Assembly: GCA_032622095.1 (NCBI GenBank)
Contig: CP136066.1
Location: forward strand, 116,147,319 to 116,211,318
Length of the DNA stretch: 64,000 nucleotides
Direction: 5' to 3'
DNA from: Siphonodentalium dalli
Taxonomy: Eukaryota > Mollusca > Scaphopoda > Gadilida > Siphonodentaliidae
Every line of letters begins with the position of its first letter. Within the stretch, counting starts at the first letter, position 1. The notes below the pieces were generated by a model. It saw only the letters and a program-made list of their open reading frames with translations, was not told the origin of the DNA and made no database searches. Made by a program: the position numbers and the translations under genes. Positions 1 through 64,000 of the stretch are shown piece by piece.

Positions 1-46
1 CCTCGTATGGGGCTCGACTTTGCGCGAGGCCGACTTATCCAGATAC
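1..46. repeat. Truncated end of the GTCGGCCCC inverted-repeat element
   Basis: The first bases (CGTATGGGGC, GGCCGACTT, then TCCAGATAC) match the right terminus of the element ending at 3216, with a few changes. It looks like the end of another copy cut off by the window edge. No internal part is visible. Confidence 0.5.
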
Positions 47-153
47 GGAAGGTTTCTGCACTGAAATATCTAGTCCCGGGGCAATTCCATTCATTATGCT
101 CGGCTACAACGAGTAATGAAATTACAATGGGCAATGAATGGAATGATCGGCCG

Positions 154-751
154 CAGGGTTGCTAATAGGTACTGGTACCGGTTCTGATGTCGAGTACCGA
201 CGGTTCTCGGTACTGATTGTTGATTTCTATTTATATACCTCTTAACGGATATAAAGGGTTAATTAAGCAGCTCAACATAACGCCAAACACAACTGCGATG
301 GGTTAACGTGATGTCATCAGCACATTCAAACATCAAAGGCACAGTATGCCGCACTATGACAACTTGTCATGAAATTGACAGAATGCATGCATTGTGTGGG
401 CGCTTGTGATAACTGTATTTTTCAAACCGGCCCAGTAGTCAAACATACATACGTCTACATTCGTTCCACTCTGTATTCCGTCTTTTAAAAAATCAACCCT
501 TTGCGACTTGCCGAAAACCGCCACAGACAACAACTTAATCGTAAATGTCGTTCAATGCAATGTTTATTTTCGTTGTTTGACTAAACCTCGAACTTAACGA
601 ATAATTGATGATGGAACCCCACGAATCCAAAGTTATTGGCAGAATAAAAGTCCACTCAATGAGTACCGATACCGACCCGGTTTGCGGTACTGAACATCAG
701 TATGGAACCGGTACCAAAAGTTGTGGTACCGTCGGTACTTTGGCAACCCTG
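154..751. mobile_element. Non-autonomous hAT-type DNA transposon with 8-bp target duplication
   Basis: The termini are CAGGGTTGC on the left and GCAACCCTG on the right, a typical hAT terminal sequence. They are flanked by ATCGGCCG (146-153) and ATTGGCCG (752-759), an 8-bp target duplication with one mismatch, which is the length expected for hAT. The subterminal parts are rich in inverted GGTACCG / CGGTACC motifs (about 164-215 and 657-740). At 598 bp it is far too short for a transposase and none is seen. The small reading frames inside are made of the terminal repeats and are not genes. Confidence 0.72.
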
Positions 752-759
752 ATTGGCCG

Positions 760-1376
760 TAAATTCAGCGTAAAGTACGCGGGCTACACATACTGCCGAG
801 GTGGTGTACATTCGAGCGTATTGTAATGTGACGGCACTTTCCGTGAAAAGATTGGTTGTCAACTGAGAAAGCACATGGAAAATATTTATGTAATAGACTA
901 AATGAATTTAATTTTTAATAATTTATTATAAATATGTAATACATAATTCAGAAATATATAATTCAATTGAATGACAGTTAAAGTTATATATCCAAAGTTT
1001 TAGATACTTAGTGTCAAGTATTTTGCTTCTTTGATAAAAGCACAGGCTTTCTAAACAGTGATAATTGAGTGATGTTATATATTTTTGAATTAATTAGTCC
1101 ACTTACCCTAATATATGGGAGAATAGATGTATTCAAATTTGTATTTATTAAGATCTCAGTCATGGTTTAGAAGGCCTGTGGATAAAAGTCAAAATTCTCA
1201 TCAGTTTCATTGTGAATATCAGATATTTTGGCTCATTTACTTAAGTCTTCGTCTGTTCGACATGCCCAGTTTGAGTTTTTTCAAATTTCCTGAATAAAAA
1301 ATTATGTTTTGTTTGCAGTTGTAACTATGCTATTTTTAGATTATGCTGGTCACCAAAAATCATTCTATTGAAAACA
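760..1376. other. Unannotated AT-rich spacer
   Basis: AT-rich single-copy-looking sequence. I find no exon, RNA gene or clear repeat boundary in it. Confidence 0.5.
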
Positions 1377-3216
1377 GGAGAAGTCGGCCCCATACGAAGA
1401 CGTTCCCGGAGAAGTCGGTCCCATTAATTAGAAGGGATTAAATCAGCTTAATTTTATTGAGATAGTGTTTATGTTGGCTAATTGCAGCCCTCTTAATTCA
1501 GATTGTTTGGCTTCGGCAATCTGCTACGGCAACACTATGCCGTGACCCAGTTTGCTTCAGCAAATTGCTTTGGCAATGCTGATTGCCGTAGCCAATTATG
1601 AAGGCTGCTAATTGTTAGGTCCCCAACTTAATTTGATTGATAGGCTAATTGTGAAGTCCACAATGTTTTCTTAGTTGTAATAACAAAATAAACCTCACTT
1701 TTGGGCAATCACTGTGACTTAGTTTACTCAGTTATAAAAACAATGATAGTTGCCAACAGACAATTAAAGAAAGCGCTAAGTACTGTTGATTGCTGCTTAG
1801 CGAACGAAGCCATTAGCTCATTATTCTCACTTGTATAGACGTATATGGATAAGGACATTAAGGTTAGCCCAGCTATCCAATTTTCATACGGGCGGTGTAG
1901 AAACGTTTGTCGTGGGTGGGACAGAAAATCGGAAAAAAAATTGTGGACTTCACAATTAGCCTACACAAACACTACACTAAATCAATAAAATTAAGTTGGG
2001 GACCTCACAATTAGCCAACATAAACACAATGAGTATCTCAATAAAATTAAACCAATTTAAATTAATCCCTTCTGTTCTAAGTTCTATTCTAATTAATGCC
2101 ATTGATTAATGGGGTCCGTGACTACCCACCCCCGAGACAACCCGCCCCCTTTCACTCTGAGACAAACTGCCCCCGGACAACCCGCCCCCAAAAATCAATT
2201 AGCGGTAATCAGTGGCTAATTAGGAGGTGTGAGGGGATTTTTATTTGATTTAACAACATGGACAACAATAAATACACATGTAATATAATATAACTTATGA
2301 ACACAAAAATGCATCAACGTTAATATGTTTATTTATTACGAAGTTTAATGAACGAAATTTAAAAACGGAATGAATGAATATGAACGAAGATTAAAAATAA
2401 GTTTAACAAACGAACAATGATTAATTTGGGGCTGACGGATGAAGTTGTGCAATGGACCCTTCTGACCATATGCCGTCTTAAGGCCGACGGTTGATGTGTG
2501 TCTCTTCACGGCCTGCGTCCAATGGAAGCAGCATCTGTATCTGGAAATATATACTTCTTTCACAGCTTTCCAACCCGCTGTAAAATAGAAAACAATTGTT
2601 AGAATTTAAGAGAATTTAGAATATTTTTAATATATAAAGTATAATAGTTGTTTGTCTATGATAGAATTTATGAGAATTTAGAATATTTGTAATATATAAA
2701 GTATATTTATTTTTTAGTTATGCAGTATAATAGTTGTTTGTTTGTCCATGTTTAAGAGAGTATATAGTATAACAGTGGTACACACCTCGCAGATGTCCCA
2801 CACTCAAGAGTTAATATACCCAGTACACTGTGATAATGAACCATTTGCATCAATTGTTTGTTTTGAAAGCACCCTTTTTAATTAGTCTTCACTTACCCTA
2901 TGTGCCGTTCAGTTGTCAAAACATCGTGTCATTCTTTATCCCAGTCCAGGCATTGACATAATTAATGAATAAACACATGTTTTGTTGATCAAAATCTGTA
3001 ATAATATATCATAAAAGAATATAATCACTCTTAAAAATTTCGGGACAACCCGCCCTCATTTATCGGGACAACCCGCCCCCAAAATAGCATAGGGGCGGGT
3101 TGTCTCGGGGGCGGGTAGTCCCGTTCCCGATTAATCAATTTAATCAAATTAATGGGGCCGACTTTGCGTGGGGCTGTCTTCGTATGGGACAGACTTCGCA
3201 TGGGGCCGACTTCTCC
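1377..3216. mobile_element. Composite long-inverted-repeat (foldback-like) element
   Basis: The outer termini GGAGAAGTCGGCCCCAT (from 1377) and its exact complement (ending at 3216) bracket nested inverted repeats. One pair, around AATTTTATTGAGATA, lies at about 1428-1486 and 2011-2098. A second, around GGCTAATTGTGAAGTCCAC, lies at about 1615-1668 and 1953-2010. A GC-rich pair containing GACAACCCGCCCCC lies at about 2109-2190 and 3040-3125. No transposase frame is seen and no target duplication is obvious. It may be one foldback element or two nested miniature elements. The partial copy at 1-46 shows that the outer terminus is repeated elsewhere. Confidence 0.55.
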
Positions 3217-3300
3217 AGATACCCATTCCATTCATTTTTACCCATGGTATTTTACCCATTGTAGGTGATCGTAACGAAAGGAATGGCCCCCAGATACAGA
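3217..3300. repeat. Short inverted repeat with CCATTCCATTCATT
   Basis: CCATTCCATTCATT near the left and GGAATGG near the right form a short interrupted palindrome between two CCAGATAC motifs. A related palindrome (CAATTCCATTCATT ... AATGAATGGAATG) lies at about 82-145. Probably the remnant of a miniature element. Confidence 0.35.
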
Positions 3301-3681
3301 TAGGGTAGGCCTACCTGGGAATGGGTCATTTGATGATTTTACGAGTTACACTTTCGAAGTTTCGTGTTTGACTTTGACCAATTTCTCAGAAAAATGACCC
3401 TAATTAATCACATGTGTGATGTGATGCTCACTTATATGAAAGGACTATTCTAGCACCATCATGTTGACGTATACGAATGTTTGATTTATGTCGGAAAATC
3501 TCTGTTTTGCCCTAGTTTCTTGCTTGTTTTCTTGAGCCTGGTACTAGTGGTGGGAAAACTGACAACTTCCTTGATTTCAAAGCACCCGCCAAGTGCCAAA
3601 TCTAAACGACTCGTTCATTGGTTATTGTGTGGAAATTAACCAATTGACAACGCTGTTTTATTTTCAGAAATCACGGGACTA

Positions 3682-3693
3682 GGCGCATGCGTA
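3682..3693 (+). promoter_or_regulatory. Candidate NRF1-like site upstream of the PPP1R37-like start
   Basis: GGCGCATGCGTA lies about 100 bp upstream of the start codon and resembles the palindromic GCGCATGCGC core bound by NRF1 at many metazoan promoters. This is only a motif match. A possible 3' splice site (TTTTATTTTCAG, ending at about 3667) just before it could mean that this stretch is a 5'-UTR exon rather than promoter. Confidence 0.3.
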
Positions 3694-3778
3694 CTAGCTC
3701 GTATTGAACCCAGATTGGAAGTTGTGAATGGAATTACGCTTTTATACACAATATTACCACGTGAAAATGACTCTAAAC

Positions 3779-3790
3779 ATGGTTGATTAG
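3779..3790 (+). promoter_or_regulatory. Minimal upstream ORF before the PPP1R37-like start
   Basis: ATG GTT GAT TAG: a three-codon upstream reading frame whose stop ends two bases before the main ATG at 3793. If the transcript includes it, it would favour leaky scanning or reinitiation. Whether it is transcribed is not shown by the sequence. Confidence 0.45.
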
Positions 3791-3792
3791 AC

Positions 3793-4087
3793 ATGACATC
3801 GCTAGGGAGTATTGATCAATTTCAGAATCCGGAGTTCGGAGACGATTCAAGCACAGAAGAACTCGAAAGAATCGCCGACCAGGAAGTAAACAAACAAGAC
3901 TTGACAGAAGAAGGAATTGATGATGATGTCATTCATGAATCGTTGAACATTGACGGTGCAGACCTTATAAAACCAGAAGCGTCTTCTGAGACTGAAAAAA
4001 CTGCACCAAAGCGTCGTGGTGTTCATTTTCCAGATGACCACAGGATCATACATGGCTATTTGGAACCACCAGACCCATGGAAAAATG
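3793..4087 (+). CDS. PPP1R37: PPP1R37-like protein, coding exon 1 (N-terminus, PP1-docking motif)
   Basis: First coding exon of a protein phosphatase 1 regulatory subunit 37 (LRRC68) orthologue, a leucine-rich-repeat protein that binds and inhibits PP1. It gives 98 codons plus one base. Residues 1-70 are acidic and low in complexity. Residues about 74-78 read RGVHF, which fits the RVxF docking consensus (basic, optional residue, V, x, F). It is followed by PDDHRIIHGYLEPPDPW, which aligns with the conserved N-terminal block of the family (FPSDE..., EPKDPW in vertebrates, recalled). The exon ends AAAAATG|GTATAT, phase 1, which joins in frame to 6413. I chose the ATG at 3793 because it opens the frame and follows a short upstream ORF; no in-frame ATG lies between it and the conserved block. 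The downstream half of the protein is outside the window. Confidence 0.86.
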
Positions 4088-4299
4088 GTATATGTTCAGG
4101 ACTGTAGTGTATTATACTGTTATTATTTTATAGTGTATAATTTGTCTGAATCATGAATGGTTAAGTCCAAATGTCCAATTCTGGCACAATATGACGTTCA
4201 ATTGCAGGGAGTAATCCAGGGTTAATTTGGGCATGTCGGGCGGGTGAATTTGGGCGATTCAAAAATGCTTGATTTGGCAATTTTGGGCACTCAATTCAT

Positions 4300-4340
4300 T
4301 ATAGTACTACTACTAGTAGTACTACTACTAGTAGTAGGGG
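4300..4340. repeat. (TAGTAC/TACTAC) microsatellite, self-complementary
   Basis: Alternating TACTAC and TAGTAG blocks make a short, nearly perfect palindromic simple repeat. The reading frame across it (4244-4504) is not coding. Confidence 0.75.
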
Positions 4341-4506
4341 AGCCCAGTTCTAAAGTTTTATTCGAAATATTGAGTACAAAAGGTTTAATGTGCCTGAAGA
4401 CCGGGCTGATGCCAGTGATGGCCGCACAAACTCAATTCTTAAGTTCCGCAGTTACAGCATTAAGGGGGCAGGGGCCCACCAAAACCCCCAACAATTACAT
4501 TTAAAC

Positions 4507-4781
4507 GGCAATCTCATACGACTTCCCCGTCGAGAACATTTTGGGCTGAACTTTGTTTGACAGTACCGCCTGCCTCCCCAAGCCCACCCACCCTGCCAAG
4601 TTTATTTCCTATAGTATTCTTGAAATGCGTCTCTCTGTGATGTGCTTCTTTGGGTTTGCCCATTATTTAGTAAAGGTGATTTTTTACTAAATAACGGGTA
4701 TACGTTAGTGTTACATTTCTTTGAATAACTCAAAACATTGGGCGACAAATTTTCTCGACGGGGAAGTCGTATGATATTGCC
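4507..4781. mobile_element. 275-bp MITE with 30-bp TIRs and 8-bp target duplication
   Basis: GGCAATCTCATACGACTTCC begins the left arm; the right arm ends as its complement, with one mismatch over about 30 bp. It is flanked by ATTTAAAC (4499-4506) and ATTTGAAC (4782-4789), an 8-bp duplication with one difference. The 8-bp target suggests a hAT-like mobiliser, although the terminus is not typical of hAT. No coding capacity. Confidence 0.75.
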
Positions 4782-4991
4782 ATTTGAACTTTATATTTGT
4801 AAAAGAGCATTGAGTTTGGCAATATTGCTCTATGATTTTCAACAACAATTTTGTCACAATATCCAGAGATATTCAATTGTTTTTAACTTGTAATTAATTA
4901 AATTTCAGAATTAAATTGAATATTTTAAAGCATTTATAGATATTAGCAAGCTTCCAGGTTATATCGAGGAGAGAATTGACATGTACCGGGT

Positions 4992-6116
4992 TAGGGCTGG
5001 GCGGGATTTCAATATATTGACTATAGTCGGTTTGGAAAAGAAAAACCGTATTGAAACCGTGTGTAAAATAAAAAATCAATATATATCGTAACCGCAATTT
5101 TATCACCTCAAAAGACGGTTTCAAATTACAATCCAATACTGAGTTGAATACTTTAGCGGACCGCTGATTGAAAGCAGCCTTTATCGGTCGCTCCCATGTT
5201 ATGTCTCTGTTGTATTCAATTGTAACCAATGACACAATGGTTGTATTTTGGGCTGAAGTAGAGTGATGGAGTATCTTCTTCCGAATTCAACCTGATATAG
5301 CAGTGTAACGTCACAAGCGATACTTCGTCCAGACTTTTCGACTCACGACTCGGCGGTATTTGTCGTTCAATTATATCTTAAAATTTGACTCTGGTTGACT
5401 GACTAATCCGTGACATTCATTCAACTAGCCTGCCATTGAGTATTTGCAGATGCAGAATACATGTATGACCCGCAGGTGTTGGTCGAAGTATATCACTTGG
5501 GACGTTACCTCGCTACCATCAACCCCAATTTTAAATATAGTTCAGCTGCATTGTCTCCCTTCCGTTTCACCTTGCTATTATTATTTCATTATTATGATAA
5601 TAGATGAATAAAGTTCTCCCCCTTAACTAAATCCCGTGTTCAAAAGTTAATTAAAAATGTTCCGTAATTCATTGTGTGTGATAGACTGCAGACAGCCCAG
5701 AATGAACCATCTTGGCCCAATTATACTAGGTCCTCTATCAACCTATGAGCACGTGCTTAGATATGATGTCACGGGAATGTGAATCGCGTGCTGAAATGTA
5801 AACAATGGATTGGTCAGGATAACTTGAACCTGTAATTCACTCAATGTTGTTGCGTATTCCAGAATGCAGGAACTTTATATAATGGACACATGCCATTCTG
5901 AGAATAGTTTATCATTTACTGCCTGGCGATAGTGTGTAGAATTTTAATCCCTAATCAGCCCTAATAACGAAAACCCGAGTGTGTTATATCTCTAGTCTAA
6001 AATTTGATTTTACGTGATATTTTTCAATAGTAAAATAATATTCAATAAAACCGTATATCGCGGTGTTATTTTGGAAAAATCGCGGTTTTTAAAAACGCCA
6101 ATACCGCCCAACCCTA
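4992..6116. mobile_element. 1.1-kb non-autonomous hAT element with perfect target duplication
   Basis: The left terminus TAGGGCTGGGCGG and right terminus CCGCCCAACCCTA match the common TAGGGYTGGGCGGTAT type of hAT inverted repeat. Both sides carry the identical 8-bp target TACCGGGT (4984-4991 and 6117-6124). Subterminal inverted stretches include AAACCGTAT near 5045 and ATACGG-type motifs near 6050. The interior has no transposase-like frame; the 113-codon minus-strand frame at 4894-5235 crosses the element boundary and is spurious. Confidence 0.82.
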
Positions 6117-6412
6117 TACCGGGTACTAGTACATGTAGCGCTTGTTGTTTTCTTTCTTATATTTAGGCATTTATAATGATAATAAAGAACTTTGTTAAAA
6201 TTTGATTCAAAATTAGATCCAAGAATGTACAACATTGTTATTCTCAGTACACTTCTTTTGACATATATTTCAACATGTTATGAGTAAGATGAATCAGAAC
6301 TTTTTAAAAAGTAATTTAGAACAGCAGTCTGTGGGAAAATTGAGGGTTAGTCTTCCGCAGTCCTTTTAATACTGATCAACCCAACAGACTCTGATTGTCA
6401 TGTTTATTCCAG

Positions 6413-6510
6413 CACCTAAATGGACAACATCAAACCTCATCCAAGGTTATAAAACAGCATGCCAAAGCTATGGTGTGAAGCCAATAACGAAGCTACTACA
6501 GCAGCTTAGT
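6413..6510 (+). CDS. PPP1R37: PPP1R37-like protein, coding exon 2
   Basis: Acceptor TTTATTCCAG precedes 6413 and donor T|GTGAGT follows 6510. The first two bases complete the split codon from exon 1 (alanine). The exon then reads PKWTTSNLIQGYKTACQSYG and continues VKPITKLLQQLS, ending in phase 0. This aligns with the family's conserved segment containing YKQACQKL and IPKLLRQL (recalled from vertebrate PPP1R37), just upstream of the leucine-rich repeats. The following intron is about 26.9 kb and packed with repeats. Confidence 0.85.
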
Positions 6511-6551
6511 GTGAGTACTAGTACATGTACAAATACATTAATTCCAGTTAT

Positions 6552-6880
6552 TATACCCCCATGACCGAAGGAATGGGTGGGTATATACATGTACCGGTAC
6601 TAGATAACATGCATCTGTTCCTTGGTCCATCTCTCTTAGCAGATATCTCAAATGCAGGTTGTTTTATCTCAATGGAATTGTTTTGGATGTTCACCACATT
6701 CAGAGGAGTGTTCAATGGTTTTGTTCAGGTTATTCGTTAGAACTACATGTACAGTTACCTGTATTCATCCTTGTTTATCTGCCAGAAATGTTTATTTTTT
6801 GTCTATCTGCTCAGATACAAGGTATCTCAGCCATGGGTTATCGAATCTGACTGAAATTTTGTGTGTTTCTAGAGTTGAAT
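6552..6880 (+). mobile_element. Decayed TATACCCCC-headed non-coding element (family E-like)
   Basis: It starts with an imperfect hairpin (TATACCCCCATGACC ... GGGTGGGTATATA, 6552-6587), the same type of head seen at 27498, 30572 and 32411. The downstream text (GGTTATC..ATCTCAATGGAATT, TTGTTTATCTGCCAGAAATG) recurs at about 7190-7340, 27600-27930 and 32460-32640. No tail hairpin is recognised. Confidence 0.45.
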
Positions 6881-6887
6881 AACTCGG

Positions 6888-7070
6888 ACGGACAAACAAA
6901 AATCAATATTTCCACATAAAAATGATGAATATCTTGAGCTAATCATAAATTGATAACTTCATCAAGAAAACGGACAAAATATCAATACCCGTTATTTCCT
7001 TATAAACAAAGATCAATAACGGTACCTATCTTTGTTTATTTGGAAATAATGATATTTTGTTTGTCCGCCT
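6888..7070. repeat. Foldback repeat with GGACAAAATATCAATA arms
   Basis: Arms at about 6972-7014 (GGACAAAATATCAATACCCG...) and 7027-7066 (...GATATTTTGTTTGTCC) are imperfect inverted copies around a 12-bp centre. A further related motif (CGGACAAACAAAAATCAATA) lies at about 6891. Likely a short foldback element. Confidence 0.6.
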
Positions 7071-7189
7071 GAGTAACAGGATCTTGAAGCAATTTGACAT
7101 GTACTAGTATACATGCTCACTTTAACAAGGGCTTTCAACGAATTGCCAACCGGTGTTTGCATTTTCCATTCTAGAGTTATTTTCCTTCA

Positions 7190-7390
7190 TTTATATGGAT
7201 GTCCATCTGTAAATATCTGTCATGGGTTATCAGATCTCAATGAAATTTGGTTTGAATGTTCACCATAATGAGTACCGGGTACTTCCAAAGAAGTTTTCAT
7301 TGATTTTTTTTGCATTCTTAATTCTGGGGTTATTCCTCTTTGTTTGTATGCCCACCCTAGGCAGTATGGGGGTATGGCCATATGCACCAG
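7190..7390 (+). repeat. Core fragment of the TATACCCCC-headed family
   Basis: GTCCATCTGTAAATATCTGTCATGG followed by GGTTATCAGATCTCAATGAA and TTTGGTTTGAATGTTCACCA repeats the core text of 6600-6850 and 27600-27930, so this is a second, decayed monomer. Confidence 0.4.
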
Positions 7391-7483
7391 GCGACAGCCA
7401 AGTTCTTGTTTCTCTATGTCTGAAGTTTGATCTCATACCAAATATAGAGGATAAAGAAATCCTTGTGCTTTGTATCCCAGAGA

Positions 7484-7545
7484 GCACAGTGGTCTAGTGG
7501 TTCGATCATTTAGCTTGTAGTTAAGAGGTCAACCCCCCCCCCCAA
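7484..7545 (+). repeat. Possible tRNA-derived SINE head
   Basis: GCACAGTGGTCTAGTGGTTC resembles a tRNA 5' half with an A-box (TGGTCTAGTGG). About 35 bp later GAGGTCAACCC sits where a B-box is expected but is a poor match to GGTTCGANTCC. A run of C follows. Too degenerate to be a working tRNA gene. Confidence 0.3.
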
Positions 7546-8053
7546 GTCAGGTTTCTCAACAGCGACAATGTCTCATTTAAACTGTATTGTCATGAATGGT
7601 ATGCTGTTCAAATTTGCACTTGTTTGTTTACATTATACTTGAGCCAATCATACTTTGATTACTTCATCATAGCTTGCTGTAACCTAGGCAGCAGGATTGT
7701 TGAGTTTATAAGCATAAGTTGAGTTCGTGCAGAGGTGTGATTATGTGCTTGTATTGCCGCTCTAGTGAAATGCTATTAAAATGGCAACATGCATTAGATC
7801 AGCATTGCTCAGCAATAAAGCAATATTAATGAAAGTGTCCTAAGTGCTTAGAGCCTCAGCACCATATAAAAACTATCCTTTACTATCATTGCCAACCAAA
7901 CCAGACATGAAATTTGGAATGCACATTCAATTAGAATATTGTTTTAGGCTCTAGTAGTAACTATTTTTGACACATCTTAGACTTTCAATGGGCCCGACAA
8001 CTGGTTTGTGGAGTCAGTGGACATAGGGATGTAGTGCAGTGTCTAAAATTCCT
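7546..8053. other. Unannotated spacer
   Basis: No exon, RNA gene or repeat with recognisable ends seen. Confidence 0.4.
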
Positions 8054-8335
8054 ACTATGACGGAGATGATGACGATGGGACGACGATAGCGATGTGACGA
8101 TTATGATGATTATGATGTTGTTGACATCGTTGATGATGACGATGATGACGATGGGAAGGATGATGATGATGATGACGGGAGATAATGACTATATACATGC
8201 TGATGATGTTGAAACACTCATGACGATGCTAATGATGATGGTTATGATGATGATGACGACAACGATGATGATGGCAATGGGGACGATGATTATGATTACG
8301 AAAGACGATGATGATGACGAAGAACACGACGAATG
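8054..8335. repeat. (GATGAC/GATGAT)n simple repeat
   Basis: About 280 bp of imperfect GAT/GAC triplets. The methionine- and aspartate-rich reading frame at 8094-8336 and its serine-rich shadow are products of this repeat. Confidence 0.9.
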
Positions 8336-9185
8336 ACACTTACGGACCATGACTGCCAAACGCAACGGCCATACTAACATTGTGTACATAGCTCTGTATA
8401 TACGTTTTTCACTCTGTATTGCATACAGAATATGATTGAGTGAAATAATGCAATTCTATTCAATTCAAAATTTTCAACAGTTGGAAATATGCCTGGCACC
8501 AAAAATAAGTTGAAATGTAGTTCTGATAGTTAATTTTCCAACTAATATTTAAAGATGCACAATCCGATTCAATGGTCGCTATATCATCCAATTACAACAA
8601 CAACAACAATTTTTGTTGCTGGTGATAATTTTAATCGGCTTATATTTCGAAAATAATTTGTGATCGACATGCAAAGCCACTGTGAACTGTAATCTTGCAT
8701 GACCTCTCAAACTGTTGAGATATGTCTGTATATTTCTAGAAGACGTCAGTGGAATTTTTGCTAGGCTGACAAAAATTTGAGGTGGATAAAATTAACAATG
8801 AGCTTTGAGGGGTGTGTTGCTCGACTCAAATAACATATTTTTTTACCCTCGGAGCCGAAGAAAACGTAATAATATCATATATCTATCATTTACTGGTGGA
8901 CTGTTGCATAGAATACAGTAAATGTTTGTTTGTGTACATGAAATGAGAGATGTAAAATGGACTAAACTATATGTCAGTACAGTGTCGTGTTAGAACCAGA
9001 GAATGTTCTGTATAATGGCCATTTAATTGCGCAGAGGCACTCAGGCTATTTCATGTACATGTACAGTATACCGGTACTATAAAACTTGCTCAATGCTTAC
9101 CGGTATATATTGCGTATAGTATGCTTTTATCAGTTACTGGCAAACTCGTATTCATATCAATTTGCTATCGAATTTGAACAATTTT

Positions 9186-9600
9186 CGATGAAAAAATAGG
9201 CGCTGGCAGCCATCATGGATTTTTACTCTTTGCATGACTAAATCCTTTGGCATACCCTATAGACCACATCCCTCATCCGATCATCACCAAACTTCATATG
9301 TATTTTCGGGGTGACCTCTATATGGGAGCCTCCTATTTTGACCAGTGGCCATCTTGGAATTTACTCTTTGTATGACTAAATTCTTTGGCACACCCTACAG
9401 ACCACATCCCTCATCCGATCATCACCAAACTTCATATTGATCTTCGGGGTGACCTCGGGGGCCTCCTATCTTGACTGAAATTTGTTGAAAAACATGGCCA
9501 CCAGTGGCCATCTTGGAATTTACTCTTTGTATAACTAAATTCTTTGGCCCTTTGACCCTCATCGGATCATCACCAAACTTACATATGGATTTTTTCTGGA
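9186..9600. repeat. About 2.5 diverged monomers of the 164-bp family A core
   Basis: Repeated text includes TTTTACTCTTTGCATGACTA, TCCTTTGGCA, CACATCCCTCATCCGATCAT, CACCAAACTTCATAT and GGCCATCTTGGAATTTACTC, at about 9220, 9355 and 9520. This is the same sequence as the tandem core of the large elements at 14430-36992, without head or tail. Confidence 0.7.
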
Positions 9601-9923
9601 CCCTTCTCTGGGAAGATAACTACTGTCATGTAGGTGTTTGACCTATTGTCAGGTGAAAAGTTGAACAGAAAACTACCATTGGACTACAACAATTACATGC
9701 ATATAATTGAACAGTAAAGCTGTGTCCGAGTGTGTAAAATATTTATTAAATAATACACGTAGACAAGTGACTTCCATGGGGTTTGTTATATATACCGTAT
9801 GTTGATTGAATTGTCTTACTGTCAAGTTACATTCATGGTCGACACGGCACAGCTAGATAGAAATTCAACTCAACATTGTGTAAACCTTCCATGAGAGTGA
9901 CTTGCCTATGTCATGATTTTTGT

Positions 9924-10260
9924 CTATAGAAACTATGACTATAGAAACGGGCTCCGTTCGTCCGTCCGTTTGTCCGTCCGTCATAATTTTGAGTACCTTC
10001 ATGGTGTAATTATTTCCTACAGATTTCAGACCAGAAAATTGAAACTTCAGAATATTGTTGTCCCTATATTGAAGATGTGCAACATGTATATAGATGACGG
10101 AAAAATTATTTTTTGACAGAGTTATTAACCCTTTCGACAGACATTTTTTATAATTTTCTGTATGAGTGTACCTTCATGGTGTAATCAACTCCTCCTACAG
10201 TTTTGATCGTAGATATTTGAAACTTCAGAGTATTGTTACCCACTTATTGGAGAGTTATTA
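9924..10260 (+). mobile_element. Small hairpin-headed element fragment (CTATAG head)
   Basis: CTATAGAAACTATGACTATAG (9924-9944) is an inverted-repeat head. It is followed by GTCCGTCCGTTTGTCCGTCC and two core repeats containing TACCTTCATGGTGTAAT (about 9993 and 10169) with GAGTTATTAACCCTTT. The plan is that of the other hairpin-headed families in the window, but no tail is found. Confidence 0.5.
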
Positions 10261-10261
10261 A

Positions 10262-11130
10262 CCCTTTTAGTTATATGGCTATTTGTGAGGTGTATATGTA
10301 TTCCTGGAGTTATGGTCATGGGTGGGTGTTAATATATATTGTGAGTGGCTATATGGCCATGGGAGAGGTGAATGGGTATAAAGGGTATGACTGCATGGTC
10401 ATGGTTGGAGTGAATGTGAAAACAGGGATTGACTATATGGCAATGGGTGGGATGCACTTGTACATGTACGGTTATACCTGGTGTGACTGCATGGTCACAA
10501 TGAGATGTATGGGTATACAGGGAGTGGCTGTATGGTCATTTGTGAGGTGAATATGTACATGTACCGGTATACAGGGAGTGACTGTATGCTCATACATGTA
10601 TGTGGGGTAAATGGGTATACCCGTTGTGGCGGTATGGTCGTGGGTGAGGTTGTTAGGTAATCATGGAGTGGCTGTATGGTCATGGATGGGATGTCCAGGT
10701 GTACCTTGGGTGGCTATCCCTTTCCACAAGACAGCAATGATATGTTTATCGCAAGTGATGTCATGTCAGAGATTTCTCCATCTCAATGTCACAATGATGT
10801 ACTTTACAATGGACATGTACCTGGTTGTCACCTTGGCTAAAACGTTTTCTTGACAATAGAGGAATCCGGCGAGACGATACTGATTATTCGAACACCGTTA
10901 ATTTTTCCATAACCATCTAATACCCTGATGTCATTGTCGACTCCACAAGGAGTGGCTGTACATGTCTGTTCATTTGTAAGGTGAATATCTATTTACAGGG
11001 AGGGAGTGAGTGACTGTACGGTCATGTGTGGGGTGTACCTGGTGGGGCTATATAGTCATGGGTGAGGTGTATCGATATAAAGTGAGTGCCGAGTGGTCAT
11101 GTGGTCATGTGCGTGATGTTTAGGTATACA
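10262..11130. repeat. Degenerate minisatellite (GTGGCTATATGGTCATGGGTG)
   Basis: Irregular repeats of roughly 45 bp built on TGGTCATGG, GAGGTG and GGGTATA fill about 10262-10700 and resume at about 10960-11130. The intervening segment contains two copies of a TTGACAATAG...GAATCCGGC block (about 10850 and 11168). Confidence 0.65.
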
Positions 11131-11330
11131 TGTATATGGAATACAATACACTTGACTAAAAAATATTCTTGACAATAGTTGAATCCGGCAAGATGATCCT
11201 GATTATCCGAACATTGTTCATTTTTCGTCAACACTGAATTGTTTTGTCACGTTAAACAGTAAGAAATGAAAGCGCATTCGTGGGTGCAATGGGGAATCTA
11301 CTGATGCATCGGTAGTTGAGTTGACCTGTA

Positions 11331-11390
11331 AACATCTGCCAATCCTGATCGGCCGCCGATCCTGATCGGCCTCTAGGATCGGCCTCTCGT
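11331..11390. repeat. AACATCTGCC...GATCGGCCTCTCGT module, copy 1 (expanded)
   Basis: This starts AACATCTGCC and ends GATCGGCCTCTCGT like the 31-bp modules at 22531 and 23523, but holds extra GATCCTGATCGGCC repeats. Confidence 0.6.
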
Positions 11391-11658
11391 CATACTTTTG
11401 ATCAAATTTTTGGACTGAAATGGTAATATCCATTGGAAAATTTCCAGAGGGAGGTGTCAGGTCAGAACAAATGGAAATCTTGAGGTACCAGTTGGAAAAA
11501 TCCAACCCAAGGGGTTGTGCAAATGGAAATTCCCAGACTTTGGAATTTGGGTCTGGTTAAAGGGAAGGAGTGCATTTATAAATTATAAGTTGGGCATGCC
11601 CGGCACCCACCCCCAACAGAGACCTTCTATCAATTTCCCTGTGTGGATATGCCCTTTT

Positions 11659-13450
11659 TATGTGTACCCATACCATGTATGGTACACATAATGCTGACAT
11701 CAGGATCAACCATCCGTCGTTCATCCATCTGTCTGTCTGTCCGTCCGTCTGTCCGTAGACACTTGTTATCCAATTTTATTATTCGAATATTTTTTAATGT
11801 TCAAATTTTATGTGCATGTTTATGATGACACACTCCTCACCTGTGTAGTTTTTGGTATCGATCGGTTGATCAGTTTAGAAATTATTAACACTTTGCATCC
11901 ACATTAGGCATGAGCTATCCGATGCTGTAACCAAAGTATTTTTTGTCTGATTGGTTTATGATGACACACACCTCATCTGTATAGTTTTTGGTATCGATTG
12001 TTTGATCGGTTTAGAAAATAATTAACCCTTCACACACATGCTATCCGATGCAATAAGTTGAACATATTTCTTCTGATCTGCCTCATAGTTCTTACCTAGA
12101 ATTTTCTTAGCACGTTCTTCATCTGTATGTTTGTTGGTATTGTTTAATTAACCCTTTTCTCTCTTGTTTTCACTTAGAATTCACACAACCTGCTATGACT
12201 CAAACATTTTTCGTCTGATCGACACCAGATTTGGTATATGAATTTCTCACCCCTAAATACAGATAAAGTTGGAATATGGGTTTGATCCGATATATTTTAA
12301 CAGAGTTATGACCATTTATAATTCAAGTAATTACTACCTGTTTGCCACGCACTGTGAGAGTTGAAGAGAAAATGACACCACACAGGATTCTGTCTTATTG
12401 GAATGAGACAATTTATAGCTATGGACACCTGATACTACCTGCTAACCACTGGTGGCTCACAGACCTGTTTATCATGTGTCAAACTGTGATTGATGATTCT
12501 TTATTCCAGTTCTGTTTTCTGTTTTCTGTGCAATATTAATTTAATCCCCCTGTTGAAACAGGTTCATGGCATTAGTTAATGTAGACCTATTCTAAAAGAG
12601 TAAATAGGAATAGTCCATTGTTCATTTGTAGGGATGTTTTACAGACATGGTTGTTTAGAGACATTGTTGTATACAGAGACACTGCTGTCCTATCTTAGAA
12701 ATAAATTAATCCACACTTTCCTTAGTTCCATTATATGATGTCATTGAAAATGATTAACCCTCTCCACACATCATATGGTCTTCTGTTGTTTTTTATTTGA
12801 TCATTCTCCTATTCTATGTCCAGGTTAATGGTGATCCACTTTTCACTTGCATGGATTTGGGATTAAATTAACCCATTCCATAGACACATATTATCCGAAA
12901 GAAATATATTAAATTATCGCTTTCAGTGTTTCAATAAATAACCAATTGAATATTAATGATAAGAGGAAATGTCTTATTTTGAAATTCACTCAATTGCATT
13001 TGGGTTGCAGGATAATATTAATAGTGCTGGGATTCTTGAGACTAACCCCTTACTATCCGATTTGATAACTCAAATATTTCCATTGATTATGTTTATCGTT
13101 CTGGCACAGTTTATGATAACACACCCCTAACCTGCATAGTGAGGGTCATTTGGTTTATTTGCTTATAAATATTAACATCCTTCACCAATCCTGTTGACAC
13201 AATGTGATAGCTAAATATTTTTCGCACATTCACTCTATAAATAATCACATCTGTGATAATCATGACACATTCTTCACCTGTATAGATTTTGGTATCGATT
13301 GAATGGTTTTGAATATATTAACCATAACTTTAATTATATTTAAACTGTTTACAGACATTGTATCTTTCCAATGATCAGCTTAGAAGAAAATTAACCTTTA
13401 TATCCAATCATTAGCAATCATATTTTATATCCAGGTCTATACATCCCTCA
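11659..13450 (+). mobile_element. Hairpin-headed element (TGTACCCATACC head) with long decayed tandem core
   Basis: The head TGTGTACCCATACC / GGTACACATA (about 11659-11692) is an inverted repeat like the head at 21348. It is followed by GTCTGTCTGTCCGTCCGTC and GTAGACACTT. The core repeats at irregular spacing: motifs ATGACACAC(A/T)C, CCTCACCTGT(G/A)TAG, TTTTGGTATCGAT and TTAACCCTT recur at about 11825, 11955, 12110, 12730, 13110 and 13270. Strongly decayed; no tail is recognised. Frames inside it are not coding. Confidence 0.5.
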
Positions 13451-13482
13451 CTTTTATAGTTGTTCAGGTATTGATTGTTTTT

Positions 13483-14053
13483 TATACGCCCTTTTAAAAA
13501 AAGGTTGTATTGTGTAATCAGTCGAGTCGTCCATCTGTCTGTCCATCCGCCCGTCTGTCCGTCCATTAACATTTTTGGTTTCCGATCGATAACTCAAGTT
13601 TGGATTATTTGATCTCAACCAAAGTTGGGATGTGTATTTCTCAGCTAAAGATACAGGCCAAGTTCGAATATGGGTTACGTCCAATAATTTTTACATGAGT
13701 TACAGCCCTTTTTCGACTTAGAATTTGACCGTCTGTTAATATATTTGGTTTCCGACCGTTAACTCCAGTTTTGATTATTTGATCTGAACCAAAGTTGGTA
13801 TGGGTATATCCCAGCTAAAACTACAGGCCAAGTTCGAATATGGGTTTCGTCCAATTATTTTTACATGAGTTACAGCCCTTTTTCGACTTAGAATTTGACC
13901 ATCTGTTAACATTTTTGGTTTCCGACCGATAACTCCAGGTTGGATTATTTGATCTGAACCAAAGTTGGTATGTGTATTCCCAGCTAACGATACAGGCCAA
14001 ATTCGAATATGGGTTCCGTCCAGTTATTTTTATGTGAGTTACAGCCCTTTTTG
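13483..14053 (+). mobile_element. Family C hairpin-headed element with three core repeats of about 170 bp
   Basis: The head TATACGCCC TTTTAAAAAAAGG TTGTAT (13483-13510) is followed by GTCTGTCCATCCGCCCGTC and three tandem repeats starting at about 13566, 13736 and 13906. Each contains TTTGGTTTCCGA, CGATAACTC, AAGTTGG, GGCCAAGTTCGAATATGGG and GAGTTACAGCCCTTTTTC. The 3' end is interrupted by family B at 14054. Confidence 0.65.
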
Positions 14054-14429
14054 TCCGCCAACCCAACGGGTTCGGAGGACTATTATAATCAGCATGTGCG
14101 TCCATGCGTCCAAGGTTTCCGGATGATAACTTTAGTTAGAGTGAACCAAATTAAATTAAATTTGGTATGTGGGTTTACTAGCAGAAAAGACAGGTCAAGT
14201 TCGAATTCTGGTTCCATCTGCCAATTTTCACCAGAGTTATGTCCCTTTTTTGACTTAGAAAACCCCTGAAAGTTGGTTTCCGGATGATAACTTTAGTAGA
14301 GTTAATCGGATTCAAACTTTGGTATATTACTTTCTCCCAGCAAAACACAGGTCAAGTTCGAACTTCGGTTCTGCCCGACCATTTTTGGCAGAGTTATACC
14401 CCTTTTTCGACATAGAAAATTGAGTTTTT
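14054..14429 (+). mobile_element. Family B hairpin-headed element, interrupted
   Basis: The head TCCGCCAACCC / GGGTTCGGAGGA (14054-14079) is followed by ACTATTATAATC and two core repeats with TTTCCGGATGATAACTTTAG (about 14120 and 14278), GGTCAAGTTCGAA and AGTTATGTCCC. It is broken in a T run (GAGTTTTT) by the head of a family A element at 14430. Confidence 0.6.
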
Positions 14430-15770
14430 AGCTCAACTTTACTTTGTAAAGTTTGAGCTATTGCCATGGCTTTGTCGTCCGTGTGTGTGTGCGTGATGCG
14501 TCAACAATACAGGCTACAGGTCGTACCTTTGATCGGATCATTATGAAATTTGTCATAGCTGTTGACATCAACATTTAGACTGGAATGATTCATTTTGGGT
14601 TTGTCGTCTGTGTGTGCATGTGCGCATGTGTCTGTCAACAATTTCCTTTGGCGCGGGCTAAAGGTCGTACCTTTGGTCTAATCTTTATGAAATTTATCAT
14701 GAATGTTAATATTGACATGTAGATGGGAGCGAGTGATTTTGGGGTCATTCGGCCAAAAACATGGCCACCAGCAGACATCTTGGATTTTACTCTTTGCATG
14801 ACTAAATCCTTTGGCGCGGGCTACAGGTCGTAGCTTTGGTCGGAACTTCATGAAATTTGTCATGGATGTTAACAGTGACATGTAGATGGGAACGAATCAT
14901 TTTGGGGTCTTTCGGCCAAAAAACATGGCCGCCAGCAGCCATCTTGGATTTTACTCTTTGCATGATTAAATCCTCTGGTGCGTGCTACAGGTCGTACCTT
15001 TGGTCTAATCTTCATAAAATTTGTCATGGATGTTAATATTAACATGTAGATGGGAAACGAGTCACTTTGCGGTCATTCGGCCAAAAATCATGGCCGACAG
15101 CAGCCATCTTGGATTTTACTCTTTGCATGACTAAATCCTTTGGCGCTGGCTACAGGTCGTAGCTTTGGTCAGATCTTCATGAGATCAGTCATAGATGTTA
15201 ACAATGACATGTAGAAGGGAACTAGTCATTTTGGGGTCATTCGGCCCAAAAACATGACTGCTGGTGGCCATCTTGGATTTCAAAATTAAATCCATTGGTG
15301 CGGAATACAGGTCGTCTGATCGTCATGAAATTTGTCCTGGATGTTAATATTGACATGTAGATGGGAACGAGTCATTTTGGGGTTGTTCAGACAAAAAACA
15401 TGGCCGCCAGCAGGCATCTTGGATTTTACTCTATACATGACTAAATCCTTTGGCGCGGGCTACAGGTCGTAGCTTTGATCGGATCTTCATGAAATTTGTC
15501 ATGGATGTTAACAATGACATGTAGATGGGATTTGTAAAGGCTGTTGACATTGACATGTAGATGGGGAACGAGTCATTTTGGGGTCGTTTGGCTAAGAAAC
15601 ATGGCCGCCAGCAGCCATATTGGATTTCACTCTTTGCATGACTAAATCCTTTGGCACAGGCTACAGGTCGTACCTTTGGTCAGATCATTATGAGATTTGT
15701 AAAGGCTGTAGATGGGAACAAGTCATTTTGGGGTAATTCGGAAAAAAACATGGTTGCCGGTGGCCATTTT
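14430..15770 (+). mobile_element. Family A element, 5' portion (head plus about 8 core monomers)
   Basis: The head AGCTCAAC...GTTTGAGCT begins right after a T run. The core consists of monomers carrying GGCTACAGGTCGTA, ATGAAATTTGTCATGGATGT, GACATGTAGATGGGAACGAG, AACATGGCCGCCAGCAGCCA and TGGATTTTACTCTTTGCATG. No tail is present: it ends at the family B head at about 15776, so the element is truncated or continues beyond a later insertion. Confidence 0.7.
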
Positions 15771-15775
15771 TCTCC

Positions 15776-16186
15776 CCCGAAAAAAAAAATTGGGGGGACT
15801 ATTAAAATAGCCGGTGTGCGTGCGTGTGTGCGTCCAGAAATGGTTTCCAGATGATAACTTTAGTTTCGGTTATTAGATCAAAAGCAAATTTCATAGGTGA
15901 GTTTATCAGACCAAAATAAAGGTCAAGTTCGAATATGGGTTTGCTCCACCCATTTTTGCGAGAGTTATGGCCCTTTTTTTACTTGGAAAACCCCTGAAAG
16001 TTGGTTTCCGGATGATAACTTTAGTAGAGTTAATCGGATTCAAACCAAATTTGGTATATTACTTTCTCCCAGCAAAACACAGGTCAAGTTCGAACTTGGG
16101 GTCTGCCCGACCATTTTTGGCAGAGTTATGCCCCTTTTTCGACATAGAAAATTCAATTTTCACCAGTTACATGTATGTCCCTTTTT
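15776..16186 (+). mobile_element. Family B element, left part
   Basis: A degraded hairpin (CCCCC, A run, GGGGGG) with ACTATTAAAATAG matches the family B head at 14054. Two core repeats follow (about 15845 and 16003). It is interrupted at TTTTT by a complete family A element; family B text resumes at 18635. Confidence 0.6.
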
Positions 16187-18634
16187 AGCTCAACTTTACT
16201 TTGTAAAGTTTGAGCTATTGCCATGGCTTGGTATCCGTCGTCCGTGTGTGTGTGTGCGTGATGCGTCAACAATTTCCTTTAGCACGGGCTACAGTTCGTA
16301 CCTTTGGTCCGATTATTATGAAATTTGTCATGGATGTTGACATGTAGATGGGAACGAGTTATTTTGGGGTCATTCGGAAAAAAAACATGGCCACCACTAC
16401 TCTTTGTATGACTAAATCCTTTGACACGGGCTACAGGCCGTACCGTTTGTCTTATTGTCATGAAATTTGTCATGGATGTTAATATTGACATGTAGATGGG
16501 AACGAGTAATTTTGGGGTCATTTGGCCAAAAAACATGGCCGCCGGCAGCCATCTTAGATTTTACTCTTTGCATGACTAAATCCTTTGACACGGGCTACAG
16601 GTCGTACCTTTTGTCAGATCATCATAAAATTTGTCATGGATGTTAACAATGACATGTAGATGGGAACGAGTCTTTTTTGGGTCATTCGGGCAAAAAACAT
16701 GGCCGCCAGCAGCCATCTTGGATTTTACTCTTTGTATGACTAAATCCTTTAGCACGGGCTACAGGTCGTACCTTTAGTCTGATCATCATGAAATTTGTAA
16801 TGGCTGTTGAAATTAGAATGTAGATGGGAACGAGTCATTTTGGGGTCATTCGGACAAAAAACATGGCCACCAGCAGCCATCTTTGATTTCAAAATTTAAT
16901 CCATTAGCACAGGCCACAGGTCGTACTGTTCGTCTGATCATCATGAAATTTGTCATGGATGTTAATATTGACATGTAGATGGGAACGATTAATTTTGGGG
17001 TCATTCGGCCAAAAAACATGACCGCAGCAGCCATCTTGGATTTTACTCTTTGTATGACTAGATCCTTTAGCACAGGCTACAGGTCGTACCTTTAGTCTGA
17101 TCATCATAAAATTTGTCATGGATGTTAACAATGACATGTAGATGGGAACAAGTCATTTTGAGGTCATTCGGCCAAAAAACATGGCCGGCAGCAGCCATCT
17201 TGGATTTTACTCTTTGTATGACTAAATCATTTAGCACGGGCTACATGTCGTACTTTTAGTCTGATCATCATAAAATTTGTCATGAATGTTAATAATGACA
17301 TGTAGATGGGAACGAGTCATTTTGGGGTCATTCGGCCAAAAAACATGGCCACCAGAAGCCATCTTGGATTTTACTCTTTGTATGACTAAATACTTTAGCA
17401 CGGACTACAGGTCGTACCTTGAGTCTGATCGTCATGAAATTTTTCGTGGCTGTTGAAATTGGAATGTAGATGGGAACGAGTCATTTTGGGGTCATTTGGA
17501 TGAAAAACATGGCCGCCAGTGGCCATCTTTGATGTCAAAATTCAATCCATTAGCACAGGCTACAGGTCGTACTGTTCGTCTGATCATCATAAAATTTATC
17601 ATGGATGTTAATATTGACATGTAGATGGGAACAATTAATTTTGGGGTCATTCGGCCAAAAAACATGACCGCAGCAGCCATCTTGGATTTTACTCTTTGTA
17701 TGACTAAATCCTTTAGCACGGGCTACAGGTCGTACCTTTAGTCTGATCATCATAAAATTTGTCATGGATGTTAGCAATGACATGTAGATTGGAACGAGTC
17801 ATTTTGAGGTCATTCGGACAAAACCATGGCCACCAGCAGCCATCTTGGATTTTACTTTTTGTATGACTAAATCATTTAGCACGGGCTACAGGTCGTACTT
17901 TTAGTCTGATCATCATAAAATTTGTCCTGGATGTTAACAATGACATGTAGATGGGAACGAGTCATTTTGGGGTCATTCGTCCAAAAAACATGGCCGCCAG
18001 TGGCCATCTTTGATTTCAAAATTCAATCCATTAGCACAGGCTACAGGTCGTACCTTTAGTCTGATCATCATAAAATTTGTCATGGATGTTAGCAATGACA
18101 TGTAGATTGGAACGAGTCATTTTGAGGTCATTCGGCCAAAAAACATGGCCGCCAGCAGCCATCTTGGATTTTACTCTTTGTATGACTAAATCATTTAGCT
18201 CGGGCTACAGGTTGTACTTTTAGTCTGATCATCATAAAATTTGTCCTGGATGTTAACAATGACATGTAGATGGGAACGAGTCATTTTGGGGTCATTTGTC
18301 CAAAAAACATGGCCGCCAGCAGCCATCTTGGATTTTACTCTTTGTATGACTAAATTCAATCCATTAGCATGGGCTACAGGTCGTACCTTTAGTCTGATCG
18401 TCATAAAATTTGTCATGGATGTTAACGATGACATGTGGATGGGATATAATCATTTTGGGGTCATTCGGCCGAAGACATGGCCGTCAGCAGCCATCTTGGA
18501 TTTTACTTTTCTCTTCATGTCTATAAACTAGTATTAGACATTCAACTTTCCACATTCCTAATCGCTCCATTGACTGTAATACATTAAATTATTCCCTTTC
18601 CAAGTTGAGCTACAGTGTCATTGACACTTTCATT
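16187..18634 (+). mobile_element. Complete family A element (Helentron/pearl-like, 164-bp tandem core)
   Basis: The head hairpin AGCTCAACTTTA...GTTTGAGCT follows a T run. About 13 tandem monomers follow (164 bp between TCATTCGGCC at 17163 and at 17327). The tail holds GTTGAGCT, an inverted copy of the first 8 bases, then AGTGTCATTGACACT, a 7-bp stem, ending TTTCATT. Subterminal inverted repeats plus a 3' hairpin plus a tandem core plus a T-rich target fit the non-autonomous Helentron (HINE) and pearl descriptions. No Rep/helicase gene is present. Nested inside family B text. Confidence 0.75.
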
Positions 18635-18850
18635 TACTTATAATTTTTGCCAATTTGATGTTTCCGGATGAAAACTTTAGTAAATGTTTACTGAATGAAC
18701 TTAAATTTGGTATATGTAGGTTTACTAGCAAAAAGACAGATCAAGTTCGACGAATTTGAGTTTGAACTGATTGATTTTGCTCAGAGTTATGGGCTTTTCA
18801 ACTTAGAAAATTCAATTTTTCTTGTAATTTTCTTCATTTTGTGCCAATTT
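18635..18850 (+). repeat. Family B core, right part after the nested insertion
   Basis: TTTCCGGATGAAAACTTTAG, AAATTTGGTATATG, CAAGTTCGA and GAGTTATGGGC continue the family B core that was interrupted at 16186, consistent with nesting. Confidence 0.5.
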
Positions 18851-18945
18851 GAGGTTATATTTTGACTTTAAGAGTTTTTTTTAAAGATTTGGTTATTTGT
18901 ATGCATGACAGTAATGAGACAATGCACAAGTGTCTTATCCATATA

Positions 18946-19593
18946 GGTAGCAATACACGATTTCTGGCCATTTTCACCATTTTGACGGGGGTACTGTATT
19001 ACAACCTTCTGCTGCACCATGGTCATTGATAAACAGTACATGAGTGTTTGGTTACAAGATACAGAAATGGTCAGAAAATAATTCGTCTGTCTTTTGGAAA
19101 AAAATTGCATCATCACAAGTTGAATTATCTCCCTTAGACTGATTTTTTAAATCTTCATTTTAGCCATTTTTTGACCGAAATTGGCAATTTTCGGTCGCAT
19201 AGCTAACCATCACAGAGCGAATGTCAGTCTATAATCACCTTATGAGCTGATAGACCCGAGATATATGTCAGATATATTGAAAAATAAAAAAAAGTTATCG
19301 TAGCAATTTTAAAATATTTTCTTAGAAGTGCAGACGACTGTCTTCAAGGGAGAGAAATCGAGCTGTTTTCCGGTGGGGTACCACACAGAGCTGGCCGACA
19401 TCAGATTCCAAAAACATACTTCGTATTCAAATATCATCCCATTTTGTATACTATGGTACCTTTATAAAATAATTAAACCATCAAACCATTACTCCCAGTT
19501 ATAACAGAGGCTAAACTGACAGTTATAGCCCTTATATGCTTAAAATCATATTTTTCAGCCCTCCTACAACCCATGAAATCGTGGATTGCTACC
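18946..19593 (+). mobile_element. 648-bp inverted-repeat element, copy 1
   Basis: The termini GGTAGCAATACACGATTTC and GAAATCGTGGATTGCTACC are inverted repeats, flanked by ATA (18943-18945 and 19594-19596). A second copy of exactly the same length lies at 37325-37972 in the opposite orientation. A 3-bp target would fit a Harbinger-type mobiliser, but ATA is not the usual TTA/TAA. No long reading frame. Confidence 0.75.
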
Positions 19594-19669
19594 ATAGTAT
19601 ACTTCTACAAAGCCTCCGCTCCAAATGAAGCCACCGGTTCGGGGGACACTGTGGCCGAGCGGCCTTTTA

Positions 19670-19890
19670 TATAATTTACTCTTTGCATCACTAAATCCTT
19701 TGGCACACCATAATCACCACATCCCTGATTCGATCATTATGAAACCTGTCATGAATGTTGATATTGACATGTACATCTTGTCTTACTTAGACATTTCAAT
19801 TATAGCACCTTTCCTATTCCTCCATTTACTGTCAACTATAAAATTATTCCCCTACCTAAGTTGAGCTACAGTGTCATTGACACTTTCATT
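19670..19890 (+). mobile_element. Family A 3' fragment (subfamily 2 tail)
   Basis: Part of one core monomer, then CATCTTGTCTTACTTAGACA and CTCCATTTACTGTC, then the GTTGAGCT...AGTGTCATTGACACT tail. The same pre-tail is found in the element ending at 27496, so this is the 3' end of a truncated copy. Confidence 0.65.
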
Positions 19891-20537
19891 CGTCTGATCG
19901 TCATGAAATTTATCATGGATGTTAATATTGACATGTAGATGGGAACGAGTAATTTTGGGTTCATTCGGCCCAAAAACATGGCCGCCAGCAGCCATCTTGG
20001 ATTTTACTCTTTGTATGTCTAAATCCTTTAGCATGGGCTACAGGTCGTACCTTTAGTCTGATCATCATAAAATTTGTCATGGATGTTAACAATGACATGT
20101 AGATGGGAACGAGTCATCTTGGGGTCATTCGGCCAAAAAACATGGCCGCCAGCAGCCACCTTGGATTTTACTCTTTGTATGACTAAATCCTTTAGCACGG
20201 GCTACAGGTCGTACCTTTAGTCTGATCATCATAAAATTTGTCATGGATGTTAACAATGACATGTAGATGGGAACGAGCCATCTTGGGGTCATTCGGCCAA
20301 AAAATATGGCTGCCAGCAGCCACCTTGGATTTTACTCTTTGTATGACTAAATCCTTTAGCACGGGCTACAGGTCATACCTTTAGTCTGATCATCATGAAA
20401 TTTGTCATGGCTGTTGAAATTGGAATGTAGATGGAAACGAGTCATTTTGGGGTCATTCGGACAACAAGCATGGCCACCAGTGGCCATCTTTGTTTTCAAA
20501 ATTCAATCCATTAGCACGGGCCGCAGGTCACATTGTT
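19891..20537 (+). repeat. Headless family A tandem core
   Basis: About four 164-bp monomers start directly after the preceding tail, without a head hairpin, and stop at the next head (20538). Probably truncated by neighbouring insertions or by unequal exchange. Confidence 0.65.
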
Positions 20538-21026
20538 AGCTCAACTTACTTTGTAAGTTTGAGCTATTGCCATGGTTTGGCGCGGGCTACAGGTCGTAGC
20601 TTTGGTCGGAACTTTATGAAATTTGTCATGGATGTTAACAATGAGATGTAGATGGGAACAAGTCATTTTTGGGTAGTTCGGCCAAAAAACATGGCCGCCA
20701 GCAGCCATCTTGGATTTTACTCTTTGCATGACTAAATCCTTTGGCGCCGGGCTACAGGTCGTACCTTTGGTCTGATCTTTATGAAATTTGTCATGAATGT
20801 TGACATTGACATGTAGATGGGAACGAGTCATTTTGGGGTCATTAGGTCAAAAAACATGGCCGCTGGTGGCCATCTTGGATTTCAAAATTCAATCCATTGG
20901 CGCAGGCGTCTGATCATCATGTGTGACTAAATCCTTTACTGCTCATTTTTTACACTCCTTTTAATCTCTCTATTCATTGCTCATCACAATAAAATTACCT
21001 TCTTTACAAAGTTGACACTTTCATTC
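20538..21026 (+). mobile_element. Short family A element with degenerate tail
   Basis: Head AGCTCAACTTAC...GTTTGAGCT, about two core monomers, and a degenerate end (AAAGTTGACACTTTCATT at about 21009-21026) that lacks the full hairpin. Confidence 0.55.
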
Positions 21027-21347
21027 TTCTGTTTTTTGGTTTCTGGATGATAACTTGATTTTGGATTGTTTATATGCAAAACCCTTTTTTTTGTGGATTA
21101 CTTATATCAAAATACAACTCAAGTTCGAATTTCGGTTTAATCCGATAATTTTTGCGAGAGTTATGGCCCTTTTTTGTCCGCCGACCCGACATATAAAAAA
21201 CCCCAAAAGTTGGTGTCCGGATGATAACTTTAGTAGAGTTAATCAGATTTAAACCAAATTTGGTATGTGTCTTTCACCCAGCAAAACACAGGTCAAGTTC
21301 GAATTCGGGTTCCGCCTGCCAATTTTCACCAGAGTTATGTCCCTTTT
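21027..21347 (+). repeat. Family B core repeats
   Basis: Two monomers with TGGATGATAACTT or GTCCGGATGATAACTTTAG, CAAGTTCGAAT and GAGTTATGGCCC. A partial family B head (GTCCGCCGACCCGAC) lies at about 21177. Confidence 0.55.
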
Positions 21348-21853
21348 TATGTTTACCCATACCATAGTATGGTAAACATAGTGTCGTTGCCCGGATTGAC
21401 CACTCGTCGTTGGTCCGTCTGTCCGTCTGTCCGTCTGTCTGTCTGTCCGTCTGTCTGTCCGTAGACACTTTACGAGTAATGCGATAACTCAAACATTTTT
21501 TATCCGATCGAAACCAAATTTTGTATATGGGTTTCTCAACCCAAAATACAGATCGAGTTCGAATTTGGGTTTGATCCGAGATTTTGTTACAGAGTTATGG
21601 CCCTTTTTCAACTTATAATTCACGCATTCTGCCATAACTCAAACATTTTTTATCTGATTGGAACCAAATTTGGTATGTGAGTTTCACAGCCCAAAATACA
21701 GATCGAGTTCGAATATGGGTTTGATCCGATTAATTTTAAAGGAGTTATGACCCTTTTTCGAAAAAAAAATGAAAAATTGAATAGATTTTTTTTTTAATTT
21801 ATTTTTAACTTTTATAATAATAATAAAAAAAATGTCATTGACATTGTCATTTG
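21348..21853 (+). mobile_element. Family D element, complete: hairpin head, two core repeats, hairpin tail
   Basis: The head is TATGTTTACC / GGTAAACATA (21348-21380), then a GTCCGTCTGTCC run and GTAGACACTT. Two core repeats follow, with CTCAAACATTTTTTATC, AAATACAGATCGAGTTCGAA and GAGTTATG(G/A)CCC. The tail is AATGTCATTGACATT followed by GTCATT, the same loop design as the family A tail. About 0.5 kb; no coding capacity. Confidence 0.7.
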
Positions 21854-22530
21854 TTTTCATTTAGATATTGATGATTATGATAAAAAGATTTCCCATGTGT
21901 CCCTTTAATTTTTTTAAATAAGTTAAAAAAAATTGAAAAACTAACACCATTAATATAACTCTGCCAAGGGTACCCCGAATCACCACACCAAATTTGATTA
22001 AATCGGTCCAAAATCTTGTGTTATGTACTGGTAAATCTGTTTGGAGCAACATTAAATCCAATTAACCAATTGCCTTTGGACTTATGCCAATGTGCAAATA
22101 ATCTGATACATAAGGCTATGGCATCTAATTTAAAATAAAGATTCAACAATAAACATCACATGCTATTAACAGTAGACATGGACATCTGTGCTGCTATATA
22201 ATTGATATTAATGGGTCAGTGGTGAGGTTGCTTATCTGTATACTAGGACACATTATTATTGTAAACTTAAATTGGACTCTCTTAACCCAAGTATTCCATG
22301 TCCAGGTCACACCTACACATTTAACCCATGGGCTTGCTGGCTGTGGCGGTTTAGCATTACAGATTCTGTACCAGTGCATTCTCTTATATAAATGCCAGTG
22401 ACCCATAAATTCCAATAATTTGTGTTATGTACATTTGTCTATAATAGTACATAACAGTATACTCTATAATTGAACACCAAAACTCTCATTTATCCGATCA
22501 TATTAAATTTTTATCGCCAAGGGATGGGTT
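21854..22530. other. Unannotated AT-rich spacer
   Basis: No exon or bounded repeat recognised; the short frames on both strands around 22200-22415 overlap each other and show no known domain. Confidence 0.4.
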
Positions 22531-22561
22531 AACATCTGCCGATCGTGATCGGCCTCTCGTT
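22531..22561. repeat. 31-bp AACATCTGCC...CTCTCGTT module, copy 2
   Basis: Starts AACATCTGCCGATCGTGATC and ends GGCCTCTCGTT; identical to 23523-23553. It holds a near-palindrome CCGATCGTGATCGG and lies at the left junction of a family B core fragment. Confidence 0.65.
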
Positions 22562-22930
22562 GACTTAGAATTTTTGCCAATTTGAGGTTTCCGGATGATA
22601 ACTTTAGTAAATGTGTACTGAATTAAATTAAATTTGGTATGTAGGTTTACTAGCACTAAAGACAAGGTTTTTATACGCAAACAACGGTCGTATCAAGCTG
22701 ACACTTAGAGGCGGACATGAGGTCTACCGACCTTTTATTTCAACTTAGAATTTGACCAATTTCATAACATTTCAGTTTCCGACCGATAACTCCAGTTTTG
22801 ATTATTTGATCTGAACCAAAGCTTATATGTGTATTTCCCGGCTAAAACTACAGGCCAAGTTCGAATATAGGTTCTGTCTAATTATTTTCACATGAGTTAC
22901 AGCCATTTTTCAACTTTGAATTTGACCGCA
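22562..22930 (+). repeat. Family B and C core fragments
   Basis: Family B text (TTTCCGGATGATAACTTTAG, to about 22668) joins a family C-like head (TTTTTATACGCAAACAACGG) and one C core monomer (GTTTCCGACCGATAACTCC, GGCCAAGTTCGAATATAGG, GAGTTACAGCC). Confidence 0.5.
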
Positions 22931-23522
22931 TTTTGGCATTGAAATTAGGGGTATATCAGATATTCTTCAAATGTAAGCCCAAAGTATTATTTTATTTTAC
23001 GGTAGTACAATTCGAAATAGCTAAAGGGCATATTTTGCCACGCCCTAGCGATGCTCTTGTTTAGTGGTGAATATTAATAGGTTGCTATGAATTTTTAATA
23101 TGCAGCTGACACAAAACATAATAAAAAAAAAAATAGCAATGATAATAAAAAGAACACAATATGTTATGTCTCATGTTCCAATGTAATACACAGATAAATT
23201 GAGTTGCTATGGTGTTTATCTACTTAATTTCTTAACTATTTTATATTTAAAGCCTATGGTGTTTCTCTCCGACTATGGATTGAGCTTAATTAGCTTTATC
23301 ACTCTAAGCCATATCTGTGTTGTAGTGCACTAATAGGTTGAAATCAAAGCCACATTTGCGTTAACATTGTGTTTATGCGAGCAAGGTGCCCAATAAGTGT
23401 GATTCCACTTGTGAACTTAATAGTAAGGTGTGAATTGTTGAAAGTTTTGCACTCATGAAAAGGATGGTGTAAGGATGTATGAAAATAGCTCATCGCTGTT
23501 GCCAAGGTACATGTATGGATTA
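22931..23522. other. Unannotated spacer
   Basis: AT-rich; no exon or bounded repeat seen. Confidence 0.4.
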
Positions 23523-23553
23523 AACATCTGCCGATCGTGATCGGCCTCTCGTT
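23523..23553. repeat. 31-bp AACATCTGCC...CTCTCGTT module, copy 3
   Basis: Identical over 31 bp to 22531-22561; followed by a T run rather than by family B core. Confidence 0.65.
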
Positions 23554-23635
23554 TGCCAGAATTTTTTTTTTTTTTCAAACAACCACCTTTTTTTTAGGAG
23601 ACCTGGTTCATGTAATTGGGATAGGAAATTGGGAT

Positions 23636-25131
23636 AGGAAATTGTTGATGGACACATGCACACATGGACGACGGACACCAACCCATGGCAATAGCTCAAA
23701 CTTACAAAGTAAGTTGAGCTAAAAATGTGTATACATTTATATAGTTTAACATGCATAAAGTTTAATGTAATCGCGAATTACTGGACCGGTGGACTAATTC
23801 ACTGAATGAACTGGTTGTACTTGCTCAAATGGAACTGAATGGACTGCTCATTTCAGCTGGACCGGCATACAAAGCATTGAATGACCATGGGCTGCTAAGT
23901 TCAGCTGGAGCAGTAGACAAAGTATTGTATGGGCTGCTCATTTCAGCTCGAACGGTAGACAAAGCATTGAATGGACTGGTCATTTAAGCTTGACAGGCAG
24001 ACAAAGCAAAGGATGCTCGTATATACATGTACATGTATAGATATAAATTACTAGGGTGATGCAATGAAACATAAAATGTTCACATGTGGCTGATGTACTA
24101 TTAAATTGTTACTTATGTTATCCACTATTCTTACCAATACATCATTATAAGCATTATTGTATTCTGATGTGATTTTATGTGTGAGTAATTGCTTCAGTAA
24201 CTCACAGACCCACCAGGGACTGTCAGGATTCACAGACAAAGGATATTATTGATTTGTTATCCAGTATTAAGAGGATTATTGAAGCAAAACGAAGCCAATA
24301 ATGTGTAAATTGCCATAAAGCCAATCCATTCATAAATCAAACAGAGCTGTTCATTCAACACTCTGCTTACAGGTTCAACCAAAGCAAGGTGCTCGTTCAG
24401 TGTTTTGTATACAGTTGCAATAAAAACTACCAGTTTATTCAATATTGGGAACAGGTACATATACTGTCTGCCAGTCCATCTGAAATGAGCAGCCCACTCA
24501 ATGCTTTCTCTTAATGTCAAACTGAAATGACCAGTCCATTCAATGCTTTGTCTGCCGGTCCAGCTGAAATGACCAGTCTATTCAATGCTTTGTCTACTGC
24601 TCGAGCTGAAATGACAAGTCAATTCAATGCTTTGTCTGCCTGTCAAGCTTAAATGACCAGTCCATTCAATGCTTTGTCTACTGGTCCAGCTGAAATGACC
24701 AGTCTATTCAATGCTTTGTCTACTGCTCCAGCTGAAATGACCAGTCAATTCAATGCTTTGTCTGCCTGTCAAGCTTAAATGACCAGTCCATTCAATGCTT
24801 TGTCTACCGTTCGAGCTGAAATGAGCAGCCCATACAATACTTTGTCTACTGCTCCAGCTGAACTTAGCAGCCCATGGTCATTCAATGCTTTGTATGCCGG
24901 TCCAGCTGAAATGAGCAATCCATTCAGTTCCATTTGAGCAAGTACAACCAGTTCATTCAGTGAATTAGTCCACCGGTCCAGTAATTCGCGATTACATTAA
25001 ACTTTTAATAATGCATGTTAAACTATATAAATGTATACACATTTTTAGCTCAACTTACTTTGTAAGTTTGAGCTATTGCCATGGGTTGGTGTCCGTCGTC
25101 CATGTGTGCATGTGTCCATCAACAATTTCCT
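23636..25131. repeat. Long inverted repeat with 0.37-kb arms and a repeat-filled loop
   Basis: Arms 23636-24008 and 24754-25131 are near-identical inverted copies. Each carries, from outside inwards, GGAAATTGTTGATGG, a family A head, GTGTATACATTTATATAG, a CCGGTGGACTAATTCACTG block and several 42-bp repeats. The loop of about 745 bp contains non-repeated text and the rest of the 42-bp array. The right arm runs on into the family A element at 25047, so the inversion captured a family A head. Confidence 0.78.
24475..24960. repeat. 42-bp tandem repeat (GCTGAAATGACCAGTCCATT)
   Basis: About ten copies built on GCTGAAATGACCAGTCCATT and CAATGCTTTGTCTACCGGTC. The spacing is 42 bp (for example 24563 to 24605). 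Inverted copies lie in the left arm at about 23830-24008. Confidence 0.82.
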
Positions 25132-27496
25132 TTGGTGTGGGCTACAGGTCGTATCTTTGGTCTGATCTTTATGAAATTTGTCATGAATGTTGACATTGAC
25201 ATGTACATGTAGATGGGAACGAGTCATTTTGGGGCATTCAGCCAAATAATAGCCGCTTGTGGCCATCTTGGATTTCAAAATTGAATCCATTGGCGCGGGC
25301 TACAGGCCGTACTGTTTGTGTGATCATCATAAAATTTGTCATGAATGTTAACATTTACATGTAGATGGGAACGAGTCATTTTAGGATCATTCAGCCAAAA
25401 AACATGGCCGCTGGTGGCCATCTTGGATTTTACTCTTTGCATCACTAAATCCTTTGACACATCCTACAAACCACATCTCTGATCCGATCATCACCAAACT
25501 TCACATGGAGCATCGGGGTGACCTCTAGATGGGAACGAGTCATTTTGGCGTTATTTGGCCAAAAAATATGGCCGCCGTCAGCCATCTTGGATTTTACTCT
25601 TTGCATCACTAAATACTTTCGCGCTGGCTACAGGTCGTATCTTTGGTCGGATCTTTATTAAATTTGTCATGAATGTTGACATGTACCGGGTAGATGGAAA
25701 CGAGTCATTTTGGGGTCATTCGGTCAAAAAACATGGCCGCTGGTGGCCAGTTTGGATTTCAAATTTGAATCCATTGGTGCGGGCAACAGGCCGTACTGTT
25801 TGTGTGATCATCATAAAATTTGTCAGGAATGTTGACATTTACATGTAGATGGGAACGAGTCATTTTAGGATCATTCGGCCGCTGGTGGCCATCTTGGATT
25901 TTACACTTTGCATCACTAAATCCTTTGACACATCCTACAGACCACATCTCTGATCTGATCATCACCAAACTTCATATTGATCATCGGGGTGACCTCTAGA
26001 TGGGAACAAGTTATTTTGGAGTCATTTGGCCAAAAAACATGGCCGCCGTCAGCCATCTTGGATTTTACTCTTTGCATCACTAAATACTTTAACACACCCT
26101 ACAGACCACAACCCTGATCCGATCATCACCAAACGTCATATTCATCATTGGGGTGGCCCCTAGTTGGGCACGAATCATTTTGGGGTAATTCGGCCAAAAA
26201 ACATGGCCGCTGGTGGCCATCTTTGATTTCAAAATTGGTCGGATCTTTATTAAATTTGTCATGAATGTTGACATGTACCGGGTAGATGGAAACGAGTCAT
26301 TTTGGGGTCATTCGGTCAAAAAACATGGCCGCTGGTGGCCAGTTTGGATTTCAAATTTGAATCCATTGGTGCGGGCAACAGGCCGTACTGTTTGTGTGAT
26401 CATCATAAAATTTGTCAGGAATGTTGACATTTACATGTAGATGGGAACGAGTCATTTTAGGATCATTCGGCCGCTGGTGGCCATCTTGGATTTTACACTT
26501 TGCATCACTAAATCCTTTGACACATCCTACAGACCACATCTCTGATCTGATCATCACCAAACTTCATATTGATCATCGGGGTGACCTCTAGATGGGAACA
26601 AGTTATTTTGGGGTCATTTGGCCAAAAAACATGGCCGCCGTCAGCCATCTTGGATTTTACTCTTTGCATCACTAAATACTTTCACACACCCTACAGACCA
26701 CAACCCTGATCCGATCATCACCAAACGTCATATTCATCATTGGGGTGGCCCCTAGTTGGGCACGAATCATTTTGGGGTAATTCGGCCAAAAAACATGGCC
26801 GCTGGTGGCCATCTTTGATTTCAAAATTGAATCCATTGGCGCGGGCTACAGGCCGTACTGTTTGTCTGATCATCATAATTTTTTTTATGAATGTTGATAT
26901 TTACATGTAGATGGGAATGAGACATTTTAGGATCAATCGGGCAAAAACATGGCCACTGGTGGCCATCTTGGATTTTACTCTTTGCATCACTAAATCCTTT
27001 GACACATCCTACAGACCACATCCCTGATCCGATCATCACCAAACTTCATATGGATCATCGGGGTGATCTCTAGATGGGAACGAGTCATTTTGGGGTCATT
27101 TGGCCAAAAAACATGGCCACCGGCAGCCATCTTGGATTTTACTCTTTGCATCACTAAATACTTTGACACGCCCTACATGCCACATCCCTGATCTGATCAT
27201 CACCAAACTTCATATGGATCATCGGGGTGACCTCTTGATGAGAACGAGTCATTTGGGGGGTCATTGAGCCAAAAACCATGGCCGCTGGTGGCCATCTTGG
27301 ATTTCAAAATTGAATCCGTTGACGCGGGCTACTGGTTCTACTTCCATCAATATTTATTTTTTGGTCTCTCTTCACATTTACATCTTGTCTTACTTAGACA
27401 TTTCAATTAGCACCTTTCCTAATTCCTCCATTTACTGTCAACCATTAAATTATTCCCCTACCTAAGTTGAGCTACAGTGTCATTGACACTTTCATT
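25047..27496 (+). mobile_element. Complete family A element, subfamily 2, with an internal recent duplication
   Basis: Head AGCTCAACTTAC...GTTTGAGCT after a T run; core monomers of mixed type (many with CACATCCCTGATCCGATCAT and TCATCGGGGTGACCTCTAG); tail GTTGAGCT plus AGTGTCATTGACACT, ending TTTCATT at 27496. It is 2.45 kb, close to the other complete copies (2448, 2372 and 2549 bp). It contains two nearly identical 592-bp blocks (25645-26236 and 26237-26828). The reading frames inside are repeats of each other and not genes. Confidence 0.74.
25645..26828 (+). repeat. 592-bp higher-order tandem duplication inside the family A core
   Basis: The block from GGTCGGATCTTTATTAAATT to CATCTTTGATTTCAAAATTG occurs twice back to back with a period of 592 bp. 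I noticed only two or three single-base differences (for example TTTTGGAGTC against TTTTGGGGTC), so it is much younger than the surrounding monomers. Confidence 0.82.
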
Positions 27497-27497
27497 T

Positions 27498-27954
27498 TAT
27501 ACCCCCATCCCAAAAGATGGGTGGTATTCTGGATTACATGCGTCCGTCCGACTGTCTAGTCGTCCGTCCATCTATCTGTGTGTCACTCACATATCTCAAC
27601 CATGAATTGGATATCGATGAAAATTTTGGCATGCAGGTTTGGCATCAGGACGGCTTTCCAAAGAGGGTTTCATTGATGTTATTCACATTTTCCATTCAAG
27701 AGTTACATGTATCCCTCTATGTTTATCTGAAAAAGTTGGATTTCTGTCCATCCGCTACTATATCTCAACCATGGGTTATCGGATCTCGATGAAATTTGGT
27801 ATGCAGGTTTGGCATCTGAGGAGGGCTTGCAAAAGAGAGTTCATTGACATAGGTCACATTTTCCATTCAAGTGTTATCCCTCTTTGTTTATCTGCAAATG
27901 TTGGATTTCCGTCCTTTAGAATTGTCCACTGATTTGTTTGATCATCACATTTTT
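27498..27954 (+). mobile_element. TATACCCCC-headed element (family E-like), tail not seen
   Basis: Head TATACCCCCATCCC / GATGGGTGGTAT (27498-27528), then CGTCCGTCCGACTGTC, then two core repeats with ATATCTCAACCATG, ATGAAAATTTTGGCATGCAGG and TTTCCATTCAAG(A/T)GTTA. It begins immediately after the tail of the preceding family A element and is cut by the next head at 27955. Confidence 0.55.
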
Positions 27955-30326
27955 AGCTCAACTTTACTTTGTAAAGTTTGAGCTATTGCCATGGCTTTGT
28001 CGTCCGTGTGTACGTGTGTGCGTGTGTACGTAAGGCGTCAACAATGCAGGCTACAGGTCTTACCTTTGGTCGGATCATTATGAAATTTGTCATAGCTGTT
28101 GACATCAACATTTAGACCAGAATGATTAATTTTGGGGTCATTCGGAAAAAAAAACATGGCCGCCAGTGGCCATATTGGATTTCAAAATTCAATCCATTAG
28201 CACGGGCTACAGGCCGTACTATTTATCTGATCATTATGAAATTTGTCATGGATGTTAATATTGACATGTAGATGGGAACGAGTAATTTTGGAGTCATTCG
28301 GCCCAAAAACATGGCCGCCAGCAGCCATCTTGGATTTTACTCTTTGTATGACTAAATTATTTAGCACGGGCTAAAGGTTGTACTTTTAGTCTGATCATCA
28401 TAAAATTTGTCAAGAATGTTAATAATGACATGTAGATGGGAACGAGTCATTTTGGGGTCATTCGGCCAAAAAACATGGCCGCCAGCACCCATCTTGGATT
28501 TTACTCTTTGTATGACTAAATCCTTTAGCACGGGCTACATGTCGGACCTTTAGTCTGATCATCATAAAATTTGTCATGGCTGTTAATATTGACATGTAGA
28601 TGGGAACGAGTCATTTTGGGGTCATTCGGCCCAAAAACATGGTCGCCAGCAGCCATCTTGGATTTTACTCTTTGTATGACTAAATCCTTTAGCACGGGCT
28701 ACAGGTCCTACTTTTAGTCTGATCATCATGAAATTTGTCATGAATGTTAATAATGACATGTAGATGGGAACGAGTCATTTTGGGGTCATTCGGCCGAAAA
28801 ACATGGCCGCCAGCAGCCATCTTGGATTTTACTCTTTGTATGACTAAATCCTTTAGCACGGGCTACAGGTCGTACCTTTAGTCTGATCATCATAAAATTT
28901 GTCATGTTTGTTGAAATTGGAATGTAGATGGGAACGAGTCATTTTGGGGTCGTTCGGACAAAAAACATGGCCGCCAGTGGCCATCTTGGATTTTACTCTT
29001 TGTATGACTAAATCCTTTAGCACGGGCTACAGGTTGTACCTTTAGTCTGATCATCATGAAATTTGTCATGAATGTTAATAATGACATGTAGATGGGAACG
29101 AGTCATTTTGGGGTCATTCGGCCGAAAAACATGGCCGCCAGCAGCCATCTTGGATTTTACTCTTTGTATGACTAAATCCTTTAGCACGGGCTACAGGTCG
29201 TACCTTTAGTCTGATCATCATAAATTTGTCATGTTTGTTGAAATTGGAATGTAGATGGGAACGAGTCATTTTGGGGTCATTCGGACAAAAAACATGGCCG
29301 CCAGCGGCCATCTTGGATTTAAAAATTTAATTCATTAGCACGGGCCACAGGTCGTACTGTTCGTCTGATCATCATGAAATTTGTCATGGATGTTAACAAT
29401 GACATGTAGATGGGAAACGAGTAATTTTGGGGTCATTCGGCCAAAAAACATGGTCGCCAGCAGCCATCTCGGATTTTACTCTTTGTATGACTAAATCCTT
29501 TAGCACGGGCTACAGGTTGTACCTTTAGTCTGATCATCATGAAATTTGTCATGAATGTTAATAATGACATGTAGATGGGAACGAGTAATTTTGGGGTCAT
29601 TCGGCCAAAAAACATGGTCGCCAGCAGCCATCTCGGATTTTACTCTTTGTATGACTAAATCCTTTAGCACGGGCTACAGGTTGTACCTTTAGTCTGATCA
29701 TCATAAAATTTGTAATGGATGTTAACAATGACATGTAGATGTGAACGAGTAATTTTGGGGTCATTCGGCCAAAAAACATGGTCGCCAGCAGCCATCTTGG
29801 ATTTTACTCTTTGTATGACTAAATCCTTTAGCATGGGCTACAGGTTATACCTTTAGTCTGATCATCATGAAATTTGTCATAAATGTTAATAATGACATGT
29901 TGAAGGGAACGAGTCATTTTGGGGTCATTCGGCCGAAAAACATGGCCGCCAGCAGCCATCTTGGATTTCAAAATTTAATCCATTAGCATGGGCCACAGGT
30001 CGTACTGTTCGTCTGATCATCATGAAATTTGTCATGGATGTTAATATTGACATGTAGATGGGAACGAGTAATTTTTGGGGTCATTTGGCCAAAAAACATG
30101 GCCGCCAGCAGCCATCTTGGATTTTACTCTTTGTATGACTAAATTCTTTAGCATGGGCTACAGGTCGTACCTTTAGTCTGATCGTCATAAAATTTTACTT
30201 TTCTCTTCATGTCTATAAACTAGTATTAGACATTCAACTTTCCACATTCCTAATCGCTCCATTGACTGTAATAAATTAAATTATTCCCTTTCCAAGTTGA
30301 GCTACAGTGTCATTGACACTTTCATT
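27955..30326 (+). mobile_element. Complete family A element, subfamily 1
   Basis: Head after ACATTTTT; GTCGTCCGTGTGTACGTGTG; about 13 monomers of about 164 bp. The pre-tail TTTCTCTTCATGTCTATAAA ... CCATTGACTGTAATA is shared with the copies ending at 18634 and 36992. The tail is GTTGAGCT plus AGTGTCATTGACACT. The first 250 bp are almost identical to those of the copy starting at 34444, indicating a recent common source. Confidence 0.76.
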
Positions 30327-30571
30327 TTCTCACAATTTGGTTTCCGATCTGCCCACATTTCAATTTTCACCATGGTGGTATCCCAGTACCCGTGGTGCAT
30401 CCTTTTGTTTTATTTGCTACCCATCCTGTTTGGAATCGGTTTAAAAAAAATTTTTTAGTGTTCCTGCTCTCAAGGATGGGTCAAATTCAAGGTCATTTTG
30501 CCACAATTTTGACAGGTTTTCAAGGGAGCCTTTATTCAGTGTCAGAGGGGCCTATGGCACATACATGTATT

Positions 30572-31213
30572 TATACCCCCCGCAACGAAGTTAGGGGGTG
30601 GGGTATACTGGAATCAGCTTGTCCGTCCGGCCGTGGACACAAATTTGTCCGGAGTTTTTCTCAGTCGTTTTTTGATCAATTTTCGTGAAACTTGGCACAG
30701 ACATCAACCACCATGGGAACCTGTGCACCTGCAATTATGACGTCTGTCGGACTTTTTTTGGTGGAGTTATCCCCCTTTTTCGACTTAGAAAATTTTCATA
30801 ACATGTATAATTTTGTCCGAGCTTTTATTCCTACATTTTTAGGTCAATTTTTTTTTAATCTTGGCACTGATATTTAGTACCATGGGAACCTGTGCACCTG
30901 CGATTATGATGTCTGTCCAAATTTTTTGTGGAGTTATTCCCCTTTTTCGACTTAAGAACATTTTCGCAACATGCATAATTTTGTCCGAGCTTTTATTCCT
31001 ACATTTTTCGGTCAATAGGTTTAAGATTAGGGTTAGAGTTGTGCACCTGCAATGGGAACTGTCATTTTATTATTTTAACTAAATGTTTACTGACATGTGA
31101 AACATCTTAGTATTTTAAAAACACCGGGGGCATCCTTAGTCCCATTGGGACAGTCACACCTCTAGTTTGATCTTACAATGTCTTTTGAGCTACAATGTCA
31201 TTGACACTTTCAT
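30572..31213 (+). mobile_element. Family E element: TATACCCCCCGC hairpin head with a family A-type tail
   Basis: The head TATACCCCCCGC...TTAGGGGGTGGGGTATA (30572-30607) is followed by CTTGTCCGTCCGGCCGTGG and two to three core repeats (ACCATGGGAACCTGTGCACC, GAGTTATCCCCCTTTTTCGA, ATTTTGTCCGAGCTTTTATT). The end is TTGAGCTACAATGTCATTGA then CACTTTCAT (31186-31213), which is the family A tail with one change in the stem. So an unrelated head and core share the same 3' terminus. Confidence 0.65.
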
Positions 31214-31599
31214 AATTTATGCCAAACTTTGTCTGGAAAGTTGAAAAAGACACAGAAAATGTTGAACAGATGATTTGTTTGGGGGAAATCCTAATGAAGC
31301 AGGGAATACACATCCAATCTCTGATTATAAATAAAACTTCTGAGGAGAAACTGGAAAAATATAGCTTTAATATTGAGTATATCATATTTTATGCCATGAT
31401 CATGGGTTGCATCATTTTCAGTTCGTCGCTTTAGGATAACACATTGTTAATTTTTCTCAGTTTTATCGAGGACGAGTCCTGTCATTATCTAAATGCATAC
31501 ATGTTTATTCATTGTTTTTCCATAACATATATATGTAAGTTAAACATGATACAATACATGTATGTCACATCAGTGGATTGGAGATAGTTCTTTATATTA

Positions 31600-32365
31600 C
31601 AGTTAAACTGCGTTAAGTCGAATTGCAAGGGACCGTTGGTTTACTTCGAGTTATCCGTGTGTTCGACTTAACCATTTCGACCATTTGGTGACCACAAATT
31701 CCAACTAGTCGAATTCATTTCAATCCGATAATAATTATTTTCAACCTTGTGCACGCTATATACCCACGCTATATCAATAGTCAGTGACTATGCTGATCAC
31801 ATACAACAGACGAGATGATATTTGTTCCGATTATTTATTGAATAATATAATAAAAACAACAGAATATGATAAGAAAACATCAACAAATTCTCGGTAGAAA
31901 TAACAAAACGCAGTACAATGTCGCAGCTATGCATTGCGTCATCGATTGTCGGGCTTGGTGCACTCTATGACCTTCATCATTTTCATTTCGTCTAATCCTC
32001 ACACGGGGAAATTGATCCATGCACCTGGTTAATATGTTAAAGAAACAATGCATTAGGACAAATAAAGACTCCAGGAAACTTCCCAGTTTTTTAGTCAATT
32101 GAATAGAAGCACACTGAGTTATAATCACATGGCGATGTATCGCCGACAGCGCTTCGACTTAACCATAGTAATTAGTGTTATAAGCTGGCTGGTGGGACCA
32201 AATTTCGTTTCGACTTAAGCGGAATTTCGACATACATGTATCCACCTTCGACTTAACTGTGATTATTCTATTGGTTTTGCACAGAAGCTCAGCCTGGACC
32301 AGGTAATGGCTTCGACTTAATTGGGTATTCGAGTTACCGACGTTCGACTTAACGAAGTTTGACTG
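31600..32365. mobile_element. Non-autonomous pogo/Tigger-like Tc1-mariner element
   Basis: The termini CAGTTAAACTGCGTTAAGTC and GACTTAACGAAGTTTGACTG are inverted repeats flanked by TA on both sides (31598-31599 and 32366-32367), the Tc1/mariner target. The terminal sequence and the repeated TTCGACTTAA motifs resemble the pogo/Tigger group. At 766 bp it carries no transposase; the 82-codon minus-strand frame at 31880-32128 shows no DDE motif. Confidence 0.75.
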
Positions 32366-32410
32366 TAGCCTCTAAAAATGAATATATAGGCTATATCATA
32401 TCAAAATGTT

Positions 32411-32640
32411 TATACCCAAGTTTTCGAAGAAAAATGGGGATATACATGTACATGATTGACTTTGCCTATATGTATGTCTGTCCATCGGTCCATCAAAATA
32501 GGGGCAAATGATGTTGGCATTCTCTGTTCTAGATTTGTCCTTTTTGTCTATCTGGCAATTATCTTGTTTTTTTGGTCCATCTGTTCAGATATCTCAGCAG
32601 ATCTCAATGAAATTTCGTATGGATGTTTTCCATCATGACT
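32411..32640 (+). mobile_element. TATACCC-headed element fragment (family E-like)
   Basis: Imperfect hairpin head TATACCCAAGTTTTC ... GGGGATATA (32411-32444), then GTCTGTCCATCGGTCC and core text GATATCTCAGCAGATCTCAA similar to 6830 and 27770. No tail. Confidence 0.4.
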
Positions 32641-32689
32641 GCTGTATTAGCTACCTACACATATTCTCGAAATAAGTGTCCTTTTTAAC

Positions 32690-32880
32690 GTGGTCCTCAG
32701 CCGTTAACAATGCGGTCATAACGTCAACACAACGCGGATGTGGCATTGATAACGCGTGGGTGTACATTGGGACTGCGTTGAAGTTTAATGCGGACCACGT
32801 TGAAGTTTAATGCTGACTGCGTTGAAGTTTAACGCGTTGCTCAGGAGTCAACGAGGTCGCGTAATGTCCCTGAATTGCAT
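32690..32880. repeat. CpG-rich degenerate minisatellite
   Basis: Repeats such as GTTGAAGTTTAATGCGGACC, AACGCGG and TGACTGCGTTGAAG form a short CpG-rich patch in AT-rich DNA. It ends GTCAACGAGGTCGCG and resembles the GTTAACGAGG / CGCGGT arrays next to the large units at 38904-61878. Confidence 0.5.
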
Positions 32881-32903
32881 TTACCGGTAGTCTACATGTA
32901 TTT

Positions 32904-33343
32904 TGTAGTATCTTTTCATTTTGTTTTATTTACGTTCACATTTGAATAATTTTGTGTTATTTTCCAACTCCTGGTCTCTGTTCGGACGCCGTTCAAAATG
33001 ATGTCGGCAAAATATCAAAGACGGTACAATAAATAAGCCCTTTAAGGGAAATAAGTTGTCCTGTTCCCGGTTGATAATATATAAATACTTGCAATGGAAT
33101 GCCCAGACATAACAGAGAATCGACAACATGTTAACATCACCGCCCTAATTAAATGTCTGACATGCCCACTATCAAAGGAAGACACACCTGTGAATTGTTA
33201 GGAAGAAATTCTGAACTTTGAAGTATCTTTTAATTTTGTTTTATTTACTTTCACATTTGAATAATTCCGTGATATTTTCCAACTCCTGGTCTCCGTTTGG
33301 ATGCCGTTCAAAATTATGTTGGAAAAATATCAAAGACGACACT
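32904..33343. repeat. Direct repeat of about 122 bp flanking 200 bp
   Basis: The block starting GTATCTTTTCATTTTGTTTT and containing TTTCCAACTCCTGGTCTC and CAAAGACG occurs at about 32904-33026 and 33223-33343, with roughly ten differences. The spacer has no coding content. It lies 75 bp upstream of exon 3. Confidence 0.75.
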
Positions 33344-33417
33344 CTGTTATCTGAAAGCACATTGTAGAACAATATGTACTCTCACAAGGTCACTGTCACT
33401 TGTTCTATCAATTTCAG

Positions 33418-33463
33418 GCAATTGAGAACACAAATGAGAGATTTGAGATCATAAGCTTGAAAG
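33418..33463 (+). CDS. PPP1R37: PPP1R37-like protein, coding exon 3 (46-bp microexon)
   Basis: Acceptor CTATCAATTTCAG and donor AAAG|GTATGG bound 15 codons plus one base. They read AIENTNERFEIISLK, and the last base begins the glycine completed by exon 4. The segment corresponds to the family stretch ending LDCLDLKGEKLD (recalled), where the first leucine-rich repeat begins. The phases fit both neighbours (0 in, 1 out). It is short enough that ab initio gene finders would probably miss it. Confidence 0.82.
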
Positions 33464-33918
33464 GTATGGCTAATAAACTTTTACCTTGTTTACAAGAAAA
33501 TATTTGGGTCAGCACAAATCTATCAGGGCATTTATAACTTTACAAATAATTGCCATTACCGACCTTGTGATGACATGGCATTAGTAATTCGAGTTTGATA
33601 GGTAGTAATTTGATAGGTAGTAATTTGAGAAAAACTTCATTTCTCCATTTTTGTCATAGTCTTGTCAGAAGAAAATAATTATGGCATGCAATGATGTCCA
33701 ATCCATCATTGTAGAGAGTTTAGCAAATTTATTTGATGTCCCAATCTCTGAGGACAATCATATCAACCAACATTGTGTGTTTCCTAAATTTGCAGGAAAG
33801 CTGTTTTTATATGTTTTTGGGTTCCATGTAGCCTAAGTCCTGGGGAAATTTAACCAATTAATTTCATGGAGAATATTTTGTTGTGTTTATAATTCTTTGA
33901 GCATTATTATTATTTTAG

Positions 33919-34019
33919 GTGAAAAATTGGACATTAAACATGTAGAATGCCTGGAACCTATCTTCAAACTGGTGCAGTTCAAAACTGTTGAGGTTGAGGC
34001 CTGTCACCTTGATTGTGAA
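33919..34019 (+). CDS. PPP1R37: PPP1R37-like protein, coding exon 4
   Basis: Acceptor TTATTATTTTAG, donor GAA|GTATGT. Two bases complete the glycine, then 33 codons read EKLDIKHVECLEPIFKLVQF and continue KTVEVEACHLDCE. This aligns with vertebrate GEKLDYKTCE...QFKVVDLEQTNLDE (recalled) and is the first leucine-rich-repeat helix/strand pair. It ends in phase 0 and joins exon 5 with no gap relative to the family. A stop follows if the frame is read through, so splicing is required. Confidence 0.86.
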
Positions 34020-34443
34020 GTATGTACATGTTAAAGGTTTATTCCAATTATTAATTATAAGGCCTAAATCCAGCCAACAACTGCAAGATATGTTCAATAA
34101 AGAATTTCTCTTGATCTACCCAGCAAAAATGCCTGAATTTCACATACCATCTTTATTGCATTATAGAATCTGAACAGCTATTAAGGGAAGACCACAATTG
34201 TAATACAATTGAGAGGTTAAAAATACAATTTAAATTTGTGTTTCACCCAGAGCTTATAGAATACTCAATAATTTCACTGAACAAGCAACTCATCAAATAG
34301 CTCTTGGCCTTTAGAATTTCATCCTATTAAAGATGGTCTATCTCTTCCTAAATAGGTGTTATAATGTTTCCAAGGTATAAAATAATAAAAATGAGTCAAA
34401 GACACCTGTCCAGAAATGCTTCTATCAATTGATATTGATTTTT

Positions 34444-36992
34444 AGCTCAACTTTACTTTGTAAAGTTTGAGCTATTGCCATGGCTTTGTCGTCCGTGTGT
34501 ACGTGTGTGCGTGTGTACGTAAGGCGTCAACAATGCAGTCTACAGGTCGTACCTTTGGTCGGATCATTATGAAATTTGTCATAGCTGTTGACATCAACAT
34601 TTAGACCAGAATGATTAATTTTGGGGTCATTCGGTAAAAAAACATGGCCGCCAGTGGCCATCTTGCATTTCAAAATTCAATCCATTAGCACGGGCTACAG
34701 GGCGTACTGTTTGTCTGATCGTCATGAAATTTGTCATGGATGTTAATATTGACATGTAGATGGGAACGAGTAATTTTGGGGTCATTCGGCCCAAAAACAT
34801 GGCCGCCAGCAGCCATCTTGGATTTTACTCTTTGTATGACTAAATTCTTTAGCACGGGCTACAGGTCGTACTTTTAGTCTTATCATCATAAAATTTGTCA
34901 AGAATGTTAATAATGACATGTAGATGGGAACGAGTCATTTTGGGGTCATTCGGCCAAAAAACATGGCCGCCAGCAGGCATCTTTGATTTCACTCTTTGTA
35001 TGACTAAATCCTTTAGCACGGGCTACATGTCGTACCTTTAGTCCGATCATCATATAATTTGTCATGGCTGTTGAAATTGGAATGTAGATGGGAACGAGTC
35101 ATTTTGGGGTCATTCGACAAAAAACATGGCCGCCAGCGGCCATCTTGGATTTCAAAATTCAATCCATTAGCACGGGCCACAGGTCGTACTGTTCGTCTGA
35201 TCATCATGAAATTTGTCATGTATGTTAATATTGACATGTAGATGGGAACGAGTAATTTTGGGTCATTCGGCCAAAAAACATGGCAGCCAGCAGCCTTCTT
35301 GGATTTTACTCTTTGTATGACTAAATTCTTTAGCACGGGCTACAGGTCGTACCTTTAGTCTGATCATCATCAAATTTGTCATGGATGTTAATATTGACAT
35401 GTAGATGGGAACGAGTAATTTTGGGGTCATTCGGCCAAAAAACATGGCCGCCAGCAGCCATCTTGGATTTTACTCTTTGTATGACTAAATCCTTTAGCAC
35501 GGGCTACAGGTCATACTTTTAGTCTGATCATCATAAAATTTGTCAAGAATGTTAATAATGACATGTAGATGGGAACGAGTCATTTTGGGGTCAATCGGCC
35601 AAAAAACATGGCCGCCAGCAGCCATCTTGGATTTTACTCTTTGTATGACTAAATCCTTTAGCACGGGCTACAGGCCGTACCTTTAGTCTGATCATCATAA
35701 AATTTGTCATGGCTGTTGAAATTGGAATGTAGATGGGAACGAGTAATTTTGGGGTCATTCGGCCAATAAACATGGCCGCCAGTGGCCATCTTGGATTTCA
35801 AAATTTAATCCATTAGCACGGGCCACAGGTCGTACTGTTCGTCTGATCATCATAAAATTTGTCATGGATGTTAACAATGACATGTAGATGGGAACGAGTA
35901 ATTTTGGGGTCATTCGGCCAAAAAACATGGTCGCCAGCAGCCATCTTGGATTTTACTCTTTGTATGACTAAATCCTTTAGCACGGGCTACAGGTTGTACC
36001 TTTAGTCTGATCATCATAAAATTTGTCGTGAATGTTAATAATGATATGTAGATGGGAACGAGTCATTTTGGGGTCATTCGGCAGAAAAACATGGCCGCCA
36101 GCAGCCATCTTTGATTTTACTCTTTGTATGACTAAATCCTTTAGCACGGGCTACAGGTCGTACCTTTAGTCTGATCATCATAAAATTTGTCATGGCTGTT
36201 GAAATTGGAATGTAAATGGGAACGAGTAATTTTGGGGTCATTCGGCAGAAAAACATGGCCGCCAGCAGCCATCTTTGATTTTACTCTTTGTATGACTAAA
36301 TCCTTTAGCACGGGCTACAGGTCGTACATTTAGTCTGATCATCATAAAATTTGTGTCATGGCTGTTGAAATTGGAATGTAAATGGGAACGAGTCATTTTG
36401 GGGTCATTCGGACAAAAAACATGGCCGCCAGTGGCCATCTTGGATTTCAAAATTTAATCCATTAGCATGGGCCACAGGTCATACTGTTCGTCTGATCATC
36501 ATGAAATTTGTCATGGTTGTTAATATTGGATTTTACTCTTTGTATGACTAAATTCTTTAGCATGGGCTACAGGTCGTACCTTTAGTCTGATCGTCATAAA
36601 ATTTGTCATAGATGTTAATAATGACATGTAGATGGGAACGAGTCATTTTGGTGTCATTCGGCCAAAAAACATGGCCGCCAGCAGCCATCTTGGATTTTAC
36701 TCTTTGTATGACTAAATCCTTTAGCATAGGCTACAGGTCGTACCTTTAGTCTGATCGTCATAAAATTTGTCATGGATGTTAACGATGACATGTAGATGGG
36801 ATACAATCATCTTGGGGTCATTCGGCCGAAAACATGGCCGCCAGCAGCCATCTTGGATTTTACTTTTCTCTTCATGTCTATAAACTAGTATTAGACATTC
36901 AACTTTCCACATTCCTAATCGCTCCATTGACTGTAATACATTAAATTATTCCCTTTCCAAGTTGAGCTACAGTGTCATTGACACTTTCATTT
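34444..36992 (+). mobile_element. Complete family A element, subfamily 1 (intron 4)
   Basis: Head after ATTGATTTTT, GTACGTGTGTGCGTGTGTAC, about 14 monomers of about 164 bp, the subfamily 1 pre-tail, and a tail with GTTGAGCT and AGTGTCATTGACACT, ending TTTCATT. It sits in the same orientation as the gene, between exons 4 and 5. One monomer is shortened around 36525, where the text jumps from GTTAATATTG to GATTTTACTC. Confidence 0.77.
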
Positions 36993-37324
36993 AGTATTTT
37001 CTTATATAATGCGATAAACAAGTGGGACCTTTTTTTATTACTATTTATCAGGAAATCTCAGATAAAGAGTTTTCTTGCTTACTACGCTGTGTAACATGTC
37101 ACAAATTGATTGTACCTGTATGTATTGTACCTTTAATTCAAAATAAAATCAACATTAATTGATAGAAGCATTTCAGGACAGGGGTCTTCGATTCATATTT
37201 ATTTTAATTTTATTGCATTCTTGATTTTTTAACGATATGTTTACCTTCAATACTTTTATTTATTAATTAACCCTTTCTCTATTAAATACTCATTGATGGG
37301 TAGTTATCCCTTAGTTATCCCTTA

Positions 37325-37972
37325 GGTAGCAGTACACGATTTCACGGGTTGTAGGGGGTCTGAAAAATAGAAATATAAGTATCTGGGGGGCATAACAGCC
37401 AGTGTAGCCTGTGTTAACTGTGTCATTACTGGTTTGAAGGTTTATTTATTTTACAAAACTGGGAAAGTTCTCAAAAAAGTGAAAAATTTGGATACGCAAC
37501 AGGGTTTTCGTATTCAGTGAAGGCCAACTCTGTGTTATTGATTACAGGAAAATAGCCCGATTTCTCTCCCCTGAATTCTGTCATCTGGGCTCGCAAGACT
37601 TTTTTTTCAAATTGATACGATAACTTTTTTTCTATTTCAAATATTTCTCCGCTCTAGCATAGCTCTATCAGGTGGAAGAATCTTATTTACTGACATTCGC
37701 TCTATCATGGTCTGTTTTTGGGTTGAAAATGGCCAATTTGAGTAAAAAAATGGGTAAAATTGAGCGGTTCGTGTGTGCTAACCAAGGGGCATAACTCAAT
37801 GACAAACTGTACGAAGAACCAAAAGTACATTTATATGATTACACCTAAAATTTCTGTCGAAATTAAAACATGCTCGATGGAATATATGCCAACGATAATG
37901 GCTTAGCATTGATTTGAAGTACAGTACCCCCTCCCAGGTTGGCAAAATTGCTGGAAATCGTGTATTGCTACC
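37325..37972 (-). mobile_element. 648-bp inverted-repeat element, copy 2
   Basis: The termini GGTAGCAGTACACGATTTC and GAAATCGTGTATTGCTACC are flanked by TTA on both sides (37322-37324 and 37973-37975). Length and content match copy 1 (18946-19593) in the opposite orientation. The TTA duplication suggests a Harbinger-type mobiliser. Both copies contain short conserved stretches but no open frame. Confidence 0.78.
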
Positions 37973-38460
37973 TTAGGAAATGTTCAGATAATAAGATCAA
38001 CAAATGACCATAGGGCGTTTGTTGAACTTATTATCTGAACATTTCCCACCAATGAAGAGGACTCTTTCGGCACTTTCTATAGCTATTGTCTGCCATCTGA
38101 TCAAATTTCCTGAACATCACTCCAGATGAATAAATGTCCCTTCCAATGTACAATGTATACTTTTATGACTAAGTGGAAAATCCATTTAGTAAAGAAAGGG
38201 TCAACTTCTTATTAGCATGAAATTTCTTATTTTGATAGCTTGAATGATTGAAGACAAAAAACTTATGAATGAGTACATCTATTTAAAATTTGCATCTCAT
38301 ACACATTCGCATGTCATAACTATGTTTATAAATGGGAATCCGAGAGAGGAGGTCTCGAGATTATCAACTTTTAATCAATTACATGTACTACTGTGTCATC
38401 TAGTTGAGTTCTGAAAATCACTAATCCTTTCAACACTATGATATAATGGTTTATCTACAG

Positions 38461-38580
38461 ATTGCTGTTGCCATCTTTGACATGATAGAATACTATGACT
38501 CGGCATGTAAACTGAACATTGCCTTCAACAAGAACATAGGTATACGAGGATGGCAAGCATGTGCAAAACTCATACGAAAG
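38461..38580 (+). CDS. PPP1R37: PPP1R37-like protein, coding exon 5 (last exon in window)
   Basis: Acceptor TTTATCTACAG, donor CGAAAG|GTGAGA; exactly 40 codons, phase 0 at both ends. It reads IAVAIFDMIEYYDSACKLNI and continues AFNKNIGIRGWQACAKLIRK. This is the best conserved part of the five exons: vertebrate PPP1R37 has ALFDMIEYYESATHLNISFN and GTRGWQAAAHMMRK here (recalled). The next family exon (LQYLDARNTPLLDHSA type) is not found anywhere downstream, so the intron probably exceeds 25 kb and contains the large inverted pair at 38904-61878. Confidence 0.9.
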
Positions 38581-38819
38581 GTGAGACTACTATGTTGGCT
38601 TGGTCTTCACCCGTTCTGCCTGAAATAGACAATCAAGTCTCACCTTTATATATTAACCTGAGTGTTCATAAGGATATTAACATGGACAATAGTAGACATT
38701 ATTTGGATAAAAAACATTGTTGCTTACTTGAGGCAGCACATAATTATGTCATTCGAATGTATTCACTGTATGATAGATGTCAGTATAGATATTTGGGGAA
38801 TTAAGATATGGAATCAACA

Positions 38820-38903
38820 TACTCTCTGTGTACTTTGGAATTGAAATCTTTTTGGAGATATAATACATGGAATCTCCATGCTATACATTGAATCTCCATG
38901 CTA
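38820..38903 (+). repeat. Linker repeat (53-bp type), left flank of unit 1
   Basis: TGTGTACTTTGGAATTGAAA, TCTTTTTGGAGATATAATAC and GGAATCTCCATGC match the 53-bp repeat between the two large units, in the same orientation. There is about one and a half copies. Confidence 0.7.
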
Positions 38904-38940
38904 CAGCTATGCTCTAATTAATCGACCCCTTTAACGAGGT

Positions 38941-39150
38941 CATACCGCAACTACACCGCGGTCATGCGGTAGTACACCGCGGCCATGCGGTAATACACCG
39001 CGGTCGTGCGGTAGTACACCGCGGCCATGCGGTAGTACACCGCGGTCATACGGTAGTACACCGCGGTAATCTAGTCCGTTACCGGCGTGCACCGCGGTAG
39101 TATTTTCCGTGACGGCCTTACACCGCGGTCATTCCTCGTGTCAACCGCGA
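38941..39150. repeat. 21-bp ACCGCGGT minisatellite, left end of unit 1
   Basis: About eight to ten copies of TACACCGCGGTCATGCGGTAG. ACCGCGGT is itself a palindrome. Very CpG-rich compared with its surroundings. Confidence 0.88.
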
Positions 39151-40826
39151 TCGAATAATCTGCCGATAAGAATAATTTTCGCTGTTTTTTTGAAGACTCA
39201 AGGCTGTGTGACATTTTCGATCTGTTTTGTTCAAGTTGGTCTATAATATGCGTTAATATATTAAGAAACTGACCTTACATTCATTCATCGCGTGAAACTA
39301 AATATATTTTAGAGTACCGGTACTGACGTCTTCAATGGTTGACGTCCCCATGCACGTAATTCCTTGAGGTCGCCACTTTCGGCGGGCGCGGGCAATTGGG
39401 TGATAATATGCTCGGATCTATATTCAGACATACTTCCAAGTCTTTTCGTACGTAAATCAGTTAGAACATTTGGATAGCGATTTTTTCCGCGGAATTATAC
39501 CGAAAAAAACACGACCACATGTAAGCCAAGGAGACAGAGAATTTTCAAATTCAATTCCAAATATGCCGACACAACTCCATTCAACTCCAACGCGATAACA
39601 AAATCCGGAATAAAGAACTAAACATACCACCACACAGTGTCTTTATTTATTCTCTGTTCAAGATGCTTTAAAAAATATTTATAAGAATTATCAGATTATC
39701 AGATTTTTGTGTCGGTGAAATTTGGCGATCGCATAATTATCTTGCGCGAACCAACTTGAAACAGACTTATATAGAGGGATATTTTCCCCATTCCAATTGC
39801 ATACATGTGTTTCATCCGAATCGTGATTAGATAAGAATATGTAAAAAATATGTTGTACTGTGAACTGCCCACTACAGCAAATGCATGCGATTACCAAACG
39901 TTGCAGGAAAAGATCAAACAATGCCGCCCGACAATAATCACGAACGCGCACGTGGCCAGTGACGTAGCAACATCAAGGACAGAGTTTACAACATTGTCTA
40001 TCTCACTGACTGGTGTTTTGAATGTTTCTTTTCTCATGCATGCCGCCTGATAATTAACCAAACACTGCTGCATTGCATTTCGCTGCATTTGTCCCTGCAT
40101 ATCGGTGGATGTATATATACTCTGTGTATATATACCAGAAGATTACATTACGAACTTATTGAATTATGCTTTGTATAGAGCAGTTATGTCACTTATTTAA
40201 GTTTATATGCAATTGATCAACGGAAATAATTTTTATCAATCCATCTATCGCCGTACTATGAATTAAGAGCTCTATAGTCAACCCGACGTGTTGGCAAAAG
40301 AACGATCTAGAAGAAAATTATAAAATCAGTTGATACGTTCACCAACACGGCAACACCTCGCAGCTGTTGACTCAAATGCGATGAGGCCGTTCTTCAACTT
40401 GCCAATGTTTAAAAATGTTTTCGTGTTTAACCAATTTTCATCGGATTTTAAAGATACAGGCGCCTTGGATGTGGGTATGCTGTTAGTCCATATTGAACAT
40501 ATCGAAATATACAATGAATAACTGCGCTTCTACGAAATAGAAAACATGCATATATTGAAACTAATAATGCATATACATGTATTATGTAAACATTATCAGG
40601 AACGGATCTGGAGGGGAAATTGACCACATGGAATAGTTAACGTTGCCATGGATTAAACCTCAAAATGGGACAATGATGCAACCAACTTGAACTGGTCTTT
40701 ATATATGGCTAATGTAAATTATTGAAATGTGTAACCACACGCGAACGTAATGCCATTCAAAAATTCAGAAATTTCCTCAGCATAAAATTCATAAACAGAG
40801 TATGATCTTGGCAACTAATTTTGTTT

Positions 40827-43800
40827 TGTTTTATGACAATTTACTCAAATGTTCACTTGGTGGAACTTAATGGCTATCATATATGCATGGCTATTACATG
40901 TAATCTATCGTAACTACATGTGATTTTACTTAATTAACATGCAATATAGTCAGGCCACCAGATACAGTAGTTGATACAAGTGTGGTTCACACCAATCATA
41001 TACATCACAATCACGTGCTTCAGTGATAATGTCCACTATTATACACATGCAATGTTTATCAAGACTAAAGTTTCAGGATGTCGTTGTAAAATTGATTGAT
41101 TGTGTTTTTTCATCAATTGACAAAATTAATGTTTATTGCCAGGACGAAGTACCGCATAATACGGAGATGTGTGCTAACAAATCTGGGAGTCATATTTATG
41201 TAAGTGTCAGTCAAAACATTTAGGACATGGGAATATTTTTTTTATTTCGTGGTCACGAAATAACTTTTATTCGTGGCCACGAAATAACAAATTCGTGGCC
41301 ATGAAATAAATAATTCGTCGTCACGAAATAAATAATTCGTGGCCACGAAACAACTAATTGTGATGTACGATTGTCAGTCCCATTGTTGTAATGGAAGCGA
41401 ATAGAGATGATCTGGTTGTAATTGTCCACCATCTTGGCATGAGCCACGGCGATTTGAGATAAAGAGTGTTTTAGGGTGGCCCGTAAAACAAATTCAGTAA
41501 TAACCCCTTTCACCAACCCGATCCAAAGTTGCCGCCGTCCTGGGTGGGTTACATAGGCACCCACGACATTCAGTATAGCTTGTGGCCACGCTACAGCACC
41601 AATTATACCACATCAAATAAGGGGTCGGGATATTGTATAGGTGTCAGATTTGAACCCATCTGGGGTGGCCATTTAGGATCGGGGATGATAAAAGCGGGGT
41701 GAACATTTAGTTTGTCTCAGGGGTCACCCTACAACACACTGTATTCGACCTAAAATGGGGGGGGGGGGGGTGTGCATGGTACCATGTATGGTCCCCTTTG
41801 ATCAGTTATCATTTTCGCTCGAGTGGGCTGAAGGTGTGAAAATTTAGCTTGCTTTGTGAGCCACGGCACCCTTTATTTGATCTATATATCGGTCAAGTGA
41901 CCGAGAAATAATGTGTACCCCATTTGACCCCTTCTGAGTGGCGACCTTTTTGGATCGGGGATGGTTGAAAGGGGTGAATATTTATAAGCTTGTATTGGGC
42001 ACACCCTACAAAACCCCTTATTCGACTTAAATCGGCCAATATGCCGAGAGAAATGGCATTCCCATTCGATCCCTTGGCCTTGTGGTAAAAACTAATGAAT
42101 ATTCAGTTTGTCTTGGAGCCACCTGACCCGTATTTCCCCGTTCTTTCTGGACTAGTTTATATAGGACGCCCAAATACCCATAGAGCCCGGGTCCCACACC
42201 ATAAGGGGTTTATAGTAGCTTCTCTGCGATCGTACACATTGTTTCTAAAACAGCATCAAGTTAGTGTAACCATACCGTAAAGGTATCTGGATATATGCAA
42301 AGGTCAATCAGTTATTTCGTAAAAATGTGAAAGAATGTTATCATGTCCATGTGCATTGCTAAATATTGCTGGGCTTATATAGATGGTTGTTCTATAATTC
42401 CTGGTCGGGTTTATTTAAATTGGGAGTTTAAATTATGTTTATCTGATGATAAAGAAAACACTTTCTCCGTCCACTCGATACCTCCCGCGGGATACATGTT
42501 TCACATACTAAAATAATATCTTAGTCAACACAACAAATCTCTCCCTCAAATACTTTGCCACAAGAATAACAATAATTTGTCAGCATAAATAGGCAAAATT
42601 AGATAGTGTCTATAGTCAGATGCATGGTATTGGAAACTGTACATATTTGTGCCCCATGGGCCATTGATCGAGAAACTTAGTCTAGGAAATTACCAGGAAT
42701 TCACTTGAAATAGCAATTATAGCTTATAGGGTCGTAATTCGACGTTTGCGTTTCCGATACAGTTAATACCCAAATGTGAAATTTGAGATGTATACCTGGT
42801 CGTCGAAGTGAACGGTTGTTAATCAAATACCACAATTGTGTACTAATCATTCATTGGTATTGCCTTAATTTAGTCAGTGTCTAATCACATGGTGCTGGTT
42901 TTGTTCAAAGTTGGGCACATGCATGTCTAAAACTATATATGCAGCCATGTTCTGCATATAGGCCACTGATCATTATAAGATCGGGAGACTTTGCTACCGG
43001 TCCCGATAGTAACGATTACTAAGCACCTACTCGGAATGCAGGAAAATGCAACTATGGACGATAACTATTTTACTCATTAAGCTCTACTTTAGTGGAAATT
43101 CGAATTTACTTGATTTTCACAGCTATGCACGAATCGTGGAGATTAGTTGTGGTCAGAATATTGATGGTGAATGTTGGGTTTCAGTCGCTGCACTGAACGT
43201 AACTGGCGTGGGAAGCGTTGATTTCTTGTTAACATCCGGAATTCTACTCTAGAGGTGTCCAGGTATACATAACAAAAATCGGTCCGGAGGAATCCTGCAT
43301 GGTGGTCCATATGGGTGTACCTAGCTGCCCGACTGCAAAGCCTATACCGCTATATATATAGTAAAGATCTCAGCTGCACCGAAATGTCCGTTTTTCAGTA
43401 GCACAAATCCTGCACAAACACATATTCTCTCAGTGCATGTGAGTTAATGACAACGAACAACTACCATCTATACCTGTGTATTTGCGACACTACATCCCGT
43501 TATGATCAACGATGTGGTTTTTAAAACTGTCTAGTCAGTAGACAACAAGACAGACAAGACAGTATCAAATAAAACAATGAAATAATATGTAATCACATCG
43601 TGAACAGTCTTGTTGTGAATATTTTCATTTGATTCAACAGGCTGCAAATTATCGAAACTACGAAACCATTCGACACTTACTTTTGCCAATTACTGTATCT
43701 TGAGGCATAACTATGTCATATATTGCAACTAATCAAATCACGGATAGTTTCAGTGTGTCAAACACGAATGTTAAACTTCATATATAGTTGCGCACGATTG

Positions 43801-44570
43801 CCAATAAGTGTTTATTACAATCAACGTTTGAGCATAACACGAAATTCTCCATTGGGTTAAGTGTTAAATTTTTATCGCAACTGTAGCCAGCAAAAATCAT
43901 CTGATCACATCCATTCTTTTTTAAACTACGTCTGTGTTTCATACTTAGTGCTTTTTATGAATATCAGTACGCGTATAGCATCATACGCAAAATGGCGCCA
44001 TTTATCCAAAGTACTAGAATCTCCATAGGCCTCAGTGTTAAATTTTGATCACAACTGTAGCCAACAAGAATGAACCGATCATATCAAATTTTTCAAAAAT
44101 ACATGTAATTGTCATATCTAGTAGATTGGAGAAGTTTCTAATTGCACCGATCACCATATATAGACCAGATGGCACCATCTATCGTTTTCTGTAAATACGA
44201 AACGCTCTCTAAATGATGTTGACCCCGATTTAGGCCGACGCCGCCAAAATTCAAGAATGGAAACAAGTCAATCCTGAAAACACACCTACTAGGCATACAT
44301 AATCCGTTTTCAGATCGCTTTTAACAAACCAAAAATTCTAAATGACATAAGGAATCCGACTATCTCCTTGGTGCACTTTGCTTATACATATTGATAGTTT
44401 AAAAACTTTGATTTAAAAAAAATGAAAAAATAACCACCATTTTTGTTTAATTTGATATTTGAATGTTTTTGCTCAATTTAACAATAAAAATTTAAATTAA
44501 AAAATTCAGAAATTTCCTCAACATAAAATTCATAAACAGGAGTATGATCTTGGCAACTAATTTTGTTTTA
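40827..44570. repeat. Segment present in unit 1 but absent from unit 2
   Basis: Up to about 40826 unit 1 matches unit 2 (…CTTGGCAACTAATTTTGTTTT). It then diverges, and the same junction text reappears at about 44550-44572, so about 3.7 kb including a duplicated edge is extra in unit 1 (or deleted from unit 2). It contains degenerate repeats of about 150 bp with CACCCTACAACAC and GATCGGGGATG (about 41440-42120). The 68-codon frame at 43046-43252 has no known domain. Confidence 0.55.
41248..41360. repeat. Palindromic minisatellite TTCGTGGCCACGAAATAA
   Basis: Five copies of the 14-bp palindrome TTCGTGGCCACGAA (with GTGGTCAC, GTGGCCAT and GTCGTCAC variants), separated by AT-rich linkers at a spacing of about 22-25 bp. 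Confidence 0.88.
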
Positions 44571-46358
44571 ACGATATCTGACCAACAACACACAGCTTCA
44601 TCAAAAGAGAAATTATTACGTCACCAGTTGTCTATTTATATGAATCACGCGCGACTTACTTTGTGGGATTTGTGACCGCTGTTACTACACTAATATTCAT
44701 TGTGTTAATGATTACTTATTGTCACTTTCTCTGCAAGAGTTATTTCATTCTGAATCAAATGTCGTTTGTATACTTGGGTTCACAAAATTTATGTCGGCAA
44801 GAAATGTTAAAAGTTGAGCAGGCGGAATCGACCTGTGCCATAACCGCGTGTTATAATATACATATTTATTTCGGGTATATATGCCACTCTTTGAAACACA
44901 TGTAGGCGTCCATTTACCATATATGAAATAAATTTACCCTACAATTTATTCAACAGCATGGACCAATAAAGAGCGTTTAGTGTCCATATAATTATATAAG
45001 ATTGATATAAACTTTATACATTAAATATTTCGTGTAGGCCTATTTATTAATACTATACTATCATGAAAAGTTATCCCGACATTCATAATAATTCCTTTGA
45101 AACAATCACCAAAACTAACTTATTGTAGTGGATCCCACAACGTTAATTTAACTCCTGAATTAATTGAATACGCGTCCAAGACCATTCATTGCAGTTCGTT
45201 TTTTTTAACCATGCAATGTGATCGCGTTTAAACATGGGCATGTTACTTGTAGAATTTACTATCAACAATCCCAAACTATTCGCAACCGATGGTGCATGAT
45301 CATGTTTTATTGGCTTGAATGAATTCAGTTCTTTCTCATAAAAAGCCGCTTCGACAAATGAGGCCGAAAGTCATATAAATATTCGGTAACGTCTATAAGA
45401 TGCCGATCCAGAGAGCGGTTTGAGCAATTATTTTACTCACAAATATTCGATGCCGATGGTCACTCCAGAGTCAGATGTAGACTTTTTACGAATATTCACT
45501 AGTGGAATGAGCTTACGGTTGCTAGGAGGCAAGGAATCTGCAGAAATAGTTGAATTGATTTATCAGCGTTTGTGATGATGTCAGACGAAACACTCTCCTT
45601 GATGCGCTTTGCTTCTACATATTGATAGTTTAAACACTTTGATTTAAACAAAATGAAAAAATAACAACTATTTTTGTTTAATTTGAATTTTGAATGTTTT
45701 GCTCAATTTAACATCAAAATTTAAATTTTTTAAAAATACATATAATTGTTATATTTTTTTAGATTGCTCAATTTAACATTTGACCAAACATATATTCATG
45801 AAATATCCGGAAACTTCCCCTTTTAATATTAGTTATAGTGTTACAGTCTATATTGAACATATCGAAATATACAATTAATAACTGCGCTTCTACGAAAGAG
45901 AAAACATGAATATATTAAAACTAATAATGCATATACATGTATTATGTAAACATTATCAGGAACGGGTCTGTCGGGGAAACTGACTACATGGAAAATTTGA
46001 CATGGATTAAACCTCAAAATGGGATAATGATGCAACCAACTTGAACTGATCTTTATGGCTAATGTAAATTATTGAAATGTATGACCACACGGGAAAGTAA
46101 TGACATTATAAAAATAAGAAATTTCCCCAGCATAAAATTCACAAACAGGAATATGATCGTGGCAACTAATTTTGTTTTAACGATATCTGACCAACAACCC
46201 AGCTACATCAATAGAGAAATTATTACGTCACCAGTACTGTTGCAATCTATTTATATGAATCACGCGCGACAGACTTTGTGGGAATTTGTGACCGCTGTTA
46301 CTACACTGATATTCATTGCGTTAATAATTACTTATTGTCACTTTCTCTGCAAGAGTTA

Positions 46359-47132
46359 AGCTGCTTTCACATACATGCGTCTAACGCATGCGTTTTACGC
46401 ATGCGTTTTACGCATTCGTATGCGCATCGTTTCGATCTCCAATGTTATCGCTGGGGCTTTCACATACCATCCGCTAAACGCGCGTGCGTGCGCCCAAAAC
46501 TTTTCGCTCCCAGACCGAAAAGCTGTCCGTTTTACGCATAAGCGGACAGGGGTATTCGGTGCGATGTCGTTAATCATGGGATATACCGTAGATATTTTGT
46601 GGTGTTTACGAATGAGAATGGTATATATGTGGGGGCGTATGCCAGCTGCTGGCACCATGCTATCTAATCTTGGGTCAAATGCTAACCTCTGTTTTGGGCA
46701 CCGTGGCTCTCGGCTCTTTCGCATTTTCTGTATATCGTCGCCGATGAAATGCAATATTAACGAAAACTGTTCGCGAGACACCCTGAAATAACCAATGAAC
46801 TTGTCTTCACCCGAATTCCGAAATTCTTTCCGAATACAAATTTTTGACAATTAGATTAGCATATGCCCCTTGTTCTCTTCTTTTCTTAACTATTTCGTGC
46901 TCCCAAAAGCGTCTTGGTCTCTTCCGTCGTCTTTCGTTATATATACACAAAGCAATCATTAGAACGTCCTTGTCGTCGTCGGAATCCATGGCGAGAGGAC
47001 AATATGTAAACACAAATAATTATTCACGCATCCGTTAACGGACGCGTACGCGCAGAGGTAAAAGGAGGTATGTGAAAGCTCTAAACGGATCCGTAAAACA
47101 CATGCGTAAAACGCAAGTATGTGAAAGCAGCT
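46359..47132 (-). mobile_element. Harbinger-type element, 774 bp, internally deleted
   Basis: The termini AGCTGCTTTCACATACATGC and GTATGTGAAAGCAGCT are inverted repeats flanked by TTA on both sides (46356-46358 and 47133-47135), the PIF/Harbinger target. Excising the element and one TTA restores CAAGAGTTATTTCATTCTG, which is exactly the uninterrupted paralogous text at about 44735 in the same unit and (as complement) near 56500 in unit 2. Subterminal parts are rich in ACGCATGCGT. It carries the broken 5' part of a transposase gene on the minus strand. Confidence 0.9.
46680..46989 (-). pseudogene. Harbinger transposase fragment (HARBI1-like N-terminus), frameshifted
   Basis: The frame starts at 46989 (good context GCCATGG) with MDSDDDKDV and continues RRRKRPRRFWEHEIVKKRRE, QGAYANLIVKNLYSE. 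A frameshift follows at about 46820-46840, and the second frame continues with EDKFIGYFRVSREQFSLIL, HFIGDDIQ and PKQRLA. The order RRFW.HEI..KR.EQGAY.NL, then F...FR(M/V)S...F..IL, then P..RLA is the recalled N-terminal signature of Harbinger nucleases. The DDE catalytic domain is missing altogether; after PKQRLA the frame leaves the family. It cannot encode a working transposase. Confidence 0.8.
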
Positions 47133-50100
47133 TTATTTCATTCTGAATCAAAGGTCGTTCACAAAATTGACGCAGGCAAACTTTTTAAAATGTTGAGTAT
47201 AGGCGGAATCGACCTGTGCCATAACCAAATAGTTATTTCAAGTATATATGGCAGTCTTTGGAACACATGTAGGCATCCAGTTACCCAATAGGAAATAAAT
47301 TTACCCTACAATTTATTCAACAGCATGGATCAATAAAGAGCGTTCATTTCTCATATAATTATAAGATTGATATAAACTATATACATTAAATATTTCGTAT
47401 ATTTATTAATACTTATACCATGAAAAGTTATCCAGACATTCATAGTAATTCCTTTGAAACAATCACCAAAAATAAATTATTGTAGTGGCTTCCACAACGT
47501 TAATTTAACACCTGAATTAATTGAATAAAAACGCGGCCCAAGACAATTGCAGTTCGTTTTTTTTAACCATGCAATGTGATCGCGTTTAAATTATGGGCAT
47601 GTTAGAATTTACTATAAACTTATCTTTACAGCTAACGTATTGAAATTGATAACCGCAAGGGAACACAATGACATTATCGAAAATCACATGCTAGACAAAC
47701 AAATGTATTAGATGTGTTCTGACCTTCCATACTGTGCATGATTTGAAACAGAGTGGCAGAGCATGGATTACGTAACGCCGTAATCTCTTTGATGTGCATG
47801 TATTAACATTGCGACTGCTTTCGCCTTTCAGTTCGAGTGGACTTCCACTCATCGATGACTATTAAAGTTGGGCTGGCAAATTCTTATTTGTGTTACAAAC
47901 AGGAACGTTCTAACTTTAAATTTTTCGCATAGAAGTGAAACAAGCGCTCTTTATTTCTACCATATCCGGAATAGACTAACACAAACGCTCTTTTTGTTCC
48001 ATGCCAATGCCATGCACATGACTTGTTTGTTTGGGACCCATACCAAACACCAAGTTTAAAGCTGTTTTTTTGTTCATTACTTCTATGCCTCTTTTTTGGG
48101 ACATATGATGCGCGTATAAAGTTAATTCAAGTATTTATCGACCGCTTTTGGATCAACTTATGTTGAAAAATCACGTGCAAGAAAAACGGTGATAAAAATT
48201 TATTAGCTGTTTTCCAACCGTCCAGGCATCCACACAAACACTCTGTATTCGTATCATGTAAGGAAATAACCTGCAAGATGTATTCAAAACTCATCTCAGC
48301 ACAATTGTTCATTGGTCGACAGGCATGACATGAAAATTCGCAAATTTAGAGAAATATTTTAAATGAAAATAATCATTTTATTTCACGAATCAAGAATTAA
48401 GTCTCCGCCCATGATCTTGAGATATCAGTGATATATGAACTGCACTTTTGAAAAATTATTTTGCAGGTGTTCTTGATAATTGAAAACAGTGAAATTTTAA
48501 ATAGTGTACATTCCATAAAACTAAAGTAAATAAGATTATACCCAATGGTCTGAATGGTTCTTAAATATTGTGTCACTCACAATAATCGAATGTACCAAAT
48601 TTCACGAAGAAATTCTTGACCGGCAGATTTTGAGAAAATCCATTTTGAAATACCAAAAATGAAGGATCCATTTTGAAATACCAGGTAATTTTGACAAAAC
48701 GTGCGTCTGACCCTTAACATACATTTGATTCGTATAAGCAAACAGAAACTATTTCTAGAATGTTTCAACAGCTTCTTTTTGGCATGCCCAAATTCAAGGA
48801 AAGCAAACAGACAATTTAATGCGCCATCTGATCAGTGATCAATTAATTATTAAACATATTGATACTGAAATAATTATGTGACAGCCGTGCAATAAGACGG
48901 GACGAGCATGTACCTCCAACAAACAACAGCATAATGTCAACCTGCAATATATATAGCTCATGCATGCACTTTACCTATTTTGTAATTACAGAACGAGCAG
49001 GATTACGCAACGTGGAATCTCTTTGATGTGCTTGTATATATATTGCTACCGCTTTCGCCTTCAGTTCGAGTGAATAGACTTTCAGTCAGCGACAACTCAA
49101 GTTGGGTCAGTTGCTGCCGTCAGCAGATTTGTGTTTTGTTTTAAACTGTCATAATTAAACGGACATGCACTGTCTCATTCAAGCTTCCAAATTCCATCTA
49201 CGTAATTTGGAAGGAGGTATGAGATACATGTAGGTTGACACGAAATATTGACATTCCTGCTTCGCGTGCTCTAACAACAATTCTCCAGCTGTTTTCAATT
49301 TTTCACACGAATGAAACGCTCTTTATGTCTAACATATCCGAAATAGATCAACACGGAACGATCTTATCTGTGTCATGCCGTGCAAACAGTGAAACTGCCT
49401 TCATATTATTTTGGGACCCAACAATATTTAAGTTCTCATACTGGGTTGACATGCATACACATATGACGAATGCAAGGGCCCAAGTACCATGCATGCGCGA
49501 ACAAGCAGACATTCCCGAGACACACAGCGTTCAACCTCAACGTTTTCCAATAGCGTTTGTACTCATTGACCAGATGTTCTAAAAATAATTAATTCCACTG
49601 CGAGGTTTCCGACAAACATTGCCACGTGGTATCCTACTCGGTGTACCAAATTACTACGAAAGTGTGTGGATATACCGAATGAATGAGGATTTATTCATTT
49701 TATTAAATACATTTATACATTATTAAATATAGTGGTTTGTCAAAAAGAAATGCACAATTAATACAAACCGGGCGGTGTCATGGCCATAAATGTTTTCCTG
49801 ACAGTGCCCAGAACTATATAAGGATATATAACACTACTCTAAATGACTTTATTTTCGTGAGTTAATTTTCGTCACTCCAGGCTAATTAGCACTCCCAATA
49901 AAGCCAATTTTTTTTTTTTTTAGTACTAATGTGATGTTCAGTAAAAATCCCGAAAATGGATCGGTTTCAAAAGATTTAATGAGGTCCGTTGATTCTCTAA
50001 AATGGAACAAATAAAGAGCGTTTGTTGTTGTCATTCCAAGTTACCAAATATGTTGTTAAAATTTATAATTCGTTATCTATTTCAAAAGAATATATTTGTT

Positions 50101-50444
50101 ACCTTGAGAAATGTCACCATGCATGCCTCGGGTTCGGCAACTTCTTGGTGCTAATTTTATCGTCAAATCGTTGCTAATGCAGATCTGGGATTGCGCGAGG
50201 TGGATTCAGTGAAATGCAAGACCCGATGTCTATCGTATACATGATATAGCTATGCCTTGTATATTGATTGCCTCCTACTTTCAGCGAACTCATGCAGTTT
50301 TAAATGTGTAAAATAGCGTATTTCGAATGATCCAATCACAAATTAACACACACAAACAAAAAACAAAAACAATTAATTGAAATTAATAAAGAGTGTCTTC
50401 ATATATGAAACTTATAAAGAGCGTTATTATTAAACCATGCATGT

Positions 50445-50465
50445 GGGGGGGGGGGGGGGGGGGGG
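50445..50465. repeat. G21 homopolymer in unit 1
   Basis: 21 consecutive G. The mirrored position in unit 2 is C23 (51867-51889). Lengths of such tracts are unreliable in sequencing. Confidence 0.9.
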
Positions 50466-50777
50466 TCTTGCCTGGCACTGCTGTATTAACAGTATTTTAA
50501 TGGAGTTTGGGTTACTATTAACTCAATAACGGGAATAATAACTCCGGCAACTTGGAATATTATATATAATTTTTATTCATTAAAAACGCAAAATCGTAAT
50601 CTCCTCGGCAGTGCCGAACTTCCGAAAAAGTACCCGATCGACCCTAACGGCATACGCAGAACAAATCTAACAACAGATATACCAGATAAGTCATTTTATT
50701 GTAGTTAAATAACGATTAGGTGTATGCAACTTCAGTTTTCTATCGCCGCCGCGTGCAACCAAGAAGTTATTAAAAGA

Positions 50778-51028
50778 CATCGCGGTCATGAAATTCGTTA
50801 CGGCGTAAGTCAATCGCGGTCATGAAATGCCTTACCCCATGTCACCGCGGTCGATACCACCGCGGTACCAAAAAACTGACCGCATGACCGCGCTATTACA
50901 CCGCGGTCAGGCGTTATTACACCGCGGTCAGGCGTTATTACACTGCGGTCAAGCGTTATTACACCGTGGTCAGGCGGTATTACACCGCCCGACCGCGGTA
51001 TTACACAGCGGTCATACCGCATGTCAAC
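50778..51028. repeat. 21-bp ACCGCGGT minisatellite, right end of unit 1
   Basis: Copies of ATTACACCGCGGTCAGGCGTT with variants (CTGCGG, CCGTGG). Several units read as a 7-residue peptide repeat on either strand, which explains the frames at 50810-51036. Confidence 0.88.
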
Positions 51029-51064
51029 CTCGTTAAGGAGGGTCGATTAATTAGAGCATAGCTG

Positions 51065-51233
51065 TATGTAAGTACTTGGGATTTGAAATCTTTGGGGATA
51101 TAATACATAGAATCTCCATGCTGTGTACTTGGGATTTGAAATCTTTGGGGATATAATACATAGAATCTCCATGCTGTGTACTTGGGATTTGAAATCTTTG
51201 GGGATATAATACATAGAATCTCCATGCTGTGTA
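51065..51233 (+). repeat. 53-bp linker repeat, three copies, between the two units
   Basis: ACTTGGGATTTGAAATCTTT starts at 51074, 51127 and 51180, an exact 53-bp period; each copy continues GGGGATATAATACATAGAAT CTCCATGCTG. The copies are nearly identical to each other and in the same orientation as the linkers at 38820 and 61879. Confidence 0.9.
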
Positions 51234-51269
51234 CAGCTATGCTCTAATTAATCGACCCTCCTTAACGAG

Positions 51270-51503
51270 GTTGACATGCGGTATGACCGCGGTGTAATAA
51301 CGCGGTTGGGCGGTGTAATACCGCCTGACCGCGGTGTAATACCGCCTGACCGCAGTGTAATAACGCCTGACCGCGGTGTAATAACGCCTGAACGCGGTGT
51401 AATAACGCCTGACCGCAGTGTAATCAGGCGGTCAGTGTTTTGGTACCGCGGTGGTATCGACCGCGGTGTCGTGCGGTAAGGCATTTCATGACCGCGGTGT
51501 CTT
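51270..51503. repeat. 21-bp ACCGCGGT minisatellite, left end of unit 2
   Basis: Mirror of 50778-51028: GACCGCGGTGTAATACCGCC and variants, about ten copies. Confidence 0.88.
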
Positions 51504-51866
51504 ATAATAACTTCTTGCACACGGCGGCGATAGAAAACTGAAGTTTTATACACCTAATCATTATTTAACTATAATAAAATGAGTTATCTGGTATATCTGT
51601 TGTTAGATTTGTTCTGCGTGTGCCGTTAGGGTCGATCGGGTACTTTTCTTGGAAGTTCGGCACTGCCGAGGAGATTACGATTTTGCGTCGGCATTGTTTT
51701 TGTCGAGGGAGATTTCGAGGTAAGTATCGACATTTCTTATCATGAATAAAAATTATATATAATATTCCAAGTTGCCGGAGTTATTATTCCCGTTATTGAG
51801 TCAATAGTAACCCAAATTCCATTAAAATACTGTTAATACAGCAGTGCCAGGCAGTGCCAGGCAATA

Positions 51867-51889
51867 CCCCCCCCCCCCCCCCCCCCCCC
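51867..51889. repeat. C23 homopolymer in unit 2
   Basis: Mirror of the G21 tract in unit 1; preceded by a duplicated GGCAGTGCCA. Confidence 0.9.
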
Positions 51890-52690
51890 GAATTGCTGGG
51901 TATCGGTACTACAAAGGCACGGAAAAAGCGTGCGTCATAGCGATTGACCAGTATTCACATTACTGCATTCACCACGCTTCAGTTACTATATATGAGTGAA
52001 ATTAAATAATTATGTGAAATAGCCCGACGAGACCAATTACAACATCTCATTGTTCACAAATTAAACAACTACTATCCAACGTAGTGACCGCTAATCGCCA
52101 ATATTCAAACTGATAATCAGGTCAGACAGTGACCTCAATGACCTCTTATCAAAAGCCGACATAAAAAAATATGTAGACAGTAAACAAGTGTTGCGTCATG
52201 CACTGTCTCTACAGTTGAGTTCAAGATAATGTGGTATAACATCAAAATCACTTCCCCAAACGGAGATCTCGCGTAGAATTCTTGTATTTTATTAATTGGA
52301 TAGGGATATTTACACTAGTAACAATTATTAACATTTTAATTGTTTTTATTTGTAATTAAACATTTCGTTCTTGTTTTGATGTGAACTGTCATGCACTCTT
52401 CCGAGTTGTAGGCTGTGACGTCATCGTGGCGAATGCCAAAACTCACCTGTGTCTAACTTAGCCAGAATTCAGACCCCCTATAACATGTTGTATATGGCGC
52501 ATGCATATTTGATGGGAAATACTGGGTAAAAAAAGACTTTAGTAGCGAAAGAATTATTGTGTGTTGGATTAATTAACCCCCAGACAGCCGATACCGCCGA
52601 CAATTAATTCCTTATTCACGCATCGGACTTGTCAGCATGCCGACGAAAATGAAACTTATCTGTGTCGAATGGTCATGTTAACCTCATTTT
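51890..52690. other. 0.8-kb segment specific to unit 2
   Basis: In unit 1 the text goes directly from the G tract to CCATGCATGG-type sequence. Here 0.8 kb separates the C tract from GGTGCATGGATTAATAATAA. No exon or repeat ends were recognised, so insertion here or deletion in unit 1 cannot be told apart. Confidence 0.5.
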
Positions 52691-52694
52691 CAGG

Positions 52695-52815
52695 TGCATG
52701 GATTAATAATAACGCTCTTTATAAGTTTCATATATGAAAACACTCTTTATTAATTTCATATATGAAAACACTCTTTATATATTAATTTCATATATGAAAA
52801 CACTCTTTATTAATT
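52695..52815. repeat. Short tandem TTTCATATATGAAAACACTCTTTATTAA
   Basis: Three to four copies of a repeat of about 31-36 bp containing TTTCATATATGAAA and the CTCTTTATTAA motif. The corresponding place in unit 1 (about 50375-50425) has only one to two copies. Confidence 0.75.
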
Positions 52816-55800
52816 TCAATTAATTGTTTTTGTTTTTTGTTTTTGTGTGTGTTTGTTAATTTGTGATTGGATCATTCGAAATACGCTATTTTACTCTATA
52901 AAACTGCATGAGTTCGCTGAAAGTTGGAGCAATCAATATACAAGGCATAGCTATATCATGTATACGATAGACATCGGGTCTTGCATTTCACTGAATTCAC
53001 CTCGCGCAATCCCAGATCTGCATTAGCAACGATTTGACGATAAAATTAGCACCAAGAAGTTTGGGGCATGCATGGTGACATTTCTGAAGGTAACAAATAT
53101 ATTCTTTTGAAATAGATAACGAATTATAAATTTTAACAACATATTTGGTAACTTGGAATGACAACAAAAAAACGCTCTTTATTTGTTCCATTTTAGAGAA
53201 TCATCGGACCTCATTAAATCTTTTGAAACATCCATTTTACTGAACATCACATTAGTACTAAAAAAACAAAATTGGCTTTATTGGGAGTGCTAATTAGCCT
53301 GGAGTGACGAAAATTGACTCACGAAAATAAAGTAATTTAGAGTAGTGTTATATATCCTTATATAGTTCTGGGCACTGTCAGGAAAACATTTATGGCCATG
53401 ACACCGCCCGGTTTGTATTAATTGTGCATTTCTTTTTGACAAACCACTATATTTAATAATGTATAATGTATTTAATAAAATGAATAAATCCTCATTCATT
53501 CGGTATATCCACACACATTCGTAGTAATTTGGTACACCGAGTAGGATACCACGTGGCAATGTTTGTCAGAAACCTCAGCACCTCGCAGTGGAATTAATTA
53601 TTTTTAGAACATCTGGTCAATGAGTACAAACGCTATTGGAAAACGTTGAGGTTGAACGCTGTTTGTCTTGGGAATGTCTGCTTGTTCGCGCATGCATGGT
53701 ACTTGGGCCCTTACATTCATCATATGTGTATGCATGTCAACCCAGTATGAGAACTTAATATTTGTTGGGTCCCAAAAGAATATGAAGGCAGTTTCACTGT
53801 TTGCACGGCATGACACAGATAAGATCGTTCCGTGTTGATCTATTTCCGATATGTTAGACATAAAGAGCGTTTCATTCGTGCGAAAAATTGAAAACAGCTG
53901 GAGAATGGTTGTGACCATGAAACGTATTTGTTAGAGCACGTGAAGCCGGAATGTCAATATTGCGTGTAATTGTCAACCTATCTTATACCTCCTTCCAAAT
54001 TACGTAGATGGAATTTGGAAGCTCGAATGAGACGGTGCATGTCCGTTTAATTATGACAGTTACAAAACAAAATCTGCTGACTGCAGCAACTGACCCAAGT
54101 TGAGTTGTCGCTGACTGAAAGTCCATTCACTCGAACTGAAGGCGAAAGCAGTAGCAATATCTATACAAACACATCAAAGAGATTGCACATTGCATAATCC
54201 TGCTCGTTCTGTTATTACAAAATAGGTCAAGGGCATGCAAGAGCTATATATATTGCAGGTTGACATTATACTGTTGTTTTTGGAGGTACATGCACATGCT
54301 CGTCCCGTCTTAATGCACGGCTGTCACATAATTATTTCAGTATCATGTTTAATAATTAATTGATCACTGATCAGATGGCGCATTAAATTGTCTGTTTGCT
54401 TTCCTTGAATTCGGGCATGCCAAAAAGAAAAAAATATATAGATTCACAGAGCTGTTGAAACATTCTAGAATTAATTTCTGTTTGCGTATACGAATAAAAT
54501 GTATGTTAAGGGTCAGATGCACGTTTTGTCAAAATTACATGATATTTCAAAATGGATCCTCTATTTTTGGTATTTCAAAATGGATTTTCTCAAAATCTGC
54601 CGGTCAAGAATTTCTTCGAGAAATTTGGTACATTCGATTATTGTGAGTGACACAATATTTATGAACCATTGGGTATAATCTTATTTACTTTACTTTTATG
54701 GAATGTACACTATTCAAAATTTCACTGTTTTCAATTATCAAGAACTCCTGCAAAATAATTTTTCAAAAGTGCAGTTCATATATCCATGCTATATCACTGA
54801 TATCTCAAGATCATGGGCGGAGACTTAATTCTTGATTCGTGAAATAAAATGATTATTTTCATTTAAATATGCAACTACCATAAATATTTCTCTAAATTTG
54901 GGAATTTTCATGTCATGCTTGTTGATCAATGAACAATTGTGCTGAGATGAGTTTTGAATACATCCTGTATGTTATTTCCTTACATGATACGAATACAGAG
55001 TGTTTGTGTGGACGCCTGGACGGTCGGAAAACAGCTAATAAATTTTTATCACCGTTTTTCTTGCACATGATTTTTCAACATAAGTTGATCCAAAAGCGAA
55101 CAATTGTCGTGCCAGGTCTAAATTAAACCTGGAAAAATATATATGTATCGCTTGAATATTGTAATTTTTTCCATGAAATGTTAACATTTCCCACGTCAAT
55201 CTAATTGTCCTTCGTTAGTTGTAGTTTCGTATGTATACACATATTAAATACTATATTATATAGTAGGCTAGTATAGCTATACCAGAGGCAAGTTTTTTTT
55301 TATTGAAATTGATTCGATGTGAAAACGGGCCGTGGCTCTAACATTGGTTCTAAATCAGAAAGAGATAATGACGAAAATGTCCCCCTTGACATTCAAGCCA
55401 CGTGGCGGTTTGCGCTCCAAAATACACCTAATATTATTCGCTTTTGAATTTTTCCCCCCGATATCGAAATTGGTCGATAAATACTTGATTTAACTTTATA
55501 CACGCATCATATGTCCAAAAAAAGAGGCATTGAAGTAATGAAGAAAAAAAACGGCTTTGAACTTGGTGTTTGGCATGGCTCCCAAACAAACAAGTCATGT
55601 GTATGGAACAAAAAGAGCGTTCGTGTTAGTCTATTCCTGATATGGTAGAAATAAAGAGCGCTTGTTTCATTTCTATGCGAAATATTTAAAGTTAGAACGT
55701 TCCTGTTTGTAACCTGATAACACAAACAAGAATCTGCCGACCCAACTTGAATAGTCATCGATGACTGGAAGTCCACTCGAACTGAAAGGCGAAATTTAAG

Positions 55801-57167
55801 CCACGGCGAATGCAGTCGCAATGTTAATACATGCACATCAAAGAGATTACGGCATTACGTAATCCATGCTCTGTCACTCGGTTGCAAATCATGCACAGTG
55901 TGGAAGGTCAGAACACATCTAATACATTTGTTTGTCTAGCATGTGTTTTTCGATAGATAAGTTTATTGTTAGCCTCCTCAATTTAGGAGAGCATATATAC
56001 AAATGACAATTATATATGTTACATAAATATGCATGCAAATGTAATACTAGTCACAATATTAATATAACAGTGTTTATGCCATGTCAAAACGAACTGCAAT
56101 TGTCTTGGGCCGCATTTGCATATTCAGGTGTTAAATTAACGTTGTGGAAGCCACTACAATAATTTATTTTTGGTGATTGTTTCAAAGGAATTATTATGAA
56201 TGTCGGGATAACTTTTCATGGTATTAGTATTAATAAATATACGAAATATTTAATGTATATAGTTTATATCAATCTTATAATTATATGAGAAATGAGCACT
56301 CTTTATTGATCCATGCCGTTGAATAAATTGTTGGGTAAATCTATTTCCTATTGGGTAACTGGACGCCTACATGTGTTCCAAAGACTGCCATATATACTTG
56401 AAATAACTATTTATAACACGCGGTTATGGCACAGGTCGATTCCGCCTACTCAACTTTTAACATTTTTTGCCGGCGTCAATTTTGTGAACGACCTTTGATT
56501 CAGAATGAAATAACTCTTGCAGAGAAAGTGACAATAAGTAATCTTTGACGCAATGAATCTTAGTGTAGTAACAGCGGTCACAAATTCCCACAAAGTCTGT
56601 CGCGCGTGATTCATATAAATAGACAACAGTACTGGTAACGTAATAATTTCTCTATTGATGTATCTGTGTTGATGGTCAGATAATGTTAAAACATTAGTTA
56701 CCACGATCATATTCCTGTTTGTGAATTTTATGCTGGGGAAATTTCTTAATTTTTTAATGTCATTACTTTCCCGTGTGGTCATACATTTCAATAATTTACA
56801 TTAGCCATAAAGATCAGTTCAAGTTGGTTTTGCATCATTGTCCCATTTTGAGGTTTAATCCATGGCAAATTTTCCATGTGGTCAGTTTCCCCGCCAGACC
56901 CGTTCCTGATAATGTTTACATAATACATGTATATACATTATTAGTTTTAATAATGTCAAGTTTTCTATTTCGTAGAAGTGCAGTTATTAATTGTATATTT
57001 CAATATGTTCAATATAGACTGTAACACTATAACTAATATTAAAAGGGGAAGTTTCCAGATATTTCATGAATATATGTTTGGTCAAATGTTAAATTGAGCA
57101 ATCTAAAAAAATATAACAATTTAATATATATTTTTTTTAATTTAAATTTTGATGTTAAATTGAGCAA

Positions 57168-60110
57168 AAAGATCAATCTAAAACATTCAAAAATCAAATT
57201 AAACAAAAATAGTGGTTATTTTTTCATTTTGTTTAAATCAAAGTGTTTAAACTATCAATATGTATAAGCAAAGCGCACCAAGGAGAGTGTTTCGTCTGAC
57301 ATAATCACAAACTCTGATAAATCAATTCAACTATTTCGACAGATTCCTTGTCTCCTAGCAACCGTAAGCTCATTCCACTAGTGAGAATATTTGTAGAAAG
57401 TCTACAGCCAACTCTGGAGTGACCACCAGCATCGAACGTGTTACGTAACGTTACGCATGGTGGATTGCGACTGTTTTGTAATTCCTAATTGATTTGTCCA
57501 TATACGAAACGTTATATATATGAAGGATTTCACTTTGGAATCATGACTGACTAATTTCGTGGTATGAAATTGAGACATCGCAGGTTAAAATCCGATGAGA
57601 AATAGGTTAAACACGAACTATATTTTAAATATTCGCAAGTTGAAGATCGGTTTCAGTCATCGCGATCGAGTTAGCACCTAATAGATGTTGATGAACGTAT
57701 CAACGGATTTTATAATTTTCTTGTGGATCGTTCTTTTACAAACACGTCGACACACAACATGATCGGGGGGGGGGGTATATTTGTGAGTAAAATAAGTGCT
57801 CAAACCGCTCTCTGGGTCGGCATCTATATAGATGTTACCGAATATATATATGACTTTCGGCCTCATTTATCGAAGCGGCTTTTTATGAGAAAGAACTGAA
57901 TTCATACAAGCCAATGAAACATGATCATGCACCATCGGTTTCGAATAGTTTGGGATAGTTGATAGTAAATTCTACATGTAACATGCCCATAGTTTAAACG
58001 CGTTCACATTGCATGGTTAAAAAACGAACTGCAATGAATGGTATTGGACGCGTATTCAATTAATTCAGGAGTTAAATTAACGTTGTGGAGCCACTACAAT
58101 AATTTAGTTTTGGTGGTTGTTTCAAAGGAATTATTATGAATGTCGGATAACTTTTTATTGTATTATAGTATTAATAAATACACGAAATATTTAATGTATA
58201 TAGTTTATATCAATCTTATAATTATATGGACACTAAACGCTCTTTATTGATCCATGCTATTGAATAAATTGTAGGGTAAATTTATTTCATATATGGTAAA
58301 CGGACGCCTACATGTGTTTCAAAGACCGACATATATACCTGAAATAAAAATGTATATTATAACAGGCGGTTATGGCACAGGTCGATTCCGCCTGCTCAAC
58401 TTTTAACATTTCTTGCCGACGTCAATTTTGTGAACCCAAGTATACAAACGAAATTTGATTCAGAATGAAATAATTGCAGAGAAAGTGACAACAATTAATT
58501 GTTAACGCAATGAATATTAGTGTAGTAACAGCGGTCACAAATCCCACAAAGTAAGTCGCACGTGATTCATATAAATAGACAACTGGTGACATAATAATTT
58601 CTCTTTTGATGTAGCTGTGTGTTGTTGGTCAGATATCGTTAAAACAAAATTAGTTGCCAAGATCATACTCCTGTTTGTGAATTTTATGCTGAGGAAATTT
58701 CTGAATTTTTTAATTTAAAATTTGATGTTAAATTGAGCAAAAAGATCAATCTAAAAACATTCAAATATCAAATTAAACAAAAATAGTGGTTATTTTTTCA
58801 TTTTTTTTAAATCAAAGTTTTTAAACTATCAATATGTATAAGCAAATCGCACCAAGGAGAGTGTTTCGTCTAACATAATCACAAACGCTGATAAATCAAT
58901 TCAACTATTTCTGCAGATTCCTTGTCTCCTAGCAACCGTAAGCTCATTCCACTAGTGAGAATATGTGTAGAAAGTCTACAGCCGACTCTGGAGTGACCAC
59001 CGGCATCGAACGTGTTACGTAACGTTACGCATGGTGGATTGCGACTGTTTTGTAATTCCTAATTGATTTGTCCATATACGAAACGTTATATATATGAAGG
59101 ATTTCACTTTGGAATCATGACTGACTAATTTCGTGGTATGAAATTGAGACATCGCAGGTTAAAATCCGATGAGAAATAGGTTAAACACGAACTATATTTT
59201 AAATATTCGCAATTTGAAGATCGGTTTCAGTCATCGCGATCGAGTCAGCACCTAAGAGATGTTGATGAACGTATCAACGGATTTTATAATTTTCTTGTGG
59301 ATCGTTCTTTTGCCAACACGTCGATACACGACATGATCGGTGGGGGGGGGGGTATATTTGTGAGTAAAATAATTGCTCAAACCGCTCTCTGGGTTGGCAT
59401 CTTATAGATGTTGCCGAATATATATATGACTTTCGGTTGTCGAAGCAGCTTTTTATGAGAAAGAACTGAATTCATACAAGCCAATGAAACATGATCATGC
59501 ACCATCGGTTTCGAATAATTTTTCATTGTATTATAGTATTAATAAATACACGAAATATTTAATGTATATAGTTTATATCAATCTTATAATTATATGGACA
59601 CTAAACGCTCTTTATTGATCCATGCTGTTGAATAAATTGTAGGGTAAATTTATTTCATATATGGTAAACGGACACCTACATGTGTTTCAAAGACCGACAT
59701 ATATACCTGAAATAAATATGTATATTATAACAAGCGGTTATGGCACAGGTCGATTCCGCCTGCTCAACTTTTAACATTTCTTGCCGACGTCAATTTTGTG
59801 AACCCAAGTATACAAACGAAATTTGATTCAGAATGAAATAACTCTTGCAGAGAAAGTGACAATAAGTAATCATTAACGCAATGAATCTTAGTGTAGTAAC
59901 AGCGGTCACAAATCCCACAAAGCAAGTCGCGCGTGATTCATTTAAATAGACAACTGGTGACGTAATAATTTCTCTTTTGATGTAGCTGTGTGTTGTTGGT
60001 CAAATATCGTTAAAACAAAATTAGTTGCCAAGATCATACTCCTGTTTATGAATTTTATGCTGAGGAAATTTCTGAATTTTTGAATGTCATTACGTTCGCG
60101 TGTGGTTACA
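57168..60110. repeat. Direct duplication of about 1.57 kb inside unit 2, plus a partial third copy
   Basis: The text AAAGATCAATCTAAAA...CAAATTAAACAAAAATAGTGG begins at about 57168 and about 58741. GTTACGTAACGTTACGC, AACGTTATATATATGAAGGA, the GATCGG...GGGGG tract (57763 and 59337) and the CGCTCTTTATTGATCCATGC block recur with it. A third copy of the latter part starts at about 59518, where the text jumps from CGAATAATTT to TTCATTGTATTATAG. Confidence 0.8.
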
Positions 60111-61682
60111 CATTTCAATAATTTACATTAGCCATAAAGACCAGTTCAAGTTGGTTGCACCATTGTCCCATTTTGAGGTTTAATCCATGGCAACTATTGT
60201 GGTCAGTTTCCCTGCCAGATCCGTTCCTGATGTTTACATAATACATGTATATGCATTATTAGTTTTAATATATGCATGTTTTCTATTTCGTAGAAGCGCA
60301 GTTATTCATTGTATATTTTGATATATGTTCAATATGGACTAACAGCATACCCACCTCCAAGGCGCCCGTATCTTTAAAATCCGAATTGGTTAAACACGAA
60401 CAATATTTTAAATATTGGCAAGTTGAAGAACGGCCTCATCGCGTTCGAGTCAACAGCTGCGAGGTGTTGCCGTGTTGGTGAACGTATCAACTGATTTTAT
60501 AATTTTCTTCCACATCGTTCTTTTGCCAACACGTCGGGTTGACTAGAGCTCTTAATTCATAGTACGGCGATAGGTGGATTGATAAAAAAAATTTCCGTTG
60601 ATCAATTGCATATAAACTTAAATAAGTGACATAACTACTCTGTACAAAGCATAATTATAGACTACAATGAGTTCGTAATGTAATCTTCTAGTATATAGAC
60701 ACAGAGTATATATACATCCACCGATATGCAGGGACAAATGCAGCGAAATGCAGTGCAGCAGTGTTTGGTTAATTATCAGGCGGCATGCACGAGAAAAGAA
60801 ACATTCAAAACACCAATCAGTGAGATAGACAATGTTGTAAACTCTGTCCTTGATGTTGCTACGTCACTGGGCACATGCGCGTTTGTGATTATTGTCGGGC
60901 GGCATTGTTTGATCTTTTCCTGCAACGTTTGGTGATCGCATGCATTTGCTGTAGTGGGCAGTTCACAGTACAACATATTTTTTTTAAATATTCTTATCTA
61001 ATCACGATTCGGATGAAACTCATGTATGCAATTGGAATGGGGAAAATAACCCTCTATATAAGTCTGTTTCAAGTTGGTTCGCACAAGATAATTATGCGAT
61101 CGCCACATTTCACCGACACAAAAATCTGATAATCTGAGTCCCGCCAGAGTAGAAAAATATATTCTGATAAATATTTTTTAAAGCATCTTGAACAGAGAAT
61201 AAATAAAGACACTGTGTGGTGGTATGTTTAATTCTTTATTCCGGATTTTGTTATCGCGTTGGAGTTGAATGGAGTTGTGTCGGCATATTTGGAATTGAAT
61301 TTGAAGATTCTCTGTCTCCTTGGCTTACCTGTGGTCGTGTTTTTTCTGTATAATTCCACGGAAAAAATCGCTATCCAAATGTTCTAACTGATACGTACGA
61401 AAAGACTTTGAATTATGTCTGAATATAGATCCGGGCATATTATCCCCCAATTGCCCGCGCCCGCCGAAAGCGGCGACCTCAAGGAATTACGTGGGGACGT
61501 CAACCATTGAAGGCGTTAGTACTCTAAAATATATTTAGTTTCACGCGATGAATGAATGTAAGTTAAGTTTCTTAATATATTAACGCATATTATTGGCCAA
61601 CTTGAACAAAACAGATCGAAAATGTCACACAGCCTTGAGTCTTCAAAAGAACAGCGAAAATTATTCTTATCGGCAGATTATT

Positions 61683-61853
61683 CGATCGCAGTTGACACGA
61701 GGAATGACCTCGGTGTAAGGCGGTCGCAGAAAATACTACCGCGGTGTACGCCGGTAACGGACTAGATTACCGCGGTGTACTACCGCATGACCGCGGTGTA
61801 ATACCGCATGGCTGCGGTGTACTACCGCATGACCGCGGTGTAGTTGCGGTATG
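61683..61853. repeat. 21-bp ACCGCGGT minisatellite, right end of unit 2
   Basis: Mirror of 38941-39150 with fewer copies: TACCGCATGACCGCGGTGTA and variants. Confidence 0.86.
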
Positions 61854-61878
61854 AGGTCGATTAATTAGAGCATAGCTG

Positions 61879-62093
61879 TACTTGGGATTTGAAATCTTTG
61901 GGGATATAATACATTGAATCTCCATGCTATGTACTTTGGAAATGAAATCTTTGGGGAAATAATATATGGAATCTCCATGTTGTGTACTTTAGATTTTAAA
62001 ATGCCATTTATAATCTGTTTCAATCCAAAATTGTGTCAGATTAACATTTGCTTAGCAGTTGTGAAGCGAGGATATTGCAATGACACACAAATA
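61879..62093 (+). repeat. Linker repeat (53-bp type), right flank of unit 2
   Basis: ACTTGGGATTTGAAATCTTT and two diverging copies follow at about 53-bp spacing (61880, 61933, then decayed), in the same orientation as at 51065. The last about 100 bp (ATTTATAATCTGTTTCAATC ...) are not repeat. Confidence 0.72.
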
Positions 62094-62300
62094 CAGCTAT
62101 GATCTAATTAATCAACCCCTTTAACAAGGTTGTAGGCCGCTCATGACTATAGTCATACCACCACTAGTTCGTGGTCAAGCGGTATTACTGCGAGTGCTAG
62201 CAGTTAACACGCGGTAGGCACTTGTAACATTACCATAGTAATATGTTTTAACCACGTTTACCGCATAAGTTACCTCTGCATACCACGTTAAGTTTTTGAG
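62094..62300 (+). mobile_element. Third copy of the large-unit terminus, decayed
   Basis: CAGCTATGATCTAATTAATC then AACCCCTTTAACAAGG matches the left terminus of unit 1 with three changes. The following GC-rich text (CATGACTATAGTCATACC, AACACGCGGTAGG) looks like a decayed ACCGCGGT array. About 0.6 kb further on (62838) TGCTCTTTATTATCCGTGCC matches the internal motif of the units. Possibly the start of a third, degenerate unit running out of the window. Confidence 0.6.
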
Positions 62301-62955
62301 TTTTTCATACCCGCATATATTTACAGTAGCCCCCTGGCCTTTCTTGCAATGAAATCTATTCTGTTCCCATGAATGCACCCAAACACGCCAAAATATCCGA
62401 CTCTCATAAAAAAAAAATTGTCACATAGGTGGCGCTGAGCAGAAATGTTGTTTACAATCCCATCATTCGTCATTGGTATCGCTGTTTCAAAGAACGCAAG
62501 CTATAGTTGGTAGGAATTGCCTGCTCTCATTTTGAGATTATTAGTACGAATCCATATCAATCCGATTTACATTTTTTTTTTAATTGTTACTTTTTTTTAG
62601 CATCGCATGGGAATATTTTAACCAATTGATAACAAGCAATTTTGGATGAGTGTAATGCTGAGATTAATAGGTACACCATGCATGCATAGGTAAAAAGTTA
62701 TTTTATTCTGTTTAGCTTCTATTTATGAAATAATATATCTGCGTAGCAAGCGTAGCATTTGCTAGCGTGTCATAAAAAGGCTTTCTTATCCACAGAGAGT
62801 TTTATGATTCAACTGATGCATACATATAGGTAACTGAATGCTCTTTATTATCCGTGCCATTTGTCACAAGTTGTGCACCAACACCAAGCACCATGGACAT
62901 ATTGGGTACCAATTTAACATGCCGGTGTCTGACATTAACTTTGACGATATGGTTT

Positions 62956-63330
62956 TATCTATATATATAAAACCCGTCGTCTGTGTGTGTGTGTATCTGT
63001 GTGTGTGTAACTCGGTCACGCTTTTGGCGCGTTTATAACTTTTCAACCATGCGTCCAATGTGGCCCAAAGTTGTACCACGACCTAACGTGTGTCATAAAA
63101 GGTGACTCACCAAATTTCACGCCGATTGGTCAAAGCAAACCTGAGATCTAACATGGTCCCCAAATGCAGCATTTTCACTCAAGTAGACACTATTTCTTAT
63201 GACGTTTGTCAAAATGACGTCATTGACGTCGAACGCAAACCAACACTTGCTTTGCTATTGTAGGCGAAACTTCCATGCGCTCTACCAAAGCGTTGTTGGA
63301 AATAGGCGCTAAATTAATGTGTCAGTTCAG
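62956..63330 (+). mobile_element. Possible Helitron-type 5' end
   Basis: TCTATATATATAAAACCCGT, then CGTCTGTGTGTGTGTGTATC, AACTCGGTCACGC and CCAAATTTCACGCCGATTGG. TC followed by TATATATA and a CGTCTGTGTGTG stretch resembles Helitron 5' termini of marine invertebrates (recalled). No 3' hairpin-CTRR end was located. Confidence 0.35.
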
Positions 63331-63384
63331 GTTCAGTGTGAATTTAGGTAACGAATGTTGATTTTGTCGCGGAAGTGCATGTAT

Positions 63385-63490
63385 AGTGGGGTGTAGAGTC
63401 AAGACTCAAACGTTCTACCGTCGTTGGGAATGGGTGGATGTAGTGGTGTGCAGAGTCAAGACTCGAACGTTCGTCGTTGGGAATGGGTGC
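63385..63490. repeat. Two-copy tandem repeat around AGAGTCAAGACTC
   Basis: GTGTAGAGTCAAGACTCAAA CGTTC and GTGCAGAGTCAAGACTCGAA CGTTC, each followed by GTCGTTGGGAATGGGTG, at a spacing of about 62 bp. GAGTC(A)AGACTC is an interrupted palindrome. Confidence 0.75.
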
Positions 63491-64000
63491 TAATATGGTA
63501 TTTTAATTTGCCAGTTGGGTTTGAACATAAGTAAAGAATGCTGTCTTTGATACGAAAGTTGTGCATTGGGTGTGGAATCGAATGAGTAGGCCCCTACCGG
63601 TATACACGGAAGATGGCGAATGGACACAGTCTTACCTCCCGCCAGTGGGTACCGTGAACTCAGTACATTCGCCGGAACTCAGTTGGAAAAAGCACATTCC
63701 CGGGACAGGCCAAATAATAGGGCCTACAGTGTAAACAATACTGCCGACGCTAATTATGTTCTTTTAATCTTTCGCTTGAGTGCATATCTGATACAAGAAT
63801 AAATGATTAAAACATCACAATGCGGAAGCGCACGCAGTTTAAATTCATATAATGTGCGCGAAGCTCACAAAGGGGCTGCAGGCCCATCCCCCGCTAAATA
63901 AATGTTCCGAATTGAGCCTGTTTCAGTTAGTATAGATTAAGTAAAATATCTTGATTGTTGCGTTCCATATATGTGCATGCATATACATGGGTTGGGGAGA
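63491..64000. other. Unannotated window end
   Basis: Contains the TACCGGTATACACGGAAGATGG stretch and short open frames without recognisable domains. No further PPP1R37 exon found. Confidence 0.4.

Follow-up and report, generated by a model that had tools for sequence, protein, structure and literature searches.

Giant TIR-bounded elements without recognised genes form a dispersed, TA-inserting family in the scaphopod Siphonodentalium dalli

The locus

The window analysed here is the whole 64,000-nucleotide stretch of Siphonodentalium dalli DNA taken from contig CP136066.1 (assembly GCA_032622095.1). It contains two large units, A and B, together with the features collected in Table 1. An earlier note on this DNA had described head-to-head units of 12.2 and 10.6 kb around a 169-bp linker, with a common 20-bp terminus and a 21-bp minisatellite at all four ends, and each of these particulars was borne out. 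The terminus (CAGCTATGCTCTAATTAATC) matches exactly at 38904(+), 51064(-), 51234(+) and 61878(-), against a mean of 0 in 100 shuffles, and a period-21 array was detected by TRF at every end. The palindromic repeat of these arrays, ACCGCGGT, is present in six copies in the first 500 bp of A and in five in the last, with four and six in the corresponding parts of B, and nowhere else in the units. Reverse-complemented, B aligns with A across 7,586 positions, of which 5.5% carry substitutions when gaps are ignored. A 33-mer taken from the 53-bp minisatellite in the linker has four genome matches at up to 3 mismatches, all inside the window; the repeat is therefore a local target and lies outside the element.

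The pair seems, from the exons read on either side, to be intronic in a plus-strand leucine-rich-repeat gene; the exon upstream of the pair and the LRR-like exon downstream of the window are presumably both PPP1R37-like. Arrays of a 164-bp satellite lie at 13559-36864 in the same gene region, and this satellite is also present inside the 14.8-kb family copy C1:178.2M. In addition, a fifth, older-looking family end with one mismatch was found at 62094-62113 (+), with the 53-bp flank absent on its left. Its similarity to A ends after about 40 bp, while with the family copies C1:65.4M and C1:178.2M it agrees at 77-81% over 95 bp. A right end next to TA was sought for it at up to 7 mismatches in the rest of the window and the 7 kb beyond, and none was found.

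Table 1. Features of the pair and its surroundings, and further giant copies in the genome
Feature	Position	Strand	Description
Exon upstream of pair	38461..38580	+	By reading the sequence
Left remainder of 53-bp minisatellite	38826..38903	+	38826-38882 matches linker units at 89%
Unit A	38904..51064	+	12,161 bp; giant non-autonomous TIR element; 5' type end left, 3' type end right
Left TIR of A	38904..38941	+	~38 bp; 38902-38940 pairs with 51066-51027 at 95%
21-bp ACCGCGGT subterminal array, A left	38952..39067	+	TRF, period 21
A-specific interior segment	40828..44362	.	Absent from B and C1:29.9M
Nested insert in A	46358..47133	.	775 bp; PIF/Harbinger-like, with TTA duplication and inverted ends of 51 bp; in neither B nor C1:29.9M
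21-bp ACCGCGGT subterminal array, A right	50890..51014	+	TRF, period 21
Right TIR of A	51027..51064	-	Self-alignment pairing with left TIR
Linker	51065..51233	+	169 bp; 3 copies of 53-bp minisatellite, target of both insertions
Unit B	51234..61878	-	10,645 bp; second copy, inverted
TIR of B, 3' type end	51234..51271	+	50 bases from 51234 are the genome-wide 50-mer
21-bp ACCGCGGT subterminal array, B (3' type end)	51284..51424	-	TRF, period 21
21-bp ACCGCGGT subterminal array, B (5' type end)	61769..61842	-	TRF, period 21
TIR of B, 5' type end	61859..61878	-	20-mer match
Right remainder of 53-bp minisatellite	61879..61990	+	TRF
LRR-like exon	L038:3838-4083, within 8 kb downstream of window	+	LRR_1 E=0.02, below Pfam cut-off
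Read giant copy	C1:29885986-29896458		10,473 bp
Read giant copy	C1:161766459-161783960		17,502 bp
Read giant copy	C1:178162771-178177565		14,795 bp
Read giant copy	C1:65434775-65451304		16,530 bp; left end with one mismatch
Giant copy by coordinates only	C3:116830506-116842451		11,946 bp
Giant copy by coordinates only	C3:173208887-173222355		13,469 bp
Giant copy by coordinates only	C4:216675812-216688996		13,185 bp

The interior of the units

The units had been described as lacking recognisable protein domains, and this held. None of 11 ORFs from the two units reached the Pfam cut-off (the matches at E=0.068 and E=0.037 fall below it), and codon-phase bias reached p<0.05 in just 4 of 233 overlapping windows of the aligned A-B interior. 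Indels in multiples of three made up 6/32, 5/20, 2/10 and 3/13 of those in the four best A-B blocks. With codon phase absent, indels out of frame and no domain over the cut-off in these ORFs, a hidden interior gene was rejected, and the interior common to A and B looks non-coding.

A 151-aa ORF in A (46395-46850), which we take to resemble a Harbinger transposase although Pfam returned nothing for it, was likewise rejected as the element's own gene because it sits in the nested insert that B lacks. This 775-bp insert is a later PIF/Harbinger-like visitor to A, since it is missing from both B and C1:29.9M. The units hold internal direct duplications. The description of the interior as AT-rich needs correction: it is only slightly AT-richer than positions 1-38000 (GC in 1-kb windows 0.32-0.42, vs 0.34-0.43).

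A dispersed family of giant and short copies

The assembly comprises 2.23 Gb in 9 contigs. A genome search with the 20-bp terminus, as proposed earlier, returned 796 exact matches (375+421), and the same pattern read backwards returned none. The 3'-type end (50 bases) has 187 matches at up to 1 mismatch, of which at least 17 lie in one tandem array on C4, and the 5'-type end (42 bases) has 138. An interior 40-mer of A gave 33 matches at up to 3 mismatches, 26 of them exact, and is present on all nine contigs; the possibility that the unit is single-copy thus fails.

Both ends were located for nine copies of 10.5-17.5 kb, which include a minority of the 33 interior copies. Six of them were read (A, B, C1:29.9M, C1:161.8M, C1:178.2M and C1:65.4M) and three are known from coordinates only. 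The interior marker is present in seven of the nine, C1:178.2M and C1:65.4M being without it. A further nine complete copies are shorter, from 249 bp to 2.7 kb, and have the same ends as the giants.

Four copies of about 1 kb (L019-L021 and L023) have identical flanks and seemingly represent one insertion multiplied within a larger repeat; such multiplied copies inflate the end counts. The C4 tandem array (L037, C4:2668931-2708955) consists of units of about 2.5 kb with at least 17 ends, each unit combining one family end with an open frame that we assume to be RhoGAP-like. Within the 17.5-kb copy at C1:161.8M (L011-L012), two inverted arms of 2,848 bp, 99.9% identical, enclose a loop that holds a long, presumably LINE-like open frame; this duplication is either a recent event or an assembly error.

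Target site

Fifteen complete copies were read, and 14 of them are bordered by TA at each end; with the four ~1-kb copies that have common flanks counted once, this makes 11 of 12 distinct sites, L018 being the exception. The tally is of complete copies; of the single ends, at least the one in L003 is without TA. A and B each have TA on both sides, and the base next to the TA flanks varies among copies. An intact minisatellite junction in the linker, CTGTGTACTTGGG, is an exact empty site for B with a single TA. Similarly, a junction in the right flank, CATGCTATGTACTT, approximates the empty site for A, whose own right flank has three extra bases. An array copy at C1:29.9M supplies another empty site with one TA.

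Small tandem arrays hold three of the six read giants (A, B and C1:29.9M), possibly by chance. That the family inserts specifically into the 53-bp repeat was considered and rejected, as other copies have different flanks and the 33-mer of the repeat matches only this window.

Origin of the pair

A lies closer to copies on other chromosomes than to its neighbour: its distance is 4.2% to C1:29.9M (7108 positions) and 3.2% to C1:0.64M (2064), against 5.5% to B (7586). On the 1,968 positions common to all four, the corresponding values are 3.9%, 3.2% and 5.8%. A tree was built from 691-bp stretches of the 33 interior copies (A, B and 31 others), with half of its inner forks drawn open. A and B stand apart in it; a clade uniting them was rejected (AU test, p=0.010), and there was no sign among these copies that either was derived from the other. 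From the distances and the rejected clade, what had been taken as one giant inverted pair is a minisatellite hit twice: A and B inserted independently and do not form a unit. Local hopping has been reported for Tc1/mariner elements (PMC2874221, in the part available).

Two other readings of the arrangement have to be set against this. A single, locus-specific inverted duplication or palindrome of one element, perhaps kept for a long hairpin transcript, would account for the head-to-head layout, the 169-bp linker and the identical minisatellite on every side, and a hairpin would agree with the seemingly intronic, plus-strand position of the pair. It is nevertheless very unlikely: A is nearer to two distant copies than to B, the units are separated in the tree (many of whose forks are weakly supported), and each has its own TA on both sides. 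A local inverted duplication was accordingly rejected on the distances and the AU test. It is more improbable still that the assembly placed one unit twice in inverted order, since A and B differ by 5.5%, their junctions are distinct, and both the 775-bp insert and a 3.5-kb segment are specific to A.

Candidate transposases

A genome search with DDE_3 gave 90 matches. One lies between both family ends of the 16.5-kb copy at C1:65434775-65451304 and belongs to a decayed Tc1-like (DD34E) transposase remnant. A block at C5:41.22M, similar to this copy at 94-96% over about 3 kb, contains an open 332-aa frame (Pfam DDE_3, E=1.2e-19; Sleeping Beauty, E=4.2e-15), and the DD34E spacing was obtained by reading the alignment of this frame. 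No family end is present in the 9 kb read at C5:41.22M, and the edges of the block common to the two loci show no convincing inverted repeats. Their absence speaks against a complete nested Tc1 element; the block in C1:65.4M could be an old, eroded nested insertion. Upstream of the open C5:41.22M frame lies a BEN-domain-like open frame (L085:1880-2290; E=0.042, below the cut-off), which is possibly a second gene of the element there.

Matches to the Tc1-like protein number 134, and by eye, among the ends listed, only those in the C1:65.4M copy fall between family ends. No copy combining family ends with an intact transposase was found among the ends listed and the loci read. Two Tc1-like transposase copies, L086 and L087, start from a shared left boundary at which the family TIR is missing; they agree at 98% across 3.1 kb and contain MITEs of the CAGTAATG type. 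Members of a related MITE-like family, which end in CAGTAATGCTCTAA(A/T)TAATCGACTCC or a close variant of it, are mostly TA-flanked (L034:2537, L034:3491, L036:5385 and L086:2365), and some of its copies lie just downstream of open Tc1-like transposase frames. Of the eight DDE_3 matches listed on C1, two were situated 7-8 kb inward from a family end, and one of them was a bystander: the match at C1:258.6M belongs to a separate Tc1 that is bounded by inverted ends of its own, 49 bp long. Pieces of the Tc1-like block that occur in C1:161.8M and C1:178.2M were dropped as evidence of descent. They look like dispersed repeats, as one of them is also present beyond the bounds of the C1:178.2M element and a second is found again in L027.

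The superfamily is somewhat more probably IS630-Tc1-mariner (ITm) than any other, and that the partner is the particular Tc1-like enzyme of C1:65.4M and C5:41.22M is possible but doubtful. The family TIR, which we took to be pogo-like, prompted a search with DDE_1. A pogo-type transposase as the partner within ITm would draw on the 150 genome matches obtained, several with open frames, and above all on L081 (C1:197924408-197927803), where a pogo-like frame, open over 330 aa, is found some 12.7 kb inward from the family end at C1:197938975. Because of L081, the weight given to the Tc1-like enzyme was lowered. The inverted CAGTGAAACCTC ends of another pogo locus, L074, loosely resemble the family TIR, and were dropped as a family-end match for want of TA. 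This partner is quite unlikely, as the 12 of 150 loci read (3.4-3.6 kb each) show no TA-flanked family end and L081 is a single near miss that may have arisen by chance. Another TIR superfamily with short AT-rich duplications, either a CMC/PHIS relative or an undescribed one, would make the Tc1-like gene of C1:65.4M a bystander. The other Tc1-like transposase copies read, being without the family TIR, agree with this, as do the arrays and large size, since both large size and subterminal repeat arrays are common in CACTA-type elements. Such an origin is conceivable, though improbable on balance: the termini are CAGCT rather than CACTA, ITm elements in general duplicate TA (PMC10045372; PMC2874221, both as far as available), and, in the part of PMC4482050 available, ISL2EU duplicates AT within A|AT|T and PIF/Harbinger TWA.

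Comparison with known elements

The family resembles non-autonomous ITm elements, including Stowaway-type MITEs, in its TA duplication, short TIRs (~38 bp, 95% in A) and lack of coding signal, and its short copies end like its giants. It differs in the 21-bp palindromic subterminal arrays, in having a transposase partner that is putative, and in the length of its nine giants, which are far from the 1-5 kb given for Tc1/mariner elements in the available part of PMC2874221. This length lowers the claim of ordinary ITm membership. The short uniform size of a MITE does not apply either, with copies ranging from 249 bp to 17.5 kb.

Tandem repeats close to the ends are a feature of foldback transposons. 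The family is like them in this respect and in its 14.8-kb member C1:178.2M, which has inverted ends of about 1 kb at 83%, whereas the TIRs of A and B are merely ~38 bp; Tetris of Drosophila virilis is an example (PMC4079207, in the part available). Of PIF/Harbinger and ISL2EU (PHIS), only the 775-bp insert with its TTA duplication and inverted ends is reminiscent, the host element A having TA, neither TWA nor AT. For CMC (CACTA, Mirage and Chapaev), which would have CACTA-type termini and a CMC transposase, the termini observed here read CAGCT. A Maverick/Polinton, with its 6-bp duplication and its polymerase and integrase genes, does not match the TA flanks or the lack of any domain over the cut-off in 11 ORFs. 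Teratorn and its relatives, giant mobile elements, likewise far exceed the usual size range of their superfamily (PMC10175614, as far as available). Teratorn is a fusion with a piggyBac-like transposon, and the present family is without recognised genes.

The earlier suggestion of an undescribed element stands as regards a real, dispersed, TIR-bounded family without a recognised gene, but not as something clearly outside known kinds. The view that no transposon superfamily fits was not upheld, because TA duplications together with short TIRs are compatible with a cut-and-paste DNA transposon that is giant and non-autonomous. The family is real, multi-copy and unusual in size, yet it is of a known kind, namely giant non-autonomous TIR transposons with TA targets. 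No description of it was found in the part of the open-licence literature surveyed by titles and the starts of abstracts.

Proposed mechanism and significance

We consider it likely that A and B are independent insertions of a giant, non-coding, TA-duplicating TIR transposon family that is mobilised in trans. A TA-specific transposase, most likely of the ITm group, would act on the ~38-bp TIRs. Internal to these, at both ends, the palindromic ACCGCGGT arrays would probably give the transposase or a host protein additional places to bind, and the paired arrays may help synapsis by bringing distant ends together across 10-17 kb. Both copies would then have inserted a few repeat units apart, in opposite orientation, into one intronic 53-bp minisatellite.

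The giant size appears feasible for such machinery, as the Tc1-type transposon Sleeping Beauty remains active, though less so, when 18 kb long: between 3.2 and 18 kb, efficiency fell from 58.5% to 7.5% in HeLa cells and from 44% to 24% in GABEB cells (PMC4229213, in the part available). A bolder proposal, which we hold to be rather unlikely, is that gene-less elements of 10-17.5 kb are regular cargo of Tc1/mariner-type machinery, the paired arrays overcoming the size penalty, so that the giants would be adapted parasites and not swollen relics.

As the pair is seemingly in an intron of a plus-strand gene, the pre-mRNA could, speculatively, fold A on B as a long hairpin, and the intronic inverted pair is thus a possible source of long intronic double-stranded RNA. 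The interest of the family lies in its size, its absence of genes and the palindromic arrays near its ends, which may compensate for the size penalty, and the route by which such long gene-less elements amplify is an interesting question. A TA-inserting family amplified at 10-17.5 kb, with clustered palindromic arrays at its ends, would offer a test case for the movement of large cargo.
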